From assembly GCF_000429245.1 (NCBI RefSeq), contig NZ_AUBM01000011.1:1-64000 (forward strand): a stretch of DNA of 64,000 nucleotides. The letters run 5' to 3'. The DNA is from Schaalia georgiae DSM 6843 (GTDB taxonomy: Bacteria > Actinomycetota > Actinomycetes > Actinomycetales > Actinomycetaceae). Below are positions 1-64,000 of the stretch, piece after piece. Each line of letters starts with the position of its first letter. Positions within the stretch are counted from its first letter, which is position 1. The notes beneath the pieces are model-generated. The model was not told where the DNA came from. It saw nothing but the letters and a program-made list of their open reading frames with translations, and made no database searches. The position numbers were made by a program, and so were the translations under genes.

Positions 1-174
1 CACAAAAACAGGGAGGGCAGGGGCCAACACCGGGGGAAGGGATGCCGCAACCACTATACGAACCACGACCAACCCACCCCCCAACCCCCCCGAACCCGAC
101 AAGGGAGGGGGGCAGCGGCCCACAACAACAGGGGCGCAGCAACAGGGGAGGAGGGCGGGGGTCAGAATTAGAGA
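1..174. other. spacer upstream of 5S rRNA
   Basis: No coding gene is seen. The stretch is C-rich and A-rich and directly precedes the 5S rRNA, so it is probably the 23S-5S internal transcribed spacer of an rRNA operon whose 16S and 23S genes lie before the window. That placement is inferred from the usual operon order. Confidence 0.6.
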
Positions 175-294
175 CTTGTGGTGGTCACAGCACCGGGGAA
201 ACGCCCAGCAACATTCCGAACCTGGAAGCTAAGCCCGGCCGCGCCAATGGTACTGCACCCCAGGGGGTGTGGGAGAGTAGGAAACCGCCACAAC
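175..294 (+). rRNA. rrf: 5S ribosomal RNA
   Basis: The stretch matches the actinobacterial 5S pattern. It contains GGGGAAACGCCC near the 5' side, ATTCCGAACCTGGAAGCTAAG in the middle (shown as overlapping blocks ATTCCGAACC and GGAAGCTAAG), then GCGCCAATGGTACTGCA and GTGGGAGAGTAGG near the 3' side. The ends TTGTGGTGG and CCGCCACAA pair as the closing stem, which sets a length of about 120 nt. It is presumably the last gene of an rRNA operon entering from the left. End positions may be off by 1-3 nt. Confidence 0.94.
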
Positions 295-302
295 ACACCA
301 CA

Positions 303-335
303 GTGGGGGGCCCGCACACCGTGCGAGCCCCCCAC
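303..335 (+). terminator. terminator of the rRNA operon
   Basis: The arms GTGGGGGGC and GCCCCCCAC pair perfectly, with an inner CGCAC/GTGCG stem and an ACC loop. It starts 9 nt after the 5S end. There is no U-tract, which is common for actinobacterial terminators. Confidence 0.75.
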
Positions 336-353
336 AAACACACCCGTACGCGA

Positions 354-367
354 GGGGTGTACACCCC
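354..367. promoter_or_regulatory. 14-bp perfect palindrome upstream of thrE
   Basis: GGGGTGTACACCCC is a perfect palindrome about 90 bp before the thrE start and just after the rRNA terminator. It could be an operator for a dimeric regulator of thrE. No regulator is identified. Confidence 0.35.
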
Positions 368-456
368 ACAACACGCACACACAAACGAGGAACAACACAC
401 ACGACCGAGACATTCGTCCGCCGTTCCCCAGTTCAATGTGTGGGATGCTTGTTCCT

Positions 457-1827
457 ATGGCAGAAGCAGAACCAACCAAACCCCACCGCTCGTCGCCGGA
501 GACGGCGGGCGACATCCTCAACCAGCGGATCGCCGCGCACGACAGGCTCGCCTCCCAATCCCAGATCGTCCTCCGACTAGGGCAGATGCTCCTCTCCTTC
601 GGCGCCAGCGCGTACAGGGTGAAGAAGTCGATGGCAGATCTGGCCCGCGCAGTCGGTATCTCCGACCACAGGGCCCAGGTCACCTACACCGAGATCATCG
701 CGACGGCCTACGCCAATGGCACCTTCCGCACTGAGTTGGCCGAGCAGCGGCTCATGGGGGTGAACGCCGACAAGATCGACAGGCTCAACAACTATGTGGC
801 GTCCTTGCAGGGCAGGTCCGTGCGCGTCGAGGACGTATCCGACGAGCTCGACGCTGTCGCGCGTATCCCCGCGCTGTACGACTGGTTCAGTAACGCGCTC
901 GCCTCGGGCCTGGCGTGCGCGGCCTTCGCCTTCCTCAACGGTGGGGGATGGGTGGAATGCTCCGCAGTCGCAGTCGCCTCGTTCTTCGGTCAAGCGCTGA
1001 GGCGCCAGATGCTGCACCGCCATATGAACCACTTCGGCGTGTGGATGGCGTGCGGCGCACTGGCGGCCCTCATCTACATCCTTCTCGTCGCCCCCGCCCA
1101 GCAGTTCCTCGGCGTCGAGGCCACCCACCAGGCGGGCTTTGTTTCCGCGCTGCTCTTCCTGGTCCCCGGATTCCCCCTGGTCACGGGCCTTATCGACCTG
1201 GTGCGCCAGGACTTCCAAGGGGGCATAGGCAGGCTCGTCTACGTCTCCATGCTGGTGGCGAGCGCTGGCGTGGCCGTGTGGTCCGTCTCGGCGGTCTTCG
1301 GTTGGTCGGTGGCCCCGCAGTACACGATCGAACTGGTTCCGTGGCTGCACTTCCTCCTGCGCTTCCTCACGAGCTTCGTCGCCGCCTATGGTTTCGCGAT
1401 CCTGTTCAACTCCCCCCACCGCGTGTGCTTCGCAGCTGCGCTCATCGGCGCCCTCATCAACACAGGGCGGATCGCACTGGTGCTGCTGGCGGGCGTGCCC
1501 GTGCCGGCGGCCGTGGGACTCGCGGCCCTGGCAGCGGGCCTGCTGGCGGTTGCTGTGGCCAAACGGACGCGCTTCTCCCGGGTGACGCTCTCGGTGCCCG
1601 CCGTCGTCATCATGATCCCCGGGGTCCCCCTTTACAGGGCACTCACCAACCTCAACAACCAGCAGATCGATGAGGCGCTCAGCGCCTTGTTCACGGTGCT
1701 CTTCACCATTGTCGCCATCGGCATGGGCCTGGCGCTGTCGCGTATGCTCACCGATAAGAACTGGCTCATGGAGCGCCAGGAAATGGTTCCCAACCTTTGG
1801 GACTACGAAGAGGAAGAAGACGCATGA
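457..1827 (+). CDS. thrE: threonine/serine exporter ThrE family protein
   Basis: This is a 456-residue membrane protein of the ThrE family, which exports threonine and serine by proton motive force in corynebacteria. It has the single-chain layout: an N-terminal soluble part with the family pattern LGQMLLSFGASAYRVKKSM, then about ten hydrophobic helices from residue ~130. These form the ThrE half and the ThrE_2 (DUF3815) half, the latter holding PGVPLYRAL near the end. The ATG at 457 is chosen because the family homology begins just after it; in-frame ATGs at 436 and 445 are possible and no clear ribosome site separates them. The frame remains open upstream, but that part is 5S rRNA. The stop overlaps the start of the next small gene. 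The substrate is inferred from the family. Confidence 0.88.
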   Translation: MAEAEPTKPHRSSPETAGDILNQRIAAHDRLASQSQIVLRLGQMLLSFGASAYRVKKSMADLARAVGISDHRAQVTYTEIIATAYANGTFRTELAEQRLMGVNADKIDRLNNYVASLQGRSVRVEDVSDELDAVARIPALYDWFSNALASGLACAAFAFLNGGGWVECSAVAVASFFGQALRRQMLHRHMNHFGVWMACGALAALIYILLVAPAQQFLGVEATHQAGFVSALLFLVPGFPLVTGLIDLVRQDFQGGIGRLVYVSMLVASAGVAVWSVSAVFGWSVAPQYTIELVPWLHFLLRFLTSFVAAYGFAILFNSPHRVCFAAALIGALINTGRIALVLLAGVPVPAAVGLAALAAGLLAVAVAKRTRFSRVTLSVPAVVIMIPGVPLYRALTNLNNQQIDEALSALFTVLFTIVAIGMGLALSRMLTDKNWLMERQEMVPNLWDYEEEEDA

Positions 1828-2060
1828 GATTCACCGTCGAGATGTCCGCCAAGCCACTCGGGTTCTTGTGCTCGTATGACACTACCGCCCAGGAGATCAC
1901 TGCTGTGGGGCGCAATATCGTCATCACCGTTGCGGCCATAACCCTGAGCCAGATCGCTGTCGCCCTGGTTCTGCGGCGCGTTCGGGCGCGCGGGTCCCGC
2001 TGCGGGTGCGAGTCTGCCGAGGAGCGCTCTGGCAACAGCGGCGAGGGATGCGGGCACTGA
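1824..2060 (+). CDS. small membrane protein translationally coupled to thrE
   Basis: This 78-residue protein starts at an ATG overlapping the thrE stop (ATGA), so translation is probably coupled. One hydrophobic helix is visible at about residues 33-56 (NIVITVAAITLSQIAVALVL), followed by an Arg-rich segment and a Cys/Gly/Glu-rich tail. That topology suggests a one-pass inner-membrane peptide with a basic cytoplasmic side. I recognise no family. It could be an accessory subunit of the exporter or a chance coupled ORF. The tight overlap and clean helix favour a real gene. Confidence 0.5.
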   Translation: MRFTVEMSAKPLGFLCSYDTTAQEITAVGRNIVITVAAITLSQIAVALVLRRVRARGSRCGCESAEERSGNSGEGCGH

Positions 2061-2170
2061 CCGCAGTCGTTGCGAGCCCGCGGCGCCCGGCGCGCCCGTG
2101 GGCATGCGGCAACACCCACTCCGGTTTGCGCGCGCCCGTGGGGCCGTATGAGCAGGACGACGGATATTAG

Positions 2171-2204
2171 GAGCGGGGCCGGTCTGGGGGGACCGGCCCC
2201 GCTC
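2171..2204. terminator. bidirectional terminator between thrE unit and aspT-like gene
   Basis: GAGCGGGGCCGGTC pairs perfectly with GACCGGCCCCGCTC around a TGGGGG loop. It sits between two converging genes and can serve both. There is no U-tract. Confidence 0.8.
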
Positions 2205-2205
2205 T

Positions 2206-2245
2206 GTGAGTGGAGAGGGGTGGTGTCGGAGGTTTCTCCACTCAC
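2206..2245. terminator. second hairpin of a stacked terminator region
   Basis: GTGAGTGGAGA pairs perfectly with TCTCCACTCAC, only 1 nt after the previous hairpin. A third weaker hairpin follows at 2255-2279 (CGCGGAG/CTCCGCG). Together the three fill the gap after the aspT-like gene, which runs on the minus strand. Confidence 0.55.
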
Positions 2246-2289
2246 CGCAGGACTCGCGGAGTCGGGTGTGCTCTCCGCGTGTCAGAGTC

Positions 2290-3897
2290 TCAAACGCCTC
2301 CGAGGATCTGAGCTACGACTATCTTACCAACCATCGCCACCGGATACACAAGAGCGTAACCGAGCGCGACGCGCGGGTCCGCGTTGGTCCTGCCGTTGGC
2401 GAAGGCGAGTACGGCGGGCTGTGTCTGGGCGCCGCCGAGCAAGCCCGCCAGCCTGGTTCCGCCCATGCGGAATACCCACCGCATCACCACGTAGAGGCCG
2501 ACCGCCATGATGGAGGTCATCATCACGCCCAGCACGAAGATCCGGATCCACGCGCCGGACGTGAACGCCTCGAGGATCTGCCCCCCGGCGGTGGCACCGG
2601 CTTGTGCGAGGAAGATCAATAGGCCGAGCTCGGAAAGCACTTGGCAGGTCGTGAAGGGCAGTGCGGTGGCGATGGGGCCGATGCGCCCGATGCGCCCGAA
2701 GATCAATCCGACGATCAACGTCCCGGCAGCGGAGCCGATGGAGAAGTAATCGCCGCTGGGGGTCAGGATCGGCAACTCGCCGATGGCGATGCCCAGCGCC
2801 ATGCCCAGACCGAAAGCGATCGGGTTGAGGTCCGTCAGGCCCCGGCTGGAATCGCCGAAGAACTTCGTGATGTCATTCATGCGCGAGGTAGGGGCGACGA
2901 CGCGCACGCGGTCGCCTTGCTGCAGGACCAGTCCGGGCTCGGCGACCATATCGACGTCGCCGCGGCGCACCCGGGAGATCGTCGCGGAGAACTCCTTCGC
3001 CAGCCCCAGGGAGGCGACGGTCCGCCCGGCGATCCGGGGGTTGGAGATGGTCATGCGCCGGAAGTCCAAGTAGGAGCGGTCCTGCATGAGGGAGTGGGAC
3101 GAGGCATGCCCGAGTTCGACCGCGGCGCGCGCCACGAGCTCGCGGGGCCCCACGACTGTCACGAGGTCGCCCGGGTCCAGGGTGTCGGACATGGAGGGGC
3201 GCGTGATCGGGCCGGTCTCCCCGCGGCGCAGGCGGGAGAAGGTGATCTTCTCGCCGAGCCTCTCGTAGATGTCGCCCACGAAGGGGTGGTCCTCGCGCTC
3301 GACGCGGATCGTGCGGTTCGACAGGGGGGAGGGGGCGTCCTTGTCGTTCTTCCCGTACGACAGGGCCGCCATGGAGGCGGCGAGCATCCCTATGACGCCG
3401 AAAAGGTAGGCGATGGAGTAGCCGACGGTCGCCATGGGCGCGTTGCCCGACGCGTCGCCCGCGGCCGCCAGGGCCGGGGTGTTGGTGAGCGCCCCCGCGA
3501 AGGTGCCCGCGATGAGGGGGACCTCCATGCCCAGGGCCTTGCCGACGTACAGGCCGCCGATCGCGGCGACCGCGTACAGCGCCACCATCGTGAGGATTGG
3601 TCCGATCGCGGTTTTGAGGTTGTGGAAGAAAGAAGCGCCCGAGTTGATCCCGATGGCGAAGGTGAACAGGGTCAGGCCGAGGGTGCCCAGCTGGGGCGTC
3701 ACGCGAAGCTCGATCCCGTAGGACTGGGCCCACGCGGCGATGACGATGGCGAAGAAGAGCACGGCTGCGGCCCCCAGGCCGATCCCCCTGATCTTGACGT
3801 GCCCGAAGGCCATGCCGATCCCCACTAGGAGGAACAGGAAGAGCACGGGCTGTTTCGCCAGTATCTCGAATACGGTTTCCAAGGTAGAGAACTCCAT
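2290..3897 (-). CDS. AspT/YidE-type putative transporter with RCK-C domains
   Basis: This 535-residue protein has the aspartate-alanine exchanger (AspT/YidE/YbjL) layout. It has about five N-terminal helices from residue ~12 (AKQPVLFLFLLVGIGMAFG), a central soluble part with two TrkA-C/RCK-C-like segments (residues ~200-370), and a second block of about five helices. The pair of motifs GTFAGALTNTPALAAA and LGGAQTQPAVLAFA in the two halves is typical of the family's internal repeat. The substrate cannot be told from sequence; characterised members exchange dicarboxylates or amino acids. The ATG at 3897 is chosen because the first helix follows directly; the frame stays open far upstream but overlaps ilvB there. 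It is divergent from the ilv operon and ends at the stacked hairpins. Confidence 0.85.
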   Translation of the reverse strand: MEFSTLETVFEILAKQPVLFLFLLVGIGMAFGHVKIRGIGLGAAAVLFFAIVIAAWAQSYGIELRVTPQLGTLGLTLFTFAIGINSGASFFHNLKTAIGPILTMVALYAVAAIGGLYVGKALGMEVPLIAGTFAGALTNTPALAAAGDASGNAPMATVGYSIAYLFGVIGMLAASMAALSYGKNDKDAPSPLSNRTIRVEREDHPFVGDIYERLGEKITFSRLRRGETGPITRPSMSDTLDPGDLVTVVGPRELVARAAVELGHASSHSLMQDRSYLDFRRMTISNPRIAGRTVASLGLAKEFSATISRVRRGDVDMVAEPGLVLQQGDRVRVVAPTSRMNDITKFFGDSSRGLTDLNPIAFGLGMALGIAIGELPILTPSGDYFSIGSAAGTLIVGLIFGRIGRIGPIATALPFTTCQVLSELGLLIFLAQAGATAGGQILEAFTSGAWIRIFVLGVMMTSIMAVGLYVVMRWVFRMGGTRLAGLLGGAQTQPAVLAFANGRTNADPRVALGYALVYPVAMVGKIVVAQILGGV

Positions 3898-4024
3898 CGT
3901 TGTCGAGGTTCGAAGACGCGGATCACTCGCTGTTGCGGACCCTACATATGCTAGCCGGGGGCCCGGCGCGGCGCTGGGCCTTTCGTCGAAGTGCGTCGGC
4001 GGCCGACAAGCGCCCGGGGTCCGT

Positions 4025-4030
4025 AGTATG
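4025..4030 (+). promoter_or_regulatory. candidate -10 box for the ilv operon leader
   Basis: TAGTAT lies about 45 nt before the proposed leader peptide and 210 nt before ilvB. No convincing -35 box is visible. Placement is tentative and depends on the attenuator reading of this region. Confidence 0.3.
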
Positions 4031-4074
4031 AGACGGACGGGGAGGCGGTGGGCGCGGGGGCATACCGTTGGGGC

Positions 4075-4146
4075 GTGCTCAACATTGACGCGATCGAACT
4101 GTTCGCCCTGGTCCTTGTACCCGGGCGTGCGATTCCTGCCGCGTGA
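4075..4146 (+). CDS. putative ilv leader peptide
   Basis: A 23-codon ORF (GTG start, TGA stop) lies between the presumed promoter and ilvB. About ten of its residues are Val, Leu or Ile, including a Leu-Val-Leu-Val run encoded at 4108-4119. Downstream are a 9-bp stem and a true U-tract terminator, the arrangement expected for transcription attenuation by branched-chain aminoacyl-tRNA supply. There is no strong ribosome site, and an in-frame GTG at 4048 is an alternative start. The peptide reading is an inference from composition and context. Confidence 0.5.
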   Translation: MLNIDAIELFALVLVPGRAIPAA

Positions 4147-4200
4147 CACATGGATGGATCGCACGCCTCGTCCCCCTCGCGCAAGCGCCGGGGATTTTTT
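4124..4200 (+). terminator. attenuator structure before ilvB
   Basis: The terminator is CCCC (4172-4175), then CGC, a GCAA tetraloop, GCG, then GGGG (4190-4193), followed by A and six U residues (4195-4200). Upstream, GGCGTGCGA (4124-4132) pairs perfectly with TCGCACGCC (4159-4167). The first arm overlaps the leader ORF, so ribosome position would decide whether that stem forms. The segment at 4072-4078 can pair with part of the same downstream arm, giving an alternative fold. Confidence 0.6.
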
Positions 4201-4239
4201 CATAGGAACGATCAGATCAGCGACATGAGAGGACCAGCG

Positions 4240-6000
4240 GTGACGACCACTGCACAACCGATCCCGATGACTGGCGCCGAAGCCATCGTTGCAAGCCTTG
4301 AAGCCCTCGGCGTCACCGATGTCTTCGGAATGCCGGGCGGCGCGATCCTGCCGACCTACGACCCGCTCATGGGCTCGGCGCTCAACCACATCCTCGTCCG
4401 CCACGAACAAGGGGCGGGGCACGCCGCCGAGGGCTACGCCCTGGCGACCGGCCGGGTCGGGTGCGCCCTGGTGACATCCGGCCCCGGGGCGACGAACACC
4501 CTCACCGCCCTGGCGGACGCGCACATGGACTCCGTGCCCATCGTCGTGATCTCCGGCCAGGTCGGAGCCTCCCTGATCGGGACGGACGCCTTCCAGGAGG
4601 CGGACGTGGTCGGCGCGTCGATGCCGGTCACCAAGCACTCCTTCCTGGTGACCGACGCCTCGCAGATCCCCGCACGCATCGCCGAGGCCTTCCACCTGGC
4701 CGCCACGGGGCGCCCCGGCCCCGTCCTGGTGGACATCGCGAAGAGCGCCCAGGTGGCCCAGATGGAGTTCTCATGGCCCCCGGCCCTGGACCTGCCCGGG
4801 TACCGGGTCGCCGGAAAACCGAATATGAAGCAGGTGCGCGCCGCCGCCCGTGCCATCTGCGACGCGCAGGCCCCCGTCCTCTACGTCGGCGGAGGCGCCG
4901 TCCGCTCCGGCTCCAGCGCGGCCCTGGCGCGCCTCGTCGAGGCGTCCGGCGCCCCCGTGGTCACGACTCTCACCGCGCGCGGCGCCTTCCCCGACTCCGA
5001 CCCCCACAACCTCGGGATGCCCGGCATGCACGGAACCGTCGCAGCCGTCGGCGCCCTGCAGCGCGCGGACCTCATCGTCGCGCTCGGCACGCGCTTCGAC
5101 GACAGGGTGACGGGCAAGCTCGACGCCTTCGCGCCCCGGGCCCGCGTGGTCCACATCGACATCGACGCCGCCGAGATCTCGAAGAACCGCCACGCCGACA
5201 TCCCCATCGTCGCCGATCTCGCCCAAGCGCTGCCGGTGCTCGCCGACGAGGTGTCGCGCGCCTCGTCGGAGGGGAAGTCGGATATCACCGGCTGGTGGCG
5301 CTACATCGACCGGCTCCGCAAGCGCTACCCGATCGGGTGGAGCGAGCCCGAGGACGGGCGCATCGCCCCCCAGCACGTGCTCACACGGCTGTCGGCCCTG
5401 GTCGGCCCAGAGGCGGTCTACGTCACCGGGGTGGGCCAGCACCAGATGTGGGCCGCGCAGTTCATCGCCTACGAGCGCCCCCGCTCCTTCCTGTCCTCCT
5501 CCGGCGCGGGCACCATGGGCTACTGCGTGCCCGCCGCGATGGGTGCCCAGGTGGGGGTCCCCGACAGGGCCGTGTGGGCGATCGACGGCGACGGCTCCTT
5601 CCAGATGACCAACCAGGAGCTGGCCACCTGCTCGATCAACAACATCCCGATCAAAGTCGCCCTCATCAACAACGGCGTCCTGGGCATGGTGCGGCAGTGG
5701 CAGTCCCTGTTCTACGGGAAGCGCTATTCCAACACGACGCTCAACCCCGCCGACGGCGACCAGATCCCCAACTTCGAGATGCTCGCCACCGCCTACGGAA
5801 TGGCGGCGCGCACCGTGCGCAGTGCCGACGAGGTCGATGAGGCCATCGAGTGGGCGATGGGCATCAACGACCGTCCCGTCCTCATCGACTTCCGCGTGTC
5901 CCCGGACGCGATGGTGTGGCCGATGGTGGCCGCCGGGGTGTCCAACGACGAGATCCGCTACGCCAAGGGCATGGCCCCGAACTGGGAGGTCGAAGACTGA
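4240..6000 (+). CDS. ilvB: acetolactate synthase large subunit
   Basis: This 586-residue thiamine-diphosphate enzyme condenses two pyruvates to acetolactate, or pyruvate with 2-oxobutyrate, the first common step of valine, leucine and isoleucine synthesis. The N-terminal PYR domain carries [12 protein letters not shown] and the catalytic Glu in RHEQG (Glu56). A central domain follows. The C-terminal PP domain has the ThDP/Mg motif [12 protein letters not shown] and INN. The GTG at 4240 is chosen because GAGAGGA sits 6 nt upstream; an ATG at 4225 lies inside that ribosome site. The stop overlaps the ilvN start. Expression is probably attenuated by the leader upstream. Confidence 0.97.
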
Positions 6001-6512
6001 TGGCCAACAGGCACACCCTCGCCGTGCTGGTGGAGAACAAGCCCGGCGTCCTCACCCGCGTCGCCGCGCTCTTCGCCCGCCGCGCGTTCAACATCAAATC
6101 ACTGGCCGTGGGGGAGACGGAGCACCCCGAGATCTCCCGCATGACGATCATCGTGGACGCCGACGAGGCGCCCCTGGAGCAGGTCGTCAAGCAGCTCAAC
6201 AAGCTGGTCAACGTCCTCAAAGTCGTCGAGATGGAGCCCGAGGAGAGCGTCGAGAGGCGCCTGCTGCTCATGAAAGTGGCCGCGGGCGCCGCCACGCGCA
6301 CGGGCGTGCTGCAGATCGTGGAGCTCTTCCGCGCCCACGTGGTCGACGTCCAGCACGACTCGGTGGTCATCGAGTCAGTCGGGTCGCTGTCGAAACTTGA
6401 AGCGCTGCTGGCGGCACTGGAGCCCTTCGGCGTTTCTGAACTCGTCCAGTCGGGCGCCGTGGCGATCGGCCGCGGGTCGCGTTCGATCACGGATCAACTG
6501 AAGGAGAAATAA
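6000..6512 (+). CDS. ilvN: acetolactate synthase small (regulatory) subunit
   Basis: This 170-residue regulatory subunit binds IlvB, raises its activity and usually confers valine feedback inhibition. Residues ~4-76 form an ACT domain ([20 protein letters not shown]). The rest is the ALS small-subunit C-terminal domain, with [10 protein letters not shown] at the junction. The ATG overlaps the ilvB stop (TGATG), so the two are coupled and made in matching amounts. The length is normal. Confidence 0.97.
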
Positions 6513-6514
6513 CA

Positions 6515-7540
6515 ATGGCAGAAGTCATCTACGACGACGGAGCGGACCTGGGCCTCATCGCGTCGAAGAAGGTCGCCGTCATCGGATACGGATCGCAGGG
6601 CCATGCCCACGCGCTCAACCTCAAGGACTCCGGCGTTGACGTCATCGTCGGTCTGCGCCCCGGCTCGTCGTCGTGGGAGAAGGCCGAGGCCGCGGGCCTG
6701 GAAGTGGCCGACATCCCCGAGGCGACCGCCGCCGCCGACGTGGTCATGATCCTCACCCCCGACCAGGTGCAGCGCTTCGTGTACGCCGAGCAGATCGCCC
6801 CCAACCTCAAGGAGGGCGCTGCGCTGTTCTTCTCCCACGGCTTCAACATCCGCTACGGGTACATCGATCCGGGCAAGGGGCACGACGTGTGCATGGTGGC
6901 CCCCAAGGGCCCGGGCCACACCGTGCGCCGCCAGTACCTGGACGGCCGCGGCGTCCCCGCCATCGTCGCCGTCGAGCAGGACGCCTCCGGCGAGGCGTGG
7001 GCGCTGGCGCTGTCCTACGCCAAGGGCATCGGCGCGACCCGCGCTGGCGTCATCAAGACGACCTTCACCGAGGAGACCGAGACGGACCTCTTCGGCGAGC
7101 AGGCGGTCCTGTGCGGCGGCGTCTCCCACCTCATCCAGTACGGCTTCGAAACGTTGGTCGAGGCCGGCTACCAGCCCGAGATCGCCTACTTCGAGGTCTG
7201 CCACGAGATGAAACTCATCGTTGACCTCATCAACGAGGGCGGCATCACCAAGCAGCGCTGGTCGTGCTCCGACACGGCCGAGTACGGCGACTACGTCTCC
7301 GGCCCCCGCGTCATCGGCCCCGACGTGAAAGAGGCCATGAAGGGCGTCCTGGCCGATATCCAGGACGGCACTTTCGCGAAGCGCTTCATCGCCGACCAGG
7401 ACAACGGCGGCCTCGAGTTCAAGGCGCTGCGCGCCGAGGAGGAGTCCCACCCGATCGAGAGGACCGGCCGCGAGCTGCGCGCCAAGTTCGGCTGGTCGCA
7501 GGTGGACGCCGACTACACCGAGGGCTCCGCGGCCCGCTGA
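6515..7540 (+). CDS. ilvC: ketol-acid reductoisomerase (NADP+)
   Basis: This 341-residue class I enzyme isomerises and reduces acetolactate to dihydroxyisovalerate with Mg2+ and NADPH. The Rossmann motif [13 protein letters not shown] is at residues 24-36, followed by RPGSSSW for NADPH phosphate binding. The knotted C-terminal domain holds the metal-binding [12 protein letters not shown] and CHEMK. It starts 2 nt after the ilvN stop with AAGGAG in front and ends before a strong terminator, closing the ilvBNC operon. Confidence 0.98.
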
Positions 7541-7560
7541 GGCGTCTTTGCCCGAGCGCA

Positions 7561-7603
7561 CCAGCCCCCGCCTCGTCCTATGCGGCGACGAGGCGGGGGC
7601 TGG
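7561..7603 (+). terminator. terminator of ilvBNC
   Basis: A perfect 17-bp stem (7561-7577 with 7587-7603) closes a 9-nt loop 20 nt after the ilvC stop. There is no U-tract. Confidence 0.85.
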
Positions 7604-7775
7604 CTTCGAGAGGCGGAAGGTGTTCCCGTGCGATGGGGCAGCAGGGCGCGCTGGCTCTGGGCGCCGCAACGCATTCGTGCCAGGAGCATAGGCGCGCGTG
7701 GCGGGCAGCAGGGCGCCTCCTCCGCCCGCGTGCGGAGTGCTCCCCTTCGAGGACGGATCGTGCGACACTTGGGGG

Positions 7776-9089
7776 ATGGGAGACACCAGAGTGGGTGAGG
7801 GGCCGCCAGCGCCGGCGCGCCGCCTGAAAATCCTCTTCGTCATCAACAACCTCTACACGTCGGGCAATGGGCTCTCCGCCTCGGCAAGGCGCACGATCGC
7901 CGCGCTGCGCGGCGCCGGGCACGATGTGCGTGTGCTCAGCTCCGGGAGCGCCGACGAGTGCCGGAAGGCGGGTTTCCCCGCCCCCGACTACCCGCTCCCG
8001 GCGGCCCGCGTGCCCCTGGTCCACGGGATCATCCGCTCCCAGGGGTACGCCTTCGCCAGGGCAGAGCGCGAGGCGGTCCGCGCGGGCGTCCGGTGGGCGG
8101 ACGTCGTGCACTTGGAGGAGCCCTTCGAATTGCAGGCCCGGGCCGCGGCCGCCGCACGGGCCGCCGGGACCCCCTGCCTGGGGACCTACCACATCCACCC
8201 CGAGAACCTCACGGCGACTATCGGGCTCGCCGGCTTGCGCCCCCTCAACGAGGCGGTCCTGGCCTCGTGGGTCCGACGCGTCTACCGCCACTGCGCCGTC
8301 GTGCAGTGCCCGTCGGAGAACGTCCGGGAGCGCCTCGCCCCGCTCCACATGGGCGCCCGCCTGGTCACCATATCGAATGGCGTTCCGGCGCCCGCCCCTG
8401 CCGTGTCCGCGGCGCGGACGGCAGCGGACGCGGATACGGGCGCTCCGCCCACTGGCGCGGGCGCCGCGGAGCCCGCGGAAGGAGCCCCTCCCGTCGGCAT
8501 GGCCCCTCCTGCGGACGGGACCGCGCGCCCGGGCGCTGGCGGAAACCGCTACCGGGTGCTCGTCGTGGGAAGGCTCTCACGCGAGAAGGACCAGGGCACC
8601 GTCCTGCGGGCGATGCGGCACAGCGCCAACGCCCACCGCATCGACCTGGTCTTCGCGGGACGCGGGCCCATGGGCGCGCGCCTACGGCGGGACGCAGCGC
8701 GCCTCGTGAGGAACGGGGTGCTCACCCGGTCCCCGGAGTTCGCCTTCTTCGACGCCGATGGTTTGACGGCCCAGGCCCGTGCGGCGGACCTCTACGTCCA
8801 CTCCGCCACTATCGAGGTCGAGGGCCTGTCGTGCCTGGAGGTCCTGCGCCACGGGGTCGTCCCGGTGATCGCCCGCTCGCCGCACTCGGCGACGGCGCAA
8901 TTCGCCAGGGATCCCCATAGCCTCTACCGGGCCGGGGACGCGCGCGGGCTCGCCCGCGCCATCGACTACTGGCTGGACGACGACGCCCGCCGCCGGGCCA
9001 GCGCCTCCCGGTACAGGGGCATCGGCGCCCAGTACGACATCCGCCGTTGCGTGGGGGCTCTCATCGACGAGTACGCCGCCATCGCCTAG
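7776..9089 (+). CDS. family 4 glycosyltransferase
   Basis: This 437-residue GT-B fold enzyme probably transfers a sugar from a nucleotide sugar. The N-terminal Rossmann domain begins LKILFVINNLYTSGNG. The C-terminal domain begins VLVVGRLSREKDQGTVLRAM and ends with the retaining-GT4 E-x7-E motif in EVEGLSCLE. Between them, residues ~208-250 are an Ala/Gly/Pro-rich low-complexity linker, an unusual insertion for the family. The acceptor is unknown: cell-wall glycan, glycolipid and capsule are all possible. It stands alone between ilvC and leuB. The ATG at 7776 precedes the domain by about 17 residues; a GTG at 7698 is in frame but its extension looks non-coding. Confidence 0.85.
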   Translation: MGDTRVGEGPPAPARRLKILFVINNLYTSGNGLSASARRTIAALRGAGHDVRVLSSGSADECRKAGFPAPDYPLPAARVPLVHGIIRSQGYAFARAEREAVRAGVRWADVVHLEEPFELQARAAAAARAAGTPCLGTYHIHPENLTATIGLAGLRPLNEAVLASWVRRVYRHCAVVQCPSENVRERLAPLHMGARLVTISNGVPAPAPAVSAARTAADADTGAPPTGAGAAEPAEGAPPVGMAPPADGTARPGAGGNRYRVLVVGRLSREKDQGTVLRAMRHSANAHRIDLVFAGRGPMGARLRRDAARLVRNGVLTRSPEFAFFDADGLTAQARAADLYVHSATIEVEGLSCLEVLRHGVVPVIARSPHSATAQFARDPHSLYRAGDARGLARAIDYWLDDDARRRASASRYRGIGAQYDIRRCVGALIDEYAAIA

Positions 9090-9206
9090 GGCGGCTCTCC
9101 GAAAGGCGCGGGCGTCGGCGGTCCCCGGGCACGAGTGCGGGCGCACGGCTTCCCAATGCGCGGACGCCATCCGCCCGCAGCCGGGCGGGGACGGGAAGAT
9201 AACACC

Positions 9207-10259
9207 ATGACAACGCTGAACATCGCAGTGATCCCCGGCGACGGCATCGGCCAGGAAGTCGTGCCCGAGGCGCTCAAGGCGCTCACACGGGCGCTGGAGG
9301 GGACGGGCGTGGACATCACCACCACCCACTTCGACCTGGGGGCCAGGCGCTGGCACCGCACCGGGGAGACGCTCACGCAGGCCGACCTCGCCCAGATCAA
9401 GGCCCACGACGCCATCCTGCTCGGGGCGGTCGGGGACCCCTCCGTTCCCTCCGGGGTCCTGGAGCGGGGCCTGCTGCTCGGGCTCCGCTTCGCGTTGGAC
9501 CACTACGTCAACCTGCGCCCCTCGAAGTACTACGCCGGGGTCCCCACGCCCCTGGCGGACCCCGGCGATATCGACTTCGTCGTCGTGAGGGAGGGCACCG
9601 AGGGCCTCTACGCGGGTAACGGAGGGGCGCTCCGCGTCGGAACGCCCCACGAGATCGCCACGGAGGTCTCGGTCAACACCGCCCACGGGGTTGAAAGAGT
9701 GGTCCGCTACGCCTTCGCCCTGGCCCGGAAGCGCCGCAAGCGCCTCACCCTGGTCCACAAGCACAATGTCCTGGTCAACGCAGGCCACCTGTGGCGGCGC
9801 ATCGTGGAGTCCGTCGGCCGCGAGTACCCCGACGTGGAAACCGGCTACTGCCACATCGACGCCGCGACGATCCACATGGTGACCGACCCCGGGCGCTTCG
9901 ACGTCATCGTCACCGACAACCTCTTCGGGGACATCCTCACGGACGAGGCGGGCGCCGTCACTGGCGGCATCGGCCTGTCCGCCTCGGGCAACCTCAACCC
10001 CAGCGGCGAGTTCCCGTCGATGTTCGAGCCCGTCCATGGCTCCGCGCCCGATATCGCCGGTCAGGGGAAAGCGGACCCGACGGCGGCCATCGCCTCGGTG
10101 GCGCTCATGCTGGATTTCCTGGGGCACGGCGAGCCTGCCCGGCGCGTCGAGGCGGCGATCACCCACGACATGGCGGCGCGGGCCGGGGCGAGGCGCGCGG
10201 GGGAGCCGCTGGCGCGCACAACGGCGCAGATCGGCGACGCGATCACCGCCCTCATCTGA
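9207..10259 (+). CDS. leuB: 3-isopropylmalate dehydrogenase
   Basis: This 350-residue NAD-dependent decarboxylating dehydrogenase of leucine synthesis belongs to the beta-decarboxylating dehydrogenase family. It begins [19 protein letters not shown]. It shows substrate- and metal-binding [30 protein letters not shown] and [15 protein letters not shown], and the NAD-site [19 protein letters not shown]. Tartrate and isocitrate dehydrogenases share the fold, but length, motifs and the nearby ilv genes favour LeuB. A weak AGA-rich ribosome site precedes the ATG. Confidence 0.93.
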
Positions 10260-10412
10260 GGGGACTGCCGACGCCGCACAGCCAAGTGCAGCGGATCCCG
10301 GGGCATCGTCGGGGCGTCCTTGTGCCCGCGCAGACGGTGGGGAACTGGGCGGACTTGGGTGAGGCGCCCGAAGGGGGTCCTGTGCCCGCGTGGACGGCGG
10401 CGCAGAACCGGG

Positions 10413-10432
10413 CGCCCCCAACTGCGGGGGCG
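10413..10432. terminator. hairpin between converging leuB and lipoprotein gene
   Basis: CGCCCCC pairs with GGGGGCG around AACTGC. It is the only strong stem in the 211-bp gap and could end transcription from either side. The rest of the gap holds only a weak repeat of TGTGCCCGCG-N2-GACGG (about 10319 and 10380). Confidence 0.45.
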
Positions 10433-10470
10433 GGGCCCGGCACCGTCGCAGCTCCGCCCGCCGGGCGCTG

Positions 10471-11511
10471 TCACTGGACCCCGATGACCGCCCCGAAAGC
10501 GGCCACCGACCCCCAGCGGGCGATGTCGGTGAGCGCCGTGTTGACCCCCACGGCCCGCACGGAGGCTGAGTCGGAGGCCAGCAGGGACACGTCTGCGGCC
10601 ACTAGGTCCACCGCCAGGTCGGCGGGCGAGGACGAGGGCAGGGAGCAGCGCACCGTCCGCGCGTCGGCGACGCCGGCCGATAGTGCCTGGTCGGTCCGCA
10701 CCATCAGCTCCTCGGCGCGCTCGTCGGCATCGGCCAGCGGCTCGCCCGAGACGCGGTTGCGCGGCAGCGTCTGGGCGACGCAGTCCCACGACGCGACTGC
10801 GGCGGACAGCACTGGTGACGCGGCCATGCCCTGGTCCGCCCGGCCGAACGGCAGGGCGGGCAGTGGGGAGGTGTGGAAGTCCTGTACCCCCCACGTCTGC
10901 ACCCCCGCCTCGCTGAGGCCGTTGAGCCGCTGGTTGGCCGAATCCGCCCGTGCGGCCCCGGTGGTCACCGAGATCCCGTAGGCGGAGGCCAGGGACTGGG
11001 CGCTGCGGTAGCGCCCCAGGGCGACTGCCGCCAGGGTGCGCGCGTCGTCGCCCGACTCCGTGGTCGTCGGATCCGCGGCGGCCGCCAGGTCGCGCTCGGC
11101 GGTGGCCGCCAACCACGCCACGAAGCCCTCGACGTCCACTGGGGCGTCGGAGACGGACGCGGGCTCCTCGGCGCCCTCGGGGGGCTGCCCTCCCCACGGA
11201 TCCCACAGCCCGCCCAGCGCCGCGAGCCTGGTGGCCGACTCGTCGGCCAACGAGCCCAGTGCCTGCTGGCAGGAGGTGCACGTCACGGCGACCGTGGACA
11301 GAGCCCGGGCGCGCAGCTCCGCCGCCGCCTCGGTGCGGGCCGACAAATCCCGGACCTGGGCGAACCCGGACAGCTGCGGCAGGGACGAGGAGGAGCATCC
11401 GGACACGACGGCGGCCACGACGGCGCACGCCGCGCCCGCTCGGGCGAGCGCTCCGCGCCTCGGTGCTGGGACGGGCGTGGAGCGGGTGGCTTCGGAAATC
11501 AAAACAGGCAC
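10471..11511 (-). CDS. putative lipoprotein, DUF4439/ferritin-like
   Basis: This 346-residue exported protein has basic residues, then a hydrophobic segment ending in a lipobox (VVAAVVSGC, Cys at about residue 36), so it is probably lipid-anchored outside the membrane. The rest is Ala-rich and helical, with a CTSC pair at about residue 70. Its C-terminal half has the look of the DUF4439 ferritin-like domain commonly encoded next to rimP in actinobacteria; that match is by context and composition. The GTG at 11511 is chosen as the first start giving a normal signal peptide. It is divergent from rimP. Function unknown. Confidence 0.7.
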   Translation of the reverse strand: MPVLISEATRSTPVPAPRRGALARAGAACAVVAAVVSGCSSSSLPQLSGFAQVRDLSARTEAAAELRARALSTVAVTCTSCQQALGSLADESATRLAALGGLWDPWGGQPPEGAEEPASVSDAPVDVEGFVAWLAATAERDLAAAADPTTTESGDDARTLAAVALGRYRSAQSLASAYGISVTTGAARADSANQRLNGLSEAGVQTWGVQDFHTSPLPALPFGRADQGMAASPVLSAAVASWDCVAQTLPRNRVSGEPLADADERAEELMVRTDQALSAGVADARTVRCSLPSSSPADLAVDLVAADVSLLASDSASVRAVGVNTALTDIARWGSVAAFGAVIGVQ

Positions 11512-11600
11512 GGTGGAATCATCCCACACCCCGGGTAGGATATAGACCCAAGTCGGCGCGCCGGTCTCGGCGCGTCCCACACAGTGGAAAGCGGGGAGCA

Positions 11601-12086
11601 ATGGCACATCCAGCACGAGACGCGCGACTCGAGGAACTCCTGGGACCGGTCGTCGCGAGCGAGGACCTGGAACTCGACGCGGTCGTGCGCACCCACTCCG
11701 GGGGCACCCCCTTGGTGCGGGTCACGGTCGACACTCCGCTGGTCGAGGGCGCCGGGGAGCAGGCGAGAGTGGACTCGGACACCCTCGCCGTGGTCTCGCG
11801 CGCAGTGTCGGCCGCCCTCGACCGGGCGGACCCCATCGACGGCGAGTACCTGTTGGAGGTGTCCACCCCCGGTGCTGAGCGCGAGCTCACCGAGCCCCGC
11901 CACTGGAAACGCCAGGTAGGCCTGCCCGTGCGGGTCAAGCTCCGTGACGGCGGACACGTGAGTGGCCGTGTCCGCGGTGCGGACGACGTGTCGGCCACAC
12001 TGGAAACCGAAGGGGGAACGACTACCATCGAGTACGCAAACATGAAGAAGGCGCGGGCCCGCGTCGAACTCGGTTCAAAGGATTGA
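11601..12086 (+). CDS. rimP: ribosome maturation factor RimP
   Basis: This 161-residue 30S assembly factor has the two-domain RimP fold. The N-terminal half is LEELLGPVVASEDLELDAVV, with the conserved DPIDGEYLLEVSTPGAERELTE block (seen as DPIDGEYLLEVSTPG) in the middle. The C-terminal half is an SH3-like barrel. GGGGAGCA precedes the ATG. It is the first gene of the translation cluster running on to pnp, 7 nt before nusA. Confidence 0.95.
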   Translation: MAHPARDARLEELLGPVVASEDLELDAVVRTHSGGTPLVRVTVDTPLVEGAGEQARVDSDTLAVVSRAVSAALDRADPIDGEYLLEVSTPGAERELTEPRHWKRQVGLPVRVKLRDGGHVSGRVRGADDVSATLETEGGTTTIEYANMKKARARVELGSKD

Positions 12087-12093
12087 GGCGGAC

Positions 12094-13122
12094 ATGGAAA
12101 TCGACATGACGGCACTGCGCATGGTGGAGACCGAGAAGGGCGTTTCCCTGGACACCCTGGTCGATGCCATCGAGGAGGCCCTGCTCAAGGCCTACCACAA
12201 CATCCCCGGCGCTATCAGCGAGGCCCGCATCGAGATCGACAAGAAGACCGGGCGCGTCACGGTCATGGCCGTCGACGAGGACGAGGACGGCAACCCCATC
12301 GGGGAGTTCGACGACACGCCGAAGAACTTCGGGCGCATCGCCCAGGCCACCGCCCGATCGGTCATCATGGCCAGGCTCCGCGACGCCGACGACCAGCGCG
12401 TCTTCGGCGACTTCGCCGGCCGGGAGGGGCAGATCATCACCGGCACCGTCCAGCAGAGCAGGGACGGCCATCTCACGCGGGTGCAGATCAGCGACGACTT
12501 CGAGGCCGTCCTGCCCGACTCGGAGAAGGTCCCGGGCGAGACCTACCGCCACGGCGACCGCATCCGTGCCTACGTGGTCGGCGTCGAGCGGACCGAGCGC
12601 GGCCCCCGCGTTACCCTCTCGCGCACGCACCCCGGCCTGGTCGAGAGCCTCTTCGAGCGCGAGGTCCCCGAGATCCAGCAGGGGCTGGTGAGGATCAGGG
12701 CGATCGCCCGCGAGGCGGGGCACCGCACGAAGATCGCCGTGGCGGCCACCCGCGAGGGCATCAACGCCAAGGGCGCGTGCATCGGCCCCGTGGGCGCCCG
12801 CGTCCGCGCGGTGATGACCGAGCTCGGTGGTGAGAAGATCGACATCGTCGACTACTCGGAGGACCCCGCGCGCTTCGTTGCCAATGCCCTCTCGCCCGCG
12901 CGCGTGACCCGTGTCGTCGTCCACTCCGTCGACAACCGGACCGCGACGGCGATCGTCCCTGATTTCCAGCTCTCCCTCGCCATCGGCAAGGAGGGCCAGA
13001 ACGCCCGCCTGGCCGCCAGGCTCACCAACTTCCACATCGACATCCACTCGGACACGGAAACGGGGGACGAGGCGACCGCTTCGCGCGTGTCGACACCGGA
13101 TTCCGTGACCAGTCGCTCATAG
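12094..13122 (+). CDS. nusA: transcription termination/antitermination factor NusA
   Basis: This 342-residue short actinobacterial NusA lacks the C-terminal acidic repeats of E. coli NusA. It has an N-terminal RNA polymerase-binding domain (residues ~1-125), an S1 domain (~130-200, GQIITGTVQQ), and two KH domains with GACIGPVGARVRAV and SLAIGKEGQNARLAARLT. It pauses RNA polymerase and binds nascent RNA. It directly follows rimP in the usual order. Confidence 0.97.
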   Translation: MEIDMTALRMVETEKGVSLDTLVDAIEEALLKAYHNIPGAISEARIEIDKKTGRVTVMAVDEDEDGNPIGEFDDTPKNFGRIAQATARSVIMARLRDADDQRVFGDFAGREGQIITGTVQQSRDGHLTRVQISDDFEAVLPDSEKVPGETYRHGDRIRAYVVGVERTERGPRVTLSRTHPGLVESLFEREVPEIQQGLVRIRAIAREAGHRTKIAVAATREGINAKGACIGPVGARVRAVMTELGGEKIDIVDYSEDPARFVANALSPARVTRVVVHSVDNRTATAIVPDFQLSLAIGKEGQNARLAARLTNFHIDIHSDTETGDEATASRVSTPDSVTSRS

Positions 13123-13167
13123 GAGTTGGTCAGGGGCCGCACCGCGCGTGGATTAAACTAGGGAACC

Positions 13168-13518
13168 GTGTCGCAACCATCCGCACCGGGGAGCGCCGCC
13201 GCTGGCGGCCCCATCCGGACGTGCATCGGCTGCGGCGAGCGCGGCGCGCGAGCGGACCTCGTCCGCGTAGTCGTGCCCCCAGGAGGCCCCGCGACAGTGG
13301 ACCTCCGACGCGATCAGCCCGGCAGGGGCGCGTGGATCCACCCCGATCCCGCGTGCGTCCAGGCGGCCCGCAGGCGCCGGGCGTTGGAGCGCGCGATGCG
13401 CGCGCGGACCGACACCGGCTCCTCAGTGTGGGTGCAATTGGAGGCGATCGCGAGTCAAGCGGCAAACGCCGACGATCGAGAAACGGAAGCGGGTTGGAAG
13501 CTGATGGGCACCCGATGA
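13168..13518 (+). CDS. ylxR: YlxR family RNA-binding protein (DUF448)
   Basis: This 116-residue protein carries the YlxR motif RTCIGCGERG and GRGAWIHPDPACV. The family binds RNA and in Bacillus (RnpM) modulates RNase P; here the role is inferred. The GTG start at 13168 leaves a short flexible N-terminus. It sits between nusA and infB as in most Gram-positive genomes. Confidence 0.92.
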   Translation: MSQPSAPGSAAAGGPIRTCIGCGERGARADLVRVVVPPGGPATVDLRRDQPGRGAWIHPDPACVQAARRRRALERAMRARTDTGSSVWVQLEAIASQAANADDRETEAGWKLMGTR

Positions 13519-13591
13519 GTACCCAGCGATGAGCTGCCAGCAAGACGAATAACGCGCCTCCTGCCCGGAGGCGCTTCCGGACAGGAGAAAT

Positions 13592-16420
<2,829 letters not shown>

Positions 16421-16436
16421 GACAGCGGGCGCACGC

Positions 16437-16468
16437 AGGGGCGGGGGCCGGTTGCGGTCCCCGCCCCT
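16437..16468 (+). terminator. terminator hairpin after infB
   Basis: AGGGGCGGGG pairs with CCCCGCCCCT, with an inner CCG/CGG stem and a GTTG loop, 16 nt after the infB stop. There is no U-tract. The 228-bp gap to rbfA probably also holds a promoter (TACCAT near 16595), so rbfA may be transcribed separately. Confidence 0.6.
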
Positions 16469-16648
16469 CGCGCGCGGCGGGGGGCTTCCGTCGGCGCGTG
16501 CGTTGCGTGCCCTGAGCGGTGCCGGTTCCCCTTCCTGCGCCCGGTTCCCGGCGGGGCCGGGCGCCGTCCCGCGCCCCGGGCCTCCATCTCGTACCATTGG
16601 GCGAGGAGTCGGCGCGCCCACGGGTGCGCCAATGATGCGGAGGTTCCC

Positions 16649-17098
16649 ATGGCAGACGAAGCGCGCGTGCGCAAAGTGCAAGAACGTGTCCTGCAGACGG
16701 TCGCGTCCATGATCGGACGGCGCGTCAAAGACCCCCGGCTGGAGTTCGTGACGATCACGGACGCCCGCGTCACCGGGGACCTGCAGCACGCGTCGGTCTT
16801 CTACACCGTTTACGGCGACGAAGCTGCCAGGGCGGGGGCCGCCCGCGCCTTCGAGTCGGCCGGCGGCCTCTTCCGCTCCCAGGTGGGCAAGGTTCTGGGA
16901 CTGCGCCTGACCCCCACCCTGGAGTTCATCCCCGACGCGCTGCCCGAGTCGGCCGCCGCCCTCGAGGGCGCCCTCGCTGCGGCCAAGGCCAAGGACGCGA
17001 CGATCGCCGAGCGCGCCCAAGGCGCCTCCTACGCCGGGGAGGCCGACCCCTACCGCCACGACGACGAGGACGGGGAAGGCCCCCGCGGGGAGGACTGA
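16649..17098 (+). CDS. rbfA: ribosome-binding factor A
   Basis: This 149-residue 30S maturation factor has the KH-like RbfA fold: [32 protein letters not shown] is split here as [20 protein letters not shown] and [12 protein letters not shown]. Downstream are [19 protein letters not shown] and a charged Asp/Glu-rich tail. It is followed by truB after 8 nt. Confidence 0.95.
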
Positions 17099-17106
17099 GC
17101 GAGGCG

Positions 17107-18105
17107 ATGGCCCGCAGACCCGACAGCCCCCGCCCCGGCCTCGTCGTCATCGACAAGCCGCAGGGCATCACCAGCCACGACGCCGTCTCGCGCGTGCGCC
17201 GTGCCGCCCGCACCCGGAAGGTGGGCCACGCGGGCACCCTCGACCCGATGGCCACGGGCGTCCTCGTCGTGGGCATCGGGAAGGCGACGAAACTGCTCAC
17301 CTGGGTGAGCGGCGACACGAAGTCCTACGAGGCGACGATCCGCTTCGGCGCCTCCACCCGCACCGACGACGCCGAGGGCGAGACCACCAGCGCGCCCGGG
17401 TGCGCGGAGCTGGACGCCGCTGCCCTCGGGGCCGCGCTGGAAGGGCTGCGCGGGAACATCATGCAGGTGCCCTCCGCGGTGTCCGCGATCAAGGTCGGCG
17501 GCCGGCGCGCCTACGCCCGTGTCCGCGCCGGCGAGGAAGTCGAGCTGGAGGCGCGCCCGGTGCGCGTCGAGCGCCTCGATCTCATCGGAGCCCCGCGCCC
17601 CGCCGCCCTGCCCGCGCGCGACGGCGGGGGAGGGGGCGTGCCCGTCGTCGACGCGGACATCGTGGTCGAGTGCTCCTCGGGCACCTACATCAGGGCCCTC
17701 GCGCGCGACGCCGGGGCCGCCCTGGGCTGCGGCGCGCACCTGGTGCGCCTGCGACGCACCCGGGTGGGACGCTTCGGGATCGGGGACGCGCTCACACTCG
17801 AGCAGTTCGAGGCCGGTGCCTGCGGCGCCCCCGAGCGGCCCACCGTGCCCCTGATCCCCCTGGACGATGCGGCCCGGGCGATGTTCCCGGTGATCGACCT
17901 CGACCCGCGCGAGGCGGCAGCGCTCGCCCACGGACAGGCGCCCGCCCGCCGGAACCTCCCGGACGGCTCGGGGCCGCTGGCCGCGACCGCGCCCGACGGA
18001 CGGGTCGTGGGACTGGTGGCGCGCAGCGGCGACCGATTGAGGGCGTTGACCGTGTTCTTGGGACCGGGCGCAGAAGGAACAGCGGGAGAAGGGGCAGCCG
18101 AATGA
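17107..18105 (+). CDS. truB: tRNA pseudouridine-55 synthase
   Basis: This 332-residue enzyme makes pseudouridine 55 in the T-loop of tRNAs. The catalytic Asp46 lies in GHAGTLDPMATGVL. KSYEATIRFG, the binding segment VECSSGTYIRALARD and a C-terminal PUA-like region are present. A short Gly-rich insert (ARDGGGGGV, about residue 175) is unusual. The stop overlaps the ribF start (ATGA), so the two are coupled. Confidence 0.95.
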   Translation: MARRPDSPRPGLVVIDKPQGITSHDAVSRVRRAARTRKVGHAGTLDPMATGVLVVGIGKATKLLTWVSGDTKSYEATIRFGASTRTDDAEGETTSAPGCAELDAAALGAALEGLRGNIMQVPSAVSAIKVGGRRAYARVRAGEEVELEARPVRVERLDLIGAPRPAALPARDGGGGGVPVVDADIVVECSSGTYIRALARDAGAALGCGAHLVRLRRTRVGRFGIGDALTLEQFEAGACGAPERPTVPLIPLDDAARAMFPVIDLDPREAAALAHGQAPARRNLPDGSGPLAATAPDGRVVGLVARSGDRLRALTVFLGPGAEGTAGEGAAE

Positions 18106-19091
18106 GAATCTGGCGCACACTGGCCGAGATCCCGGGCGCGCAGCGCTCAGTCGTTACCATCGGGAACTTCGACGGCATGCACAACGGGCACAAGAAGGTC
18201 GTCTCCACCTGCGTCGAGCGCGCCCGCAGGCGCGGCGTCGACGCGGTCGCCATCACCTTCGACCCGCATCCGCTGCAGGTCCACAAACCCGAGGCCGGGG
18301 TCCAGCTCATCTCGCCCCTGCGCGACCGCCTCGACGCGATGGCCGCCGCCGGACTGGACGCGGTGCTCGTGGCCCACTACGACGTGAACCTCTACTCCCT
18401 GGAGCCCGACGAATTCGTCCAGGAGTACGTCGTCGACCGCATGGGCGCCGTCGAGGTGGTGGTCGGCGAGGACTTCCGCTTCGGGCGGGCGAACGCCGGG
18501 ACCATCGACACCTTGCGGGAACTGGGGCGCGGCCTCGGTTTCGACGTCGTCATGGTGACGGACATCGAGGCCCCCGAGGGCCGGCGGTGGTCCTCGTCGT
18601 GGGTACGCTCCCTGCTGGCCGAGGGCGATGTCGCCGGGGCTGCGCGCGTGCTGGGGCACCTGCACCGCATACGTGGCACCGTGGAGCACGGTTTCAAACG
18701 GGGCCGGGCGCTGGGTTTCCCCACGGCGAACCTGGCCAGTGGGATCGAGGGCGTCGTCCCGGGCGACGGGGTGTACGCGGGCTGGCTGGTGCGCAACGTC
18801 CCGGGCACGCTGAGCGCCGAGTTCCTGCCCGCCGCCATCTCCGTGGGGACCAACCCGCAGTTCGGCGCGACGGAGCGCACGGTCGAGGCGCACGTCCTCG
18901 GGAGGAGTGATCTCAACCTCTACGGGGAGCGGATCGCCGTCACCTTCGTGTCGCGGATCCGCCCGATGCTCGCGTTCTCGTCGCTGGAGGAGCTGCTCGC
19001 CCAAATGGACGATGACCTGCGACAAACGGCATCGGTCCTGGGCATCGGCCCCGCCGGGCGCGTTGATCCTGACTCGGTCACGGCGCTCTAG
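18102..19091 (+). CDS. ribF: bifunctional riboflavin kinase / FAD synthetase
   Basis: This 329-residue enzyme converts riboflavin to FMN and then FAD. The N-terminal adenylyltransferase domain has TIGNFDGMHNGHKKV with the nucleotidyltransferase motif and VGEDFRFGRANAGT. The C-terminal flavokinase domain has RGRALGFPTANL and GVYAGW. The ATG overlaps the truB stop. The truB-ribF-rpsO order is widely conserved. Confidence 0.95.
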   Translation: MRIWRTLAEIPGAQRSVVTIGNFDGMHNGHKKVVSTCVERARRRGVDAVAITFDPHPLQVHKPEAGVQLISPLRDRLDAMAAAGLDAVLVAHYDVNLYSLEPDEFVQEYVVDRMGAVEVVVGEDFRFGRANAGTIDTLRELGRGLGFDVVMVTDIEAPEGRRWSSSWVRSLLAEGDVAGAARVLGHLHRIRGTVEHGFKRGRALGFPTANLASGIEGVVPGDGVYAGWLVRNVPGTLSAEFLPAAISVGTNPQFGATERTVEAHVLGRSDLNLYGERIAVTFVSRIRPMLAFSSLEELLAQMDDDLRQTASVLGIGPAGRVDPDSVTAL

Positions 19092-19142
19092 TAAGATACG
19101 AGTGCCTTCGCGCGCCCGATGGTGTCCTTCGTCGCAGCCGGG

Positions 19143-19170
19143 TTGGCGCAATAGTCACACGTGCTACTCT
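19143..19170 (+). promoter_or_regulatory. promoter of rpsO
   Basis: TTGGCG (-35) and TACTCT (-10) are separated by 16 bp, about 80 bp before the rpsO start. The position in the ribF-rpsO gap suits an independent ribosomal-protein promoter. Confidence 0.55.
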
Positions 19171-19251
19171 TATTGAGCCGTCGATCGGCCGCGGACCGTC
19201 AGCCGCGGGGATCCGCCCCGCCGCCCCGTGCAACGAATTGAGGAGAAGCCT

Positions 19252-19521
19252 GTGCCGCTGAGCAAGGACGTCAAGGACCAGATCGTCGCCGAGTACGCCA
19301 CCCACGAGGGCGACACCGGCTCCCCCGAGGTGCAGATCGCACTGCTCACTCAGCGGATCAAGGACCTCACCGAGCACTTCAAGACCCACAAGCACGACCA
19401 CCACTCCCGCCGCGGCCTGCTGCTGCTGGTCGGGCGCCGCCGTCGCCTGCTGGGCTACTTGGCCGACATCGACATCGAGCGCTACCGCTCGCTCATCGAG
19501 CGCCTCGGCCTGCGCCGCTGA
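19252..19521 (+). CDS. rpsO: 30S ribosomal protein S15
   Basis: This 89-residue S15 is of exactly standard length and binds 16S rRNA and S8/S18 in the platform. Conserved parts are [39 protein letters not shown] and LLGYL. The GTG at 19252 with GAGGAG 5 nt upstream is chosen; a GTG at 19228 would add eight non-conserved residues. Confidence 0.97.
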
Positions 19522-19529
19522 CCCACCCC

Positions 19530-19555
19530 GGCCCGGCTCCCCAAGGAGTCGGGCC
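19530..19555 (+). terminator. terminator of rpsO
   Basis: GGCCCGGCTCC pairs with GGAGTCGGGCC around CCAA, followed by GCTTTCT. It lies 9 nt after the rpsO stop. Confidence 0.82.
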
Positions 19556-19733
19556 GCTTTCTCGTGCCGGGCCCGGTGCCCGGCGATCCCGCGCCCGATC
19601 GAAGGGCGCACGCCAACCCGCGCGCAAACTGACGGTTTTCGACAGTGGCTCACGGAACCCCCGGTGGCTCCGTGGGCTTCGATCGAAGGCCGAAGTGGAG
19701 CGCGACACCAACAAACCAAAGGAGAAACGCCCC

Positions 19734-22100
19734 ATGATGGAAGGCTCTGACATCGTCGCAGCCGAAGCTGTCATCGACAACGGCCGCTTCGGCAAGCGCA
19801 CCATCCGATTCGAGACGGGCCGCCTCGCCCGGCAGGCCGCCGGTTCCGCGCTGGCCTACCTCGACGACGCCACCACCGTCCTGTCGGCCACGACGGTCGG
19901 CAAGAACCCCAAGGACCAGTTCGACTTCTTCCCCCTCACGGTCGATGTCGAGGAGCGGGCCTACGCCGCCGGGCGCATCCCCGGCTCCTTCTTCCGCCGC
20001 GAGGGCCGCCCGGGCACCGAGGCCATCCTGGCCGCCCGCCTCATCGACCGCCCCCTGCGTCCCGGCTTCGTCAAGGGCCTGCGCAACGAGGTCCAGGTCG
20101 TCGAGACCGTGCTCACCATCGACCCGGACGACGCCTACGACGTCCTGGCCATCAACGCCGCCTCCATGTCCACCCAGATCGCGGGCCTGCCCTTCACGGG
20201 CCCCATCGGCGGCACCCGCCTGGCCCTCGTCGACGGCCAGTGGGTGGCCTTCCCGCGCTGGAGCGAGCTGGAGCGCTCCGTCTTCAACATCGTCGTCGCC
20301 GGGCGCATCGTCACCAAGGACGACGGCTCCGAGGACGTCGCCATCATGATGGTCGAGGCCGGCGGCGGCAAGAACGAGTGGGAGCTCATCCAGGCCGGGG
20401 CCACCGCCCCCACAGAGGAGGTCGTCGCCGACGGCCTCGAGGCCGCCAAGCCCTTCATCAAGGCCCTGTGCCGGGCCCAGCTCGAGGTCGCGGCGAAGGC
20501 ATCGAAGGAGACCGCCGAGTTCCCGCTGTTCCTGGACTACACCGACGAGGAGTACGCCGCCGTCGAGGAGTGCGTGGGCGGCAAACTGGCCGAGGCCCTG
20601 CTCACCGAGGGCAAGCTCGCCCGCGACGGCGCCGTCGATGCCGTCAAGGAGGAGATGCTGGCCGCGCTCGCCGAGCGCTTCCCCGAGGGCGAGAAGAACC
20701 TCAAGGCCGCGTTCCGCTCCCTGGAGAAGCAGACGATCCGCGCGCGCACCCTGCGCGACGAGATCCGCATGGACGGGCGCACCCCCCGCCAGATCCGCTC
20801 CCTGTCCGCCGAGGTCGAGGTGCTGCCCCGCGTGCACGGCTCCGCGCTCTTCCAGCGCGGCGAGACCCAGATCCTGGGTGTGACGACTCTGGCGATGCTG
20901 CGCATGGAGCAGCAGATCGACAACCTGTCGCCCGTCAACTCCAAGCGCTACATGCACCAGTACAACTTCGCGCCCTTCTCCACCGGCGAGGTGGGCCGCG
21001 TCGGCTCGCCCAAGCGCCGCGAGATCGGCCACGGCGACCTGGCCGAACGCGCCCTCGTCCCCGTCCTGCCCACGCGCGAGGAGTTCCCCTACGCCATCCG
21101 CCAGGTCTCCGAGACGATGGGCTCCAACGGCTCCTCGTCGATGGGCTCGGTGTGCGCCTCCACCCTGTCCCTGCTGCAGGCGGGCGTTCCCCTGCGCGCC
21201 CCCGTCGCGGGCATCGCGATGGGCCTGATGACCGGCGAGGTCGACGGCCAGCCCAAGGCCGTCACCCTCACCGACATCCTGGGGGCCGAGGACGGATTCG
21301 GCGACATGGACTTCAAGGTCGCCGGCACCCGGGACTTCATCACCGCCCTGCAGCTGGACACCAAGCTGGACGGCATCGACTCCCAGCTGCTGCGCGCCGC
21401 CCTGGGCCAGGCCCGCGACGCGCGCCTGGCGATCCTCGACCTCATCAACCAGGCCATCGACGGCCCGGACGAGATGAGCCCCAACGCCCCGCGCATCATC
21501 ACCGTGAAGGTCCCCGTGGACAAGATCGGCGAGGTCATCGGCCCCAAGGGCAAGATGATCAACCAGATCCAGGACGACACGGGCGCCGACATCACCATCG
21601 AGGACGACGGCACCGTGTACATCGCCTCCTCCGACGGCGCCTCCGCCGAGGCCGCGCGCACCACGATCAACCAGATCGCGAACCCGCAGATGCCCGAGGT
21701 CGGCGAGCGCTTCGTCGGCACCGTCGTCAAGACCACGTCCTTCGGCGCCTTCGTGTCGCTGACCCCCGGCAAGGACGGCCTGCTGCACATCTCGCAGGTG
21801 CGCCGCCTCGTGGGCGGCAAGCGCATCGACTCGGTCGATGACGTCCTGCAGGTCGGCCAGCAGGTCGAGGTCGAGATCAACGAGATCGGCGACCGCGGCA
21901 AGCTCAGCCTTCACGCCGTCATCGACGGCGAGGCGGGCGACCTGGAGGCCCCCGCCGAGTCCGAGCGCTCCGAGCGGCGCGAGCGCGCCGAGAGGCGTGA
22001 CCGTTCCGAGCGGCGCGAGCGCCGTCCCCGCACGCGTACCCGCCGCCGCCGCGAGGACGAGTCCGAGGCCACCCGCGAGGAGGGCGCCTCCGACGAGTGA
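19734..22100 (+). CDS. pnp: polyribonucleotide nucleotidyltransferase (PNPase)
   Basis: This 788-residue phosphorolytic 3'-5' exoribonuclease has two RNase PH domains (residues ~15-230 and ~340-560, the second with [18 protein letters not shown]). A KH domain ([19 protein letters not shown]) and an S1 domain ([11 protein letters not shown]) follow, ending in an Arg/Glu-rich tail typical of actinobacterial GpsI. The ATG at 19734 with AAAGGAG 10 nt before it is chosen; a second ATG follows at once. An in-frame GTG at 19695 is too far up. Confidence 0.97.
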
Positions 22101-22123
22101 GCGGGCGCGACGCCACGCTTTGA

Positions 22124-22159
22124 GGGGTGTGGGGCGGACACCGGTCCGCCCCACACCCC
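22124..22159 (+). terminator. terminator of pnp
   Basis: A perfect 16-bp stem (22124-22139 with 22144-22159) closes an ACCG loop, 23 nt after the stop, followed by a short pyrimidine run. Confidence 0.85.
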
Positions 22160-22208
22160 GTTCCCCTTGGGCCTCCTGGCGGGAGGCCGTCGACCGACTA
22201 GGAGTCTC

Positions 22209-23549
22209 ATGCCCCCCATCGCGCTTCCGCTCACTCCGGACGCCGCGTCCATGTCCTTCGACGACGGCGACACCCGGATCCGCCGGTCGATCGGGAGCAC
22301 CGGCGTCAGGGTCCTCACGCAACAGGTCCCGGCCGCCCAATCGGTGAGCGCGTCCCTGTGGGTGCCCGTCGGCTCGCGCGACGAGGACCCCGTCCGCGCG
22401 GGATCCACGCATTTCCTCGAGCACCTGCTCTTCAAAGGAACTGCCCGGCGCTCGGCGCTCGACATCGCGGTCGCCTTCGACTCGGTCGGCGGGGAGTCCA
22501 ACGCCGAGACCGGACGCGAGCACACGGCGTACTGGGCGCGCGTGCGCGACGCCGACCTGGGCACGGCGATCGACGTCCTCGTCGATATGGTGACGGGCTC
22601 CGTATTGGATCCCGCGGACTTCGACACGGAGCGGGGCGTCATCCTCGACGAGCTCGCGATGGGGGATGACAACCCCGTGGAGGTCGTTCACGACGCCTTC
22701 CAACTGGCGGTCCACGGCGATACGCCCATCGGCCGGCCGGTCGGCGGAACCGCCGACGCCATCCGCGCGGTCGGGCGCGACGACGTGTGGGAGCACTACC
22801 AGTCGAACTACGGGTGCCCCTCACTGATCGTCGTGGCGTCCGGCAACGTCGACCACGACGAGCTCGTGGAGCGCGTCGATGGGGCGCTGGCCGCCTCGCA
22901 GTGGTCGACCGCGCCCCGCCCTCCGCGCCCCAGGCGCCCCACCAGCGCTCCCGAGGGCGCGGGCAGCGCGGGGGAGGGCGTTGTCGAGCGCCGCCGGGAC
23001 GTGGGCCAGGCGCACGTGGTCCTTGGATGCGAGGGCCTGCGGGCCACCGACGAGGAGACGCCCGTCATGCACGTCCTGTTGTCCGTGCTGGGTGGGTCGA
23101 TGTCCTCGCGCCTCTTCCAGGAGATTCGCGAGAAACGGGGCCTGGCCTACACGACCTACGCTTTCGCCTCCCCCTACTCCGACACGGGCTCCTTCGGCAT
23201 GTACGCGGGCACCAACCCCGGGTCGGTCTCCGAAGTGGAGGCCATCATGCGCGCCCAACTGGAGGATCTCGCCACCCAGGGCCCCACTGACGAGGAGATG
23301 GCCCGCGTGCGCGGGCAGGTCCGCGGAGGACTGGTCCTGGGCCTCGAGGACAACTGGTCCCGGATGATGCGCCTGGGGCGCTCGGAGGTCATGGGGCGCT
23401 ACCGCGTCGTCGAGGAGACACTGCGCGACATCGAATCCGTGGACGCCCAGCAGGTGCGCTCCCTGGCCTCCCGCTTGGCGGCGCGACTGAGGGCGCGGGC
23501 CGTCGTGCTCCCGCGCCAGTGGGAGCACGCCACCACCCACACCCACTAG
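22209..23549 (+). CDS. M16 family zinc peptidase
   Basis: This 446-residue protein has the inverted zinc motif HFLEH (His68, Glu71, His72) and the third ligand Glu148, exactly 76 residues on, in VILDELA. The second M16 domain has YTTYAFASPYSDTGSFGMY. Such genes follow pnp in many actinobacteria and are often called processing peptidases; the real substrate is unknown. A Pro/Arg/Gly-rich loop at residues ~235-260 joins the halves. GGAG lies 5-8 nt upstream of the ATG. It probably forms a unit with dapB. Confidence 0.92.
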   Translation: MPPIALPLTPDAASMSFDDGDTRIRRSIGSTGVRVLTQQVPAAQSVSASLWVPVGSRDEDPVRAGSTHFLEHLLFKGTARRSALDIAVAFDSVGGESNAETGREHTAYWARVRDADLGTAIDVLVDMVTGSVLDPADFDTERGVILDELAMGDDNPVEVVHDAFQLAVHGDTPIGRPVGGTADAIRAVGRDDVWEHYQSNYGCPSLIVVASGNVDHDELVERVDGALAASQWSTAPRPPRPRRPTSAPEGAGSAGEGVVERRRDVGQAHVVLGCEGLRATDEETPVMHVLLSVLGGSMSSRLFQEIREKRGLAYTTYAFASPYSDTGSFGMYAGTNPGSVSEVEAIMRAQLEDLATQGPTDEEMARVRGQVRGGLVLGLEDNWSRMMRLGRSEVMGRYRVVEETLRDIESVDAQQVRSLASRLAARLRARAVVLPRQWEHATTHTH

Positions 23550-23561
23550 AAGGAGAACATT

Positions 23562-24302
23562 GTGAAACGCGTTGCTGTGATCGGAGCCTCCGGGCGCATG
23601 GGGACCGCAGTGGTCAAGGCCGTCGGGGCCTGCGCGGACATGGAGGTCGTGGCGCGCCTCAACGGGGGCGACACCATCTCGCGCGAGTCCCTGGGAGGGG
23701 CGGATGTGGCCGTTGAGTTCACATCCCCCGCCTCGTCGGAGCGCAATGTCCACGCGCTGCTGGACGCGGGCGTGGACGCCGTGGTGGGCACCACCGGCTG
23801 GGACGACGACGCCTACGCTCGGGTGCGCGCCCACGCCGAGGAGGCCGGGCGCTCGGTCCTCATCGCCCCGAACTTCGCGATCGGGGCCGTCCTAGCGATG
23901 CGCTTCGCCCAGATCGCAGCACCCTTCTTCGAGTCCGCCGAGGTCGTGGAGATGCACCACCCGGACAAGGTGGACGCCCCCTCGGGCACCGCAATCGCTA
24001 CGGCCCGCGGCATCGCGCGAGCCCGCGGGGCCGCCGGCCTCGGGGACGTGCCCGACGCCACTGAGTCGGACCCGCACAGCGCACGCGGGGCCAGGATCGA
24101 CGGCGTTCCGGTCCACGCGGTGCGCCTGCGGGGGCTGACGGCCTCTGAGGAGGTGCTGCTGGGCAACCCCGGGGAGCAGCTGGTGATCCGCACCGACTCC
24201 TTCGACCGCGTCTCCTTCATGCCCGGCGTGCTGCTCGCGGTGCGCAGTGTCTCCTCCAGGCCCGGCCTCACCGTGGGCATCGAATCGGTGATGGGCCTGT
24301 GA
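23562..24302 (+). CDS. dapB: 4-hydroxy-tetrahydrodipicolinate reductase
   Basis: This 246-residue NAD(P)H-dependent reductase acts in the diaminopimelate/lysine pathway. The Rossmann start is VIGASGRMGTAVVKAV. The catalytic and substrate motif is EMHHPDKVDAPSGTA, and VEFTSP and GTTGW are present. AAGGAG precedes the GTG. The last codons overlap the acetyltransferase start (GTGA). Confidence 0.96.
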   Translation: MKRVAVIGASGRMGTAVVKAVGACADMEVVARLNGGDTISRESLGGADVAVEFTSPASSERNVHALLDAGVDAVVGTTGWDDDAYARVRAHAEEAGRSVLIAPNFAIGAVLAMRFAQIAAPFFESAEVVEMHHPDKVDAPSGTAIATARGIARARGAAGLGDVPDATESDPHSARGARIDGVPVHAVRLRGLTASEEVLLGNPGEQLVIRTDSFDRVSFMPGVLLAVRSVSSRPGLTVGIESVMGL

Positions 24303-24874
24303 ACGGTGGGAGCGGGGAGCCCCCCCCCCACCCCGACACGTCCGTCCGCCCCGCCGTGCCCGGGGACGAGCGCGCTATCGCCGCCCTCCAGTGGGGGGCG
24401 TGGCGGGCCTTTTTCGGCGGGGAGGAGCTTGCGGCGCAGGGGCTGAGCGAGGAGCGGCTGCGGGCCGGGTGGGAGTCGGCCCTGTCCTCCCCGCGCCCCG
24501 CTTCCGCAGCGCTGGTGGTGGCCCTCCACGGCAGCAGCATCGTCGGATTCGCCCTGGCCGGCCCGGACGACGAGGCGGGCGCTGCCGGTGGCCCGTCGGG
24601 CGTTGTCCGGGGTCAGGAGGGTGGGGCCCCTGCCGCGGTGGCCACTCAGATCTACGAACTCGTCGTGGATCCGCGTTTCGCCGGCTTGGGCCACGGATCG
24701 CGCATGCTGGCCGCAGTCGCCGACCTCGTCGGCGGGGCGATGCGGGTGTGGATCGATGTTTGCGACGAGGCCCGTCAGCGTTTCTTCTCCTCAGCGGGTT
24801 TCGCCCCCGCCGGGGCAGGACGCGCCATCGGCGACGGGCACACGCAGCACCTGTGGTGGGCGCGAGCGGAATAG
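24299..24874 (+). CDS. GNAT family N-acetyltransferase
   Basis: This 191-residue protein resembles GNAT acetyltransferases. Strand beta4 with IYELVVDPRFAGLGHGSRML carries the acetyl-CoA loop (R/Q-x-x-G-x-G/A form), and a C-terminal FFSSAGF is present. Residues ~95-120 are a Gly/Ala-rich insertion. The GTG start overlaps the dapB stop, so it is coupled to dapB. The acceptor is unknown; a DAP-pathway role is not implied by the sequence. Confidence 0.75.
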   Translation: MNGGSGEPPPHPDTSVRPAVPGDERAIAALQWGAWRAFFGGEELAAQGLSEERLRAGWESALSSPRPASAALVVALHGSSIVGFALAGPDDEAGAAGGPSGVVRGQEGGAPAAVATQIYELVVDPRFAGLGHGSRMLAAVADLVGGAMRVWIDVCDEARQRFFSSAGFAPAGAGRAIGDGHTQHLWWARAE

Positions 24875-25604
24875 GCCCGTGCCCGCACCCGGCATCCGGG
24901 GCGTTCGAGGGGATCCCGCGCGGGTTCCATGCTATTCGCAGTGCCCCGTCCGAAGGAACCATAGGTGCCCATGTGGAACGCCAGCGTTGACCATGCTATT
25001 CGTGGTACACCGTCCGAAGGAACCACACAACCCTTGCACCACGCCACAGGACTTGCCCGCGCGCATGGGAATGGGCAACGAGGCATTGGGGCTTGGTTTT
25101 CCGTTTCGAGTGCAGTGGTGCGGGGGGTGGGTTGGCGGCCCATGGGTCCTGAGGGTGGTGGGTGCAAGAGATCATCGTCTGGAGGAGTGCCATGGGCCGC
25201 CAATACCGTCATCCTTGCCCTCGCTGAGCGCGAGGACATCATGGTCGCGTGGGGGAACCATGTGGGGGTGAGCGAGATCGCCCGGCCTTGTCGGACGGGA
25301 CGAGTCCGCGGTGTCGCGCGAGATCCGCAGGGCACCGCAGGCCCACCCGGCCCCGTCGGCTGCCTCGTCCGCAGAATATGGCAGGACCGCCCGGCCTCGT
25401 CCTCCGCCCTGGTGCCCTGCGGGGTGGGCGCGTTCCAGTGCTGGTCCCGTCGGCCCTCGACCATGGGTCCCGGCCCCGTCCGCTGAGCGCGGCAGGACTG
25501 CCCGGCCCCGGCCCCGGCCTCGTCCTCCGCCCTGGTGCCCTGCGGGCGGTCCGAGGCGCGGAAGTCCCAGACGAGCGCCCCCGGGTAAAGGTATGGTCAA
25601 GGGT
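24875..25604. repeat. gene-free gap with two families of direct repeats
   Basis: No convincing gene is seen in this 730-bp stretch before dapA. Two 35-bp repeats (24927-24961 and 24991-25025, about 31/35 identical, beginning CCATGCTATTCG and ending CGTCCGAAGGAACCA) lie 64 bp apart. A second family is an exact 33-bp repeat at 25391-25423 and 25514-25546, inside a longer imperfect duplication. An ORF covering the second family would encode only Arg/Pro-rich repeats and is not supported. Confidence 0.6.
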
Positions 25605-26501
25605 ATGACGATGATTCCCCCAAGGCTCTTCGGATCACTCGCCACCGCGATGGTGACCCCCATGAAGGCGGACGGCTCCCTCGACTGCGAATCCGCAGCG
25701 CGATTGGCCACGGCGCTGGTCGACGGCGGCTGCGACACCATACTGCTCTCCGGCACCACCGGAGAGTCCCCCACGACCCACCAGCCTGAGAAGAACGACC
25801 TCACCGACGCGGTGCGCGAGGCGGTGGGCGACCGCGCTTTCATCCTGTGCGGTGCCTGTTCCAACGACACCGCCCACGCGGTGCGCATTGCCGAGGGCGC
25901 CCAGGAGCACGGAGCCAACGGGCTGCTGGTCGTCTCCCCCTACTACAACAGGCCCTCCCAGGAGGGGCTGCGCGCCCACGTCCTCGAAGTCGCCAACGCC
26001 ACCGATCTGCCGGTCATGCTCTACGACATCCCCGGCCGCACCGGCATCGCCTTCTCCGACGGCACCTTGGACGCCCTGGCCGCCCACCCGCGGATCAAGG
26101 GCGTCAAAGACGCCACCGGGGACGTCGAGACGGGCGTGGACCGCATGCACCGCACTGGCCTGGAGTACTACTCGGGCGACGACGCCCTCAACTTCGCGTG
26201 GATGACCGGGGGCGCATCCGGGTTCGTGTCCGTGGTCTCCCACGTGGCGGCCGCACAGTACCGCCGCATGATCGAGCTGCTCGACTCCGACCAGGTGTGG
26301 GAGGCGCGCGAGTTGTCCTACCAGCTGCGCCCCCTCGTGCGCGCGATCATGGGCAGCGGCCAGGGGGCCGTCATGGCGAAGTACGCGCTGTGGCTCCAGG
26401 GCGTCATCGACGCGCCCGCTGTGCGCCTCCCGCTGGTCGGCGTCTCCGACTCCGAGGTCGAGGCCCTGCGGGCGGCACTGGTCGCCCAGGGCGCGCTCTA
26501 G
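25605..26501 (+). CDS. dapA: 4-hydroxy-tetrahydrodipicolinate synthase
   Basis: This 298-residue TIM-barrel aldolase condenses pyruvate with aspartate semialdehyde, opening the lysine/DAP branch. Visible residues are TT (51-52) in GTTGES, Tyr113/114 in SPYYNRPSQEGL, Tyr140, Arg145 in GRTG and the Schiff-base Lys168 in KGVKDATGD. The ATG at 25605 is chosen by alignment with family length; ATGs at 25593 and 25611 are alternatives. Confidence 0.96.
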   Translation: MTMIPPRLFGSLATAMVTPMKADGSLDCESAARLATALVDGGCDTILLSGTTGESPTTHQPEKNDLTDAVREAVGDRAFILCGACSNDTAHAVRIAEGAQEHGANGLLVVSPYYNRPSQEGLRAHVLEVANATDLPVMLYDIPGRTGIAFSDGTLDALAAHPRIKGVKDATGDVETGVDRMHRTGLEYYSGDDALNFAWMTGGASGFVSVVSHVAAAQYRRMIELLDSDQVWEARELSYQLRPLVRAIMGSGQGAVMAKYALWLQGVIDAPAVRLPLVGVSDSEVEALRAALVAQGAL

Positions 26502-26581
26502 ACGCGAATGTGAGGGTTTCGACCCCGGTGAACGAGTCCCCGCGCGATCAAGGCGCCTCCAGGCATGGCAGACTTAAACGT

Positions 26582-28273
26582 ATGAATCCCCTGTACGAGA
26601 ACCTCAGCGAACCCGCGCCCCTCGAGAAGGGGGCGCTGCGCGTCATACCGCTGGGCGGCCTCGGCGAGGTGGGGCGCAACATGAACGTCCTCGAGTTCGA
26701 AGGCAAACTCCTGGTCGTCGATTGCGGTGTCCTCTTCCCGGAGGAGACCCAGCCCGGTGTGGACCTGATCCTGCCCGACTTCTCGTGGATCGAGGACCGG
26801 ATGGACGACGTCGTCGGCCTGGTCCTCACACACGGCCACGAGGACCACATCGGCGCTGTGCCGTACCTGCTCAAGCTGCGAGGCGACATCCCGATCTACG
26901 GCTCCGACCTGACTCTGGCGTTCGTGGCCCCCAAGCTGCGCGAGCACCGTCTGAGCGACCCCGGCCTGAACGTCGTCGCGGAAGGCGACCGCCTGACAGT
27001 GGGCCCCTTCGACCTGGAGTTCGTCTCCGTCACCCACTCCATCCCCGACGCCCTCGCGGTGTTCGTGCGCACCAGCGCGGCGAAGGTCCTCATCACCGGC
27101 GACTTCAAAATGGACCAGTTGCCCCTGGACCGCCGCCTGACGGACCTGCGCGCCTTCGCGCGGATGGGCGAGGAGGGCGTGGACCTGTTCATGGTGGACT
27201 CCACGAACGCCCTGGTCCCCGGTTTCATCACCCCCGAGCGCGAGATCGGCCCCGTCCTGGACCAGGTGTTCAGCGAGGCCACTGGGCAGATCGTCGTCGC
27301 GTCCTTCGCCTCCCACGTCCACCGTGTCCAGCAGGTCATCAACGCCGCCCACCACCACGGGCGCCGCGTGGCGCTGGTGGGCCGGTCCATGGAGCGCAAT
27401 ATGCGCATCGCGGAGGAGAAGGGCCATCTGGCCATCCCAGAGGGGGTGGTCGTCGACCTCAAGGAGATCGATCAGCTGCCCCCCTCCCAGCGCGTGTACA
27501 TGGCGACTGGTTCCCAGGGCGAGCCCATGGCGGCCCTGTCGCGCATGTCGGTCGGCTCCCACAAAACGGTCTCCATCGGAGCGGGGGACATGGTGGTCCT
27601 GGCGTCCTCGCTGATCCCCGGGAACGAGAACTCCGTGTACAGGGTCATCAACGACCTCACGCGCCTGGGCGCCCGGGTCGTGTCGAAGGAGAACGCGAAG
27701 GTCCACGTCTCCGGGCACGCCAGCGCGGGTGAGCTCATCTACTGCTACAACATCATCCAGCCCAAGAACGTCATGCCGATCCATGGCGAGGTGCGCCACC
27801 TGGTGGGCAACGGGCAGCTCGCGGTGAAGACGGGCATCAGCCCTGAGTCCGTTGTCCTGGCGGAGGACGGGGTCACCGTCGACGTCAAGGACGGCGCCGC
27901 CCGCGTGTCCGGCGTGGTGCCCTGCGAGTACGTCTACGTGGACGGGCGCTCCATCGGCGAGATCTCCGAGGACGAGCTCGAGACCCGGCGCACGCTGGGC
28001 GCGGAGGGCTTCATCTCCATCTTCGCGGTCGTCGAGCACGATTCGGGAACGGTCCTGGCCGGCCCGACCATCCGTGCCATCGGGATGGCCGAGGACGACT
28101 CCGTGTTCGACGAGATCCTCCCCGATGTCGCCTCGGCGCTCAAGGACGCTGCCGCCCCGGGCGGGCAGGACCCCTACGTCCTGCAGCAGGCCATGCGGCG
28201 CGTGATCGGCCGCTGGGTCGCGCGGCGCCTGCGCAGGCGGCCTATGATCGTCCCAGTGGTGACCGAGCAGTAG
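26582..28273 (+). CDS. rnj: ribonuclease J
   Basis: This 563-residue metallo-beta-lactamase/beta-CASP ribonuclease has exo- and endonuclease activity in mRNA decay and rRNA processing. It has GGLGEVGRNMNV, the zinc motif HGHEDH (His84 to His89), the beta-CASP segment FASHVHRVQQ, ATGSQGEP, and HVSGHAS near the end of the catalytic core. The dapA-rnj order is common in actinobacteria. It follows dapA by 80 bp. Confidence 0.96.
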   Translation: MNPLYENLSEPAPLEKGALRVIPLGGLGEVGRNMNVLEFEGKLLVVDCGVLFPEETQPGVDLILPDFSWIEDRMDDVVGLVLTHGHEDHIGAVPYLLKLRGDIPIYGSDLTLAFVAPKLREHRLSDPGLNVVAEGDRLTVGPFDLEFVSVTHSIPDALAVFVRTSAAKVLITGDFKMDQLPLDRRLTDLRAFARMGEEGVDLFMVDSTNALVPGFITPEREIGPVLDQVFSEATGQIVVASFASHVHRVQQVINAAHHHGRRVALVGRSMERNMRIAEEKGHLAIPEGVVVDLKEIDQLPPSQRVYMATGSQGEPMAALSRMSVGSHKTVSIGAGDMVVLASSLIPGNENSVYRVINDLTRLGARVVSKENAKVHVSGHASAGELIYCYNIIQPKNVMPIHGEVRHLVGNGQLAVKTGISPESVVLAEDGVTVDVKDGAARVSGVVPCEYVYVDGRSIGEISEDELETRRTLGAEGFISIFAVVEHDSGTVLAGPTIRAIGMAEDDSVFDEILPDVASALKDAAAPGGQDPYVLQQAMRRVIGRWVARRLRRRPMIVPVVTEQ

Positions 28274-28304
28274 CGGCGCCCCCGCGCATCGGCGCGGGTC
28301 GCCG
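28274..28304 (+). terminator. possible terminator after rnj
   Basis: CCCGCGC (28281-28287) pairs with GCGCGGG (28292-28298), with outer CGGCG/CGCCG pairing. There is no U-tract. Confidence 0.4.
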
Positions 28305-28333
28305 GGGACGGACTTCGATACGAGGGGGCATGA

Positions 28334-29290
28334 GTGGCTGGACGTTTCATCTCGACTCATTCCGTGGCTCTTGTGCTGCCGATGCACATCGCGTACATGC
28401 CCGGCAGGGGCGGCTCAGTCCACGCCGACGCCGCGAGCTCGCGCCCGGGCGGCGGCTTCACGACGTTGAGCGCAGCGGCGGCGATGGGTGTCCCCGCCGC
28501 GATGGCCTCGCCCCTGGGAACGGGCCCCAACTCGTTCACGGTCCGCCAGCAGTTGGTCGAGGCGGGGGTCAGCGTCCTCACGCCGGAACTGGTCGGGGAC
28601 ATCGGCGTGGTCATCCAGTTGATCGTCGAGGACGGTTCGATGACGTCGGTGGTGACCGCGGGAGTCGAGTCCGAGCCTTCGCGCGCGGTCCTCGACCGGA
28701 TCATCCTCCAGCCCGGGGACACGATCCACGTCGCCGCTTCCGACCTCACGAACCCGCACTCGGCGAAGGTGCTCTCCGAATGGGGGGCGGAACTGCCCGA
28801 GTCGGTGACCCTGGTCGTGTCGATCTCCCCGGCGGTCGAGCAGGTCCCCGTCGAGGCGTGGCGGAACCTGCTGGGCCGGGCGGACATCGTCACCATGAAC
28901 GTGCGCGAGGCGACAACCCTGACATCGATCCTGGCAGGCTACCGCGGGGGGACGGCCATCCGGGACCTCATGCGGCCCGGGGCCACCACGGTGCGCCGCC
29001 TCGGATCCATGGGGTGCGAGCTCCAGGAGGGCCGCGACGCCCCCATCGTCCACATCCCCGCGTTCCAGACGACGACCGCCGACACCGCCGGAGTGGGGGA
29101 CACCCACATCGCGGAGATGTGCGCGGGGCTCCTGATGGGCTACGAGCTCGCCGACGCCTGCCTCATGGCGAACGCCGGGGCGGCGATCACCCTCTCCCAC
29201 CCCTCCGCACTGCCTGTCCCCACCCTCCAGCAGGTTGAGGCGGTGCTGGAGAGCGGCGTCGTCTCGACCGTCGTCCCGTTGCGCCCCTGA
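28334..29290 (+). CDS. PfkB family carbohydrate kinase
   Basis: This 318-residue ribokinase-fold protein has an N-terminal GGGFTTLSAAAAMG, like the PfkB GGN-x-A motif though the Asn is replaced. The C-terminal signature is DTAGVGDTHIAEMCAGL, with the catalytic Asp in GVGD. The sugar or nucleoside substrate is not readable. The replaced N-terminal Asn and the Val in the usually GAGD motif suggest a divergent subfamily. The GTG start is preceded by GGGGGC only. Confidence 0.75.
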   Translation: MAGRFISTHSVALVLPMHIAYMPGRGGSVHADAASSRPGGGFTTLSAAAAMGVPAAMASPLGTGPNSFTVRQQLVEAGVSVLTPELVGDIGVVIQLIVEDGSMTSVVTAGVESEPSRAVLDRIILQPGDTIHVAASDLTNPHSAKVLSEWGAELPESVTLVVSISPAVEQVPVEAWRNLLGRADIVTMNVREATTLTSILAGYRGGTAIRDLMRPGATTVRRLGSMGCELQEGRDAPIVHIPAFQTTTADTAGVGDTHIAEMCAGLLMGYELADACLMANAGAAITLSHPSALPVPTLQQVEAVLESGVVSTVVPLRP

Positions 29291-29371
29291 GGGCAACGCG
29301 CGCTGCAAGAAACCGGGTTTTCGGCGCGCCTACAAGGTTTTCCCGTCGTGTGAGAGTAGCGTCAGAGCATC

Positions 29372-32293
29372 ATGGCCAACCAGTCGAACCGTTCCGCGTC
29401 CCCTAAGAAGAAGCCCGCCAGGCCCCGTTCCCCGAAGGGCGCGCAGCCGGCCCCCGCCTCGTCGGCCAGTGCCGCGCCGGGCCTGCTCTCCCGCGTGTTC
29501 TCGGCGATCGGTCGGGGGGCTGTGCGGTGCGCGGCCGCGTGGAGGGCGACGGACGCCCAGTTCAAGCGCGACGCCCTCGCCTTCGTTCTGGTCGCCATCG
29601 CGATAATCGTCGCCCTGCGCGAGTGGTTCCAGGTCTCCGGCGAGGCCGGCGACTTCATCCACCACAGCGCCGCCGGGCTGGTCGGCATCTTCTCCGTGGT
29701 GCTCCCCCTGGTCCTCGTGGCCTTCTCCGTGGAGCTCGTGCGCGCCCGCTCGGGCAAGTCCGCCGTGCCCCACCACGTCGCCGGGGGAGTGGGCGTGGCC
29801 TTCTCCCTGACGGGCCTGGTGCACGTCTCGCGCGGTAACCCCTCCATCGATCCCTTCGCGGCAGTGGAGCAGGCGGGCGGCATCGCCGGGTGGTTCATCG
29901 CGCGCCCCCTGTCGCTGCTGCTGTCGGTGTGGGGCGCCGCGGCGATCCTGGTCCTCCTGCTCCTCTACTCGTTCCTGCTGGCCACGCGCACCCGGGTCGC
30001 CGAGGTGCCCGCGCGCCTGCGGGAGGCGCGCGCCGCGCTGGCCCGCAAGCACGGGGCGGACTCCGTTCCCGGGTCCTCGGCTGACGGAGCCCGGGGCACG
30101 ACGGCGGGATCCACGGCCGACCGGAAGGAAGGCGGGCACGGGGGCCGCCCCGGCGACGACCCGCTCCTCGACCGCTACGACGGCGACGAGTCCTTCCGCA
30201 TGCCCCACGAGGTCAGCCCCGCCCAGGCTGCGGATGACGACGGGGCGACGACGGGAACCGACGGGGCGACCACGGTCCTGGGGGAGGACGCCGCACCAGC
30301 CGTGCGCCCCAGGACAACCCCCCAGGGGGCGCCCACCGAGGTCCTCACCCAGGTGCGGCCCACCATTGCCGCCCCCGAGCCCGACACGGTCCCGGCCCAT
30401 GTCCCCGAGCCCGACCCCGGGCTGGAGGCCCCGCCCATGACCGAGGCGCCCGCGGGAGGGTTCCAGGCCGACCTCGACGAGTCCATCGCCTACACCCTGC
30501 CCGCTGACGACCTGCTGGTCTGTGGTCCGCCCCACAAGACGCGCTCGGCTGTCAACGACCAGGTCGTGCGCGCGCTCGCGCAGGTGTTCGCCGATTTCAA
30601 CATCGACGCGCGGGTCACCGGGTTCTCACGCGGTCCGACGGTGACGCGCTACGAAGTCGTCCTGGGTGCGGGCGTGAAGGTCGACAAGCTCACCAATCTG
30701 TCGAAGAACATCGCCTACGCCGTCGCCTCGGCAGACGTGCGCATCCTGGCCCCGATCCCCGGCAAGTCGGCCATCGGCATCGAGATCCCCAACTCCGACA
30801 GGGAGAACGTCGCTCTGGGCGACGTGCTGCGTTCGGGTGCCGCCAGGCGCAACCAGCACCCCTTGGTGGTCGGCGTGGGCAAGGACGTCGAGGGCGGCTA
30901 CGTGGTGACGAATCTGGCCAAGACGCCGCACCTGCTGGTCGCCGGGCAGACCGGTTCGGGCAAGTCCTCGTTCGTGAACTCCATGATCACCTCCATCATG
31001 ATGCGCGCCACGCCGCAGCAGGTGCGGATGATCCTCGTCGACCCCAAGCGCGTCGAACTCACCATTTACGAGGGCATCCCCCACCTGATCTCGCCGATCA
31101 TCACCGACCCGAAGAAGGCCGCCGAGGCGCTCGAATGGGTCGTCAAGGAGATGGACGCCCGCTACAACGACTTGTCGGACTACGGCTTCAAGCACATCGA
31201 CGACTTCAACAAGGCGGTGTCCCTGGGGCAGGTCCAGGCCAAACCCGGCTTGGAGCGGGTCCTGCACCCGTACCCGTACCTGCTGGTCGTCGTCGATGAG
31301 CTCGCAGATCTCATGATGGTCGCGCCCCGCGACGTTGAGGCGTCCATCCAGCGCATCACCCAGTTGGCGCGCGCCGCCGGCATCCACCTGGTCCTGGCCA
31401 CGCAGCGCCCCTCCGTCGACGTGGTCACGGGCCTCATCAAGGCGAACATCCCCTCGCGACTCGCTTTCGCCACGTCCTCGCTCACGGACTCGCGCACGAT
31501 CCTGGACCAGCCCGGCGCGGAGAAGCTCATCGGCCAGGGCGACGCCCTCTACCTGCCCGCGGGCGCCTCGAAGCCGATGCGCGTGCAGGGCGCGTGGGTG
31601 TCGGAGTCGGAGATCCACCAGATAGTCTCCCACGTGAAGGGCCAGATGGAAGCCCACTACCGCGACGACGTGGTCCCCGAGCAGACTGCGGCGAAGGTCG
31701 CGGAGGACATCGGCGACGACTTGGACGACCTGCTGCAGGCAGCGGAGCTGGTGGTCTCGACGCAATTGGGGTCGACCTCCATGCTCCAGCGCAAGCTCCG
31801 CGTCGGCTTCGCCAGGGCGGGAAGGCTCATGGATCTGCTGGAGTCCCGCGATATTGTGGGCCCGTCGGAGGGGTCGAAGGCGCGCCAGGTGCTGGTCCCG
31901 CCCGAGCGGCTCCCCGAGGTCCTGGCGATGCTGCGCGGCGAGCAGGCGTCTCTGGACGGGGCGGGTACGGCCGCCCCCGCATCCCCTGCCGGATCCCGCC
32001 CCGCTCCGGGTTCCATCGCCCCCGCTCCCACTAAGGCATCCAGTGCTCCCGCGGCTGCGGGGCCCACTCCGGGCGCTGCCGCCGAGGCCGGGGCCCCGGG
32101 CGGGCGCAGCGCCGACGAAACACCTGGTGGCGCTGGGGACGGCGGCAGTGCGGGGGCGGTGGGCGGCGTAGCCGATTCGCCCAACAGGGGCAAGGACCCC
32201 TACGCTGGAACCGACTTCGGCGGTTCGGCGCCCGACTGGGTCGATGAGGAAGCGACTGGGGACGAGGACGCTTGGCAGCTCACAGGACGCTGA
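29372..32293 (+). CDS. ftsK: FtsK/SpoIIIE DNA translocase
   Basis: This 973-residue septal DNA pump moves chromosome ends during division. It has a Lys/Pro-rich N-terminus, about four membrane helices (residues ~66-205), and a long disordered linker. The motor follows with Walker A GQTGSGKSSFVNSM (~528), LVDPKRVELTIYEGIPHL and Walker B VVVDELADLMMV. A winged-helix gamma domain lies near residues 790-850, and a low-complexity Ala/Gly/Pro tail ends the protein. It begins the conserved ftsK-pgsA-clgR-recA region. Confidence 0.96.
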   Translation: MANQSNRSASPKKKPARPRSPKGAQPAPASSASAAPGLLSRVFSAIGRGAVRCAAAWRATDAQFKRDALAFVLVAIAIIVALREWFQVSGEAGDFIHHSAAGLVGIFSVVLPLVLVAFSVELVRARSGKSAVPHHVAGGVGVAFSLTGLVHVSRGNPSIDPFAAVEQAGGIAGWFIARPLSLLLSVWGAAAILVLLLLYSFLLATRTRVAEVPARLREARAALARKHGADSVPGSSADGARGTTAGSTADRKEGGHGGRPGDDPLLDRYDGDESFRMPHEVSPAQAADDDGATTGTDGATTVLGEDAAPAVRPRTTPQGAPTEVLTQVRPTIAAPEPDTVPAHVPEPDPGLEAPPMTEAPAGGFQADLDESIAYTLPADDLLVCGPPHKTRSAVNDQVVRALAQVFADFNIDARVTGFSRGPTVTRYEVVLGAGVKVDKLTNLSKNIAYAVASADVRILAPIPGKSAIGIEIPNSDRENVALGDVLRSGAARRNQHPLVVGVGKDVEGGYVVTNLAKTPHLLVAGQTGSGKSSFVNSMITSIMMRATPQQVRMILVDPKRVELTIYEGIPHLISPIITDPKKAAEALEWVVKEMDARYNDLSDYGFKHIDDFNKAVSLGQVQAKPGLERVLHPYPYLLVVVDELADLMMVAPRDVEASIQRITQLARAAGIHLVLATQRPSVDVVTGLIKANIPSRLAFATSSLTDSRTILDQPGAEKLIGQGDALYLPAGASKPMRVQGAWVSESEIHQIVSHVKGQMEAHYRDDVVPEQTAAKVAEDIGDDLDDLLQAAELVVSTQLGSTSMLQRKLRVGFARAGRLMDLLESRDIVGPSEGSKARQVLVPPERLPEVLAMLRGEQASLDGAGTAAPASPAGSRPAPGSIAPAPTKASSAPAAAGPTPGAAAEAGAPGGRSADETPGGAGDGGSAGAVGGVADSPNRGKDPYAGTDFGGSAPDWVDEEATGDEDAWQLTGR

Positions 32294-32313
32294 GCACAGT
32301 GGAAAGAGGCGAC

Positions 32314-33063
32314 GTGAACGACAACGTATCGCGGGTGCAGACCCGGCGGATCTCGAATTTGAACGTGGCGAATGCGCTCACGGTGACGAGGATCGTCCTG
32401 GTGCCCGTTTTCATCTACCTGGCCCTGAGACCGTCGTACCTGGAGCGTCTGCTCGCCTTCGTGGTCTTCGCCATCGCGGCCATCACCGACAAGTTCGACG
32501 GCCACTTGGCGCGAAGCTGGGGGCTCATCACGGACTTCGGTCGCATAGTGGATCCCATCGCCGACAAAGCCCTCACTCTGTCGGCCTTCGCCCTGCTGTC
32601 GTGGCAGGCCGTGCTGCCATGGTGGGTGACGATAGTCATCGCAGTACGCGAGCTCGGCATCACCTGGCTGCGCGCGGCGTTTCTGCGCCGAGGCGTCGTG
32701 GTCGCCGCGGCCTACGTGGGCAAGGTCAAGACGCTCCTGCAGATTCTGGCGCTGGGCACGCTGCTGATCCCGTGGGACTATCTGCCGGTGCTCGACCCCG
32801 CGTACACCTGGTTGGCGGAGGCGCTGGTCAGCCTGGGCCTTGCGCTCACCGGAGCGGCTCTGGCCGTCACGGTCTACTCGGGCATCACGTACATCGTCGA
32901 CGGCATGCGGATCAGCAAGGAGTTGGACGCCCAGGCCGACGACGAGGACCAGGCGCACAGCAACGGGGAGGGCGCCTGTGATGAGGACGACTGCCCTTCC
33001 GAGCAGGACACGGATGGCCCTTCGCAGCAGCGAGTTGCGCGCGGGGCAGCGTCCCAGGATTGA
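32314..33063 (+). CDS. pgsA: CDP-diacylglycerol-glycerol-3-phosphate 3-phosphatidyltransferase
   Basis: This 249-residue integral membrane enzyme makes phosphatidylglycerophosphate. The CDP-alcohol phosphatidyltransferase signature is complete: D59-x2-DG-x2-AR-x8-G76-x3-D80-x3-D84. About six helices are present, and an acidic C-terminal tail of ~45 residues is lineage-specific. GTG 32314 with AAAGAGG upstream is chosen; the upstream extension overlaps ftsK. Confidence 0.94.
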   Translation: MNDNVSRVQTRRISNLNVANALTVTRIVLVPVFIYLALRPSYLERLLAFVVFAIAAITDKFDGHLARSWGLITDFGRIVDPIADKALTLSAFALLSWQAVLPWWVTIVIAVRELGITWLRAAFLRRGVVVAAAYVGKVKTLLQILALGTLLIPWDYLPVLDPAYTWLAEALVSLGLALTGAALAVTVYSGITYIVDGMRISKELDAQADDEDQAHSNGEGACDEDDCPSEQDTDGPSQQRVARGAASQD

Positions 33064-33234
33064 GTCTAGGTGGCGCAATTTACAGACGAGGGGTGCCGAG
33101 GCGTGGAATGCGCACATGATCGGGGGCGTTGCACCACTATGAGCATTAATAGAAGCCACCCGGACCGCCGTCGCAGCGGTCCGATGCGCGGTACGGACAT
33201 GCGGTCGGTTCCGATGAGCCGCTACAGTAAAGGT

Positions 33235-33549
33235 ATGGAAAAGAAACCGCGCGAAACCGCACTGCTGCGCACGGAGCTCGGAGACGTCCTGCGCGGTATC
33301 CGCCAGCGCCAGGGCCGGACCCTGCGCGAGGTCTCCTCGGAGGCCCAGGTGTCGCTGGGGTACCTGTCCGAGGTGGAGCGCGGACAGAAGGAGGCGTCTT
33401 CCGAGCTGCTCGATGCTATCTCCCATGCCCTGGGGGTTCCCCTGTGGTTCGTGCTGCACGAGGTCTCCGACCGTATGGCGGTCGTTGATGGCGCAGTCGT
33501 CCCCGACGCGGTTCCCGACGACATTATGTCGGTCGCGTTGATCTCCTGA
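33235..33549 (+). CDS. clgR: ClgR-like XRE family regulator
   Basis: This 104-residue single-domain HTH protein has the ClgR pattern [20 protein letters not shown], then [21 protein letters not shown], which is the recognition helix region and family hallmark. ClgR activates clp protease and stress genes in actinobacteria. Here the position between pgsA and recA matches that family. TACAGT at 33222-33227 lies 7 nt before the ATG, so the mRNA may be leaderless. An in-frame extension upstream to 33070 is not supported by homology. The 171-bp gap before it holds no other gene. Confidence 0.9.
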
Positions 33550-33551
33550 AC

Positions 33552-33788
33552 GTGAAGCACTCGGAGTTCTACGAAGCGGTCGAGGCCACCTTCGGGTCGG
33601 CGCTCGGCCGCTCCTATGTCACGGATCTCCACCTGGCGGAGCTTGGGGCCACAGCGGCCGAGGCGCTCGGCGCGGGCACCGATCCCGACCGGGTGTGGGA
33701 TGCCCTCACGCGGGAGACCGGCCGCGAGGACGCGCGCTGGATCCATCGCACCGACCCCGTCCGGCGACGCGGGGGCACTGACCGGTAG
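33552..33788 (+). CDS. DUF3046 family protein
   Basis: This 78-residue protein has the DUF3046 pattern [20 protein letters not shown] and a helix-rich middle, and is always found beside recA/clgR in actinobacteria. It starts (GTG) 2 nt after the clgR stop, so it is coupled. Function unknown. Confidence 0.9.
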
Positions 33789-33809
33789 ATGCGGCGTGTC
33801 GCCGCGCCA

Positions 33810-33831
33810 TCGAACATGTGTTCCATATAGT
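33810..33831 (+). promoter_or_regulatory. SOS box and -10 of recA
   Basis: TCGAACATGTGTTCCA (33810-33825) fits the actinobacterial LexA box GAAC-N4-GTTC exactly. TATAGT (33826-33831) directly follows and may be the -10. LexA binding would then block the promoter core. The recA start is 166 bp downstream, with a long untranslated leader. Confidence 0.8.
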
Positions 33832-33997
33832 CTGTCCACCGGTGGCTCCGGAGCCCGCGCCGCGTCCACAGGCGGTCCGCGGGCGTTCCGCAGACGCGTA
33901 TGGCCGCGCGTATCGTCATTACGCCGCCCCGGAGAGGGGAGGCGTCATCGGCCAGAAGGACAACGGGTCGGAGAGGCCCACGGAGAAAGGAACGCCC

Positions 33998-35083
33998 ATG
34001 GCTGCCCGCAAGAGCACGGCATCGCGCACGGTGGAGAATGACCGCAACAAGGCCCTCCAGGTCGCGCTGTCCCAGATCGACAAGCAGTTCGGGAAGGGGT
34101 CGGTCATGCGCCTGGGCGACGATTCCCGCCCGCCCGTCCAGGTGATCCCCACGGGCTCTCTGGCCCTCGACGTCGCCCTGGGCATTGGCGGCCTCCCCCG
34201 GGGCAGGGTCATCGAGATCTACGGGCCCGAGTCCTCGGGCAAGACCACGGTCGCCCTGCACGCCGTGGCGAACGCGCAGAAGGCGGGCGGCAACGCGGCT
34301 TTCATCGACGCTGAGCACGCCCTCGACCCGGTCTACGCCCGGGCCCTGGGGGTGGACACCGATTCGCTGCTGGTCTCCCAGCCCGACACTGGCGAGCAGG
34401 CCCTGGAGATCGCCGACATGCTGATCCGCTCGGGCGGCATCGACATCATCGTCATCGACTCCGTTGCCGCGCTGGTGCCCAAGGCGGAGATCGAAGGCGA
34501 GATGGGCGACTCCCACGTGGGCCTCCAGGCGCGCCTCATGAGCCAGGCCCTGCGCAAGATCACCGGCGCGCTCTCCGCGACGGGGACGACCGCGATCTTC
34601 ATCAACCAGCTCCGCGAGAAGATCGGCGTGTTCTTCGGCTCCCCGGAGACGACCACGGGCGGCAAGGCGCTGAAGTTCTACGCTTCGGTGCGCATCGACG
34701 TGCGCCGCATCGAGACCCTGAAGGAGGCGGGCGCCCCCGTGGGCAACCGCACCCGCGCCAAGGTCGTGAAGAACAAGATGGCACCCCCCTTCAAGCAGGC
34801 CGAGTTCGACATCGTCTACGGCAAGGGGATCTCCCGCGAGGGCTCGATCATCGACATGGGCGTCGATACCGGCATCGTGCGCAAATCCGGCTCCTGGTTC
34901 ACCTACGGCGACGACCAGCTGGGCCAGGGCAAGGAGAACGTCCGCCAGTTCCTGGTCGACAACCCGGCGCTGGCGGGGGAGATCGAGCAGAAGATCCTGG
35001 TCGCCCTGGGCATCGCCGAGGCCCCGCCCGAGGAGGCCTCCCAGGCGCCGTCCGTCGATCCCGACGAGGACGCGGGCTTCTGA
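33998..35083 (+). CDS. recA: recombinase RecA
   Basis: This 361-residue protein forms strand-exchange filaments and triggers LexA self-cleavage. It has Walker [10 protein letters not shown] (76-84), [10 protein letters not shown], Walker [16 protein letters not shown], loop L2 [16 protein letters not shown] and an acidic C-terminus. The ATG at 33998 with GGAGAAAGG upstream is chosen. No intein is present. Confidence 0.98.
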
Positions 35084-35086
35084 GCC

Positions 35087-35743
35087 ATGGAAGCCTACCA
35101 GGACCAGGAGGAGGACCCCGGGGCCCCGGAGCGCCCGGGGCCGGGGGAGGCGCGCGAAGGGCGGCCCTCCCCAGCCGAGCGGGCCCGCCTGATGCGCGAG
35201 CGCAACGCCGCACTTGAGGGGCCGAGGGCCGTCGAGGCGGCGCGCGAGGTCGCTCTGCGCCAGCTCGACACGCGGGCGCGGTCGCGGCGCGAACTGCTCG
35301 GCGCCATCGCGTCGCGGGGCTTCCGTGACGGGGTCGGCCAAGAGGTGGTCGCCCGGCTGGAGGCGGTGGGCCTCGTGGACGACCGCGCGTTCGCCCGGGC
35401 GCTTGTGCGCGAGCGCTTCGCGGCGCGGGGAAGGACCGGGCCCGCCCTGGTCGCGGAACTGCGGCGCAAGGGGCTGGACGGGGACACGATCGACGAGGCG
35501 GTGTCCACGATCAGTGCGGACGACGAGTACGACAGGGCGCGTCGGCTGGTGGAGGACAGGGCGCGCTCGGTGCGCGGCATGCCCCGCCGGGCCGCCTACC
35601 GCCGACTGGCGGGCATGCTCGCGCGCAAGGGCTACGGCCCGGACGTGTCCGCCCGCGCCGTGTGTGAGGCGCTGGACGCCCTGGGCAGCGGGGACGGCGA
35701 GGACGGGCCGTGGCAGGACGGGGAAGCGGGGTGGGGCGCATGA
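35087..35743 (+). CDS. recX: regulatory protein RecX
   Basis: This 218-residue modulator of RecA filament growth has tandem three-helix RecX repeats, seen in ALRQLDTRARSRRELLGAI, GLVDDRAFARALVRERF and the C-terminal repeat LARKGYGPDVSARAV. It begins 3 nt after recA and overlaps the cinA-like start, so it shares the SOS promoter. Confidence 0.93.
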   Translation: MEAYQDQEEDPGAPERPGPGEAREGRPSPAERARLMRERNAALEGPRAVEAAREVALRQLDTRARSRRELLGAIASRGFRDGVGQEVVARLEAVGLVDDRAFARALVRERFAARGRTGPALVAELRRKGLDGDTIDEAVSTISADDEYDRARRLVEDRARSVRGMPRRAAYRRLAGMLARKGYGPDVSARAVCEALDALGSGDGEDGPWQDGEAGWGA

Positions 35744-36222
35744 GGACCGAGGGGGTCGCCGCCCTCGTCGGGGAACTCGCCGCCCGGGGCTTGAGCATCG
35801 CCACCGCCGAATCGCTCACCGGGGGCGCCCTGGTGGCGCGCCTGGTCGACATACCCGGGGCCTCCAGAGTCGTGCGCGGGGGAGTGTGCACCTACGCCAC
35901 GGACACGAAGGCCTCCGTCCTGTCGGTGAGCAGGGAGCGCCTGGAGCTGGTGGGCCCCGTCGACGAGGAGGTCGCCAAGCAGATGGCCTCCGGCGCGCGC
36001 GCACTCTTCGGGGCCGACATCGCCCTGTCCACGACGGGGGTAGCCGGCCCGGGCAGCGCCGATGGCCACGAGGCGGGAACCGTCCACGTGGCGTGCGCGG
36101 CCCCCGGGGGCGCGCTGCACCGCCTCGTCCGCATACCCGGCGACCGGTGCGCCGTGCGCGCGGGAGCCGTGGACGCCGCCCTGGCACTGCTGCGTGAGGC
36201 GCTGGACGGGGGACTCCTTTGA
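35740..36222 (+). CDS. CinA C-terminal domain protein (nicotinamide-nucleotide amidase)
   Basis: This 160-residue protein consists only of the CinA C-terminal domain: [21 protein letters not shown], seen as [10 protein letters not shown] and DIPGAS, then [15 protein letters not shown] and [22 protein letters not shown] (seen as STTGVAGPG and EAGTVHVA). In other bacteria this domain deamidates NMN. The ATG overlaps the recX stop, so it may be induced with recA. Confidence 0.9.
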
Positions 36223-36343
36223 CAAAGGGGGCGTTCCCATATTCGCCTCCTCGGACGCCGCTGTGGCGCGCTGTCCCCGCGCCACAGCGGCGCGGAAAGG
36301 CCCCGGCGGGGCGGAGCGCGCCAATGCCGGTAGACTCCAGGCG

Positions 36344-37870
36344 ATGAACCCGCACAATCCCCCCGCCCGGCCCCGCACCTACGCGGTGCGCACGCTGGGC
36401 TGCCAGATGAACGAACACGACTCCGAGCGCATGGCCGGCCTGCTGGAGCAGGCCGGACTGCTGCCCGTCGACCAGGTGCCCGAGGCGGCGGCCAGGGCGA
36501 CCGACGCGGGGGACATGGGCGCAGACGTGGTCGTCATCAACACGTGCTCGGTCCGGGAGAACGCAGCGACCCGGCTCTTCGGCAACCTCGGTCAGCTGGC
36601 GGCGGTCAAACGCGACCGCCCCGGGATGCAGATCGCTGTCGGCGGCTGCCTGGCCCAGCAGATGCGCGACGGCATCGTCGAGAGGGCGCCGTGGGTCGAT
36701 GCCGTGTTCGGCACCCACAATATCGACGTGCTGCCCGCGCTGCTGCGCCGCGCCGAGCACAACAGGGCCGCAGCTGTCGAGATCGAGGAATCCCTCAAAG
36801 TGTTCCCCTCAACGCTTCCTACACGCAGGGAGAGCGTGTACGCGGCGTGGGTGTCCATCTCCGTGGGCTGCAACAACACGTGCACCTTCTGCATCGTCCC
36901 CCGCCTGCGCGGAAAGGAACGCGACCGCCGCCCCGGGGAGATCCTGGCGGAGGTCGAGGCGGTCGCCTCGCAGGGAGCCATCGAGGTGACCCTGCTGGGC
37001 CAGAACGTCAACTCCTACGGCGTGGGCTTCGGCGAGCGCCGGGCCTTCGCGGACCTGCTGCGCGCGGTGGGCGGGGTCGAGGGCGTCGAACGGGTGCGCT
37101 TCACGTCCCCGCACCCGGCGGCCTTCACCGACGACGTGATCGACGCCATGGCGACGACGCCCACAGTCATGCCGAGCCTGCACATGCCCCTGCAGTCGGG
37201 GTCGGACAGGGTGCTGCGCCAGATGCGGCGCTCGTACAGGCGCGAGCGGTTCATGGGGATCCTCGAGCGGGTGCGCGCCGCGGTCCCCGCGGCGGCGATC
37301 ACCACGGACATCATCGTCGGCTTCCCCGGCGAGACGGAGGAGGACTTCGCCCAGACGCTGCAGGTCGTCGAGGAGGCGCGTTTCGCCTCGGCGTTCACAT
37401 TCCTCTACTCGCCCAGGCCGGGAACGCCCGCCGCGGACCGCGAGGACCAGGTCCCGGCGGATGTGGCGCTCGAGCGGTACAAGCGCCTCGTCGCACTACA
37501 GGAGCGCATCTGCGCCGAGGACAACGCCGCCCTGGAGGGCGCTGGGGTGGAGGTGCTCGTCTCGGAGGGCGACGGGCGCAAGGACGGCGCCACCCGCCGC
37601 ATCACCGGGCGGGCCCGCGACAACAGGCTGGTCCACGTCGGACTACCGGACTCCCTGTCCGGCGCCGACAGGCCCCGACCTGGCGACATGATCCGGGCGA
37701 GCGTCACCCACGGCGCCCCCCACCACCTGATCGCCGACTCGGGCCTCGAGGGAGGGCTCTTCGAGATCCGGCGCACCCGCGCCGGCGACGCCTGGCAGGC
37801 GGGCCGGGACGCGGCAGAGCCAGGAACCGGGGTCGCCCTCGGCATGCCCACTGTCCGCGTCGGCGGCTGA
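36344..37870 (+). CDS. miaB: tRNA-2-methylthio-N6-dimethylallyladenosine synthase
   Basis: This 508-residue radical-SAM methylthiotransferase modifies A37 of tRNAs. The N-terminal UPF0004 domain has cluster Cys20, Cys68 and Cys102. The radical SAM cluster is Cys176, Cys180 and Cys183 (CNNTCTFC). A TRAM domain sits near residues ~390-460. It acts after MiaA, encoded 2 kb downstream. The ATG at 36344 gives the usual [17 protein letters not shown] start. Confidence 0.96.
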
Positions 37871-38034
37871 GGGGCCGGGGGGCGCTGACGCGCGTTATCG
37901 GCACCAGCGCGCGTTATATCCCCCTCACGGTGTCGACAACCCCCTCACGGTGTCGACAACGCGCGTCCACACTCGCGCCAGAGCCGGTCCCCAGCCCGGC
38001 TTTCCTCTGGGTTGTGTGCCCCTCCCCCGGGGTA
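37871..38034. repeat. short tandem repeats after miaB
   Basis: A 20-bp unit (CCCCTCACGGTGTCGACAAC) occurs twice head-to-tail at 37921-37940 and 37941-37960. Just before it, GCGCGTTAT also occurs twice. No gene is seen. Confidence 0.6.
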
Positions 38035-38136
38035 CGCACACAAGGACCCTAATTTACGTAACACGCGCCGCACACAAGGGCGGAATCAAGCCCTTGTGTG
38101 CGGTGTTGTGTTTCCTAATCCTGTCCCTTGTGTGCG
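38035..38136. repeat. 102-bp four-armed palindromic element, copy 1
   Basis: The terminal inverted repeats CGCACACAAGG and CCTTGTGTGCG bound the element. A perfect central inverted repeat (CGCACACAAGGGC 38069-38081, GCCCTTGTGTGCG 38090-38102, 8-nt loop) lies inside. The motif therefore occurs four times, two direct and two inverted, with a 34-nt period. A second copy of the same length lies inverted at 41859-41960. No coding potential and no clear target duplication is seen. Confidence 0.75.
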
Positions 38137-38430
38137 ACATCTAGAAGGAGTGAGGGGTGGGCCCTCGGGCAATGGCGGCTCCGCGCCCGCGGGCCTTGGA
38201 GGCGCGCCCCAGGGGAACATGAAAGCGCTGTGACTGGAGCCGCAATGCTGTAGCGTTGTCCTATGGCGGTCATCACTGCGAAGTGGTGGTCGGCCTTCGG
38301 GACTGCTCCCGGGAGCGAGGACCGCGCAGAGCCCCCAATATAAATGCGATCCTCCGCCGAACACGTGCGGGGACGCGGCACAGCCGCGCCCCCACACGAG
38401 TCGGGCGAAACAACCGGGAGCAGTCCGCCC
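38137..38430. other. intergenic gap after element copy 1
   Basis: I see no gene, RNA or strong hairpin here. The stretch ends at the stop of a minus-strand YbjN gene. Confidence 0.5.
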
Positions 38431-39141
38431 CTACGCCCCGTCCTCTCGGGCATGTGCGGACGGCTCGGCCCTCTCCTCATCGGCAGCCGGAACCGGTGCG
38501 GGCTCCGCGCCGTCCTCGGCGGCAGCGGGGTCCGGCTCGGAGACGGCCCCGTTCTCGTCGGAAGCGGGGGCGGACTCGGATCCGGCCCCCTCCTCGTCGG
38601 AGGCGCCGCCCGTCCCGTCCCCTCCGGCTTGGGCGAGTTCGCGCGCCAACGACAGGCCGACCACAACGCCGCGACGGATCATCGCGTGGATCTGACGGTC
38701 CGACATGCCCTCGCCGACGAAGAAGCGGCTGGCCGCGACCAGCAGCGGCTGCCCCGCCTCGGGGACCGGGAACACAGTGGGCTGCAGGTGGGCGGCGTTC
38801 CAGTCGTTGGCGATGCGGTCGAGGTCGGCCAGCTCCGCCCCCTGCACCAAGAGGCGCAGCTCGACCTGGGCCCACGGGCAGTCCGCGGGCTCGCGGTGGA
38901 TCTGGAAGTTCCCCTCCTCCACCTGCGTGGCCGCGACGAACTCGGAAGTGGCGACCGGCAGGCCGTCGCCCTCCAGGACGGCGGCGATGCGCTCGATGGT
39001 CACGGGTTGGACTTCGGTGCCCCACTTGAGCGCGAACTCGTCGGGACCCGGGCCCCCCGCTGCCGGGGCGCCCTGCTCGGCTGCCCCGGGGGACGCGGCC
39101 GACTCGTCGCCGTCGAGGGTGAAGGACTTCCACTCAGGCAT
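38431..39141 (-). CDS. YbjN domain protein with acidic tail
   Basis: This 236-residue protein has a central YbjN-like domain (residues ~45-160: TIERIAAVLEGDGLPVA, FFVGEGMSDRQIHAMIRRGV). Its C-terminal tail of ~70 residues is a low-complexity Ala/Glu/Asp/Pro region. YbjN domains resemble type III chaperones and act in several bacteria as stress or regulatory adaptors; the role here is unknown. Its start overlaps the end of the upstream YbjN gene by 8 nt, so the two are co-translated. Confidence 0.75.
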   Translation of the reverse strand: MPEWKSFTLDGDESAASPGAAEQGAPAAGGPGPDEFALKWGTEVQPVTIERIAAVLEGDGLPVATSEFVAATQVEEGNFQIHREPADCPWAQVELRLLVQGAELADLDRIANDWNAAHLQPTVFPVPEAGQPLLVAASRFFVGEGMSDRQIHAMIRRGVVVGLSLARELAQAGGDGTGGASDEEGAGSESAPASDENGAVSEPDPAAAEDGAEPAPVPAADEERAEPSAHAREDGA

Positions 39142-39577
39142 GATCGGCCTCCTTGGCCCACTGGTCGGGGAACGCTATGTCGAGTTGGTTCATCATCGCG
39201 ATGGTGGCCATGAGGAACTGGGAGACCTCGGCGTTGAGCTGCGCGTCTGACGCTCCGACCACCCAGTTGAACGTGTGCTGCATGTGCAGAGTGATCGTCC
39301 CCTGCTCCGTGGGGGTGCTCACCACTTTGGGCAGGTAGGTGGAGGCGTTGAGGTTGCGCACCGCCTCCGCCAACTGGTCGGCGTGCTTCGCGTCGAAGGA
39401 CCGGGGGTAGTCGGCGACGCCCTGGCCGGGATTGTCCTGGGGGACGGCGATCCGCACGGTGCGGGCGGGCAGGATCACGGCGACCTGCTGCTCCGCGACG
39501 AAGGGAATGAGGCCCGTCGCGGCCACGGCTTCGCACACGCGCGGCAGCGTGACGGGAGGAGTGTCTTGTGTGCTCAT
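39134..39577 (-). CDS. YbjN domain protein
   Basis: This 147-residue YbjN-like protein (LPRVCEAVAATGLIPFV and SQFLMATIAMMNQLDIAFP) is the partner and probable paralogue of the downstream gene, and the first of the two in the unit. It is divergent from miaA with a 59-bp gap. Paired YbjN genes may form heterodimers, but that is inference. Confidence 0.75.
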   Translation of the reverse strand: MSTQDTPPVTLPRVCEAVAATGLIPFVAEQQVAVILPARTVRIAVPQDNPGQGVADYPRSFDAKHADQLAEAVRNLNASTYLPKVVSTPTEQGTITLHMQHTFNWVVGASDAQLNAEVSQFLMATIAMMNQLDIAFPDQWAKEADHA

Positions 39578-39636
39578 GCGCCCAGCCTATCGGCACGTGG
39601 GCGTCCGGCGGTAGGACGTGCCCATACACTGGAGCC

Positions 39637-40626
39637 ATGAACCAGCCCGATCCGCGCCCCAGCGACCTCGTCATCGCCGTCGTCGGCCCCACTGCCTCGG
39701 GCAAGTCCGACGTGGCGCTCTCCGTCGCGCAGCGGGCCCCCGCGCGCCTCGGAGCCCGGGGGGCGGGGGAGTTGGTCTCCGCAGATGCGCTGCAGCTCTA
39801 CCGGGGTATGGACATCGGCACCGCGAAGACACCGGAGGGGGAGCGCCGTGGCATCGCCCACCACCAGATCGACGTGCTCGACGTGCGCGACGAGGCGTCC
39901 GTGGCCGCCTACCAGCGCCACGCCCGCGCCGACGTGGAGGGGATCCACGCGCGCGGGGGAGTGGCGGTCGTCGCGGGCGGGTCGGGGCTCTACCAACGCG
40001 CCCTGCTGGATGTCATCGACTTCCCGGGCACGGACCGGCGGGTGCGGGCCCGCCTGGAGGCCGAAGCGGCGGGGCCCCTGGGCGCGCGCGGACTCCACGA
40101 GCGGCTCGCCCGCCTCGACCCCGATTCGGCGAGGCGCATCGACCCCCGTAACGCGCGCCGCATCATCCGCGCTCTGGAGGTCATCGAGGTGACTGGGCGC
40201 CCCTACTCCGCGCACATGCCCCGCCATGAGTTCCACCGCCCTGCCGTCATGGTGGCGCTGCGCCGCGACTGGGAGGAGCTGGACCGGCGCATCGCGGCCC
40301 GCACGCGCGCCATGTTCGACGCGGGCCTGGTCGAGGAAGTGCGCGCCCTCGAGGGGGCGGGGCTGCGCGAGGCGAGGACCGCCTCCCGGGCCACCGGGTA
40401 CGCCCAGGCGCTGGCCGTCATCGACGGGCTCATGGGGGTCGACGAGGCCATCGACTCGGTCGCCCTGGCAACCCGGCAGTTGGCCCGCCGCCAGGTCAAG
40501 TGGTTGCGACCCGATCCGCGGGTCGTGTGGCTGGATGCCGCGGGGGACGCGGAGGACGTGGCGTCCCACGTCCTCGACATCGCCGAGGCGCGGGCCGCCG
40601 GTGGGGTAGCGTTGCACCATGCGTGA
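39637..40626 (+). CDS. miaA: tRNA dimethylallyltransferase
   Basis: This 329-residue enzyme adds a dimethylallyl group to A37 of tRNAs, the substrate for MiaB. The P-loop GPTASGKSD is at residues 17-25. SADALQLYRGMDIGTAK, the DID-like segment DFPGTDRRVR and RNARRIIRALEV follow. TACACT at 39624-39629 lies 7 nt before the ATG, with GGAG between. The 3' end overlaps dapF by 8 nt. Confidence 0.96.
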   Translation: MNQPDPRPSDLVIAVVGPTASGKSDVALSVAQRAPARLGARGAGELVSADALQLYRGMDIGTAKTPEGERRGIAHHQIDVLDVRDEASVAAYQRHARADVEGIHARGGVAVVAGGSGLYQRALLDVIDFPGTDRRVRARLEAEAAGPLGARGLHERLARLDPDSARRIDPRNARRIIRALEVIEVTGRPYSAHMPRHEFHRPAVMVALRRDWEELDRRIAARTRAMFDAGLVEEVRALEGAGLREARTASRATGYAQALAVIDGLMGVDEAIDSVALATRQLARRQVKWLRPDPRVVWLDAAGDAEDVASHVLDIAEARAAGGVALHHA

Positions 40627-41686
40627 CTTCCCCCTGCCGCGCCGCGCCCGCCTGGTCAAGGCCCACGGGTGCGGGAACTCCTTCGTGGTCGCCACCGACG
40701 CCGACGACTCCCACGACCCCGGGGCCGAGGAGGTCCGGGCACTGTGCTCCCAGGCCTTCGGCATCGGCGCCGACGGCTTCATCCGGTGCGTGCGCTCCGG
40801 TGGCGCGTGGTTCATGGACTACCGCAACGCTGACGGGTCGAAGGCCGAGATGTGCGGCAACGGCGTGCGCGTGTTCGTCGACCACCTGCGCCGTGAGGGC
40901 CTGGTCCGCCTCGCCCCGGGCGAGTCCTTGGACGTCCTCACGCGCGGCGGCAAACGGACGGTGGCGCTCGTCGCCGAGGCCGGGGGTGGCGCCGTGGAGG
41001 GCTGTGGTGCGGGTGGCGCCGCGAACGGTGCCGCGGGTGGCGGCGCGGAAGATGGTCCTGCCGAACGTGGTGCTGTAGGCGATTGCGCTGAGAAGGGCGG
41101 CGCTCCGGACGGTGTTGCACACGGTTGCGCTGCGGAAGACAGCGCCCAGTACAGGGTGGACATGGGGCCCGCCTCCAGCCCCGCGCGCGAGACCGTCAAG
41201 GTCTCCGTCCCCGGAATCCCAGGCGTTCTGGGCGGCATCTGGGTGGACATGCCCAACCCCCACACGGTGGTGGCCTTGGACTCCCCGGCTGCTTTGGAGG
41301 GCGCGCAGCTGCCCGCGGTGGACGCGGCGCGCGTCGCCCCGCAGATGCGCCCCGCATACGAGCCGGAGCCCCATGAGGGCACCAACCTGGAACTCGTCGT
41401 CGACCTCACGCGCGAGAGTGATGAGGTGGGGCACCTGCGGATGCGCGTCCTGGAGCGGGGCGTGGGGGAGACCATGGCCTGCGGCACCGGCTGCTGCGCG
41501 GCGGCCGTCGCGACGGCGCTGCGCCGGGGGCCGGGCGCCCCCGCCACGTGGATCGTCGACGTGCCCGGGGGTAGGGTGCGCGTCGATATCGACGGAGTCA
41601 TCGACTGGGACGGGCCCGGGCTCACCGGGGCGCCCGTGTTCCTCACGGGGCCCGCCATGCGCGTGGCCGAAATCGTCATTCCGTAG
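40619..41686 (+). CDS. dapF: diaminopimelate epimerase with low-complexity insertion
   Basis: This 355-residue enzyme interconverts LL- and meso-diaminopimelate. Both catalytic cysteines are present: Cys79 in EMCGNGVRVF and Cys288 in ACGTGCCAAAV. It is ~70 residues longer than usual. Most of the excess is a Gly/Ala-rich stretch at residues ~121-177 between the two halves, in codons ending in T far more often than the rest of the gene. The insert probably forms a flexible loop away from the active site. With dapA and dapB it supplies lysine and cell-wall DAP or lysine. Its start overlaps miaA. Confidence 0.93.
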   Translation: MRDFPLPRRARLVKAHGCGNSFVVATDADDSHDPGAEEVRALCSQAFGIGADGFIRCVRSGGAWFMDYRNADGSKAEMCGNGVRVFVDHLRREGLVRLAPGESLDVLTRGGKRTVALVAEAGGGAVEGCGAGGAANGAAGGGAEDGPAERGAVGDCAEKGGAPDGVAHGCAAEDSAQYRVDMGPASSPARETVKVSVPGIPGVLGGIWVDMPNPHTVVALDSPAALEGAQLPAVDAARVAPQMRPAYEPEPHEGTNLELVVDLTRESDEVGHLRMRVLERGVGETMACGTGCCAAAVATALRRGPGAPATWIVDVPGGRVRVDIDGVIDWDGPGLTGAPVFLTGPAMRVAEIVIP

Positions 41687-42554
41687 GGTCGTTGTCCTTC
41701 CGGATGTGCCGGTGGGTCCAGGGGGAGTGCGGATGGTCCCGCAGGCTGTTGTCGCTCTGAGCGGGCCGGTGCATTCGAGGCCGAGTGGCCGGTTCTGGGA
41801 GGTCGTTGCCAGGTGGGCGCCCCGGGTCCTATCCGAGCGCTCCTTGCGGAGTGCTTCCCGCACACAACGTCGGTGTTTCCGCAACACACAGTCGCACACA
41901 AGGGCGTGATTCTGCCGTTGTGTGCGCCTCGGTGTTGCGTAAATCAGGTCCTTGTGTGCGGTTCTGGCAGATCGGATGGAAGCGGACGGGGTCGTCGTCC
42001 AACAGGTGCGCGCGGAGGAAGGAAATGAGGTTACGCGGTAAATAATATGGTGGGGTGTGCCCCAATTCTGTGGGTGCTGGTGTCGGCTTTCCGTTGAGAA
42101 GTGGTTGGAAACCGGCAGACCGGGAGCTGAATCGGGCGCCGGTGGTGACCCTTGTGTTGGCAACGAAAAGTCCCTTGAACTGGGCTCGTGCTCGTTGGTC
42201 GAAGGGCCCCTGTTCGACCACTGGCGATTCGGTGCGGCGTTTGTGCAGCTCAGCTGCCGTTCGACACGCCGAGGGTCATGGAGCGCCTAGCGCCATCAGG
42301 TGCATTGGGACGGATTCGGCTGGACACGTCAGTCCTCCCCGCCATCAGCGCCGTCAGGGAGTGCCTAGCACCATCAGGTGCATTGAGGTGCCCTTCCGGG
42401 TGTGAGCGTTGGCCTGGGCCTGTCGGTGGCTGCTTGGAGTGGTGGGTGTTGTGTGTTTTGTGGATCTGTTTGTGTTCTGGTGTGTGGGGTGGTTGTGTTC
42501 AGATCGTGGTGGGGGTCTGGTGTTGGGGGTGTGTGGGGGTTACTATCGGGGTGA
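41687..42554. other. 868-bp non-coding gap after dapF
   Basis: No convincing gene is present. It holds the second 102-bp palindromic element (41859-41960) and a 27-bp repeat at 42281-42307 and 42359-42385 (GAGYGCCTAGCRCCATCAGG then TGCATTG, two differences). It also holds the left copy of the long direct repeat that precedes each DUF6318 gene. GC content is visibly lower than in neighbouring genes. Confidence 0.55.
41859..41960. repeat. 102-bp four-armed palindromic element, copy 2
   Basis: It has the same length and layout as copy 1 but lies in opposite orientation. The ends are CGCACACAACG and CCTTGTGTGCG. The central arms are at 41893-41905 and 41914-41926 with one mismatch. Its reverse complement aligns with copy 1 over the whole length, including the AT-rich spacer TGATTTACG / TAATTTACG. 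Confidence 0.75.
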
Positions 42555-42611
42555 GTGGAGCCGCTGTGGTGGTTCGAGGTTCGTCACGAGGATGTGGTGT
42601 TGGTGGGAGTG
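42491..42611. repeat. long direct repeat before DUF6318 gene A
   Basis: About 120 bp here are repeated at 43384-43507 with high identity. They share GGTTGTG, GGTGGGGGTCTGGTG, TGGGGGTGTGTGGGG, then GTTAC-ATCG, GGTGAGTG and CACGAGGATGTGG. The repeat spans the presumed promoter and first codons of both DUF6318 genes, marking a tandem duplication. TACTAT or TACCAT just before each start may be the -10. Confidence 0.7.
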
Positions 42612-43250
42612 TTGCCTGGTGTTGGGCGTTGTTCTGGTGGGCGTTGTCGGTTGGGCGGCGTGTGGTGGGCCGTGTTGGCGCTGTGTGTGTTGGGGGTGTC
42701 GGCGTGCTCGGGCGGCGGTGGTGCGGATGCTGAGGGCCCGGTGATGAGTGGGGATTATTACGTGCAGTCGGATGGGTCGTTGCGGCGGCCCAGTGGTGTG
42801 GGGGAGTTCCCGGTGCCTGATCCTCTGGTGGGCGAGTATTCGGATGCGGGGGCCGAGGCGATGGCCTCGTACTACTTCGAGACGGTGGCTTACGCGTGGA
42901 ATGTGGGGGATCCTCGCGCGTTCACGGATATGGTGGCCACCGGGTGCCAGGCGTGCGCGAACACGGCCAACGACATCACCTCCGTGTATGCCGATGGCGG
43001 GTGGGCCGCCAAGGCGAGGGCGTCGGACTTCCAGGCCTCCGCAGTCGGGCGCGTGACCGACGAGCAGGCCTACGGGGATGAGACGTACGCGGTGGATGTG
43101 TCCTTCAGTGAGCGCACGCCGGATGTGTACACGAACGGGACTTTGGTGCCTGGGGTCGAGCGTGCGCGTGGGGCGCGGGTGCTGGTGGCCTGGGATGGTT
43201 ACTTCTGGCGCGTTGTGGAAGTCGAGGGCCAACCGCAGGAGGGATCATGA
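42555..43250 (+). CDS. DUF6318-type lipoprotein (copy A)
   Basis: This 231-residue exported protein has a basic N-region, a hydrophobic segment, then lipobox LGVSAC (Cys51), so it is probably lipid-anchored at the cell surface. The mature part has YYVQSDGSLRRPSGVGEFP and a conserved AMASYYFETVAYAWNVGDP, then a CQAC pair, as in DUF6318 proteins of Actinomyces-like bacteria. Function unknown. The GTG at 42555 is chosen by alignment with the start of copy B (both share HEDVV); GTGs at 42594/42597 would give a more normal signal peptide. Codon use is T-rich relative to housekeeping neighbours. Confidence 0.72.
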   Translation: MEPLWWFEVRHEDVVLVGVLPGVGRCSGGRCRLGGVWWAVLALCVLGVSACSGGGGADAEGPVMSGDYYVQSDGSLRRPSGVGEFPVPDPLVGEYSDAGAEAMASYYFETVAYAWNVGDPRAFTDMVATGCQACANTANDITSVYADGGWAAKARASDFQASAVGRVTDEQAYGDETYAVDVSFSERTPDVYTNGTLVPGVERARGARVLVAWDGYFWRVVEVEGQPQEGS

Positions 43251-43383
43251 CCATTAGTGGTGGTGGTCGGGGGCTCGGTGGCGGCCCTGCGGACGTCGCG
43301 CACCGTGCGGGGACCGGGGGCTCGGAGCGGCGGGCTCTTGGGGGTGCTTCTTGGGGCCTGCTTCTTTCCCTGACGGATGGGAT

Positions 43384-43507
43384 GGTTGTGCACAGATCAT
43401 GGTGGGGGTCTGGTGCTGGGGGTGTGTGGGGCGTTACCATCGAAGGTGAGTGAAGCGGGCCACTAGTGTGGGTCGTTCTTGGCACGAGGATGTGGTTCCA
43501 GTGGGAG
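43384..43507. repeat. long direct repeat before DUF6318 gene B
   Basis: This is the right copy of the repeat described at 42491-42611, ending inside the first codons of gene B. The 199-bp gap between the two genes otherwise holds only a doubtful short ORF. Confidence 0.7.
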
Positions 43508-44718
43508 CAGATGATGCCGCCTTGTCCGATGGTGGGCGCGGGCTGGTTGACGAGGCGGGCGCCGGCGCGGTTGCCGGTGCCTCTGGGTCCGGCGGTGGAG
43601 GCGCAGCAGTTTCTTCTGGCGGGGTGTTAGGCGGCGGAGCGGTGGGCGATCCACCCGGCGGAGGGCTCGGCCGCGGCACCGCTTCCAGTCCCGCTGGAAA
43701 TGCCCCAACGAGCAGCGCGCATCCTCTTTCCGATCCTGATGGGGGCGCTCTGCCCGAGGGCGCCGTGGAAGCCAGAGGAGTGGGTTTGGCGGGTCGGAAG
43801 GGGCAGCGCAGCACGCCCGCCGGGCCGGGCGGTGGCCCGTCCACCGACGATCAGTCGGCTGACGGTCCCGCCGACACCGACCTGTTCGCTGGAAGTCCCG
43901 TTGATGACCTGCCCGCTGATGGTCCTGTTGATGACCTGCCCGACGGTGGTCCTGCCGGCGACTTGCCCGATGGCGGTGGTGGTGGGATGTCGCCTGTGGT
44001 GCGTGAGTATGTGGAGGGGTTGCGTCGTGAGGCGTTGGCTCGGGATGCGGCGTTGCGGGCGCGGGGGATCGACCCGTACAAGGGGACTCCTGTGGATGAG
44101 GGGCCCCGTCGGCGGTGGGGCGCGCGGGCGCTGGCGGTGTTGGTTGTTCTGGTGGCTGTGGTGTCGGTGGGGGCGTATGTGGTGTTCTTTAGGGGGGAGC
44201 CGGATTATGGGATGAGTCATGGCTACCAGGTCCAGTCCGATGGGAGTTTGAAGCGCCCGCCCGTCACCGACAAGGCGCCAGTGCGGCCCGCGGCGATGAG
44301 CAAAGGCGACGAAGCAGGAGCGGCGGCCGCGGCCCGCTACTACCTCAACGCCTACTCATACGCGTGGAACACGGGGGATACTGCCCCGATTAAGGCAATC
44401 AGCGACGAAGAGTGTACCTTCTGCCAAAGGGAAATTGCGCAGATTGATGAATTCTACTCTAACGGATACTGGGCTAAGGGAACCTACGCGAGTATTACGA
44501 ATACTGACTCTATTGATCGCGTCTCCGATGATGCGGCCGATACTGCCATTTACGACGTTCAGTTTCACATTGATGAACACACGCCGGAAGGATATTCAAG
44601 CAAAGGGTACGAAAGTGGGAGCAGGTATGACACGATCATCAAGTTCCGTGTCCAGTGGAAGGAAAATGAATGGCAAGTCGTTGACGGGAGGGCAGCAGAT
44701 GCTGACGCCGTCAGCTAA
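43450..44718 (+). CDS. DUF6318-type membrane protein with long cytoplasmic region (copy B)
   Basis: This 422-residue protein has a Gly/Ala/Asp-rich low-complexity N-terminal region (~1-180), including a DDLPADGPV / DDLPDGGPA / GDLPDGG repeat. A charged helix (VREYVEGLRREALARDAALR), one transmembrane helix (~226-247) and an extracellular DUF6318-like domain follow. That domain, with YQVQSDGSLKRPP, ARYYLNAYSYAWNTGD and the CTFC pair, is paralogous to copy A. Composition changes sharply inside the gene: from about 44360 codons become AT-rich. An ATG at 43987 could be the true start and would drop the low-complexity part. It overlaps the next gene by 20 nt. Function unknown. Confidence 0.7.
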   Translation: MKRATSVGRSWHEDVVPVGADDAALSDGGRGLVDEAGAGAVAGASGSGGGGAAVSSGGVLGGGAVGDPPGGGLGRGTASSPAGNAPTSSAHPLSDPDGGALPEGAVEARGVGLAGRKGQRSTPAGPGGGPSTDDQSADGPADTDLFAGSPVDDLPADGPVDDLPDGGPAGDLPDGGGGGMSPVVREYVEGLRREALARDAALRARGIDPYKGTPVDEGPRRRWGARALAVLVVLVAVVSVGAYVVFFRGEPDYGMSHGYQVQSDGSLKRPPVTDKAPVRPAAMSKGDEAGAAAAARYYLNAYSYAWNTGDTAPIKAISDEECTFCQREIAQIDEFYSNGYWAKGTYASITNTDSIDRVSDDAADTAIYDVQFHIDEHTPEGYSSKGYESGSRYDTIIKFRVQWKENEWQVVDGRAADADAVS

Positions 44719-45682
44719 AGGCGTGTTCAGGGCGGCAGTATGCGCTATTGTCGTTTCTCTTGCAATTGTGTCTCTTGCTCGGCCAGCGCTTGCTGATGAT
44801 CCGACTCTCGATTCAGTGCGGCATGCCACAGATGGCGAGGGATCCGCACTTGAACTTAGCGCAACCCAGCGACAGGTAAGTGTGTCCGAAGGTGATCTTC
44901 CGTCGTCGTCGGTTGTGGGTGGTTCGGCTGTTGGTGGGGGTTCCGCGGATGGCGTTCCGGCGGTGTCCGGGGCTCCTGGGGGTGTTTCTCGGGGTGGGCG
45001 TGTGACGGGGGGGCCGTTGGAGATGGTGTGTACGGGTGAGCGGGAGGGGATTCCGGGGTCTGCGGCCAGGCCGGGGGATGCGGGCGCGGTCTCGTCGCAC
45101 TGCCAGTACGTGCCCGGCACCCCCACCACAACACCAGCGGACGAAGGGGAGCCCGCAGAAGAGGAGGGCGGGGGTGAGGGGGAGGCGCCGAGTGTGGAGA
45201 CGATCGTGCGCACCGCCCTGTCGCGGGTGGCGGTGTCGGGCGCGGGATTGTCGTGGCAGCCCCGCAAGAAGTCGTACACGAACGCAGGGGTGCCCACCAT
45301 CGTCTACGCCGCCACTCCTTCTCAGACCCACACCACGGCCCTGTTCGGGCACGAAGTGACGATCACCCTGACAGCGTCACACTACTCTTACGATTTCGGG
45401 GACGGCACTCCTCCTTTGGTGACCACCAGGGCCGGGCAGGCGTGGAGGAGGGGCAACAAGGAGGCCCGCCTGACCCACCACTACGAGCAGACCACCCACG
45501 GGGATGAGAGGCGCACTATCACGTTGACGACCACGTGGGACGCCACCACCACCAACCCCTTCACAGGCCAAACACTCACCCTCCCAGCAGTGGTGACCAC
45601 CACCGAGAAGTCCGACCCCTTCCCCGTGTCCCACCTGCGCATCGACCTGACCGACACCGCCGACGAACAAGACGGCCACTAA
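44699..45682 (+). CDS. secreted PKD-like domain protein
   Basis: This 327-residue protein has a signal peptide (residues ~1-32, ending RPALADDP with an ALA cleavage pattern). A Gly/Ser/Pro-rich region with a cysteine pair follows. From residue ~190 a beta-rich region contains HYSYDFGDGTPP, the hallmark of PKD domains, which mediate surface protein contacts. No sorting signal or second membrane helix is seen, so it may be released or held by the DUF6318 proteins. GGGAGGG precedes the ATG, and the start overlaps gene B. The first ~200 bp are AT-rich like the end of gene B. Role unknown. Confidence 0.72.
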   Translation: MLTPSAKGVFRAAVCAIVVSLAIVSLARPALADDPTLDSVRHATDGEGSALELSATQRQVSVSEGDLPSSSVVGGSAVGGGSADGVPAVSGAPGGVSRGGRVTGGPLEMVCTGEREGIPGSAARPGDAGAVSSHCQYVPGTPTTTPADEGEPAEEEGGGEGEAPSVETIVRTALSRVAVSGAGLSWQPRKKSYTNAGVPTIVYAATPSQTHTTALFGHEVTITLTASHYSYDFGDGTPPLVTTRAGQAWRRGNKEARLTHHYEQTTHGDERRTITLTTTWDATTTNPFTGQTLTLPAVVTTTEKSDPFPVSHLRIDLTDTADEQDGH

Positions 45683-46062
45683 CCCCACAACCCCGCACAA
45701 CACGACCAGCCCACCGGGCAAGCGCACTCCCAGACCCCAGCAGCCCCATCGAACCCGCCCGCCGGGCACGCCCAGCGCGGCCCCCCCCGAGACACACGAA
45801 GAAAGGACAGGACCCGACCCACAACCCCGCAACCGCCCGACCGACGCCGATCCCGGCGGCCCTGCCCGCACTAGCACCCGCGAGCCCGCCCGATGTTCGT
45901 CTGTCCGGTGCGCGCACTGTCCGCCAACGCCGGGGGTATAAGCAACACTTATAGCCCCGCCAGGCGAACATACAACCCAAACCCCGGCGGCCCCCGCAAT
46001 CCGGGTCCGGCGGCCTCGGGAACCGACTGCGGTCCCCGCAACCCGTGCGCGGCACCGGGAAC
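45683..46062. other. 380-bp gap between converging genes
   Basis: No gene is seen. An inverted repeat GGGGTATAAG (45933-45942) / CTTATAGCCCC (45948-45958) with a CAACA loop stands out by its AT-rich core. It may be a bidirectional terminator for the secreted-protein operon and the methyltransferase gene, or an operator. Confidence 0.45.
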
Positions 46063-46674
46063 TCAGGCGGTGACCTCGATAATGCGGTATCCCTTCTTCG
46101 AGGCGTACCTCCGTGCCGCCATCCCCTGGGACACCAGCCACGCCACCAGCGAGTCCGCCCCGAGGTTGCGCTGGACCACCAGGTACGCGGCGCCCCCCGG
46201 CGCCAGCAGGGACAGCCAGTCGGAGAGCATCCGGTGCATCGCCTCCTTGCCGACGCGCACTGGCGGGTTCGACCATATCGCGTCGAAGCGCACTCCCTCG
46301 GAACGGGCCTGCTCCAGTGCTGTGCCCGCCTCCATGGCGCTCACGTTGGGCGCGCCATTGGCCTTGGCGTTGCGTGCCGTCAGGTCCAGGGCCCGCGTGT
46401 TCACATCGACCGCCCACACGCTGGCCCCCGGCGACTCCACGCCCATGACCACGGCGAGCGGCCCCCACCCGCACCCCAGGTCGAGCAGGGTGCCGCGCCC
46501 GGGCAGCTCGGGCGCCTCGGCCAGCAGCTGGCGGGTGCCCAGGTCCAGGCGAGAGGAGGAGAACACCTTCGGGGACACGCGCATCGTGAGCTCGTGGCCG
46601 CGCGCGGACACCCTCAACTGGTGCGCCTCCGCGTCCGAGGCGGGGGCCTGATCGGTGAAATACTGTTCGTTCAC
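46063..46674 (-). CDS. class I methyltransferase, RsmC/RlmG-like
   Basis: This 203-residue protein has a methyltransferase-small domain: DLGCGWGPLAVVMG binds S-adenosylmethionine and SNPPVRVGK is the catalytic NPPY-type motif of N2-guanine or N6-adenine methylases. The short single-domain form is common in actinobacteria and is annotated as a 16S rRNA guanine methyltransferase; target unproven. The GTG at 46674 is chosen; the longer frame upstream overlaps hflX. Confidence 0.85.
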   Translation of the reverse strand: MNEQYFTDQAPASDAEAHQLRVSARGHELTMRVSPKVFSSSRLDLGTRQLLAEAPELPGRGTLLDLGCGWGPLAVVMGVESPGASVWAVDVNTRALDLTARNAKANGAPNVSAMEAGTALEQARSEGVRFDAIWSNPPVRVGKEAMHRMLSDWLSLLAPGGAAYLVVQRNLGADSLVAWLVSQGMAARRYASKKGYRIIEVTA

Positions 46675-46765
46675 AGAGGAAAGCCTACCCGCCCGCCCTC
46701 GCGCGTACGCGCACCCGAGGACGGCGTGCGACACTGGAGGCCCCACCACAACCGGAGGACGCCAC

Positions 46766-48265
46766 ATGACCCCCACCCAGTCGGACGACGAGTCCCACGA
46801 CGCCCGCATCGACGAGGTCGTGGCGCGCATCCTCTCGCGCCAGGCCCAAGCGCTGTCGTCCACGGCCGGGCAGGACCGCTCCGGCGAGGCGGGCGCCATG
46901 GAGCGCGAGGCGCGCGCCGCTACCCGCCGCGTCGACACCTCCGCCTCGGATCGGACGGACATCTCCGAAGTCGAGTACCGCCAAGTGCGCCTCGAACGCG
47001 TCGTCCTGGTGGGCCTGCGCACCACGCAGAGCGAAGAGGAAGCGGAGAACTCGCTGCGCGAACTCGCCGCACTGGCGGAGACCGCCGGATCCCGGGTCAT
47101 GGACGGCGTCATCCAGCGGCGCTCCCTGCCCGACCCCGCGACCTACCTGGGGTCCGGGAAGGCCAAGGAACTCGCCGACATCGTGCGCGCGCACGAGGCG
47201 GACACCGTCATCGTCGACGAAGAACTGGCGCCCTCCCAGAGGCGTGGCCTCGAGGACGTCGTCGACGCCAAAGTGGTCGACCGCACCGCCCTGATCCTCG
47301 ACATCTTCGCCCAGCACGCCAAGTCCCGGGAGGGCAAAGCCCAAGTCGAACTCGCCCAACTGGAGTACTTGCTCCCGCGCCTGCGCGGATGGGGCGATTC
47401 CATGTCGCGCCAAGCGGGCGGGCGCGTTGCCGGGGGCGCCGGCATCGGCTCCAGGGGGCCCGGCGAGACGAAGATCGAACTGGACCGGCGCCGCATCCGC
47501 GCCCGCATGGCAAAACTCAAAGCCGAGATCGCCCGGATGGAACCCGCCAGGCGCACGCAGCGGCGGGCCCGCAGGCGCGGCAGAGTGCCCTCCGTGGCGA
47601 TCGCCGGGTACACGAACGCGGGCAAATCGACGCTGCTCAACCGCCTCACCGACGCCGGAGTCCTCGTCGAGGACGCGCTCTTCGCCACCCTGGACCCCAC
47701 GGTGCGCAGGGCCCGCACCGCCGACGGGCGCGAGTACACGCTGACCGACACCGTCGGCTTCGTGCGCAACCTGCCGACCCAACTGGTCGAGGCATTCCGC
47801 TCGACCCTGGAGGAGGTGGGAGCAGCCGACGTGCTCCTCCACGTCGTCGACGCCGCCCACCCCGATCCCGTCTCCCAGGTCGAGGCCGTGCGCTCCGTGC
47901 TCTCAGGGATCGAGGGGGCAGACCGCATCCCCGAACTCATCGCCCTCAACAAGGCGGACCTGGCCACACCCGAGCAGCTCGCCGTCCTGCGCACCGCGTT
48001 CCCCGACTCCGTGGCGCTGTCGGCCAAAACCGGGTACGGAGTCGGAACACTGAGGGCCGCCCTGGAGGACCTGCTGCCCAGGCCCGGCGTGCTCATCGAC
48101 GTGGTCATCCCCTACTCCGAGGGCTCCCTGGTCCACCGCGTCCACGAGGAGGGCGTAGTCGAGCGCGAGGAGTACGCGGCGGAGGGGACGCGCCTCGTCG
48201 CCCGCGTCGACGAGGCCCTGGCGGCGGCGGTCCGCGCGGCCACGGCGCCCCGTGCCGATGAGTGA
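46766..48265 (+). CDS. hflX: GTPase HflX
   Basis: This 499-residue ribosome-splitting GTPase rescues stalled ribosomes under stress. It has the HflX N-terminal domain (VGLRTTQSEEEAENSLREL, DPATYLGSGKAKEL) and the glycine-rich linker GAGIGSRGPGETKIELDRRR. The G domain has G1 GYTNAGKST (~282), G3 DTVGFVRNLPTQLVEAF and G4 NKAD. AGGA precedes the ATG. It overlaps the downstream helicase gene. Confidence 0.95.
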   Translation: MTPTQSDDESHDARIDEVVARILSRQAQALSSTAGQDRSGEAGAMEREARAATRRVDTSASDRTDISEVEYRQVRLERVVLVGLRTTQSEEEAENSLRELAALAETAGSRVMDGVIQRRSLPDPATYLGSGKAKELADIVRAHEADTVIVDEELAPSQRRGLEDVVDAKVVDRTALILDIFAQHAKSREGKAQVELAQLEYLLPRLRGWGDSMSRQAGGRVAGGAGIGSRGPGETKIELDRRRIRARMAKLKAEIARMEPARRTQRRARRRGRVPSVAIAGYTNAGKSTLLNRLTDAGVLVEDALFATLDPTVRRARTADGREYTLTDTVGFVRNLPTQLVEAFRSTLEEVGAADVLLHVVDAAHPDPVSQVEAVRSVLSGIEGADRIPELIALNKADLATPEQLAVLRTAFPDSVALSAKTGYGVGTLRAALEDLLPRPGVLIDVVIPYSEGSLVHRVHEEGVVEREEYAAEGTRLVARVDEALAAAVRAATAPRADE

Positions 48266-50198
48266 AGACCTCGTCGGGGCCTCGGGCGGGGTCCTCGACG
48301 ACGTGGTGGCCGCGATGGGCGGGACCCCGCGCGAGGGGCAGGCCTCCATGGCGGCTGAGGCGGCGATGGCCATCGAGGAGCGGCGCCACCTCATGGTCCA
48401 GGCGGGCACCGGGACCGGCAAGTCGATCGGCTACCTCACACCCCTGCTCACCCACTGCGCGCTGAACGGGGTGCGCGGCCTCGTCTCGACCGCGACCCTG
48501 GCCCTGCAGCGCCAGATCCTCGTCAAAGACGCGCCCGCCGTCGTGGACGCCGTCGCGGCGCGCACGGGAGTGCGCCTGGACGTGCGGGTCCTCAAGGGCT
48601 GGAGCAACTACGTGTGCCTGCACCGCTTGCAGGGCGGGCACCCCGCCGAGGGAACCCTCTTCGAGGACCGCGACCCGGGGGCCGGCACCGAGCCCACGGG
48701 GGAGCTGGGGCGGCAGATCGTGCGCCTGCGCGAGTGGGCGCGCGCCTCGGACACGGGGGACCGCGACGACCTGGAACCCGGCGTGCCGGACCGCGTGTGG
48801 CACTACGCCTCCGTGGCGAAACCCGAGTGCCTGGGCAGGCACTGCCCCCTGATCGACGACTGCTTCGCCCAGCGCGCCAGGGACGCGGCCGCCGAGGCGG
48901 ACGTGGTCATCACCAACCACTCCCTTTTCGGCATCAACGCCACCGAGGGCAGCTCCCTCTTCGGCGAGATCGACGCGGTCGTCGTCGACGAGGCGCACGA
49001 ACTGGCGGACCGCGTGCGCTCCCAGGCCGCCCGCGACATCACGCCCGCCAGGGTCGCGCGCGCCGCCCGCTCCCTGCGCTCGGCCCTGTCCCTGGAGGTC
49101 TCGGACCTGGAGGAGGCGGGCAACGGCCTGGGCGCGGCGCTGGCGCCGCTGCCCGACGGGCTCCTGGAGAAGCGGCCCGCAGCCCTCGTCGATGCCATGG
49201 CCGTGCTCGACGACGCCGTGCGCCGCGCCCAGCAGGAGGTGGGAGAGGCCGAGGCGGACCAGGCCGCCAAGCTCCTGGCGCGCGGCGCCGTGGAGGAACT
49301 GGCGGGCGCCCTCGACGAGTGGGGGAGGGACCCCGACCGCTCCATCGCCTACGTTTCGCGCACCGAGCCGGGGGCCGAGCGCCTCACGGTCGGCCCCCTC
49401 GACGTCGCCGGGCCGCTCGGCGCCGTCGGCTTCGGCGAGCGGCCCGCGATCCTCACGTCGGCCACCCTGGCGCTGGGCGGCTCCTTCGACTTCATGGCCG
49501 CCGAGTGCGGGCTCGCACTGTCGCCCGCGCCCTGGCACGGCATCGACGTCGGCTCTCCCTTCGACCCGGCGGCCCAGGCGATCCGCTACGTGGCGCGCCG
49601 CCTCCCCGTGCCCGGCAGGGACGGGCCGCCCCCCGCTGTGCTCGACGAGCTCGTCGAGCTGGCCCAGGCGTCGGGGGGCGGTGTCCTCGCGCTCTTCGCC
49701 TCGCGGCGCGGGGCGCAGGCGGGGGCCGAGGCGCTGCGCGAGCGCACGGACTTCGAGGTCCTCGTGCAGGGCGAGGACACGCTGTCGGCCCTGATCGACC
49801 GCTTCAGAGCAGAGAGGGACTCGTGCCTGGTGGGAACGCTCTCCCTGTGGCAGGGCGTGGACGTGGTCGGGCCGTCGTGCCGCCTGGTCGTCATCGACAA
49901 GATCCCCTTCCCGCGCCCCGACGACCCCGTCACCAAGGCGCGCTGCATGGACGTGGAGCGCAGGGGCGGCAGTGGCTTCCGCGCCGTGTCCCTCACCCAC
50001 GCCGCCCTGCTCATGGCGCAGGGCGCGGGACGGCTGCTGCGCTCGGACACGGACAGGGGGGTCGTCGCCGTCCTCGACCCGAGGCTGGGGACGAAGCCCT
50101 ACGGGCGTTTCATCCTGGCGTCCATGCCCCCGATGTGGCCGACGGAGGATCCGCAGGTGGTGCGTGGGGCGCTGCGCAGACTCAATGCGCGAAAGTAG
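48258..50198 (+). CDS. DinG/XPD-family ATP-dependent helicase
   Basis: This 646-residue superfamily 2 helicase has Walker A AGTGTGKSIGY (49-59), DEAH box VVDEAHEL and motif VI-like QGAGRLLRS. Four cysteines (120, 191, 196, 202) between motifs I and II fit an iron-sulphur cluster, as in DinG and XPD, which open DNA 5'-3'. E. coli DinG acts at R-loops and replication blocks. No SOS box is visible directly upstream; it is co-translated with hflX. ATG 48258 or GTG 48252 is the start. Confidence 0.9.
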   Translation: MSEDLVGASGGVLDDVVAAMGGTPREGQASMAAEAAMAIEERRHLMVQAGTGTGKSIGYLTPLLTHCALNGVRGLVSTATLALQRQILVKDAPAVVDAVAARTGVRLDVRVLKGWSNYVCLHRLQGGHPAEGTLFEDRDPGAGTEPTGELGRQIVRLREWARASDTGDRDDLEPGVPDRVWHYASVAKPECLGRHCPLIDDCFAQRARDAAAEADVVITNHSLFGINATEGSSLFGEIDAVVVDEAHELADRVRSQAARDITPARVARAARSLRSALSLEVSDLEEAGNGLGAALAPLPDGLLEKRPAALVDAMAVLDDAVRRAQQEVGEAEADQAAKLLARGAVEELAGALDEWGRDPDRSIAYVSRTEPGAERLTVGPLDVAGPLGAVGFGERPAILTSATLALGGSFDFMAAECGLALSPAPWHGIDVGSPFDPAAQAIRYVARRLPVPGRDGPPPAVLDELVELAQASGGGVLALFASRRGAQAGAEALRERTDFEVLVQGEDTLSALIDRFRAERDSCLVGTLSLWQGVDVVGPSCRLVVIDKIPFPRPDDPVTKARCMDVERRGGSGFRAVSLTHAALLMAQGAGRLLRSDTDRGVVAVLDPRLGTKPYGRFILASMPPMWPTEDPQVVRGALRRLNARK

Positions 50199-50268
50199 TG
50201 AACATCTCCCCCGGGGAACAGGATTATCTGCGAAAATGAGAGGGAAGCCTCACGTCGAAGGAGCCATC

Positions 50269-51258
50269 GTGGAATCCAAAGCACAGACCCTCTACCCGTC
50301 CAAGTCCTCCGGGCGCCCGTCGAAGATCGCCATCATCGGCGCGGGAGCGGTCGGCACGGCCGTCGCCTACGCGTGCGCGATGCGCGGCGACGCGCGGTCG
50401 ATCGTCCTCCAGGACATCAACAAGCCCAAGGTCGAGGCTGAGGCGCTCGACATCGCCCACGGCATCCAGTTCACGCCCTGCGGCTCCGTCGAGGGCTCCG
50501 ACGACGTGGAGATCGTCCGCGGCGCGGACCTCATCATCGTCACCGCAGGGGCCAAGCAACAGCCCGGACAGTCCCGCCTGGAACTGGCCGGATCGACGGT
50601 CAACCTCATGAAGAAGATCGTCCCGAACCTGGTGGAAGTCGCCCCCGACGCCCGCTTCATGTTCATCACGAACCCCGTCGACGTCGTCACCTACGTCGCA
50701 CTCAAGCTCACGGGCCTGCCCCGCAACCAGGTGTTCGGCTCCGGCACTGTTCTGGACACGTCGCGTCTGCGCTACTTGGTCTCGCGCGAGACCGGCGTCG
50801 CCACGCAGAACATCCACGCCTACGTCGCCGGCGAGCACGGGGACTCCGAGGTGGCCCTGTGGTCCAGCGCCGAGATCGGCAACGTGCCGCTGTCCCAGTG
50901 GGGGCCGACGCTGAGCGGGCGCGTCTTCGACTCCGAGCTGCGCCAGTCCATCGCCACTGACGTCGTCCAGAGCGCCTACAAGATCATCGAGGGCAAGGGC
51001 GCGACCAACTACGCGATCGGCCTTTCCGCGTCGAACATCGCGGGCGCCGTCCTGCGCGACGAGCAGCGAGTCCTCACCGTCTCCACGCTCCTGGAGGACT
51101 GGGAGGGCATCTCCGACGTGTGCATGGCCGCCCCCACCCTGGTGGGCCGTGACGGCGCGGGCCGTGTCCTCAACCCGCCGCTCACCCTCAACGAGCGCGA
51201 CGGCCTCACCGCCTCCGCCGAGCGCCTGCGCAAGGTCGCCCGGGACCTCGGTTTCTGA
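50269..51258 (+). CDS. ldh: L-lactate dehydrogenase
   Basis: This 329-residue NAD-dependent enzyme reduces pyruvate to lactate in fermentation. It has the Rossmann motif GAGAVGTA, Gln97 at the position that separates lactate from malate dehydrogenases, the catalytic pair Asp163/Arg166 in LDTSRLR, and His190 in GEHGDSE. Members of this type are usually activated by fructose 1,6-bisphosphate. The GTG at 50269 has GAAGGAG before it; an ATG at 50236 lacks one. Confidence 0.95.
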   Translation: MESKAQTLYPSKSSGRPSKIAIIGAGAVGTAVAYACAMRGDARSIVLQDINKPKVEAEALDIAHGIQFTPCGSVEGSDDVEIVRGADLIIVTAGAKQQPGQSRLELAGSTVNLMKKIVPNLVEVAPDARFMFITNPVDVVTYVALKLTGLPRNQVFGSGTVLDTSRLRYLVSRETGVATQNIHAYVAGEHGDSEVALWSSAEIGNVPLSQWGPTLSGRVFDSELRQSIATDVVQSAYKIIEGKGATNYAIGLSASNIAGAVLRDEQRVLTVSTLLEDWEGISDVCMAAPTLVGRDGAGRVLNPPLTLNERDGLTASAERLRKVARDLGF

Positions 51259-51292
51259 CGGTCCGAGGGCAGCGCGCCCGTCGATCGCCTTT

Positions 51293-51333
51293 CGTCGTCC
51301 CCACTCGCGATGCGGGTGGGGACGACGGCTTTT
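51293..51333 (+). terminator. terminator of ldh
   Basis: CGTCGTCCCCAC (51293-51304) pairs perfectly with GTGGGGACGACG (51316-51327), followed by GCTTTT. A clear factor-independent terminator. Confidence 0.88.
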
Positions 51334-51388
51334 CGGCGTACTTTGCGGGGTTTGCGGGAACGGAGTGTGGATATGGGGCTTGCGGTCC

Positions 51389-51721
51389 ATGGCGGTGGAT
51401 AATTCGTGGTCTACGCCTTCATCAAAGCGGACGGCATGGAGGGCAGGTACGGGGGGTGATCCGTTGCGGCCCTCGTGGCCCGGACCCGGCCAGGACGGGT
51501 ACGCGGACAATGTGCGGTGCGTGCGGGAGCGCGTGCCCGAGTCGGTGCGGGCCTTCTACGAGCGCATCCACGACGGGTTCGGCATGTTCCCCGATACGGA
51601 CGGACTGTATCGACTCGAGCGCGTCCGCCCCGTCTACGATGTCCTCGATCTGGGTTATGAGGAGCTGGAGGCGGTCAAGGGGAGCGCGCGACGGCCCCGG
51701 GGGCTCACAACGAGCGGATGA
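51389..51721 (+). CDS. short ORF resembling a SUKH (SMI1/KNR4) fragment
   Basis: This 110-residue ORF ends 17 nt inside the converging lexA gene. The last ~65 residues look protein-like: VPESVRAFYERIHDGFGMFP and GLYRLERVRPVYDVLD resemble the core of SUKH immunity proteins, while the first ~45 residues look like translated non-coding DNA. A GTG at 51512 would give just the protein-like part. It is either a decayed immunity gene or a small real one; no toxin gene is nearby. The family match is by eye and weak. Confidence 0.3.
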   Translation: MAVDNSWSTPSSKRTAWRAGTGGDPLRPSWPGPGQDGYADNVRCVRERVPESVRAFYERIHDGFGMFPDTDGLYRLERVRPVYDVLDLGYEELEAVKGSARRPRGLTTSG

Positions 51722-52382
51722 CCGTGACGACCTTGCCGAGCACTGTGGCGCCGTCACCGGGGATGGGCGCGTAGTCCTCGTTGTGCGGCAACAGCCATAC
51801 GTGCCCCCCCGAGCGGCTGAACTCCTTGACAGTGGCCTCCCCGTCGATCATGGCCGCGACGAAGTCGCCGGACTGGGCGTCAGCCTGGGCGCGAACGACC
51901 ACGTAGTCGCCGTCGAGGATCCCCGCGTCCACCATGGACTGGCCCGACACCTCCAGCATGAACAGGTCTCCGCGGCCCGTGAGGCGCGTGGGCAGGGCGA
52001 AGACGTCTTCCACGTACTGCTCGGCGGTGATGGGGGAGCCCGCCGCGATCCGTCCCACCAGGGGCACCGCGCCGGAGTCGGAGTCGGCGTGCCCGACGGG
52101 GACCTCGACGGTGACCACTCCGGCGCCCGCGGACGGGCTGCCGCCCCCCAAGAGCGCCCGGGCCCGGTCGGTGAGGTCGAGCGCGCGCGGCAGGCCCGCG
52201 TGGCGCTCCAGGTACCCTCCGGCCTCAAGGGAGTCGAGGTGGTGCTTGATCGTGGAGGGCGAGGCGAGTCCGACGCGGAGTGCGATCTCGCGCACAGAGG
52301 GCGGGAAGCCGTCCCTCGTGAGTTTGTCGTTGATGACGCGCAGGATCTCGGCTTGGCGGTGGCTGAGGTCGTTGGCGGGCAC
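51705..52382 (-). CDS. lexA: SOS repressor LexA
   Basis: This 225-residue repressor of DNA-damage genes has an N-terminal winged helix (LSHRQAEILRVINDK, PPSVREIALRVGLASPSTIK). The self-cleavage site is Ala114-Gly115 in RIAAGSPI, and the catalytic dyad is Ser149 (GQSM) and Lys186 (ATVKEF). RecA filaments trigger cleavage. SOS boxes lie in its upstream region shared with the LysM gene, so it regulates itself. Confidence 0.97.
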   Translation of the reverse strand: MPANDLSHRQAEILRVINDKLTRDGFPPSVREIALRVGLASPSTIKHHLDSLEAGGYLERHAGLPRALDLTDRARALLGGGSPSAGAGVVTVEVPVGHADSDSGAVPLVGRIAAGSPITAEQYVEDVFALPTRLTGRGDLFMLEVSGQSMVDAGILDGDYVVVRAQADAQSGDFVAAMIDGEATVKEFSRSGGHVWLLPHNEDYAPIPGDGATVLGKVVTVIRSL

Positions 52383-52473
52383 CGTGGCTCCTCTCGCTGG
52401 GGCGCGACGCAGATGCGTGTGCCATGGCGTGGACTAGTCACCATCAAGGATAGGTGAACAACCAGCCAGGATG

Positions 52474-52550
52474 AAACACGTGTTCGAGCGGGTCGCACCA
52501 TTCGTGCCCCCGCCATGGTATCGTACATGTGTTCGACGAACGTGTGTTCG
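52474..52550. promoter_or_regulatory. cluster of LexA boxes between lexA and the LysM gene
   Basis: Box 1 (core 52538-52549) is GAAC-GTGT-GTTC, a perfect match. Box 2 (core 52523-52534) is GTAC-ATGT-GTTC, one change, 15 bp from box 1. Box 3 (core 52475-52486) is AAAC-ACGT-GTTC, one change, on the lexA side. Boxes 1 and 2 lie 24-50 bp before the LysM start. TATCCT on the minus strand near 52449-52454 could be the lexA -10. Confidence 0.75.
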
Positions 52551-52572
52551 ATGGCTTGAATGGAGGAAGACC

Positions 52573-53016
52573 ATGAGTGCCCAGACTGTGATCATGGCGG
52601 CACCGGCCCCCGGCGCGCCCACGAGCGGCGGGGCGAGGGTGATCGACATCCGCAGTGCTCCTTCCGCGCGCCGCAGGCTTGCGGCGGAAAGACTCGGGGA
52701 CCCGGCGGCGCGCCGCGCTCCCGTCCGCCCCAGGAGCGCCCGCCCCGCCCTCACTCTCCGCTCCTTCGTGGTCGGCTCCCTGGCCACCGCCGCACTGCTG
52801 CTGGGCAGCGCGGGGCTCGGGGCGCTCATGCAGCCCGCCGCCTATGACGGCCCGACCTACACGCACGCCGTGACGGCGGGGGAGTCCGTGTGGTCGCTGG
52901 CGCAGTCCGTCCGGACCTCCCGCCCCCTCGACGAGGTCGTCGCCGACATCGAGCGGCTCAACGGCGTCGACGGCGCCCTGCGGGTCGGGCAGGTCGTGGT
53001 GCTCCCGGCCCGCTGA
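52573..53016 (+). CDS. LysM membrane protein, probable SOS division regulator
   Basis: This 147-residue protein has a basic cytoplasmic N-terminus, one transmembrane helix (~63-84) and an external LysM domain (~96-147: YTHAVTAGESVWSLAQSV to GQVVVLPAR) that binds peptidoglycan. Its place, divergent from lexA and before nrdR, matches mycobacterial Rv2719c and resembles YneA, both SOS-induced cell-division inhibitors; the function is inferred from that. GGAGGAAG precedes the ATG. LexA boxes lie directly upstream. Confidence 0.85.
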   Translation: MSAQTVIMAAPAPGAPTSGGARVIDIRSAPSARRRLAAERLGDPAARRAPVRPRSARPALTLRSFVVGSLATAALLLGSAGLGALMQPAAYDGPTYTHAVTAGESVWSLAQSVRTSRPLDEVVADIERLNGVDGALRVGQVVVLPAR

Positions 53017-53028
53017 GGGAGTCGGGCC
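53007..53028 (+). terminator. hairpin over the LysM stop codon, first of a repeated pair
   Basis: GGCCCG and CGGGCC pair around a loop containing the TGA stop. A near-identical 22-bp copy lies at 53066-53087 (GGCCCGCTGAGGGAATCGGG then CC, one difference). Confidence 0.5.
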
Positions 53029-53065
53029 CCAGGCCGACGATCTGCGTGAGAACGCCCGTCCTGCT

Positions 53066-53087
53066 GGCCCGCTGAGGGAATCGGGCC
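53066..53087 (+). repeat. second copy of the 22-bp hairpin repeat
   Basis: It duplicates the 3' end of the LysM gene: CTGCTGGCCCGCTGAGGGA follows the pattern CTCCCGGCCCGCTGAGGGA around the real stop. It may act as an additional terminator before nrdR. Confidence 0.5.
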
Positions 53088-53156
53088 CGGTGCTGCGGTG
53101 GGCCCGACGTGTTGCGCCTGTGGCGCCCGTGGGGACGGACCGTGTAGCGTTGGAGT

Positions 53157-53687
53157 GTGCATTGCCCTTTCTGTCATAACGCGGACTCGCGAGTGGTCGA
53201 TACGCGCATCGCGGACGATGGCGCCTCCATCCGCCGCCGCAGGGAGTGCGGTGCCTGCAAGAAGCGCTTCACCACGCTGGAGACCTCGTCGTTCCAAGTC
53301 GTCAAGCGCTCCGGGGTGGTCGAGCCCTTCTCCAGGAACAAAGTCGTCTCGGGCGTGAAGAAGGCGTGCCAGGGAAGGCCGGTCACCGACGACCAGTTGG
53401 CGCTGCTCGCCCAGCAGGTGGAGGAGAACCTGCGTCAGACCGGCGTCTCCAACGTCTCCACCAACGAGGTCGGCAAAGCGATCCTGCCGTTCCTGCGGGA
53501 CCTCGATGTCGTCGCCTACCTGCGTTTCGCCTCCGTGTACCAGGCATTCGACTCTCTTGACGACTTCGCGGCGGCCATCGAGGAGCTACGCGAGCGGCAG
53601 TCGGGCGCCGCGGCCAAACCGCGCCGCCCCCGGAGGCGCAAGCAGAAGAAGGAGCCCGAGCAAGGGCCCACGCTCCTCGACGGCTAG
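53157..53687 (+). CDS. nrdR: transcriptional repressor NrdR
   Basis: This 176-residue repressor of ribonucleotide reductase genes has a zinc ribbon from Cys3, Cys6, Cys31 and Cys34 (CPFC, CGAC). An ATP-cone (~49-139: [20 protein letters not shown]) senses ATP/dATP. The Lys/Arg-rich C-terminal tail is lineage-specific. The lexA-LysM-nrdR order is conserved in actinobacteria. The gene starts with GTG. Confidence 0.96.
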
Positions 53688-53842
53688 GGCCGTCCGGCGG
53701 GCACCGGCCCCGGTCGGCGACGTGGGCCCTGTGGATCTGCTGCTGGCGCGCCCACCCCGGGGGAGCCCACGAGGCGCGGGCCCCGATGAGGGGCCCCGGG
53801 CGGGACCGGCCGCGCACCGTGCCGCACCGCTGCGCCCGGGCC

Positions 53843-55672
53843 TCAGTCCCGCTGCTGGCGGTCCTCCGGCGAGGTGATCCTGCGCAGCGCATCGGTGGCG
53901 CCCCGCGCGGCCCCGCGCGCGGCCTCCCCGACTGCGTCGCGGGCACCCTCCACAGCGCCCCGGGCGCCCTCAACGGCCCCCTTTGCCGCTTGGATCGCAC
54001 CGCCCGTCATCCCGGTGATCTGCTCTCGCACCTTCTTGCGCATGACCTTGCCCAGCTGGGACCGGGGCAACTCGCTCATGACGACCAGCTGGCGGGGCAG
54101 CGCGTAGTGCGCGATGGACTTCTCCGCCCACTCGCGGATGTCGGCCAGCGTCACGGACGCCCCCGCCTCGAGGACGATGGCGGCCACCACGTCCTCGCCC
54201 GACGAGGATGAGGGGACGCCGACGATGGCGACATCGCTCACGCCCGGCATAGTGCGCACGGCCTCCTCGACCTGGGAGGGGTAGACGTTGAAGCCCGAGG
54301 AATTGATCATCTCCTTGCGCCGGTCCGCCATGTAGACGAAGCCGTCGCGCAGGCGCACCAGATCCCCGGTGCGCAGCCAGCCGTCCACGAAGCACGCCTT
54401 CGTCTCCTCCGGCTGGTTCCAGTACCCGGAGAACACCTGCGGGCCCCGGGCCAGCAGCTCCCCGACCTCGCCGTCCGCGACATCGCGGGAGGGGTCCTCG
54501 GGGTCGACGATGCGGACCTCGGTGGAGGGGTAGGCGATTCCGAGGGCGCCCCTGGCCCGGGTCGAGGCCAGCGGGGAGCCGAGGATGATGGGGGAGGCCT
54601 CGGTCATCCCGTAGCCCTCGATCATGAGGCCGCCGGTCGCTTCCTCCCACGCGTCGGCGAGCTCGGGGGACAGGGGCATGGCACCCGACAGGGAGAAATG
54701 GATGGAGGAGAGGTCGGAACCCATCTGCTTGGCGCTCGCCAGCAGCCGCTGGTACATGGGCGGGACCCCCAGGAAGAAGGTGCACGGCAGGCGCTTCTGG
54801 GAGGTGAGGATCATCGCCTGGTCGAACTTGGGGAACATTGCGATGGTGGCGCCCATGCGCAGGCCCGCCAGGAACCCGATCGTGAAGCCGAAGGCGTGGA
54901 ACAGCGGTAGGACGCAGTAGAACACCTCCGCGCCCTCGTGGAGGACGGGCACCCAGTCGATGGACTGCTCGACGTTGGCGATGAGGTTGCGGTGGGTGAG
55001 GGCGGCCGCCTTCGGGACGCCGGTGGTCCCCCCGGTGTGGATGAGGAGCGCGATGTCGCCCGGCGAGGCGGGGCACTGGCCCTGCCACGCCTCGGCGCCC
55101 GCAACCTCTTGGTCCCAGCGGCGCGCCCAGGCTGGCACGCGGGCGGCCAACTGCTCGCGGCGCTCCCGGGCGGCGCGCAACGGCAGGCGCACCAGGAACT
55201 GCGAGGCACGGGGAAGGGCGCGGATGAGGTCCATCGCGAACACGGTGTGCCCCGGATCCAGGAAGGACAGCTTTTCCAGGGACTTCGTCCACGCGATGGT
55301 GACGCGGGCGCCGTGGGCCTCGTACTCGCCGCGCAGCTCGGCGGCAGGCGCCAGGGGGTTGTGCTCGACGACGACGGCCCCCAGGGCCATGGCGCCCAGG
55401 ACGGCCACGGCGTGCTGCGGGCAGTTCGGCATAATGAGGGCGACGCGGTCACCGGGGCGGACCCCAGCCGCCGCGAGTGCGCCCGCGGCCTTGCGCATCT
55501 GGACAACCAGTTCGGCGTAAGTCATCTGGCGGGAGAAGAAGTCGATCGCCGCCCGCTGCGGGTAGCGGTCCGCGACCTCCTCCACCATTGCGGGGATGGT
55601 CGTTTCGGGGACCTCGATGGTCGCGGCTACGCCGGGGGCGTAGAGCGAGCGCAGCTGGGTGGTCAGATCCAT
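53843..55672 (-). CDS. long-chain fatty acid-CoA ligase / AMP-binding protein
   Basis: This 609-residue ANL-superfamily enzyme activates a fatty acid as acyl-AMP, then acyl-CoA. It has the P-loop LLIHTGGTTGVPKAAALTH, the core EGYGMTEASP, WLRTGDLVRLRDG with the conserved Asp, and DRRKEMINSSGFNVYP plus the C-terminal catalytic Lys region (RSQLGKVMRKKV). A tail at residues ~557-591 is an Ala/Gly/Glu/Arg repeat (AVEGARG AVEGARD-like) likely to form an amphipathic helix. GAGGAGG precedes the ATG. A candidate TetR-type operator lies just upstream. The exact acid is unknown. Confidence 0.92.
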   Translation of the reverse strand: MDLTTQLRSLYAPGVAATIEVPETTIPAMVEEVADRYPQRAAIDFFSRQMTYAELVVQMRKAAGALAAAGVRPGDRVALIMPNCPQHAVAVLGAMALGAVVVEHNPLAPAAELRGEYEAHGARVTIAWTKSLEKLSFLDPGHTVFAMDLIRALPRASQFLVRLPLRAARERREQLAARVPAWARRWDQEVAGAEAWQGQCPASPGDIALLIHTGGTTGVPKAAALTHRNLIANVEQSIDWVPVLHEGAEVFYCVLPLFHAFGFTIGFLAGLRMGATIAMFPKFDQAMILTSQKRLPCTFFLGVPPMYQRLLASAKQMGSDLSSIHFSLSGAMPLSPELADAWEEATGGLMIEGYGMTEASPIILGSPLASTRARGALGIAYPSTEVRIVDPEDPSRDVADGEVGELLARGPQVFSGYWNQPEETKACFVDGWLRTGDLVRLRDGFVYMADRRKEMINSSGFNVYPSQVEEAVRTMPGVSDVAIVGVPSSSSGEDVVAAIVLEAGASVTLADIREWAEKSIAHYALPRQLVVMSELPRSQLGKVMRKKVREQITGMTGGAIQAAKGAVEGARGAVEGARDAVGEAARGAARGATDALRRITSPEDRQQRD

Positions 55673-55697
55673 CGTGCCTCCTCGGTCGCGGTCGACG

Positions 55698-55713
55698 CCT
55701 ACGTTACCGTAGG
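55698..55713. promoter_or_regulatory. candidate TetR-type operator of the acyl-CoA ligase gene
   Basis: CCTACG-TTAC-CGTAGG is an inverted repeat 26 bp before the start codon, in promoter range. Its form resembles TetR-family sites found before fatty-acid genes in actinobacteria. No regulator is encoded nearby. The remaining gap to serA (55714-55807) shows nothing else. Confidence 0.5.
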
Positions 55714-55807
55714 TTCGCTCCGATCACGCCAGCAACCGCGCACAGTCACGCACATCACTGGCCGGCCCGGCCGCCGACCGGCTCTGCCCGTTCAGGACGC
55801 TCCGGGC

Positions 55808-55829
55808 AGCCCGGGAACCGCCCCGGGCT
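55808..55829 (-). terminator. terminator of serA
   Basis: AGCCCGGG and CCCGGGCT pair perfectly around a 6-nt loop, starting 1 nt after the serA stop. Confidence 0.65.
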
Positions 55830-55830
55830 C

Positions 55831-57039
55831 TCAGCGCAGGGGCGTCACAATGAGTCGGATCGTGGAGTCCAGGGCCTCCAAGCACGCCAGGGCCGCCTCG
55901 TCAAGCGGCGAGGACACGTCGGTCAGGACGTAGCCCGTGGCCCCGGCGGTCGACAGGATCTGCCCGTCCACGTTGGCCCCGGCGTCGGCGAGGACCTGGT
56001 TGACGCGCGCCAGGACCCCCGGGACGTTGGAGTGGATGAGTCGGATGCGGCTGAGGGAGCCGGGGCCGGCCGCGAGCGCCAGGTTGGGCAGGTTCACGCT
56101 CATGTCCGTGGAACCGTTGGCCTCGTAGTCGCTGATCTTCGCGGCGACGAAGCGGCCGATGTCGTACTGGGCCTCCTCGGTGGACCCCCCGATGTGGGGG
56201 GTGAGGATGACGTTGTCGAGGAGGGCCAGGGCGGAGGTGAAGGGGGCGCCGTTCTTCTTCGGCTCGTGGGGGAAGACGTCGAGGGCCGCTCCCGCCAAAT
56301 GCCCCGAGCACAGCGCCTCGTGGAGCGCGTCGACGTCGACGATGAAGCCCCGCGACAGGTTGAGGAACAGGGCCCCGGTCTTCATCATCGCGAACTCGCG
56401 CCGCCCGATGAGGTTCGTGTTCGCCTCCTGCCCATCGACGTGGATGGAGACGACGTCCGCCTCGCGCAGCACCGACTCCATGGTGGGCATCTGGGTGGCG
56501 TTGCCCAGGGCGAGCCGCTCGGCGGAGTCGTAGAAGATGACGTTCATGCCCATCGCCTCGGCCAGCACGGACAACTGGGTGCCGATGCTGCCGTAGCCGA
56601 TGATCCCCAGGGTGTGCCCGCGCACCTCGTGCGCGCCGTCGGCGCTCTTGTCCCACACGCCCCTGTGCAGGCGGGAGTTCTGCACCGTGACGCGGCGGGA
56701 CAGGTCGATGATCTCGCCGATGGCCAGCTCCACCACGGAGCGCGTGTTCGAGTAGGGGGCGTTGAACACGCCGATCCCCAGGCGCGTCGCCGCCTCCAGG
56801 TCCACCTGGTTCGTGCCGATGCAGAACGCCCCGATGGCCCTCAGGCCCGGGCGGGCGGCGAGGACCCGGGCGCCGACCTGGGTCTTCGAACGGATCCCCA
56901 GGTAGTCGATGCCGTCGAGGGCGCCTATGAGCTCGTCCTCGTCGAGCGCGCCCGAGTGGCGCACGACCTCGATTCCGTGGGCGGCGAAGACCGAGTCCGC
57001 GACGGGGTGGGGGTTCTCAAGGAGCAGTGCGCGAGTCAT
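55831..57039 (-). CDS. serA: D-3-phosphoglycerate dehydrogenase
   Basis: This 402-residue enzyme opens serine synthesis. It is the short form: a catalytic domain, a Rossmann NAD domain with GIIGYGSIGTQ, NLSRGFIVD and the active-site His in TPHIGGSTEEAQ, then a C-terminal ACT domain (~325-402) for serine feedback. It lacks the ASB domain of the long mycobacterial form and so resembles E. coli SerA. It probably forms its own unit, 54 bp from the helD-like gene upstream. Confidence 0.95.
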   Translation of the reverse strand: MTRALLLENPHPVADSVFAAHGIEVVRHSGALDEDELIGALDGIDYLGIRSKTQVGARVLAARPGLRAIGAFCIGTNQVDLEAATRLGIGVFNAPYSNTRSVVELAIGEIIDLSRRVTVQNSRLHRGVWDKSADGAHEVRGHTLGIIGYGSIGTQLSVLAEAMGMNVIFYDSAERLALGNATQMPTMESVLREADVVSIHVDGQEANTNLIGRREFAMMKTGALFLNLSRGFIVDVDALHEALCSGHLAGAALDVFPHEPKKNGAPFTSALALLDNVILTPHIGGSTEEAQYDIGRFVAAKISDYEANGSTDMSVNLPNLALAAGPGSLSRIRLIHSNVPGVLARVNQVLADAGANVDGQILSTAGATGYVLTDVSSPLDEAALACLEALDSTIRLIVTPLR

Positions 57040-57093
57040 GGCTCCATCCTGGCAGAGCGGCGCGGCGTTCGCGAACCCCGTCCGCAGCGGGGA

Positions 57094-59385
57094 TCAGGCC
57101 CACTCCTCCATACCCGCGGGCAGGGGGCGCGAGTGGACGACACGCACGTCGTGGGTGGCGCGCGTGAGGGCGACGAAGAGGTCTCCGACGCCGTCGGCCA
57201 GGATCTCGCAGGGCTCGACGAGGACCACGGAGTCGAACTCGAGTCCCTTGGCCGCCCCGGCCGACAGCACGCTCACCCGCTCCTCAAGGGCCGAGTCGCC
57301 ATCGGCGTCCGCGCCCCACATCCGGGCGCGCCGGGCGCCGACGATGACGGCGATACGGCCAGCCCCCGCGCCGTCCGAGGCGTTGAGGCGCGAAGCCGCC
57401 CGCTGGGCGGCGCGCTGCGACGCCCCCCACAGGGGGTCTCGCTCGCGGGGCGCCGACGGGCCGTCGCACGCCCCGGCGGCGTCGATGTGCTCCACCGAGT
57501 AGCAGTCGGGCACGTCGCGCACCGCGCGCATCGGGTACATGACCGGCGAGCCCGCGCGCGCCACGACCGCCTGGGCGAGCTCCGTGAGGGCACGGGGCGT
57601 GCGGTAGGACACTGTGAGCACGTACTCCTTCTCCAGGGCGCGAGCCGCCGGCCCCAGCGCCTCCTCCCACGACCCGGGCCTGCGCGCTCCGCGCCCCTGG
57701 TCGAGATCGCCCACCACGGTGAACGAGCGTGACGGGCAGCGCCGCAGGAGCGCGCGCCACTCCATCGCAGTGAGCTCCTGCGCCTCGTCGACGACGACGT
57801 GGCCGTACGCCCACGTGCGGTCGTTCGCAGCGCGCTCGGCCAGGGGCGCCCACCCCTCCTGCGGGGAAGCGGACTCGGCGAGCATCTGGGCGGTGACGAT
57901 GCCCCCGCCCAGGCCCTGGGACTCGATGGCGGCCTGGGCGCGGGCGACATCGGCGGCGCCGTCCTGGCGTGCGCGCGCTGCACCCGGATCGGGCATGGGC
58001 CCCAGCAGCTCCTCCAGCTCGTCGATCAGGGCCACGTCCGACGCCGTCCACGGCCGGGAGCGGGGCCGCGCGAGGGCCCGCAGCTCGTCGGGGCGCAATG
58101 GCGAGCCCGCGCGCCTGTTCGCGTCCGCGAGGGCCTCGGGCCTGGCGTACAGGCGCCTGAGCAGGGTCGTCGCGGACGTGGGCATCCACGCCAGGTTGAT
58201 CGCCCTGCGCGCGTCCACGGAGTCGCGGATCTCGGCCAGCCACTCGGTCTTGTCATCCCTGCCGACGCGCCCCTCGGAGTCCGCCCCGCCCGCCTCCTGG
58301 GCGAGGCGCACCGCGAGCACGTCCATGAGCTCGCGGGCGAAGCCCTCGCGCGCCACGTTGTGGGGGCGGCCGGAGCGCTTCGCATGGCGCCTGGCTCGCT
58401 CGACGTCGGAGCGGCGCAGAACGACCTGGCGGTTCCACACGCGCAGCGCCTGGTCGCGCTCCGGCAGTCGCGCCAGCCGCCGGACCGCCTCACGTAGGAT
58501 CCCCGCCCAGGCGGGCAGTCCCTTGAGGCGCGCGAGGGCGGGGTCCTCCACCGCCGTGGCGCTCACGCCCGGAACCAGCGACCCCATGGTCCTGGACACG
58601 ACCCCCGTCTCGCCCAGGGAGGGGAGCACGGCCTCGATGTAGCGCAGGAATATACGGGACGGGCCCACCAGGAGCACGCCGGAGCGCTCCAACCGTTCCC
58701 GCTGGGCGTAGAGCAGGTAGGCGACGCGGTGCAGGGCGACGGCCGTCTTGCCCGTGCCGGGCCCTCCCTGGACCACCACCAGGCCGCGGTGGGGCGAGCG
58801 GATTATCTCGTCCTGCTCGGCCTGGATGGTCGCCACGATGTCGCTCATCCTGCCCTCGCGCGCCGCGTTGAGCGAGCTCATCAGGGCACCCTCGCCCGCG
58901 AGCTCCAAGTTCCGGCCATGGGGGTCGGAGGCGTCCAGAAGCTCGTCCTCCAGCGCTGTCACCGTGCGCTGGCGCGTCGTGATGTGGCGGCGGCGCACCA
59001 CTCCGCCCGGATCCACGGGCGTCGCCTGGTAGAAGGGCTGCGCTGCGGGGGCCCGCCAGTCGATGAGCAGGGGCGATCCGTCGTCCGTGGACATCGAGAT
59101 CCGTCCCACGTGGCGGACCGTGCGGTCGTTCATGTCGAGGCGGCCGAAGACGAGGCGCTCCTCCACCCCCTCTAGGCGCGCCGCCATGCCGCCAAGATGC
59201 TGGGACAGGGCCTCGCGCTCCGTCCACGCCTGCGCGTTGCCCGCGCCGTGGGCGGAGTGGGTCCTCGCCTGGCGCTCGCGGTACGCGGCGCGCAGGTCGT
59301 CGAGGCGCCGGTAGGCCTCGTCCACGAAATCCTGCTCGGGCAGGGGGGAGCGCACGCGCGGCGCGCCGGGGGTCTGCGTGTGCAT
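57094..59385 (-). CDS. HelD-type UvrD-like helicase
   Basis: This 763-residue superfamily 1 protein matches HelD of actinobacteria. It has an N-terminal coiled arm (~15-75), a 1A domain with Walker A GGPGTGKTAVALHR (~206), a HelD-specific insertion, VVVDEAQELTAMEW (motif II), VGDLDQG and a C-terminal LTRATHDVRVVHS. HelD binds RNA polymerase and removes it from nucleic acid; related class II proteins (HelR) give rifampicin tolerance. No rifampicin-associated DNA element is recognised upstream. It is divergent from the PAC2 gene. Confidence 0.88.
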   Translation of the reverse strand: MHTQTPGAPRVRSPLPEQDFVDEAYRRLDDLRAAYRERQARTHSAHGAGNAQAWTEREALSQHLGGMAARLEGVEERLVFGRLDMNDRTVRHVGRISMSTDDGSPLLIDWRAPAAQPFYQATPVDPGGVVRRRHITTRQRTVTALEDELLDASDPHGRNLELAGEGALMSSLNAAREGRMSDIVATIQAEQDEIIRSPHRGLVVVQGGPGTGKTAVALHRVAYLLYAQRERLERSGVLLVGPSRIFLRYIEAVLPSLGETGVVSRTMGSLVPGVSATAVEDPALARLKGLPAWAGILREAVRRLARLPERDQALRVWNRQVVLRRSDVERARRHAKRSGRPHNVAREGFARELMDVLAVRLAQEAGGADSEGRVGRDDKTEWLAEIRDSVDARRAINLAWMPTSATTLLRRLYARPEALADANRRAGSPLRPDELRALARPRSRPWTASDVALIDELEELLGPMPDPGAARARQDGAADVARAQAAIESQGLGGGIVTAQMLAESASPQEGWAPLAERAANDRTWAYGHVVVDEAQELTAMEWRALLRRCPSRSFTVVGDLDQGRGARRPGSWEEALGPAARALEKEYVLTVSYRTPRALTELAQAVVARAGSPVMYPMRAVRDVPDCYSVEHIDAAGACDGPSAPRERDPLWGASQRAAQRAASRLNASDGAGAGRIAVIVGARRARMWGADADGDSALEERVSVLSAGAAKGLEFDSVVLVEPCEILADGVGDLFVALTRATHDVRVVHSRPLPAGMEEWA

Positions 59386-59574
59386 GGCGTCCTCCTACCA
59401 GTCGATCCCGGGCCCCCCATTGTCTCGCATTTTCCTCCGATCCGCTGCCACCTGCGCCGGTCCGGGGCACGGCTACGCCACCAGCTCAAAACCGGACACC
59501 GGGTGACGCGGGCACCCGCATACGGGTAGCGTTGACAGTGAAGGAGTGACGGAAGAACTGGTAGCGGAGGCACG

Positions 59575-60666
59575 ATGGATCTGACAGCGCACGATCTCTA
59601 CGCCGACGGCCCTGCCGCGGGGGCGAAAGCCAGGATCCTCCTCATCCACTTCGACGGGGCGATCGACGCCGGGGGGGCGGGCCGCATGGCGGTCGCCCAG
59701 ATGCTGCGCTCACTCCACAACGAGAGGGTCGCCACCTTCGACCCCGACGCCCTCATCGACTACCGCTCCCACCGTCCGGTCACCACCGTGGAGAACTGGG
59801 TGTCCACGCAGGTGCGGGTCCCCGAAATCGCACTCGACCTGGTCGAGGACGACATGGGCCACCCCATCCTGGTGCTCCACGGCGCTGAGCCCGACGCGCG
59901 GTGGGAGTCCTTCGCGCGCGTCGTGGGGGGCATTGCCGAGCGGGCGGGGGTGGAGATCACGTTCTCTCTGCACGGTGTCCCCTCCGGGGTCCCCCACACG
60001 CGCCCCACCCCCGTCCATGTGCAGGCCACCGACTCCTCCCTGCTGCCCGACCAGACGCAGATGGCGAACTACATGCAGTTCCCCTCTCCGCTGTCGACCT
60101 TCACCCAGATGCGCCTCGCCCAGCGCGGCATCGGCGGTATCGCCCTGCTCGGCGCGGTCCCGTACTACATGTCCGACACCGGCTACCCGGCGGCCGCCAG
60201 CGCCCTGCTGCGCTCCCTGTCGAAATTCGCGGACCTGTCCCTGCCCGTCGGCGACCTGGAGCAGGGCGCCGCCCAGGACCAGGAGGCCATCGAGAAACTG
60301 GTCGAGGACAACCCGGAGATCTCCCACACCGTGGGCGCGCTGGAGGAGCACTATGACGCCTGGAGGGGCCAGGGAGGGGCGGTCCCCCTCAGCTCCCTGG
60401 GCAAGCGCGCCACCGCGACGGCCGCGGAGGACGCCAAATCCGCCAAGGACATCGGCGATGTCATCGAGGCATACCTGGCGCAGGTGACCCGCGCGAAGGA
60501 CGTGGCAGTCGACGAGAGCGCCCCCCATGCCCGCGGCGCGGCTTCCGCGTCCGCACCGGAGGAGCCCGCGCGCCCCGACACCCTCGAGGACGTCCTGGCC
60601 CGGGTGGAGGCCCGGCGCAGGGGCGAGGACGGCGGCGGGACGCGCGCCCCCAGGCACCGGGCCTGA
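59575..60666 (+). CDS. PAC2 family protein
   Basis: This 363-residue protein has the PAC2 (proteasome assembly chaperone 2-like) fold. LLIHFDGAIDAGGAGRMAVAQM opens the domain (shown as LLIHFDGAIDAG and AVAQM). VLHGAEPDARWESFA, LLGAVPYYMSDTGYPAAA and LPVGDLEQGAAQDQEAIEKL follow, ending in a disordered tail. Many actinobacteria encode two such proteins; the role is unknown, and no proteasome genes are in the window. GGAGGC precedes the ATG. A TTGACA near 59534 could be a -35. Confidence 0.88.
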   Translation: MDLTAHDLYADGPAAGAKARILLIHFDGAIDAGGAGRMAVAQMLRSLHNERVATFDPDALIDYRSHRPVTTVENWVSTQVRVPEIALDLVEDDMGHPILVLHGAEPDARWESFARVVGGIAERAGVEITFSLHGVPSGVPHTRPTPVHVQATDSSLLPDQTQMANYMQFPSPLSTFTQMRLAQRGIGGIALLGAVPYYMSDTGYPAAASALLRSLSKFADLSLPVGDLEQGAAQDQEAIEKLVEDNPEISHTVGALEEHYDAWRGQGGAVPLSSLGKRATATAAEDAKSAKDIGDVIEAYLAQVTRAKDVAVDESAPHARGAASASAPEEPARPDTLEDVLARVEARRRGEDGGGTRAPRHRA

Positions 60667-60871
60667 CGGGCGGACCAACGGGGCTGAAGGGCCACAGCTC
60701 GTCCGGGAGGGCGGTGGGCGTCGGCGCCCGGAGCTTCCCCCAGCGGAACTGCCAATAGTGGGGCAGCCGCGCAGCGAGTCGCTGCCCGTCCACACAGGGA
60801 CGGGCCCGGCAGGCGCGGCACCGGACCAGCGCCCGTGCCGGGAGCCGGCTCCCGCCCCGCGCGTTCCGTTG

Positions 60872-61690
60872 CTACGCGGGCGGCCACTGCGCGGAGGCGT
60901 CGCGGGGCGGGCGTGCGCCCGCGACCCAGCGGCGGACCTCGCCGGGGCGCCAGAGCCGCGCGGGCAGGGGCAGGCGCCGCAGCGCGCGGTCCAGGGCGTC
61001 GGCGTCGAAGTCCCCGCCGTTGACCCCGATGGCGACGACATTCCCGCGCCGGCCGCCCCGGCCCACCTTCGGGTCCTGCACCGTGAGCACCAGGGGGAAC
61101 TCCTCCAGGACTGCTGCGACATCCCGGTGCGCGTTCGCGCCGCCGCCGTGGGCGCAATTGAGCAGGTACAGGCCCCCCGGGCGCAGAGCCCGGGCCACGG
61201 CGGCCGCGCACTCGCGGGTGCGCAAGTGCTCGGGCACGGCGCCGCCGACGAACGCGTCGCGCACGACCACATCCCACGCCCCCGGGCGCGCCGCGTCCAC
61301 GACCGCGCGCCCTTCCCCCACCCGGATCCGCACTCGGGGGGAACGGGGGATCGGGAAGTGCTCGCGGACCCGGTGCGCCAAGAGCGCGTCCACCTCGGCA
61401 CACACCTGCCGCGAGCCTGGGCGCGTGGCTTCCCAGGCGCATGCGAGCGCGCACGCCGCCCCTCCCAGGTGGAGGGCGCGCACAGGCCCGGGCGGGGGCA
61501 GCGCCACCCCGAGCGCGCAGGACATGTGCTGCATGTACTCGAACTCCAGGTACGACGGGTCCGAGGCGTCAACGGCCGACGACTCCACGCCGTCCAGCAG
61601 CAGGGTCGCCCGCGGGCCGTCCCACCGGATCTCGGCGTGCCCGTGGTCCGTGGGGAAAACCACCGTTGAAGTCGAAGATGCGCGAGCCAT
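60872..61690 (-). CDS. spermidine-synthase-like methyltransferase-fold protein
   Basis: This 272-residue protein has the spermidine synthase fold. It shows YLEFEYMQHMSCALGVALP, LHLGGAACALACAWEATRPGS in the nucleotide-binding strand region (seen as LHLGGAACALA), VGEGRAVVD, WDVVVRDAFVGGAVPEHL and LNCAHGG. The usual polyamine-site DD pair is not evident, so it may methylate or be inactive; actinobacterial members are poorly characterised. The ATG at 61690 is chosen, with TACAGT 7-13 nt upstream, hinting at a leaderless mRNA. It is divergent from dinB by 38 bp. Confidence 0.72.
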   Translation of the reverse strand: MARASSTSTVVFPTDHGHAEIRWDGPRATLLLDGVESSAVDASDPSYLEFEYMQHMSCALGVALPPPGPVRALHLGGAACALACAWEATRPGSRQVCAEVDALLAHRVREHFPIPRSPRVRIRVGEGRAVVDAARPGAWDVVVRDAFVGGAVPEHLRTRECAAAVARALRPGGLYLLNCAHGGGANAHRDVAAVLEEFPLVLTVQDPKVGRGGRRGNVVAIGVNGGDFDADALDRALRRLPLPARLWRPGEVRRWVAGARPPRDASAQWPPA

Positions 61691-61728
61691 GGGACACACT
61701 GTAACCGCACCCCGGACGAGGAGGACCC

Positions 61729-62979
61729 ATGTCGAACGCCCCACGCGACACGCGAGGCGCCCGCTCCTGGGGCGATGACGACTCGGCCGCGCCGATACTC
61801 CACGTGGACATGGACTCGTTCTTCGCCCAGGTCGAGCTGCGCGAGAACCCGTCGCTGGCGGGGGCGCCGCTCATCGTGGGCGGGCACGGCAACAGGGGAG
61901 TGGTCACCAGCGCCACCTACGAGGCGCGGGCGCGGGGCGTGCGCGCCGGGATGCCCATCGGCCGCGCCCGGGCGCTGTGCCCCAAGGCGAACGTCGTGCC
62001 CGGCAGGCACGGCCTCTACCGCCGCTACTCCCAGGCGGTCATGGGGGTGCTCTCCTCCATCACCCCCGTCGTCGAGCAGGTCAGCATCGACGAGGCGTTC
62101 CTCGACGTGTCGGGGGCGCGCCGCCGCCTCGGGACCCCCGTCGCGATCGCCCGGAGGATCCGCGCCGAGATCCGCGAGCGCGTCGGCCTGCCGGCCTCAG
62201 TGGGCATCGCCGCCACCAAATCCGTGGCCAAGATCGCCTCGTCGAACGCCAAGCCCGACGGCCTGCTTCTCGTCCCTGGACCGGCGACCGTGGACTTCCT
62301 GCGAGGCCTGCCCGTCGGCGCGTTGTGGGGAGTCGGCGGCAAGACCGGCGCCGTCCTCCAACGCGAGGGTATCGACATCGTCGGCCAGTTGGCGGACCTT
62401 CCCCTCACCAGGCTCGAGCGCCTCGTGGGAGCCGTGTCCGCCCACCACCTCCACGACCTCGCCTGGGGCATCGACCCCAGGCCCGTGGGGGGCGGCGGGG
62501 AGGAGAAATCCGTGTCCACCGAGCGTACCTTCGACGATAACGTCCACGACCGCGCCGACATCGAACGATTCATCGTCGCCGCCTCCCACGACTGCGCGAG
62601 GCGCCTGCGCGCCGCCGACATGGTCGGGTGGGGGGTCGCGATCAAAATGCGGGACGGGGCGTTCCGCACCATCACCCGTTCCGCCACTCTGGCCGCGCCC
62701 ACCGATGTGGGGCGCGAGATCGCCCAGACGGCCGCCGCCCTGTTCGCGCGGCTCCCCATGCCCGCAGGGGGAGTGCGCCTGTTCGGAGTGCGCGTCGACA
62801 AGCTCCAGGCCAGGTCGTCGGGGGTGGCCACCACCCTCGACGGGGACGACAGACAGGCCAGGAGCGAGCGCGCGATGGACAGGATCCGTGAGAAATACGG
62901 GGACGCCGGTCTCAGGCCCGCCACCTTGTTGGAATCCACGGGCCAGACGGGGTCGTCCCCGGGGGCGGAAACGCATTAA
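61729..62979 (+). CDS. dinB: DNA polymerase IV (Y family)
   Basis: This 416-residue translesion polymerase has catalytic acidic residues in HVDMDSFFAQVE (Asp27) and SIDEAFLDVS (~121), steric region TSATYEARARGVRAGMP, an HhH thumb and a little-finger domain. It lacks a clear beta-clamp motif at the extreme C-terminus, which ends in a Gly/Ser tail. No GAAC-N4-GTTC box is seen upstream, so SOS control is not evident. GGAGGA precedes the ATG. Confidence 0.95.
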   Translation: MSNAPRDTRGARSWGDDDSAAPILHVDMDSFFAQVELRENPSLAGAPLIVGGHGNRGVVTSATYEARARGVRAGMPIGRARALCPKANVVPGRHGLYRRYSQAVMGVLSSITPVVEQVSIDEAFLDVSGARRRLGTPVAIARRIRAEIRERVGLPASVGIAATKSVAKIASSNAKPDGLLLVPGPATVDFLRGLPVGALWGVGGKTGAVLQREGIDIVGQLADLPLTRLERLVGAVSAHHLHDLAWGIDPRPVGGGGEEKSVSTERTFDDNVHDRADIERFIVAASHDCARRLRAADMVGWGVAIKMRDGAFRTITRSATLAAPTDVGREIAQTAAALFARLPMPAGGVRLFGVRVDKLQARSSGVATTLDGDDRQARSERAMDRIREKYGDAGLRPATLLESTGQTGSSPGAETH

Positions 62980-63016
62980 GCTAGAAACACCAGACGCGCA
63001 AGAGAAGGTGAATCCC

Positions 63017-63412
63017 ATGGCTCTGACCGACTACGAGAAGAAAGTTCTCGAGCAGATGGAAGCCGAGCTCGCCGCGGAGAACCCGGGGCTCGCCAAACAG
63101 ATGAGCGCGCCTGCCCCGCAGGAGCGCGGCCCGTTGGCACCCAGGAGGATCGCCGCGGGGGGAGCGGTTCTGGTAATAGGGCTGCTCGTCCTCGTCGGGG
63201 CCGTCTCACTGGGCTACTCCGCTGCTTCGCTGGCCCTCGGCGTCGTCGGATTCGCTTTGATGACAACGGGGATCCTCTACGCGTTGTCGCGTCCGAAGGG
63301 AACGGGCCCCGCCCGCCAGGCGAAGACTCCGAAGCGCGAGGAGAAGCGGGGCTGGGACTCCTTCATCGAAGACCAGGAGCGGCGCTGGGACGACCGCCGC
63401 GACAACGACTGA
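63017..63412 (+). CDS. DUF3040 membrane protein
   Basis: This 131-residue protein has the DUF3040 start MALTDYEKKVLEQMEAEL. Two membrane helices (~50-71 and ~75-93) and a charged C-terminal end follow. It sits directly before the mraZ/division cluster in many actinobacteria; function unknown. AAGGTG is a weak ribosome site. It lies 37 bp after dinB. Confidence 0.9.
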   Translation: MALTDYEKKVLEQMEAELAAENPGLAKQMSAPAPQERGPLAPRRIAAGGAVLVIGLLVLVGAVSLGYSAASLALGVVGFALMTTGILYALSRPKGTGPARQAKTPKREEKRGWDSFIEDQERRWDDRRDND

Positions 63413-63927
63413 CACTGCGACCGGCTTCCAGCCCGCGCCGCGGGGCGGGGGCCATAGCCCTGGGTTCGGTGTGCGAGGCCTCGCTCGCGGAACGGTTCGG
63501 GAGCTAGGGGGTGCCCTCCACGTCCCTCCACTGGGGTTCGTCTGCGCGGGGGCGGCGCTAAGGGGCGCCCTCCACCTCCCTCCCCATCTTCCTCCACCGG
63601 GGCCCAGCCGCTGGGGCACGCACTATGTTGTGTCGGGTAATCCCGGCCCTTGTGAGCGCATCCGGGAACTGCGCGCAAAGGAGGAGCGCCCAGCGCCACC
63701 GTGCCCGCAGTGGGCGGGGCGCCTCCACAGCGCTTAGGTGTTGTGCGCGTTAGTGATTCGGCGGACGGCTTTCCCGCCGACCTGCATTGCGGCGGGGCCG
63801 GAGAAGGTCGGGCCGTCGCGCCGTCGGTCAGGGCGCACAACATGCCCCAGTGGGTGCCCTCCACCTCCCTCCCCACCTTCCACCACCGCTTGCCCCACCT
63901 TCCTCCCCAATCCCCCCGCTCCGGCCA
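63413..63927. repeat. pyrimidine-rich repeat region after DUF3040
   Basis: No convincing gene is seen. The block GCCCTCCACCTCCCTCCCC or a close form occurs three times, starting near 63512, 63566 and 63856, giving strongly C/T-biased stretches. A hairpin GGCGG/CCGCC lies near 63755-63780. A partial 102-bp element is at 63625-63658. Confidence 0.5.
63625..63658. repeat. partial copy of the 102-bp palindromic element
   Basis: These 34 nt match the right-hand quarter of copy 1 (38103-38136 region) at about 26 of 34 positions, keeping TGTTGTGT, TAATCC, CCCTTGTG and GCG. The rest of the element is missing, so this is a decayed remnant. Confidence 0.5.
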
Positions 63928-63960
63928 TGGAACGACCTGGAATCGTTGGAATGCCGGGGA
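63928..63960 (+). promoter_or_regulatory. MraZ-box-like direct repeats
   Basis: TGGAA occurs at 63928, 63938 and 63947, followed by GGGGA at 63957, each about one helical turn apart. MraZ operators upstream of mraZ are direct repeats of TGGGA-like pentamers with 5-bp spacers. With dinB and DUF3040 upstream, the mraZ-led division cluster is expected just past the window end. Nothing in the last 40 bases can be called as a gene. Confidence 0.5.
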
Positions 63961-64000
63961 GTAGGGCCGTGACCTCTGAGAGCGGCGGCATCTGTGCGAC

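Follow-up and report, generated by a model that had tools for sequence, protein, structure and literature searches.

The window, a 64,000-nt stretch of the Schaalia georgiae DSM 6843 genome, contains two copies of a four-armed element that bracket a 3.8-kb segment with four genes (Table 1). The 102-bp length, the coordinates and the four-arm plan given in the original prediction were borne out for both copies, which had also been described as an inverted pair around ybjN-ybjN-miaA-dapF. On orientation that description is ambiguous, since the copies agree at 66/102 sites when compared directly and at 72/102 when inverted, and a repeat alignment gave 74% in either orientation, over 68 and 73 bp. 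Their palindromic build thus leaves an opposite orientation poorly defined. As to the gene labels, checked against Pfam alone at an E value of 0.001, miaA (PF01715) and dapF (PF01678) stood, while both "ybjN" genes lacked a Pfam family. The proposal that the 3.8-kb segment could flip was not upheld: in the sister species Pauljensenia hongkongensis the two elements and the intervening segment are arranged as in the window, and therefore there is no sign of inversion. The window also holds a 20-bp tandem at 37920-37959 (two units of CCCCCTCACGGTGTCGACAA), belonging to a GTCGACAA-core array, and a 33-bp direct repeat, GTCATGGAGCGCCTAGCGCCATCAGGTGCATTG, 91% alike, at 42275-42385.

Table 1. Positions of the two elements and their parts in the window.
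Feature	Position	Strand	Remarks
Copy 1, four-armed element	38035..38136		102 bp; asymmetric class, A side left
Copy 1, arm 1, CGCACACAAGG	38035..38045	+	exact, offset 0
Copy 1, arm 2, CGCACACAAGG	38069..38079	+	exact, offset 34
Copy 1, 8-bp core	38082..38089	-	GGAATCAA on +, TTGATTCC on -
Copy 1, arm 3, CGCACACAAGG	38092..38102	-	exact, offset 57
Copy 1, arm 4, CGCACACAAGG	38126..38136	-	exact, offset 91
Copy 1, A-side flank	38017..38034		weakly conserved, C-rich/GGGTA; probable extent, modelled on the 18 bp in the inserted unit at one clean empty site
Copy 2, four-armed element	41859..41960		102 bp; 13/13 spacer class
Copy 2, arm 1, CGCACACAACG	41859..41869	+	one change relative to CGCACACAAGG
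Copy 2, arm 2, CGCACACAAGG	41893..41903	+	exact
Copy 2, 8-bp core, GTGATTCT	41906..41913	+	
Copy 2, arm 3, CGCACACAACG	41916..41926	-	one change relative to CGCACACAAGG
Copy 2, arm 4, CGCACACAAGG	41950..41960	-	exact

A 102-bp family of strict geometry

The genome of the window (G000; 2.498 Mb in 23 contigs) was compared with those of P. hongkongensis (G021), a third species (G031) and further relatives. Exact arms in G000 number 101 (52 + 49), against 0 + 0 for a reversed-pattern control, and 37 sites display an outer-arm pair spanning exactly 102 bp, with none in the controls. The outer arms of these 37 copies have no mismatch in 26, one in 10, two in none and three in a single copy. All of them place their arms at offsets 0, 34, 57 and 91, and together they enclose 99/101 exact arms, the remaining two beginning 64 and 44 bp before an element. 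Two G000 loci show an extra arm beyond the element.

Counting copies of the consensus in the genome and its relatives, a check suggested in the original prediction, gave 37 of exactly 102 bp in G000, 33 in P. hongkongensis and one, diverged, in the third species. When 98 genomes (G000 and 97 relatives) were searched allowing up to two mismatches, matches were confined to the same three, with 36, 34 and 1, respectively (one of the 34 is a shifted reading of a five-armed G021 copy, hence the 33 counted), the element being absent from the 95 other relatives. An inner-palindrome search pointed to the same three of 35 genus genomes. In a collection of 84,980 species genomes, which may leave out records near the window's own genome, the exact arm-N23-arm pattern was present only in Pauljensenia hongkongensis HKU8; it had no match in viral contigs, and neither did the element in plasmid and phage DNA by BLAST. 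A 9-kb query against phages gave matches over RecA-like recombinase genes, together with one unannotated record over miaB, and none over the element. Occurrences of the arm string in the accessible portions of the literature were judged unrelated, and no description of the family appears in the accessible portions of open-licence articles on Actinobacteria REPs, Schaalia palindromes, Actinomyces MITEs and the Actinomyces hongkongensis genome; the HKU8 genome announcement mentions no repeats.

Partial copies are scarce. A half-element search of the three genomes, tolerating up to three mismatches, returned one lone half in G000 (C6:31120), and in G021 one doubtful half (1134304) and one half adjoining a run of N. 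Six shifted-register readings (L069, L083, L097, L110, L115 and L120) were removed before counting, that at L097 corresponding to a further partial G021 copy beside a run of N, outside the 33. A weight-matrix scan of 1.01 Mb yielded 72 matches scoring 90-170 and none scoring 10-90, on DNA that was partly overlapping and much of it fetched around intact copies, a bias from which the genome-wide half-element search is free. No family with the same geometry and other arm sequences was detected in 1.41 Mb, 400 kb of it a G031 sample, by a scan that skipped any match containing CACACAA or TTGTGTG.

Upon alignment of the 71 copies (37, 33 and 1), the arms are nearly invariant, the inner ones reaching 13 bp around an 8-bp core, TTGATTCC, which occurs in both orientations. 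The 23-bp spacers carry an ATT-type motif and AACAC, and in 62/71 copies the AACAC of one half is displaced by one base, away from the outer arm, relative to that of the other half. By spacer class, 62 copies are asymmetric, seven are 13/13, two were scored 12/13 and none is 14/14, compared with 13.5 of this last class expected if the halves were independent. A CGCACTGGGCGGC-like form substitutes one inner arm in 9/70 copies, and never an outer arm. Flanks of 10-20 bp, C-rich and G-rich, are weakly conserved, and among 14 copies aligned to look for the GTCGACAA-core array, 12 have it on the A side. Short repeats, CACCACTTAG / CTAAGTGGTGC, adjoin the element at L083 and L067, the former being the locus of the single G031 copy, and a further short repeat, GCGCATTGGGGTAGGCAACGG-like, was seen in intergenic DNA of G000 and G021 (L085:5900-6950).

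Genomic context, empty sites and constraint

Gene context was derived from our own simple codon-based caller, which makes errors, with orthologous copies counted twice. Copies are mostly intergenic and favour the 3' ends of genes: for 70 of the 71, the neighbours are convergent in 26 cases, co-directional in 37 and divergent in 7, compared with 21, 91 and 35, respectively, for 147 control gaps from the same loci. Six of the 71 overlap gene calls, which are probably caller errors. At co-directional sites no preference relative to transcription is displayed by polarity (13 same, 17 opposite, n = 30) or by the core (14 same, 23 opposite, n = 37), and the 33 copies are distributed round the G021 chromosome in a random-like manner (spacing CV of 0.86, random mean of 0.96).

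Comparison of empty sites, likewise suggested beforehand, produced one clean case. At G021:987722, the 220 bp (18 + 102 + 100) of P. hongkongensis that include the element correspond to 2 bp in G000, and the flanks of the two genomes are 93 and 95% identical; G031 also lacks the element there, its intergenic DNA not being cleanly alignable. A second, less clean site (G000:C13:8284, L088/L095) involves ~190 bp relative to G021. Thus, the element is present or absent as a unit, in the manner of MITEs, at one clean and one less clean site. The extents of this unit outside the 102 bp differ between the two, and neither of these two sites has a clear target-site duplication, L105 offering no clear candidate and L088 a possible one, GGCGC. 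L085 and L165 gave no clean empty site, owing to excessive divergence of the intergenic DNA or to absence of the region from G021.

Two other loci also differ between the species. At G000:C1:118083-119239 (L061:3001-4157), a gene encoding a DUF559 domain is bracketed by two direct copies that are almost identical; P. hongkongensis has a single copy at this place and lacks such a gene. At L080/L090 (G000:C4:67407, G021:68277), homology ends within 3 bp of the element end, and resumes ~2.8 kb later in G021 and 160 bp later in G000. Considering that G021 is a short-read assembly rated 70% complete, some differences between both genomes may be assembly faults.

Conservation was then evaluated at 16 G000/G021 pairs judged orthologous from flank matches, three of which (L057, L078 and L080) rest on one flank. 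Outer arms differ at 7/352 sites and spacers at 111/736, indicating that the arms are constrained; the core differs at 26/128. Inner arms differ at 20/352 sites (P = 3.6e-6 relative to spacers, all pairs included), 12 of these 20 coming from L074/L100 and L075/L101, two pairs with the alternative inner arm in G000. At four-fold sites, 99/871 differences were counted in the four window genes and 185/2591 in all 11 gene ranges, some of them hand-cut and possibly out of frame. Since detection needs near-intact outer arms, neutral decay was simulated with the same cut-offs, and at 15%, 11% and 7% divergence seven or fewer outer-arm differences were obtained in 0/2000 trials each. The core orientation is flipped in 4/16 pairs, which may be an artefact because the HKU8 genome is a short-read assembly. 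Relative to the G000 copy at the same locus, the single copy of G031 has changes at 5/44 arm and 5/46 spacer sites, and the G021 copy at two and four, respectively.

Pairing of the halves and candidate movers

A protein-bound cruciform was among the possibilities raised in the original prediction. The predicted single-strand DNA fold was stronger than shuffles in all five copies folded (z of -8.2, -5.6, -7.5, -10.1 and -3.7), with 1/200 shuffles folding as well for the copy with z of -3.7 and none for the other four, but compensatory pairing of the two sides does not appear. Inner-arm position 10 (G or C) is concordant in 38/67 cases, with ~36 expected, and discordant in 29/67, the chance level. 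Permutation of six segments per species (37 G000 and 32 G021 copies) indicated better pairing with the own partner for only one segment and in G000 only, namely the inner 11 spacer bases (33/2000 permutations as good, compared with 858/2000 in G021). The outer 12 spacer bases pair worse than shuffled in both genomes (2000/2000 permutations as good or better). Among 70 copies, arms 1/4 share more changes than expected (3 versus 0.23, P = 0.0007), but so do arms 1/3 (3 versus 0.64, P = 0.014) and 1/2 (2 versus 0.31, P = 0.03), with no enrichment for arms 2/3 (P = 0.25), and therefore partner arms are not singled out.

Asymmetric copies keep an internal mismatch at positions 19/85 and 23/81, where both sides carry the identical letter in 52/62 (T.T/A.A) and 44/62 (C.C/G.G) of them, respectively. 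This is compatible with ends of two different types that are read in double-stranded form, or with a folded strand in which mismatches are required; two subfamilies separated by descent could also yield the non-pairing pattern. A plain hairpin, of RNA or DNA, maintained by pairing was rejected because the halves do not covary. The features of a structured RNA family are also missing: apart from the faint signal of a single G000 segment, no covariation was seen, and Rfam gave no match to the element, the six matches up to E 10 in window positions 37000-43000 all being below the gathering score and outside both copies.

Enzyme searches covered Y1_Tnp and PF00589. The REP-associated tyrosine transposase envisaged in the original prediction was not encountered, Y1_Tnp (PF01797) having no match in any of 35 genus genomes, G000, G021 and G031 included, in a search whose control matched in 5/14 known genomes. 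Tyrosine recombinases (PF00589) number two in G000 and one in G021; the one G000 gene examined is Xer-like and is followed by a ParA-like gene. An element separates these two genes (L079:2025-4003), with a G021 element at the matching place; the element follows the Xer-like gene by 34 bp in G000 and its counterpart by 25 bp in G021. No parent insertion sequence with matching ends was seen by exact-arm search in the 23-contig draft, which could hide a larger element.

Relation to known repeats and interpretation

MITEs and ERIC/RUP-type palindromes are short, non-autonomous, palindromic, mostly intergenic and lineage-specific. The element is likewise short, palindromic, mostly intergenic and lineage-specific, but it has a second, inner arm pair at fixed spacing, no parent insertion sequence seen in the assembly and no clear target-site duplication. 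Integron attC sites are imperfect palindromes composed of an inner and an outer pair of sites, the halves being mismatched or offset. All these traits recur here, although the arms are 11-13 bp long and 23 bp apart, the one examined of the two G000 tyrosine recombinases is Xer-like, and no cassette arrays were noticed in passing. The inner 34 bp reproduce the 13-8-13 geometry of loxP/FRT, in which 13-bp arms surround an asymmetric 8-bp core. A REP is a hairpin carrying a conserved short tag; the halves of the present element are instead direct arms, with no tag recognized on inspection.

REPINs, or REP doublets, are described in PMC3116915 as extragenic, hairpin-forming inverted doublets of ~70-110 bp, proposed to be the moving unit, whose repeats are better conserved than the spacer. 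The element is REPIN-like in being a dispersed, extragenic inverted doublet, hairpin-forming in prediction and with repeats better conserved than spacers. It differs in the make-up of each half, a direct pair of arms 34 bp apart, in the great rarity of solitary halves, in a copy number of 37 rather than hundreds, and in that no Y1 gene, and hence no cognate RAYT, was found in the 35 genus genomes. BIMEs, according to PMC2817692, are extragenic, alternate the orientation of their units, contain inter-unit motifs and bind IHF and gyrase. The element similarly is extragenic, with units in alternating orientation and inter-unit motifs, yet its four arms form one fixed unit and not a mosaic of palindromic units, and it lacks Rfam, plasmid or phage matches and has no RAYT found. 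The best reading is that it behaves like a REPIN, BIME or MITE rather than being an established member of any of them; the RAYT test for REPINs failed and no MITE parent was identified.

The view of a mobile or selected, MITE- or REP-like element advanced in the original prediction is in agreement with the 37 and 33 copies, the clean empty site and the arm constraint at shared loci, which suggest that it is both mobile and selected. On balance, we consider it probable that the 102 bp represent the conserved centre of a non-autonomous mobile repeat specific to the P. hongkongensis group, whose arms would be read by a protein. It would insert as a unit of ~190-220 bp, mostly near gene 3' ends, carrying four recognition sites of 11-13 bp (two direct, two inverted) together with ATT-type and AACAC-type spacer motifs. 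A putative protein, possibly oligomeric, would recognize the arms, copies losing arms would not be kept, and the same recognition may drive spread, with a mover presumably encoded in trans. Unlikely, in our estimation, is a REPIN-like palindrome spreading without Y1/RAYT, whose recognition would depend on four fixed arms and on halves made deliberately non-complementary by the conserved internal mismatch and the one-base offset, the mover being a new enzyme or the host Xer or replication machinery.

Other explanations have to be weighed against this non-autonomous mobile repeat. The arms might form a cluster of sites with a host function, binding a nucleoid or topology protein, with spread being incidental; they would then be kept because each site helps the cell, as likened to BIMEs that bind IHF and gyrase. 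Arm constraint at shared loci, the near lack of partial copies and the indifference to the direction of transcription would be consistent with this proposal, which appears nonetheless rather doubtful given its restriction to two species plus one copy, the present/absent polymorphism and a G021 spacing no more regular than random. Distinctly less probable is a folded single-strand site in the REPIN or attC manner, where a recombinase would read a hairpin with built-in mismatches and a one-base offset. Discordance at inner-arm position 10 is at chance level, shared arm changes extend beyond partner arms, descent from two subfamilies could mimic the non-pairing and no Y1 enzyme was found, even though predicted folds exceed shuffles in the five copies folded, the one-base offset recurs in 62/71 copies with the 14/14 class never seen, in both species outer spacers match their own partner less well than the partners of other copies, and the same-letter mismatches are frequent.

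The 13-8-13 geometry, the 4/16 core flips and the vicinity to the Xer-like gene could also be taken as signs of a tyrosine-recombinase site, with an inner 34 bp like loxP/FRT whose core flips by recombination. Nevertheless, conventional exchange swaps flanks rather than inverting an 8-bp core within its site, short-read assembly may have created the flips, the 3.8-kb segment is uninverted in the sister species and only two tyrosine recombinases were found in G000 and one in G021, making this explanation very improbable. Finally, it is scarcely credible that the copies are passive relics of an old expansion, devoid of present role or mobility: such relics would agree with the lack of a mover among the enzymes searched, the lone half-copy and the equal divergence of arms and spacers in the G031 copy, but they are already disfavoured because arms are far better conserved than spacers at G000/G021 loci, and very few partial copies and a polymorphic site also oppose them.

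RAYT transposases account for many short extragenic palindromes. The present family is small enough, at 37 copies in the genome, for every copy to be mapped; being compact, polymorphic, nearly all-or-none and arm-constrained, and coming from a genus in which the search for Y1 transposases gave no match, it would offer a test of another route by which such repeats may spread and be maintained.
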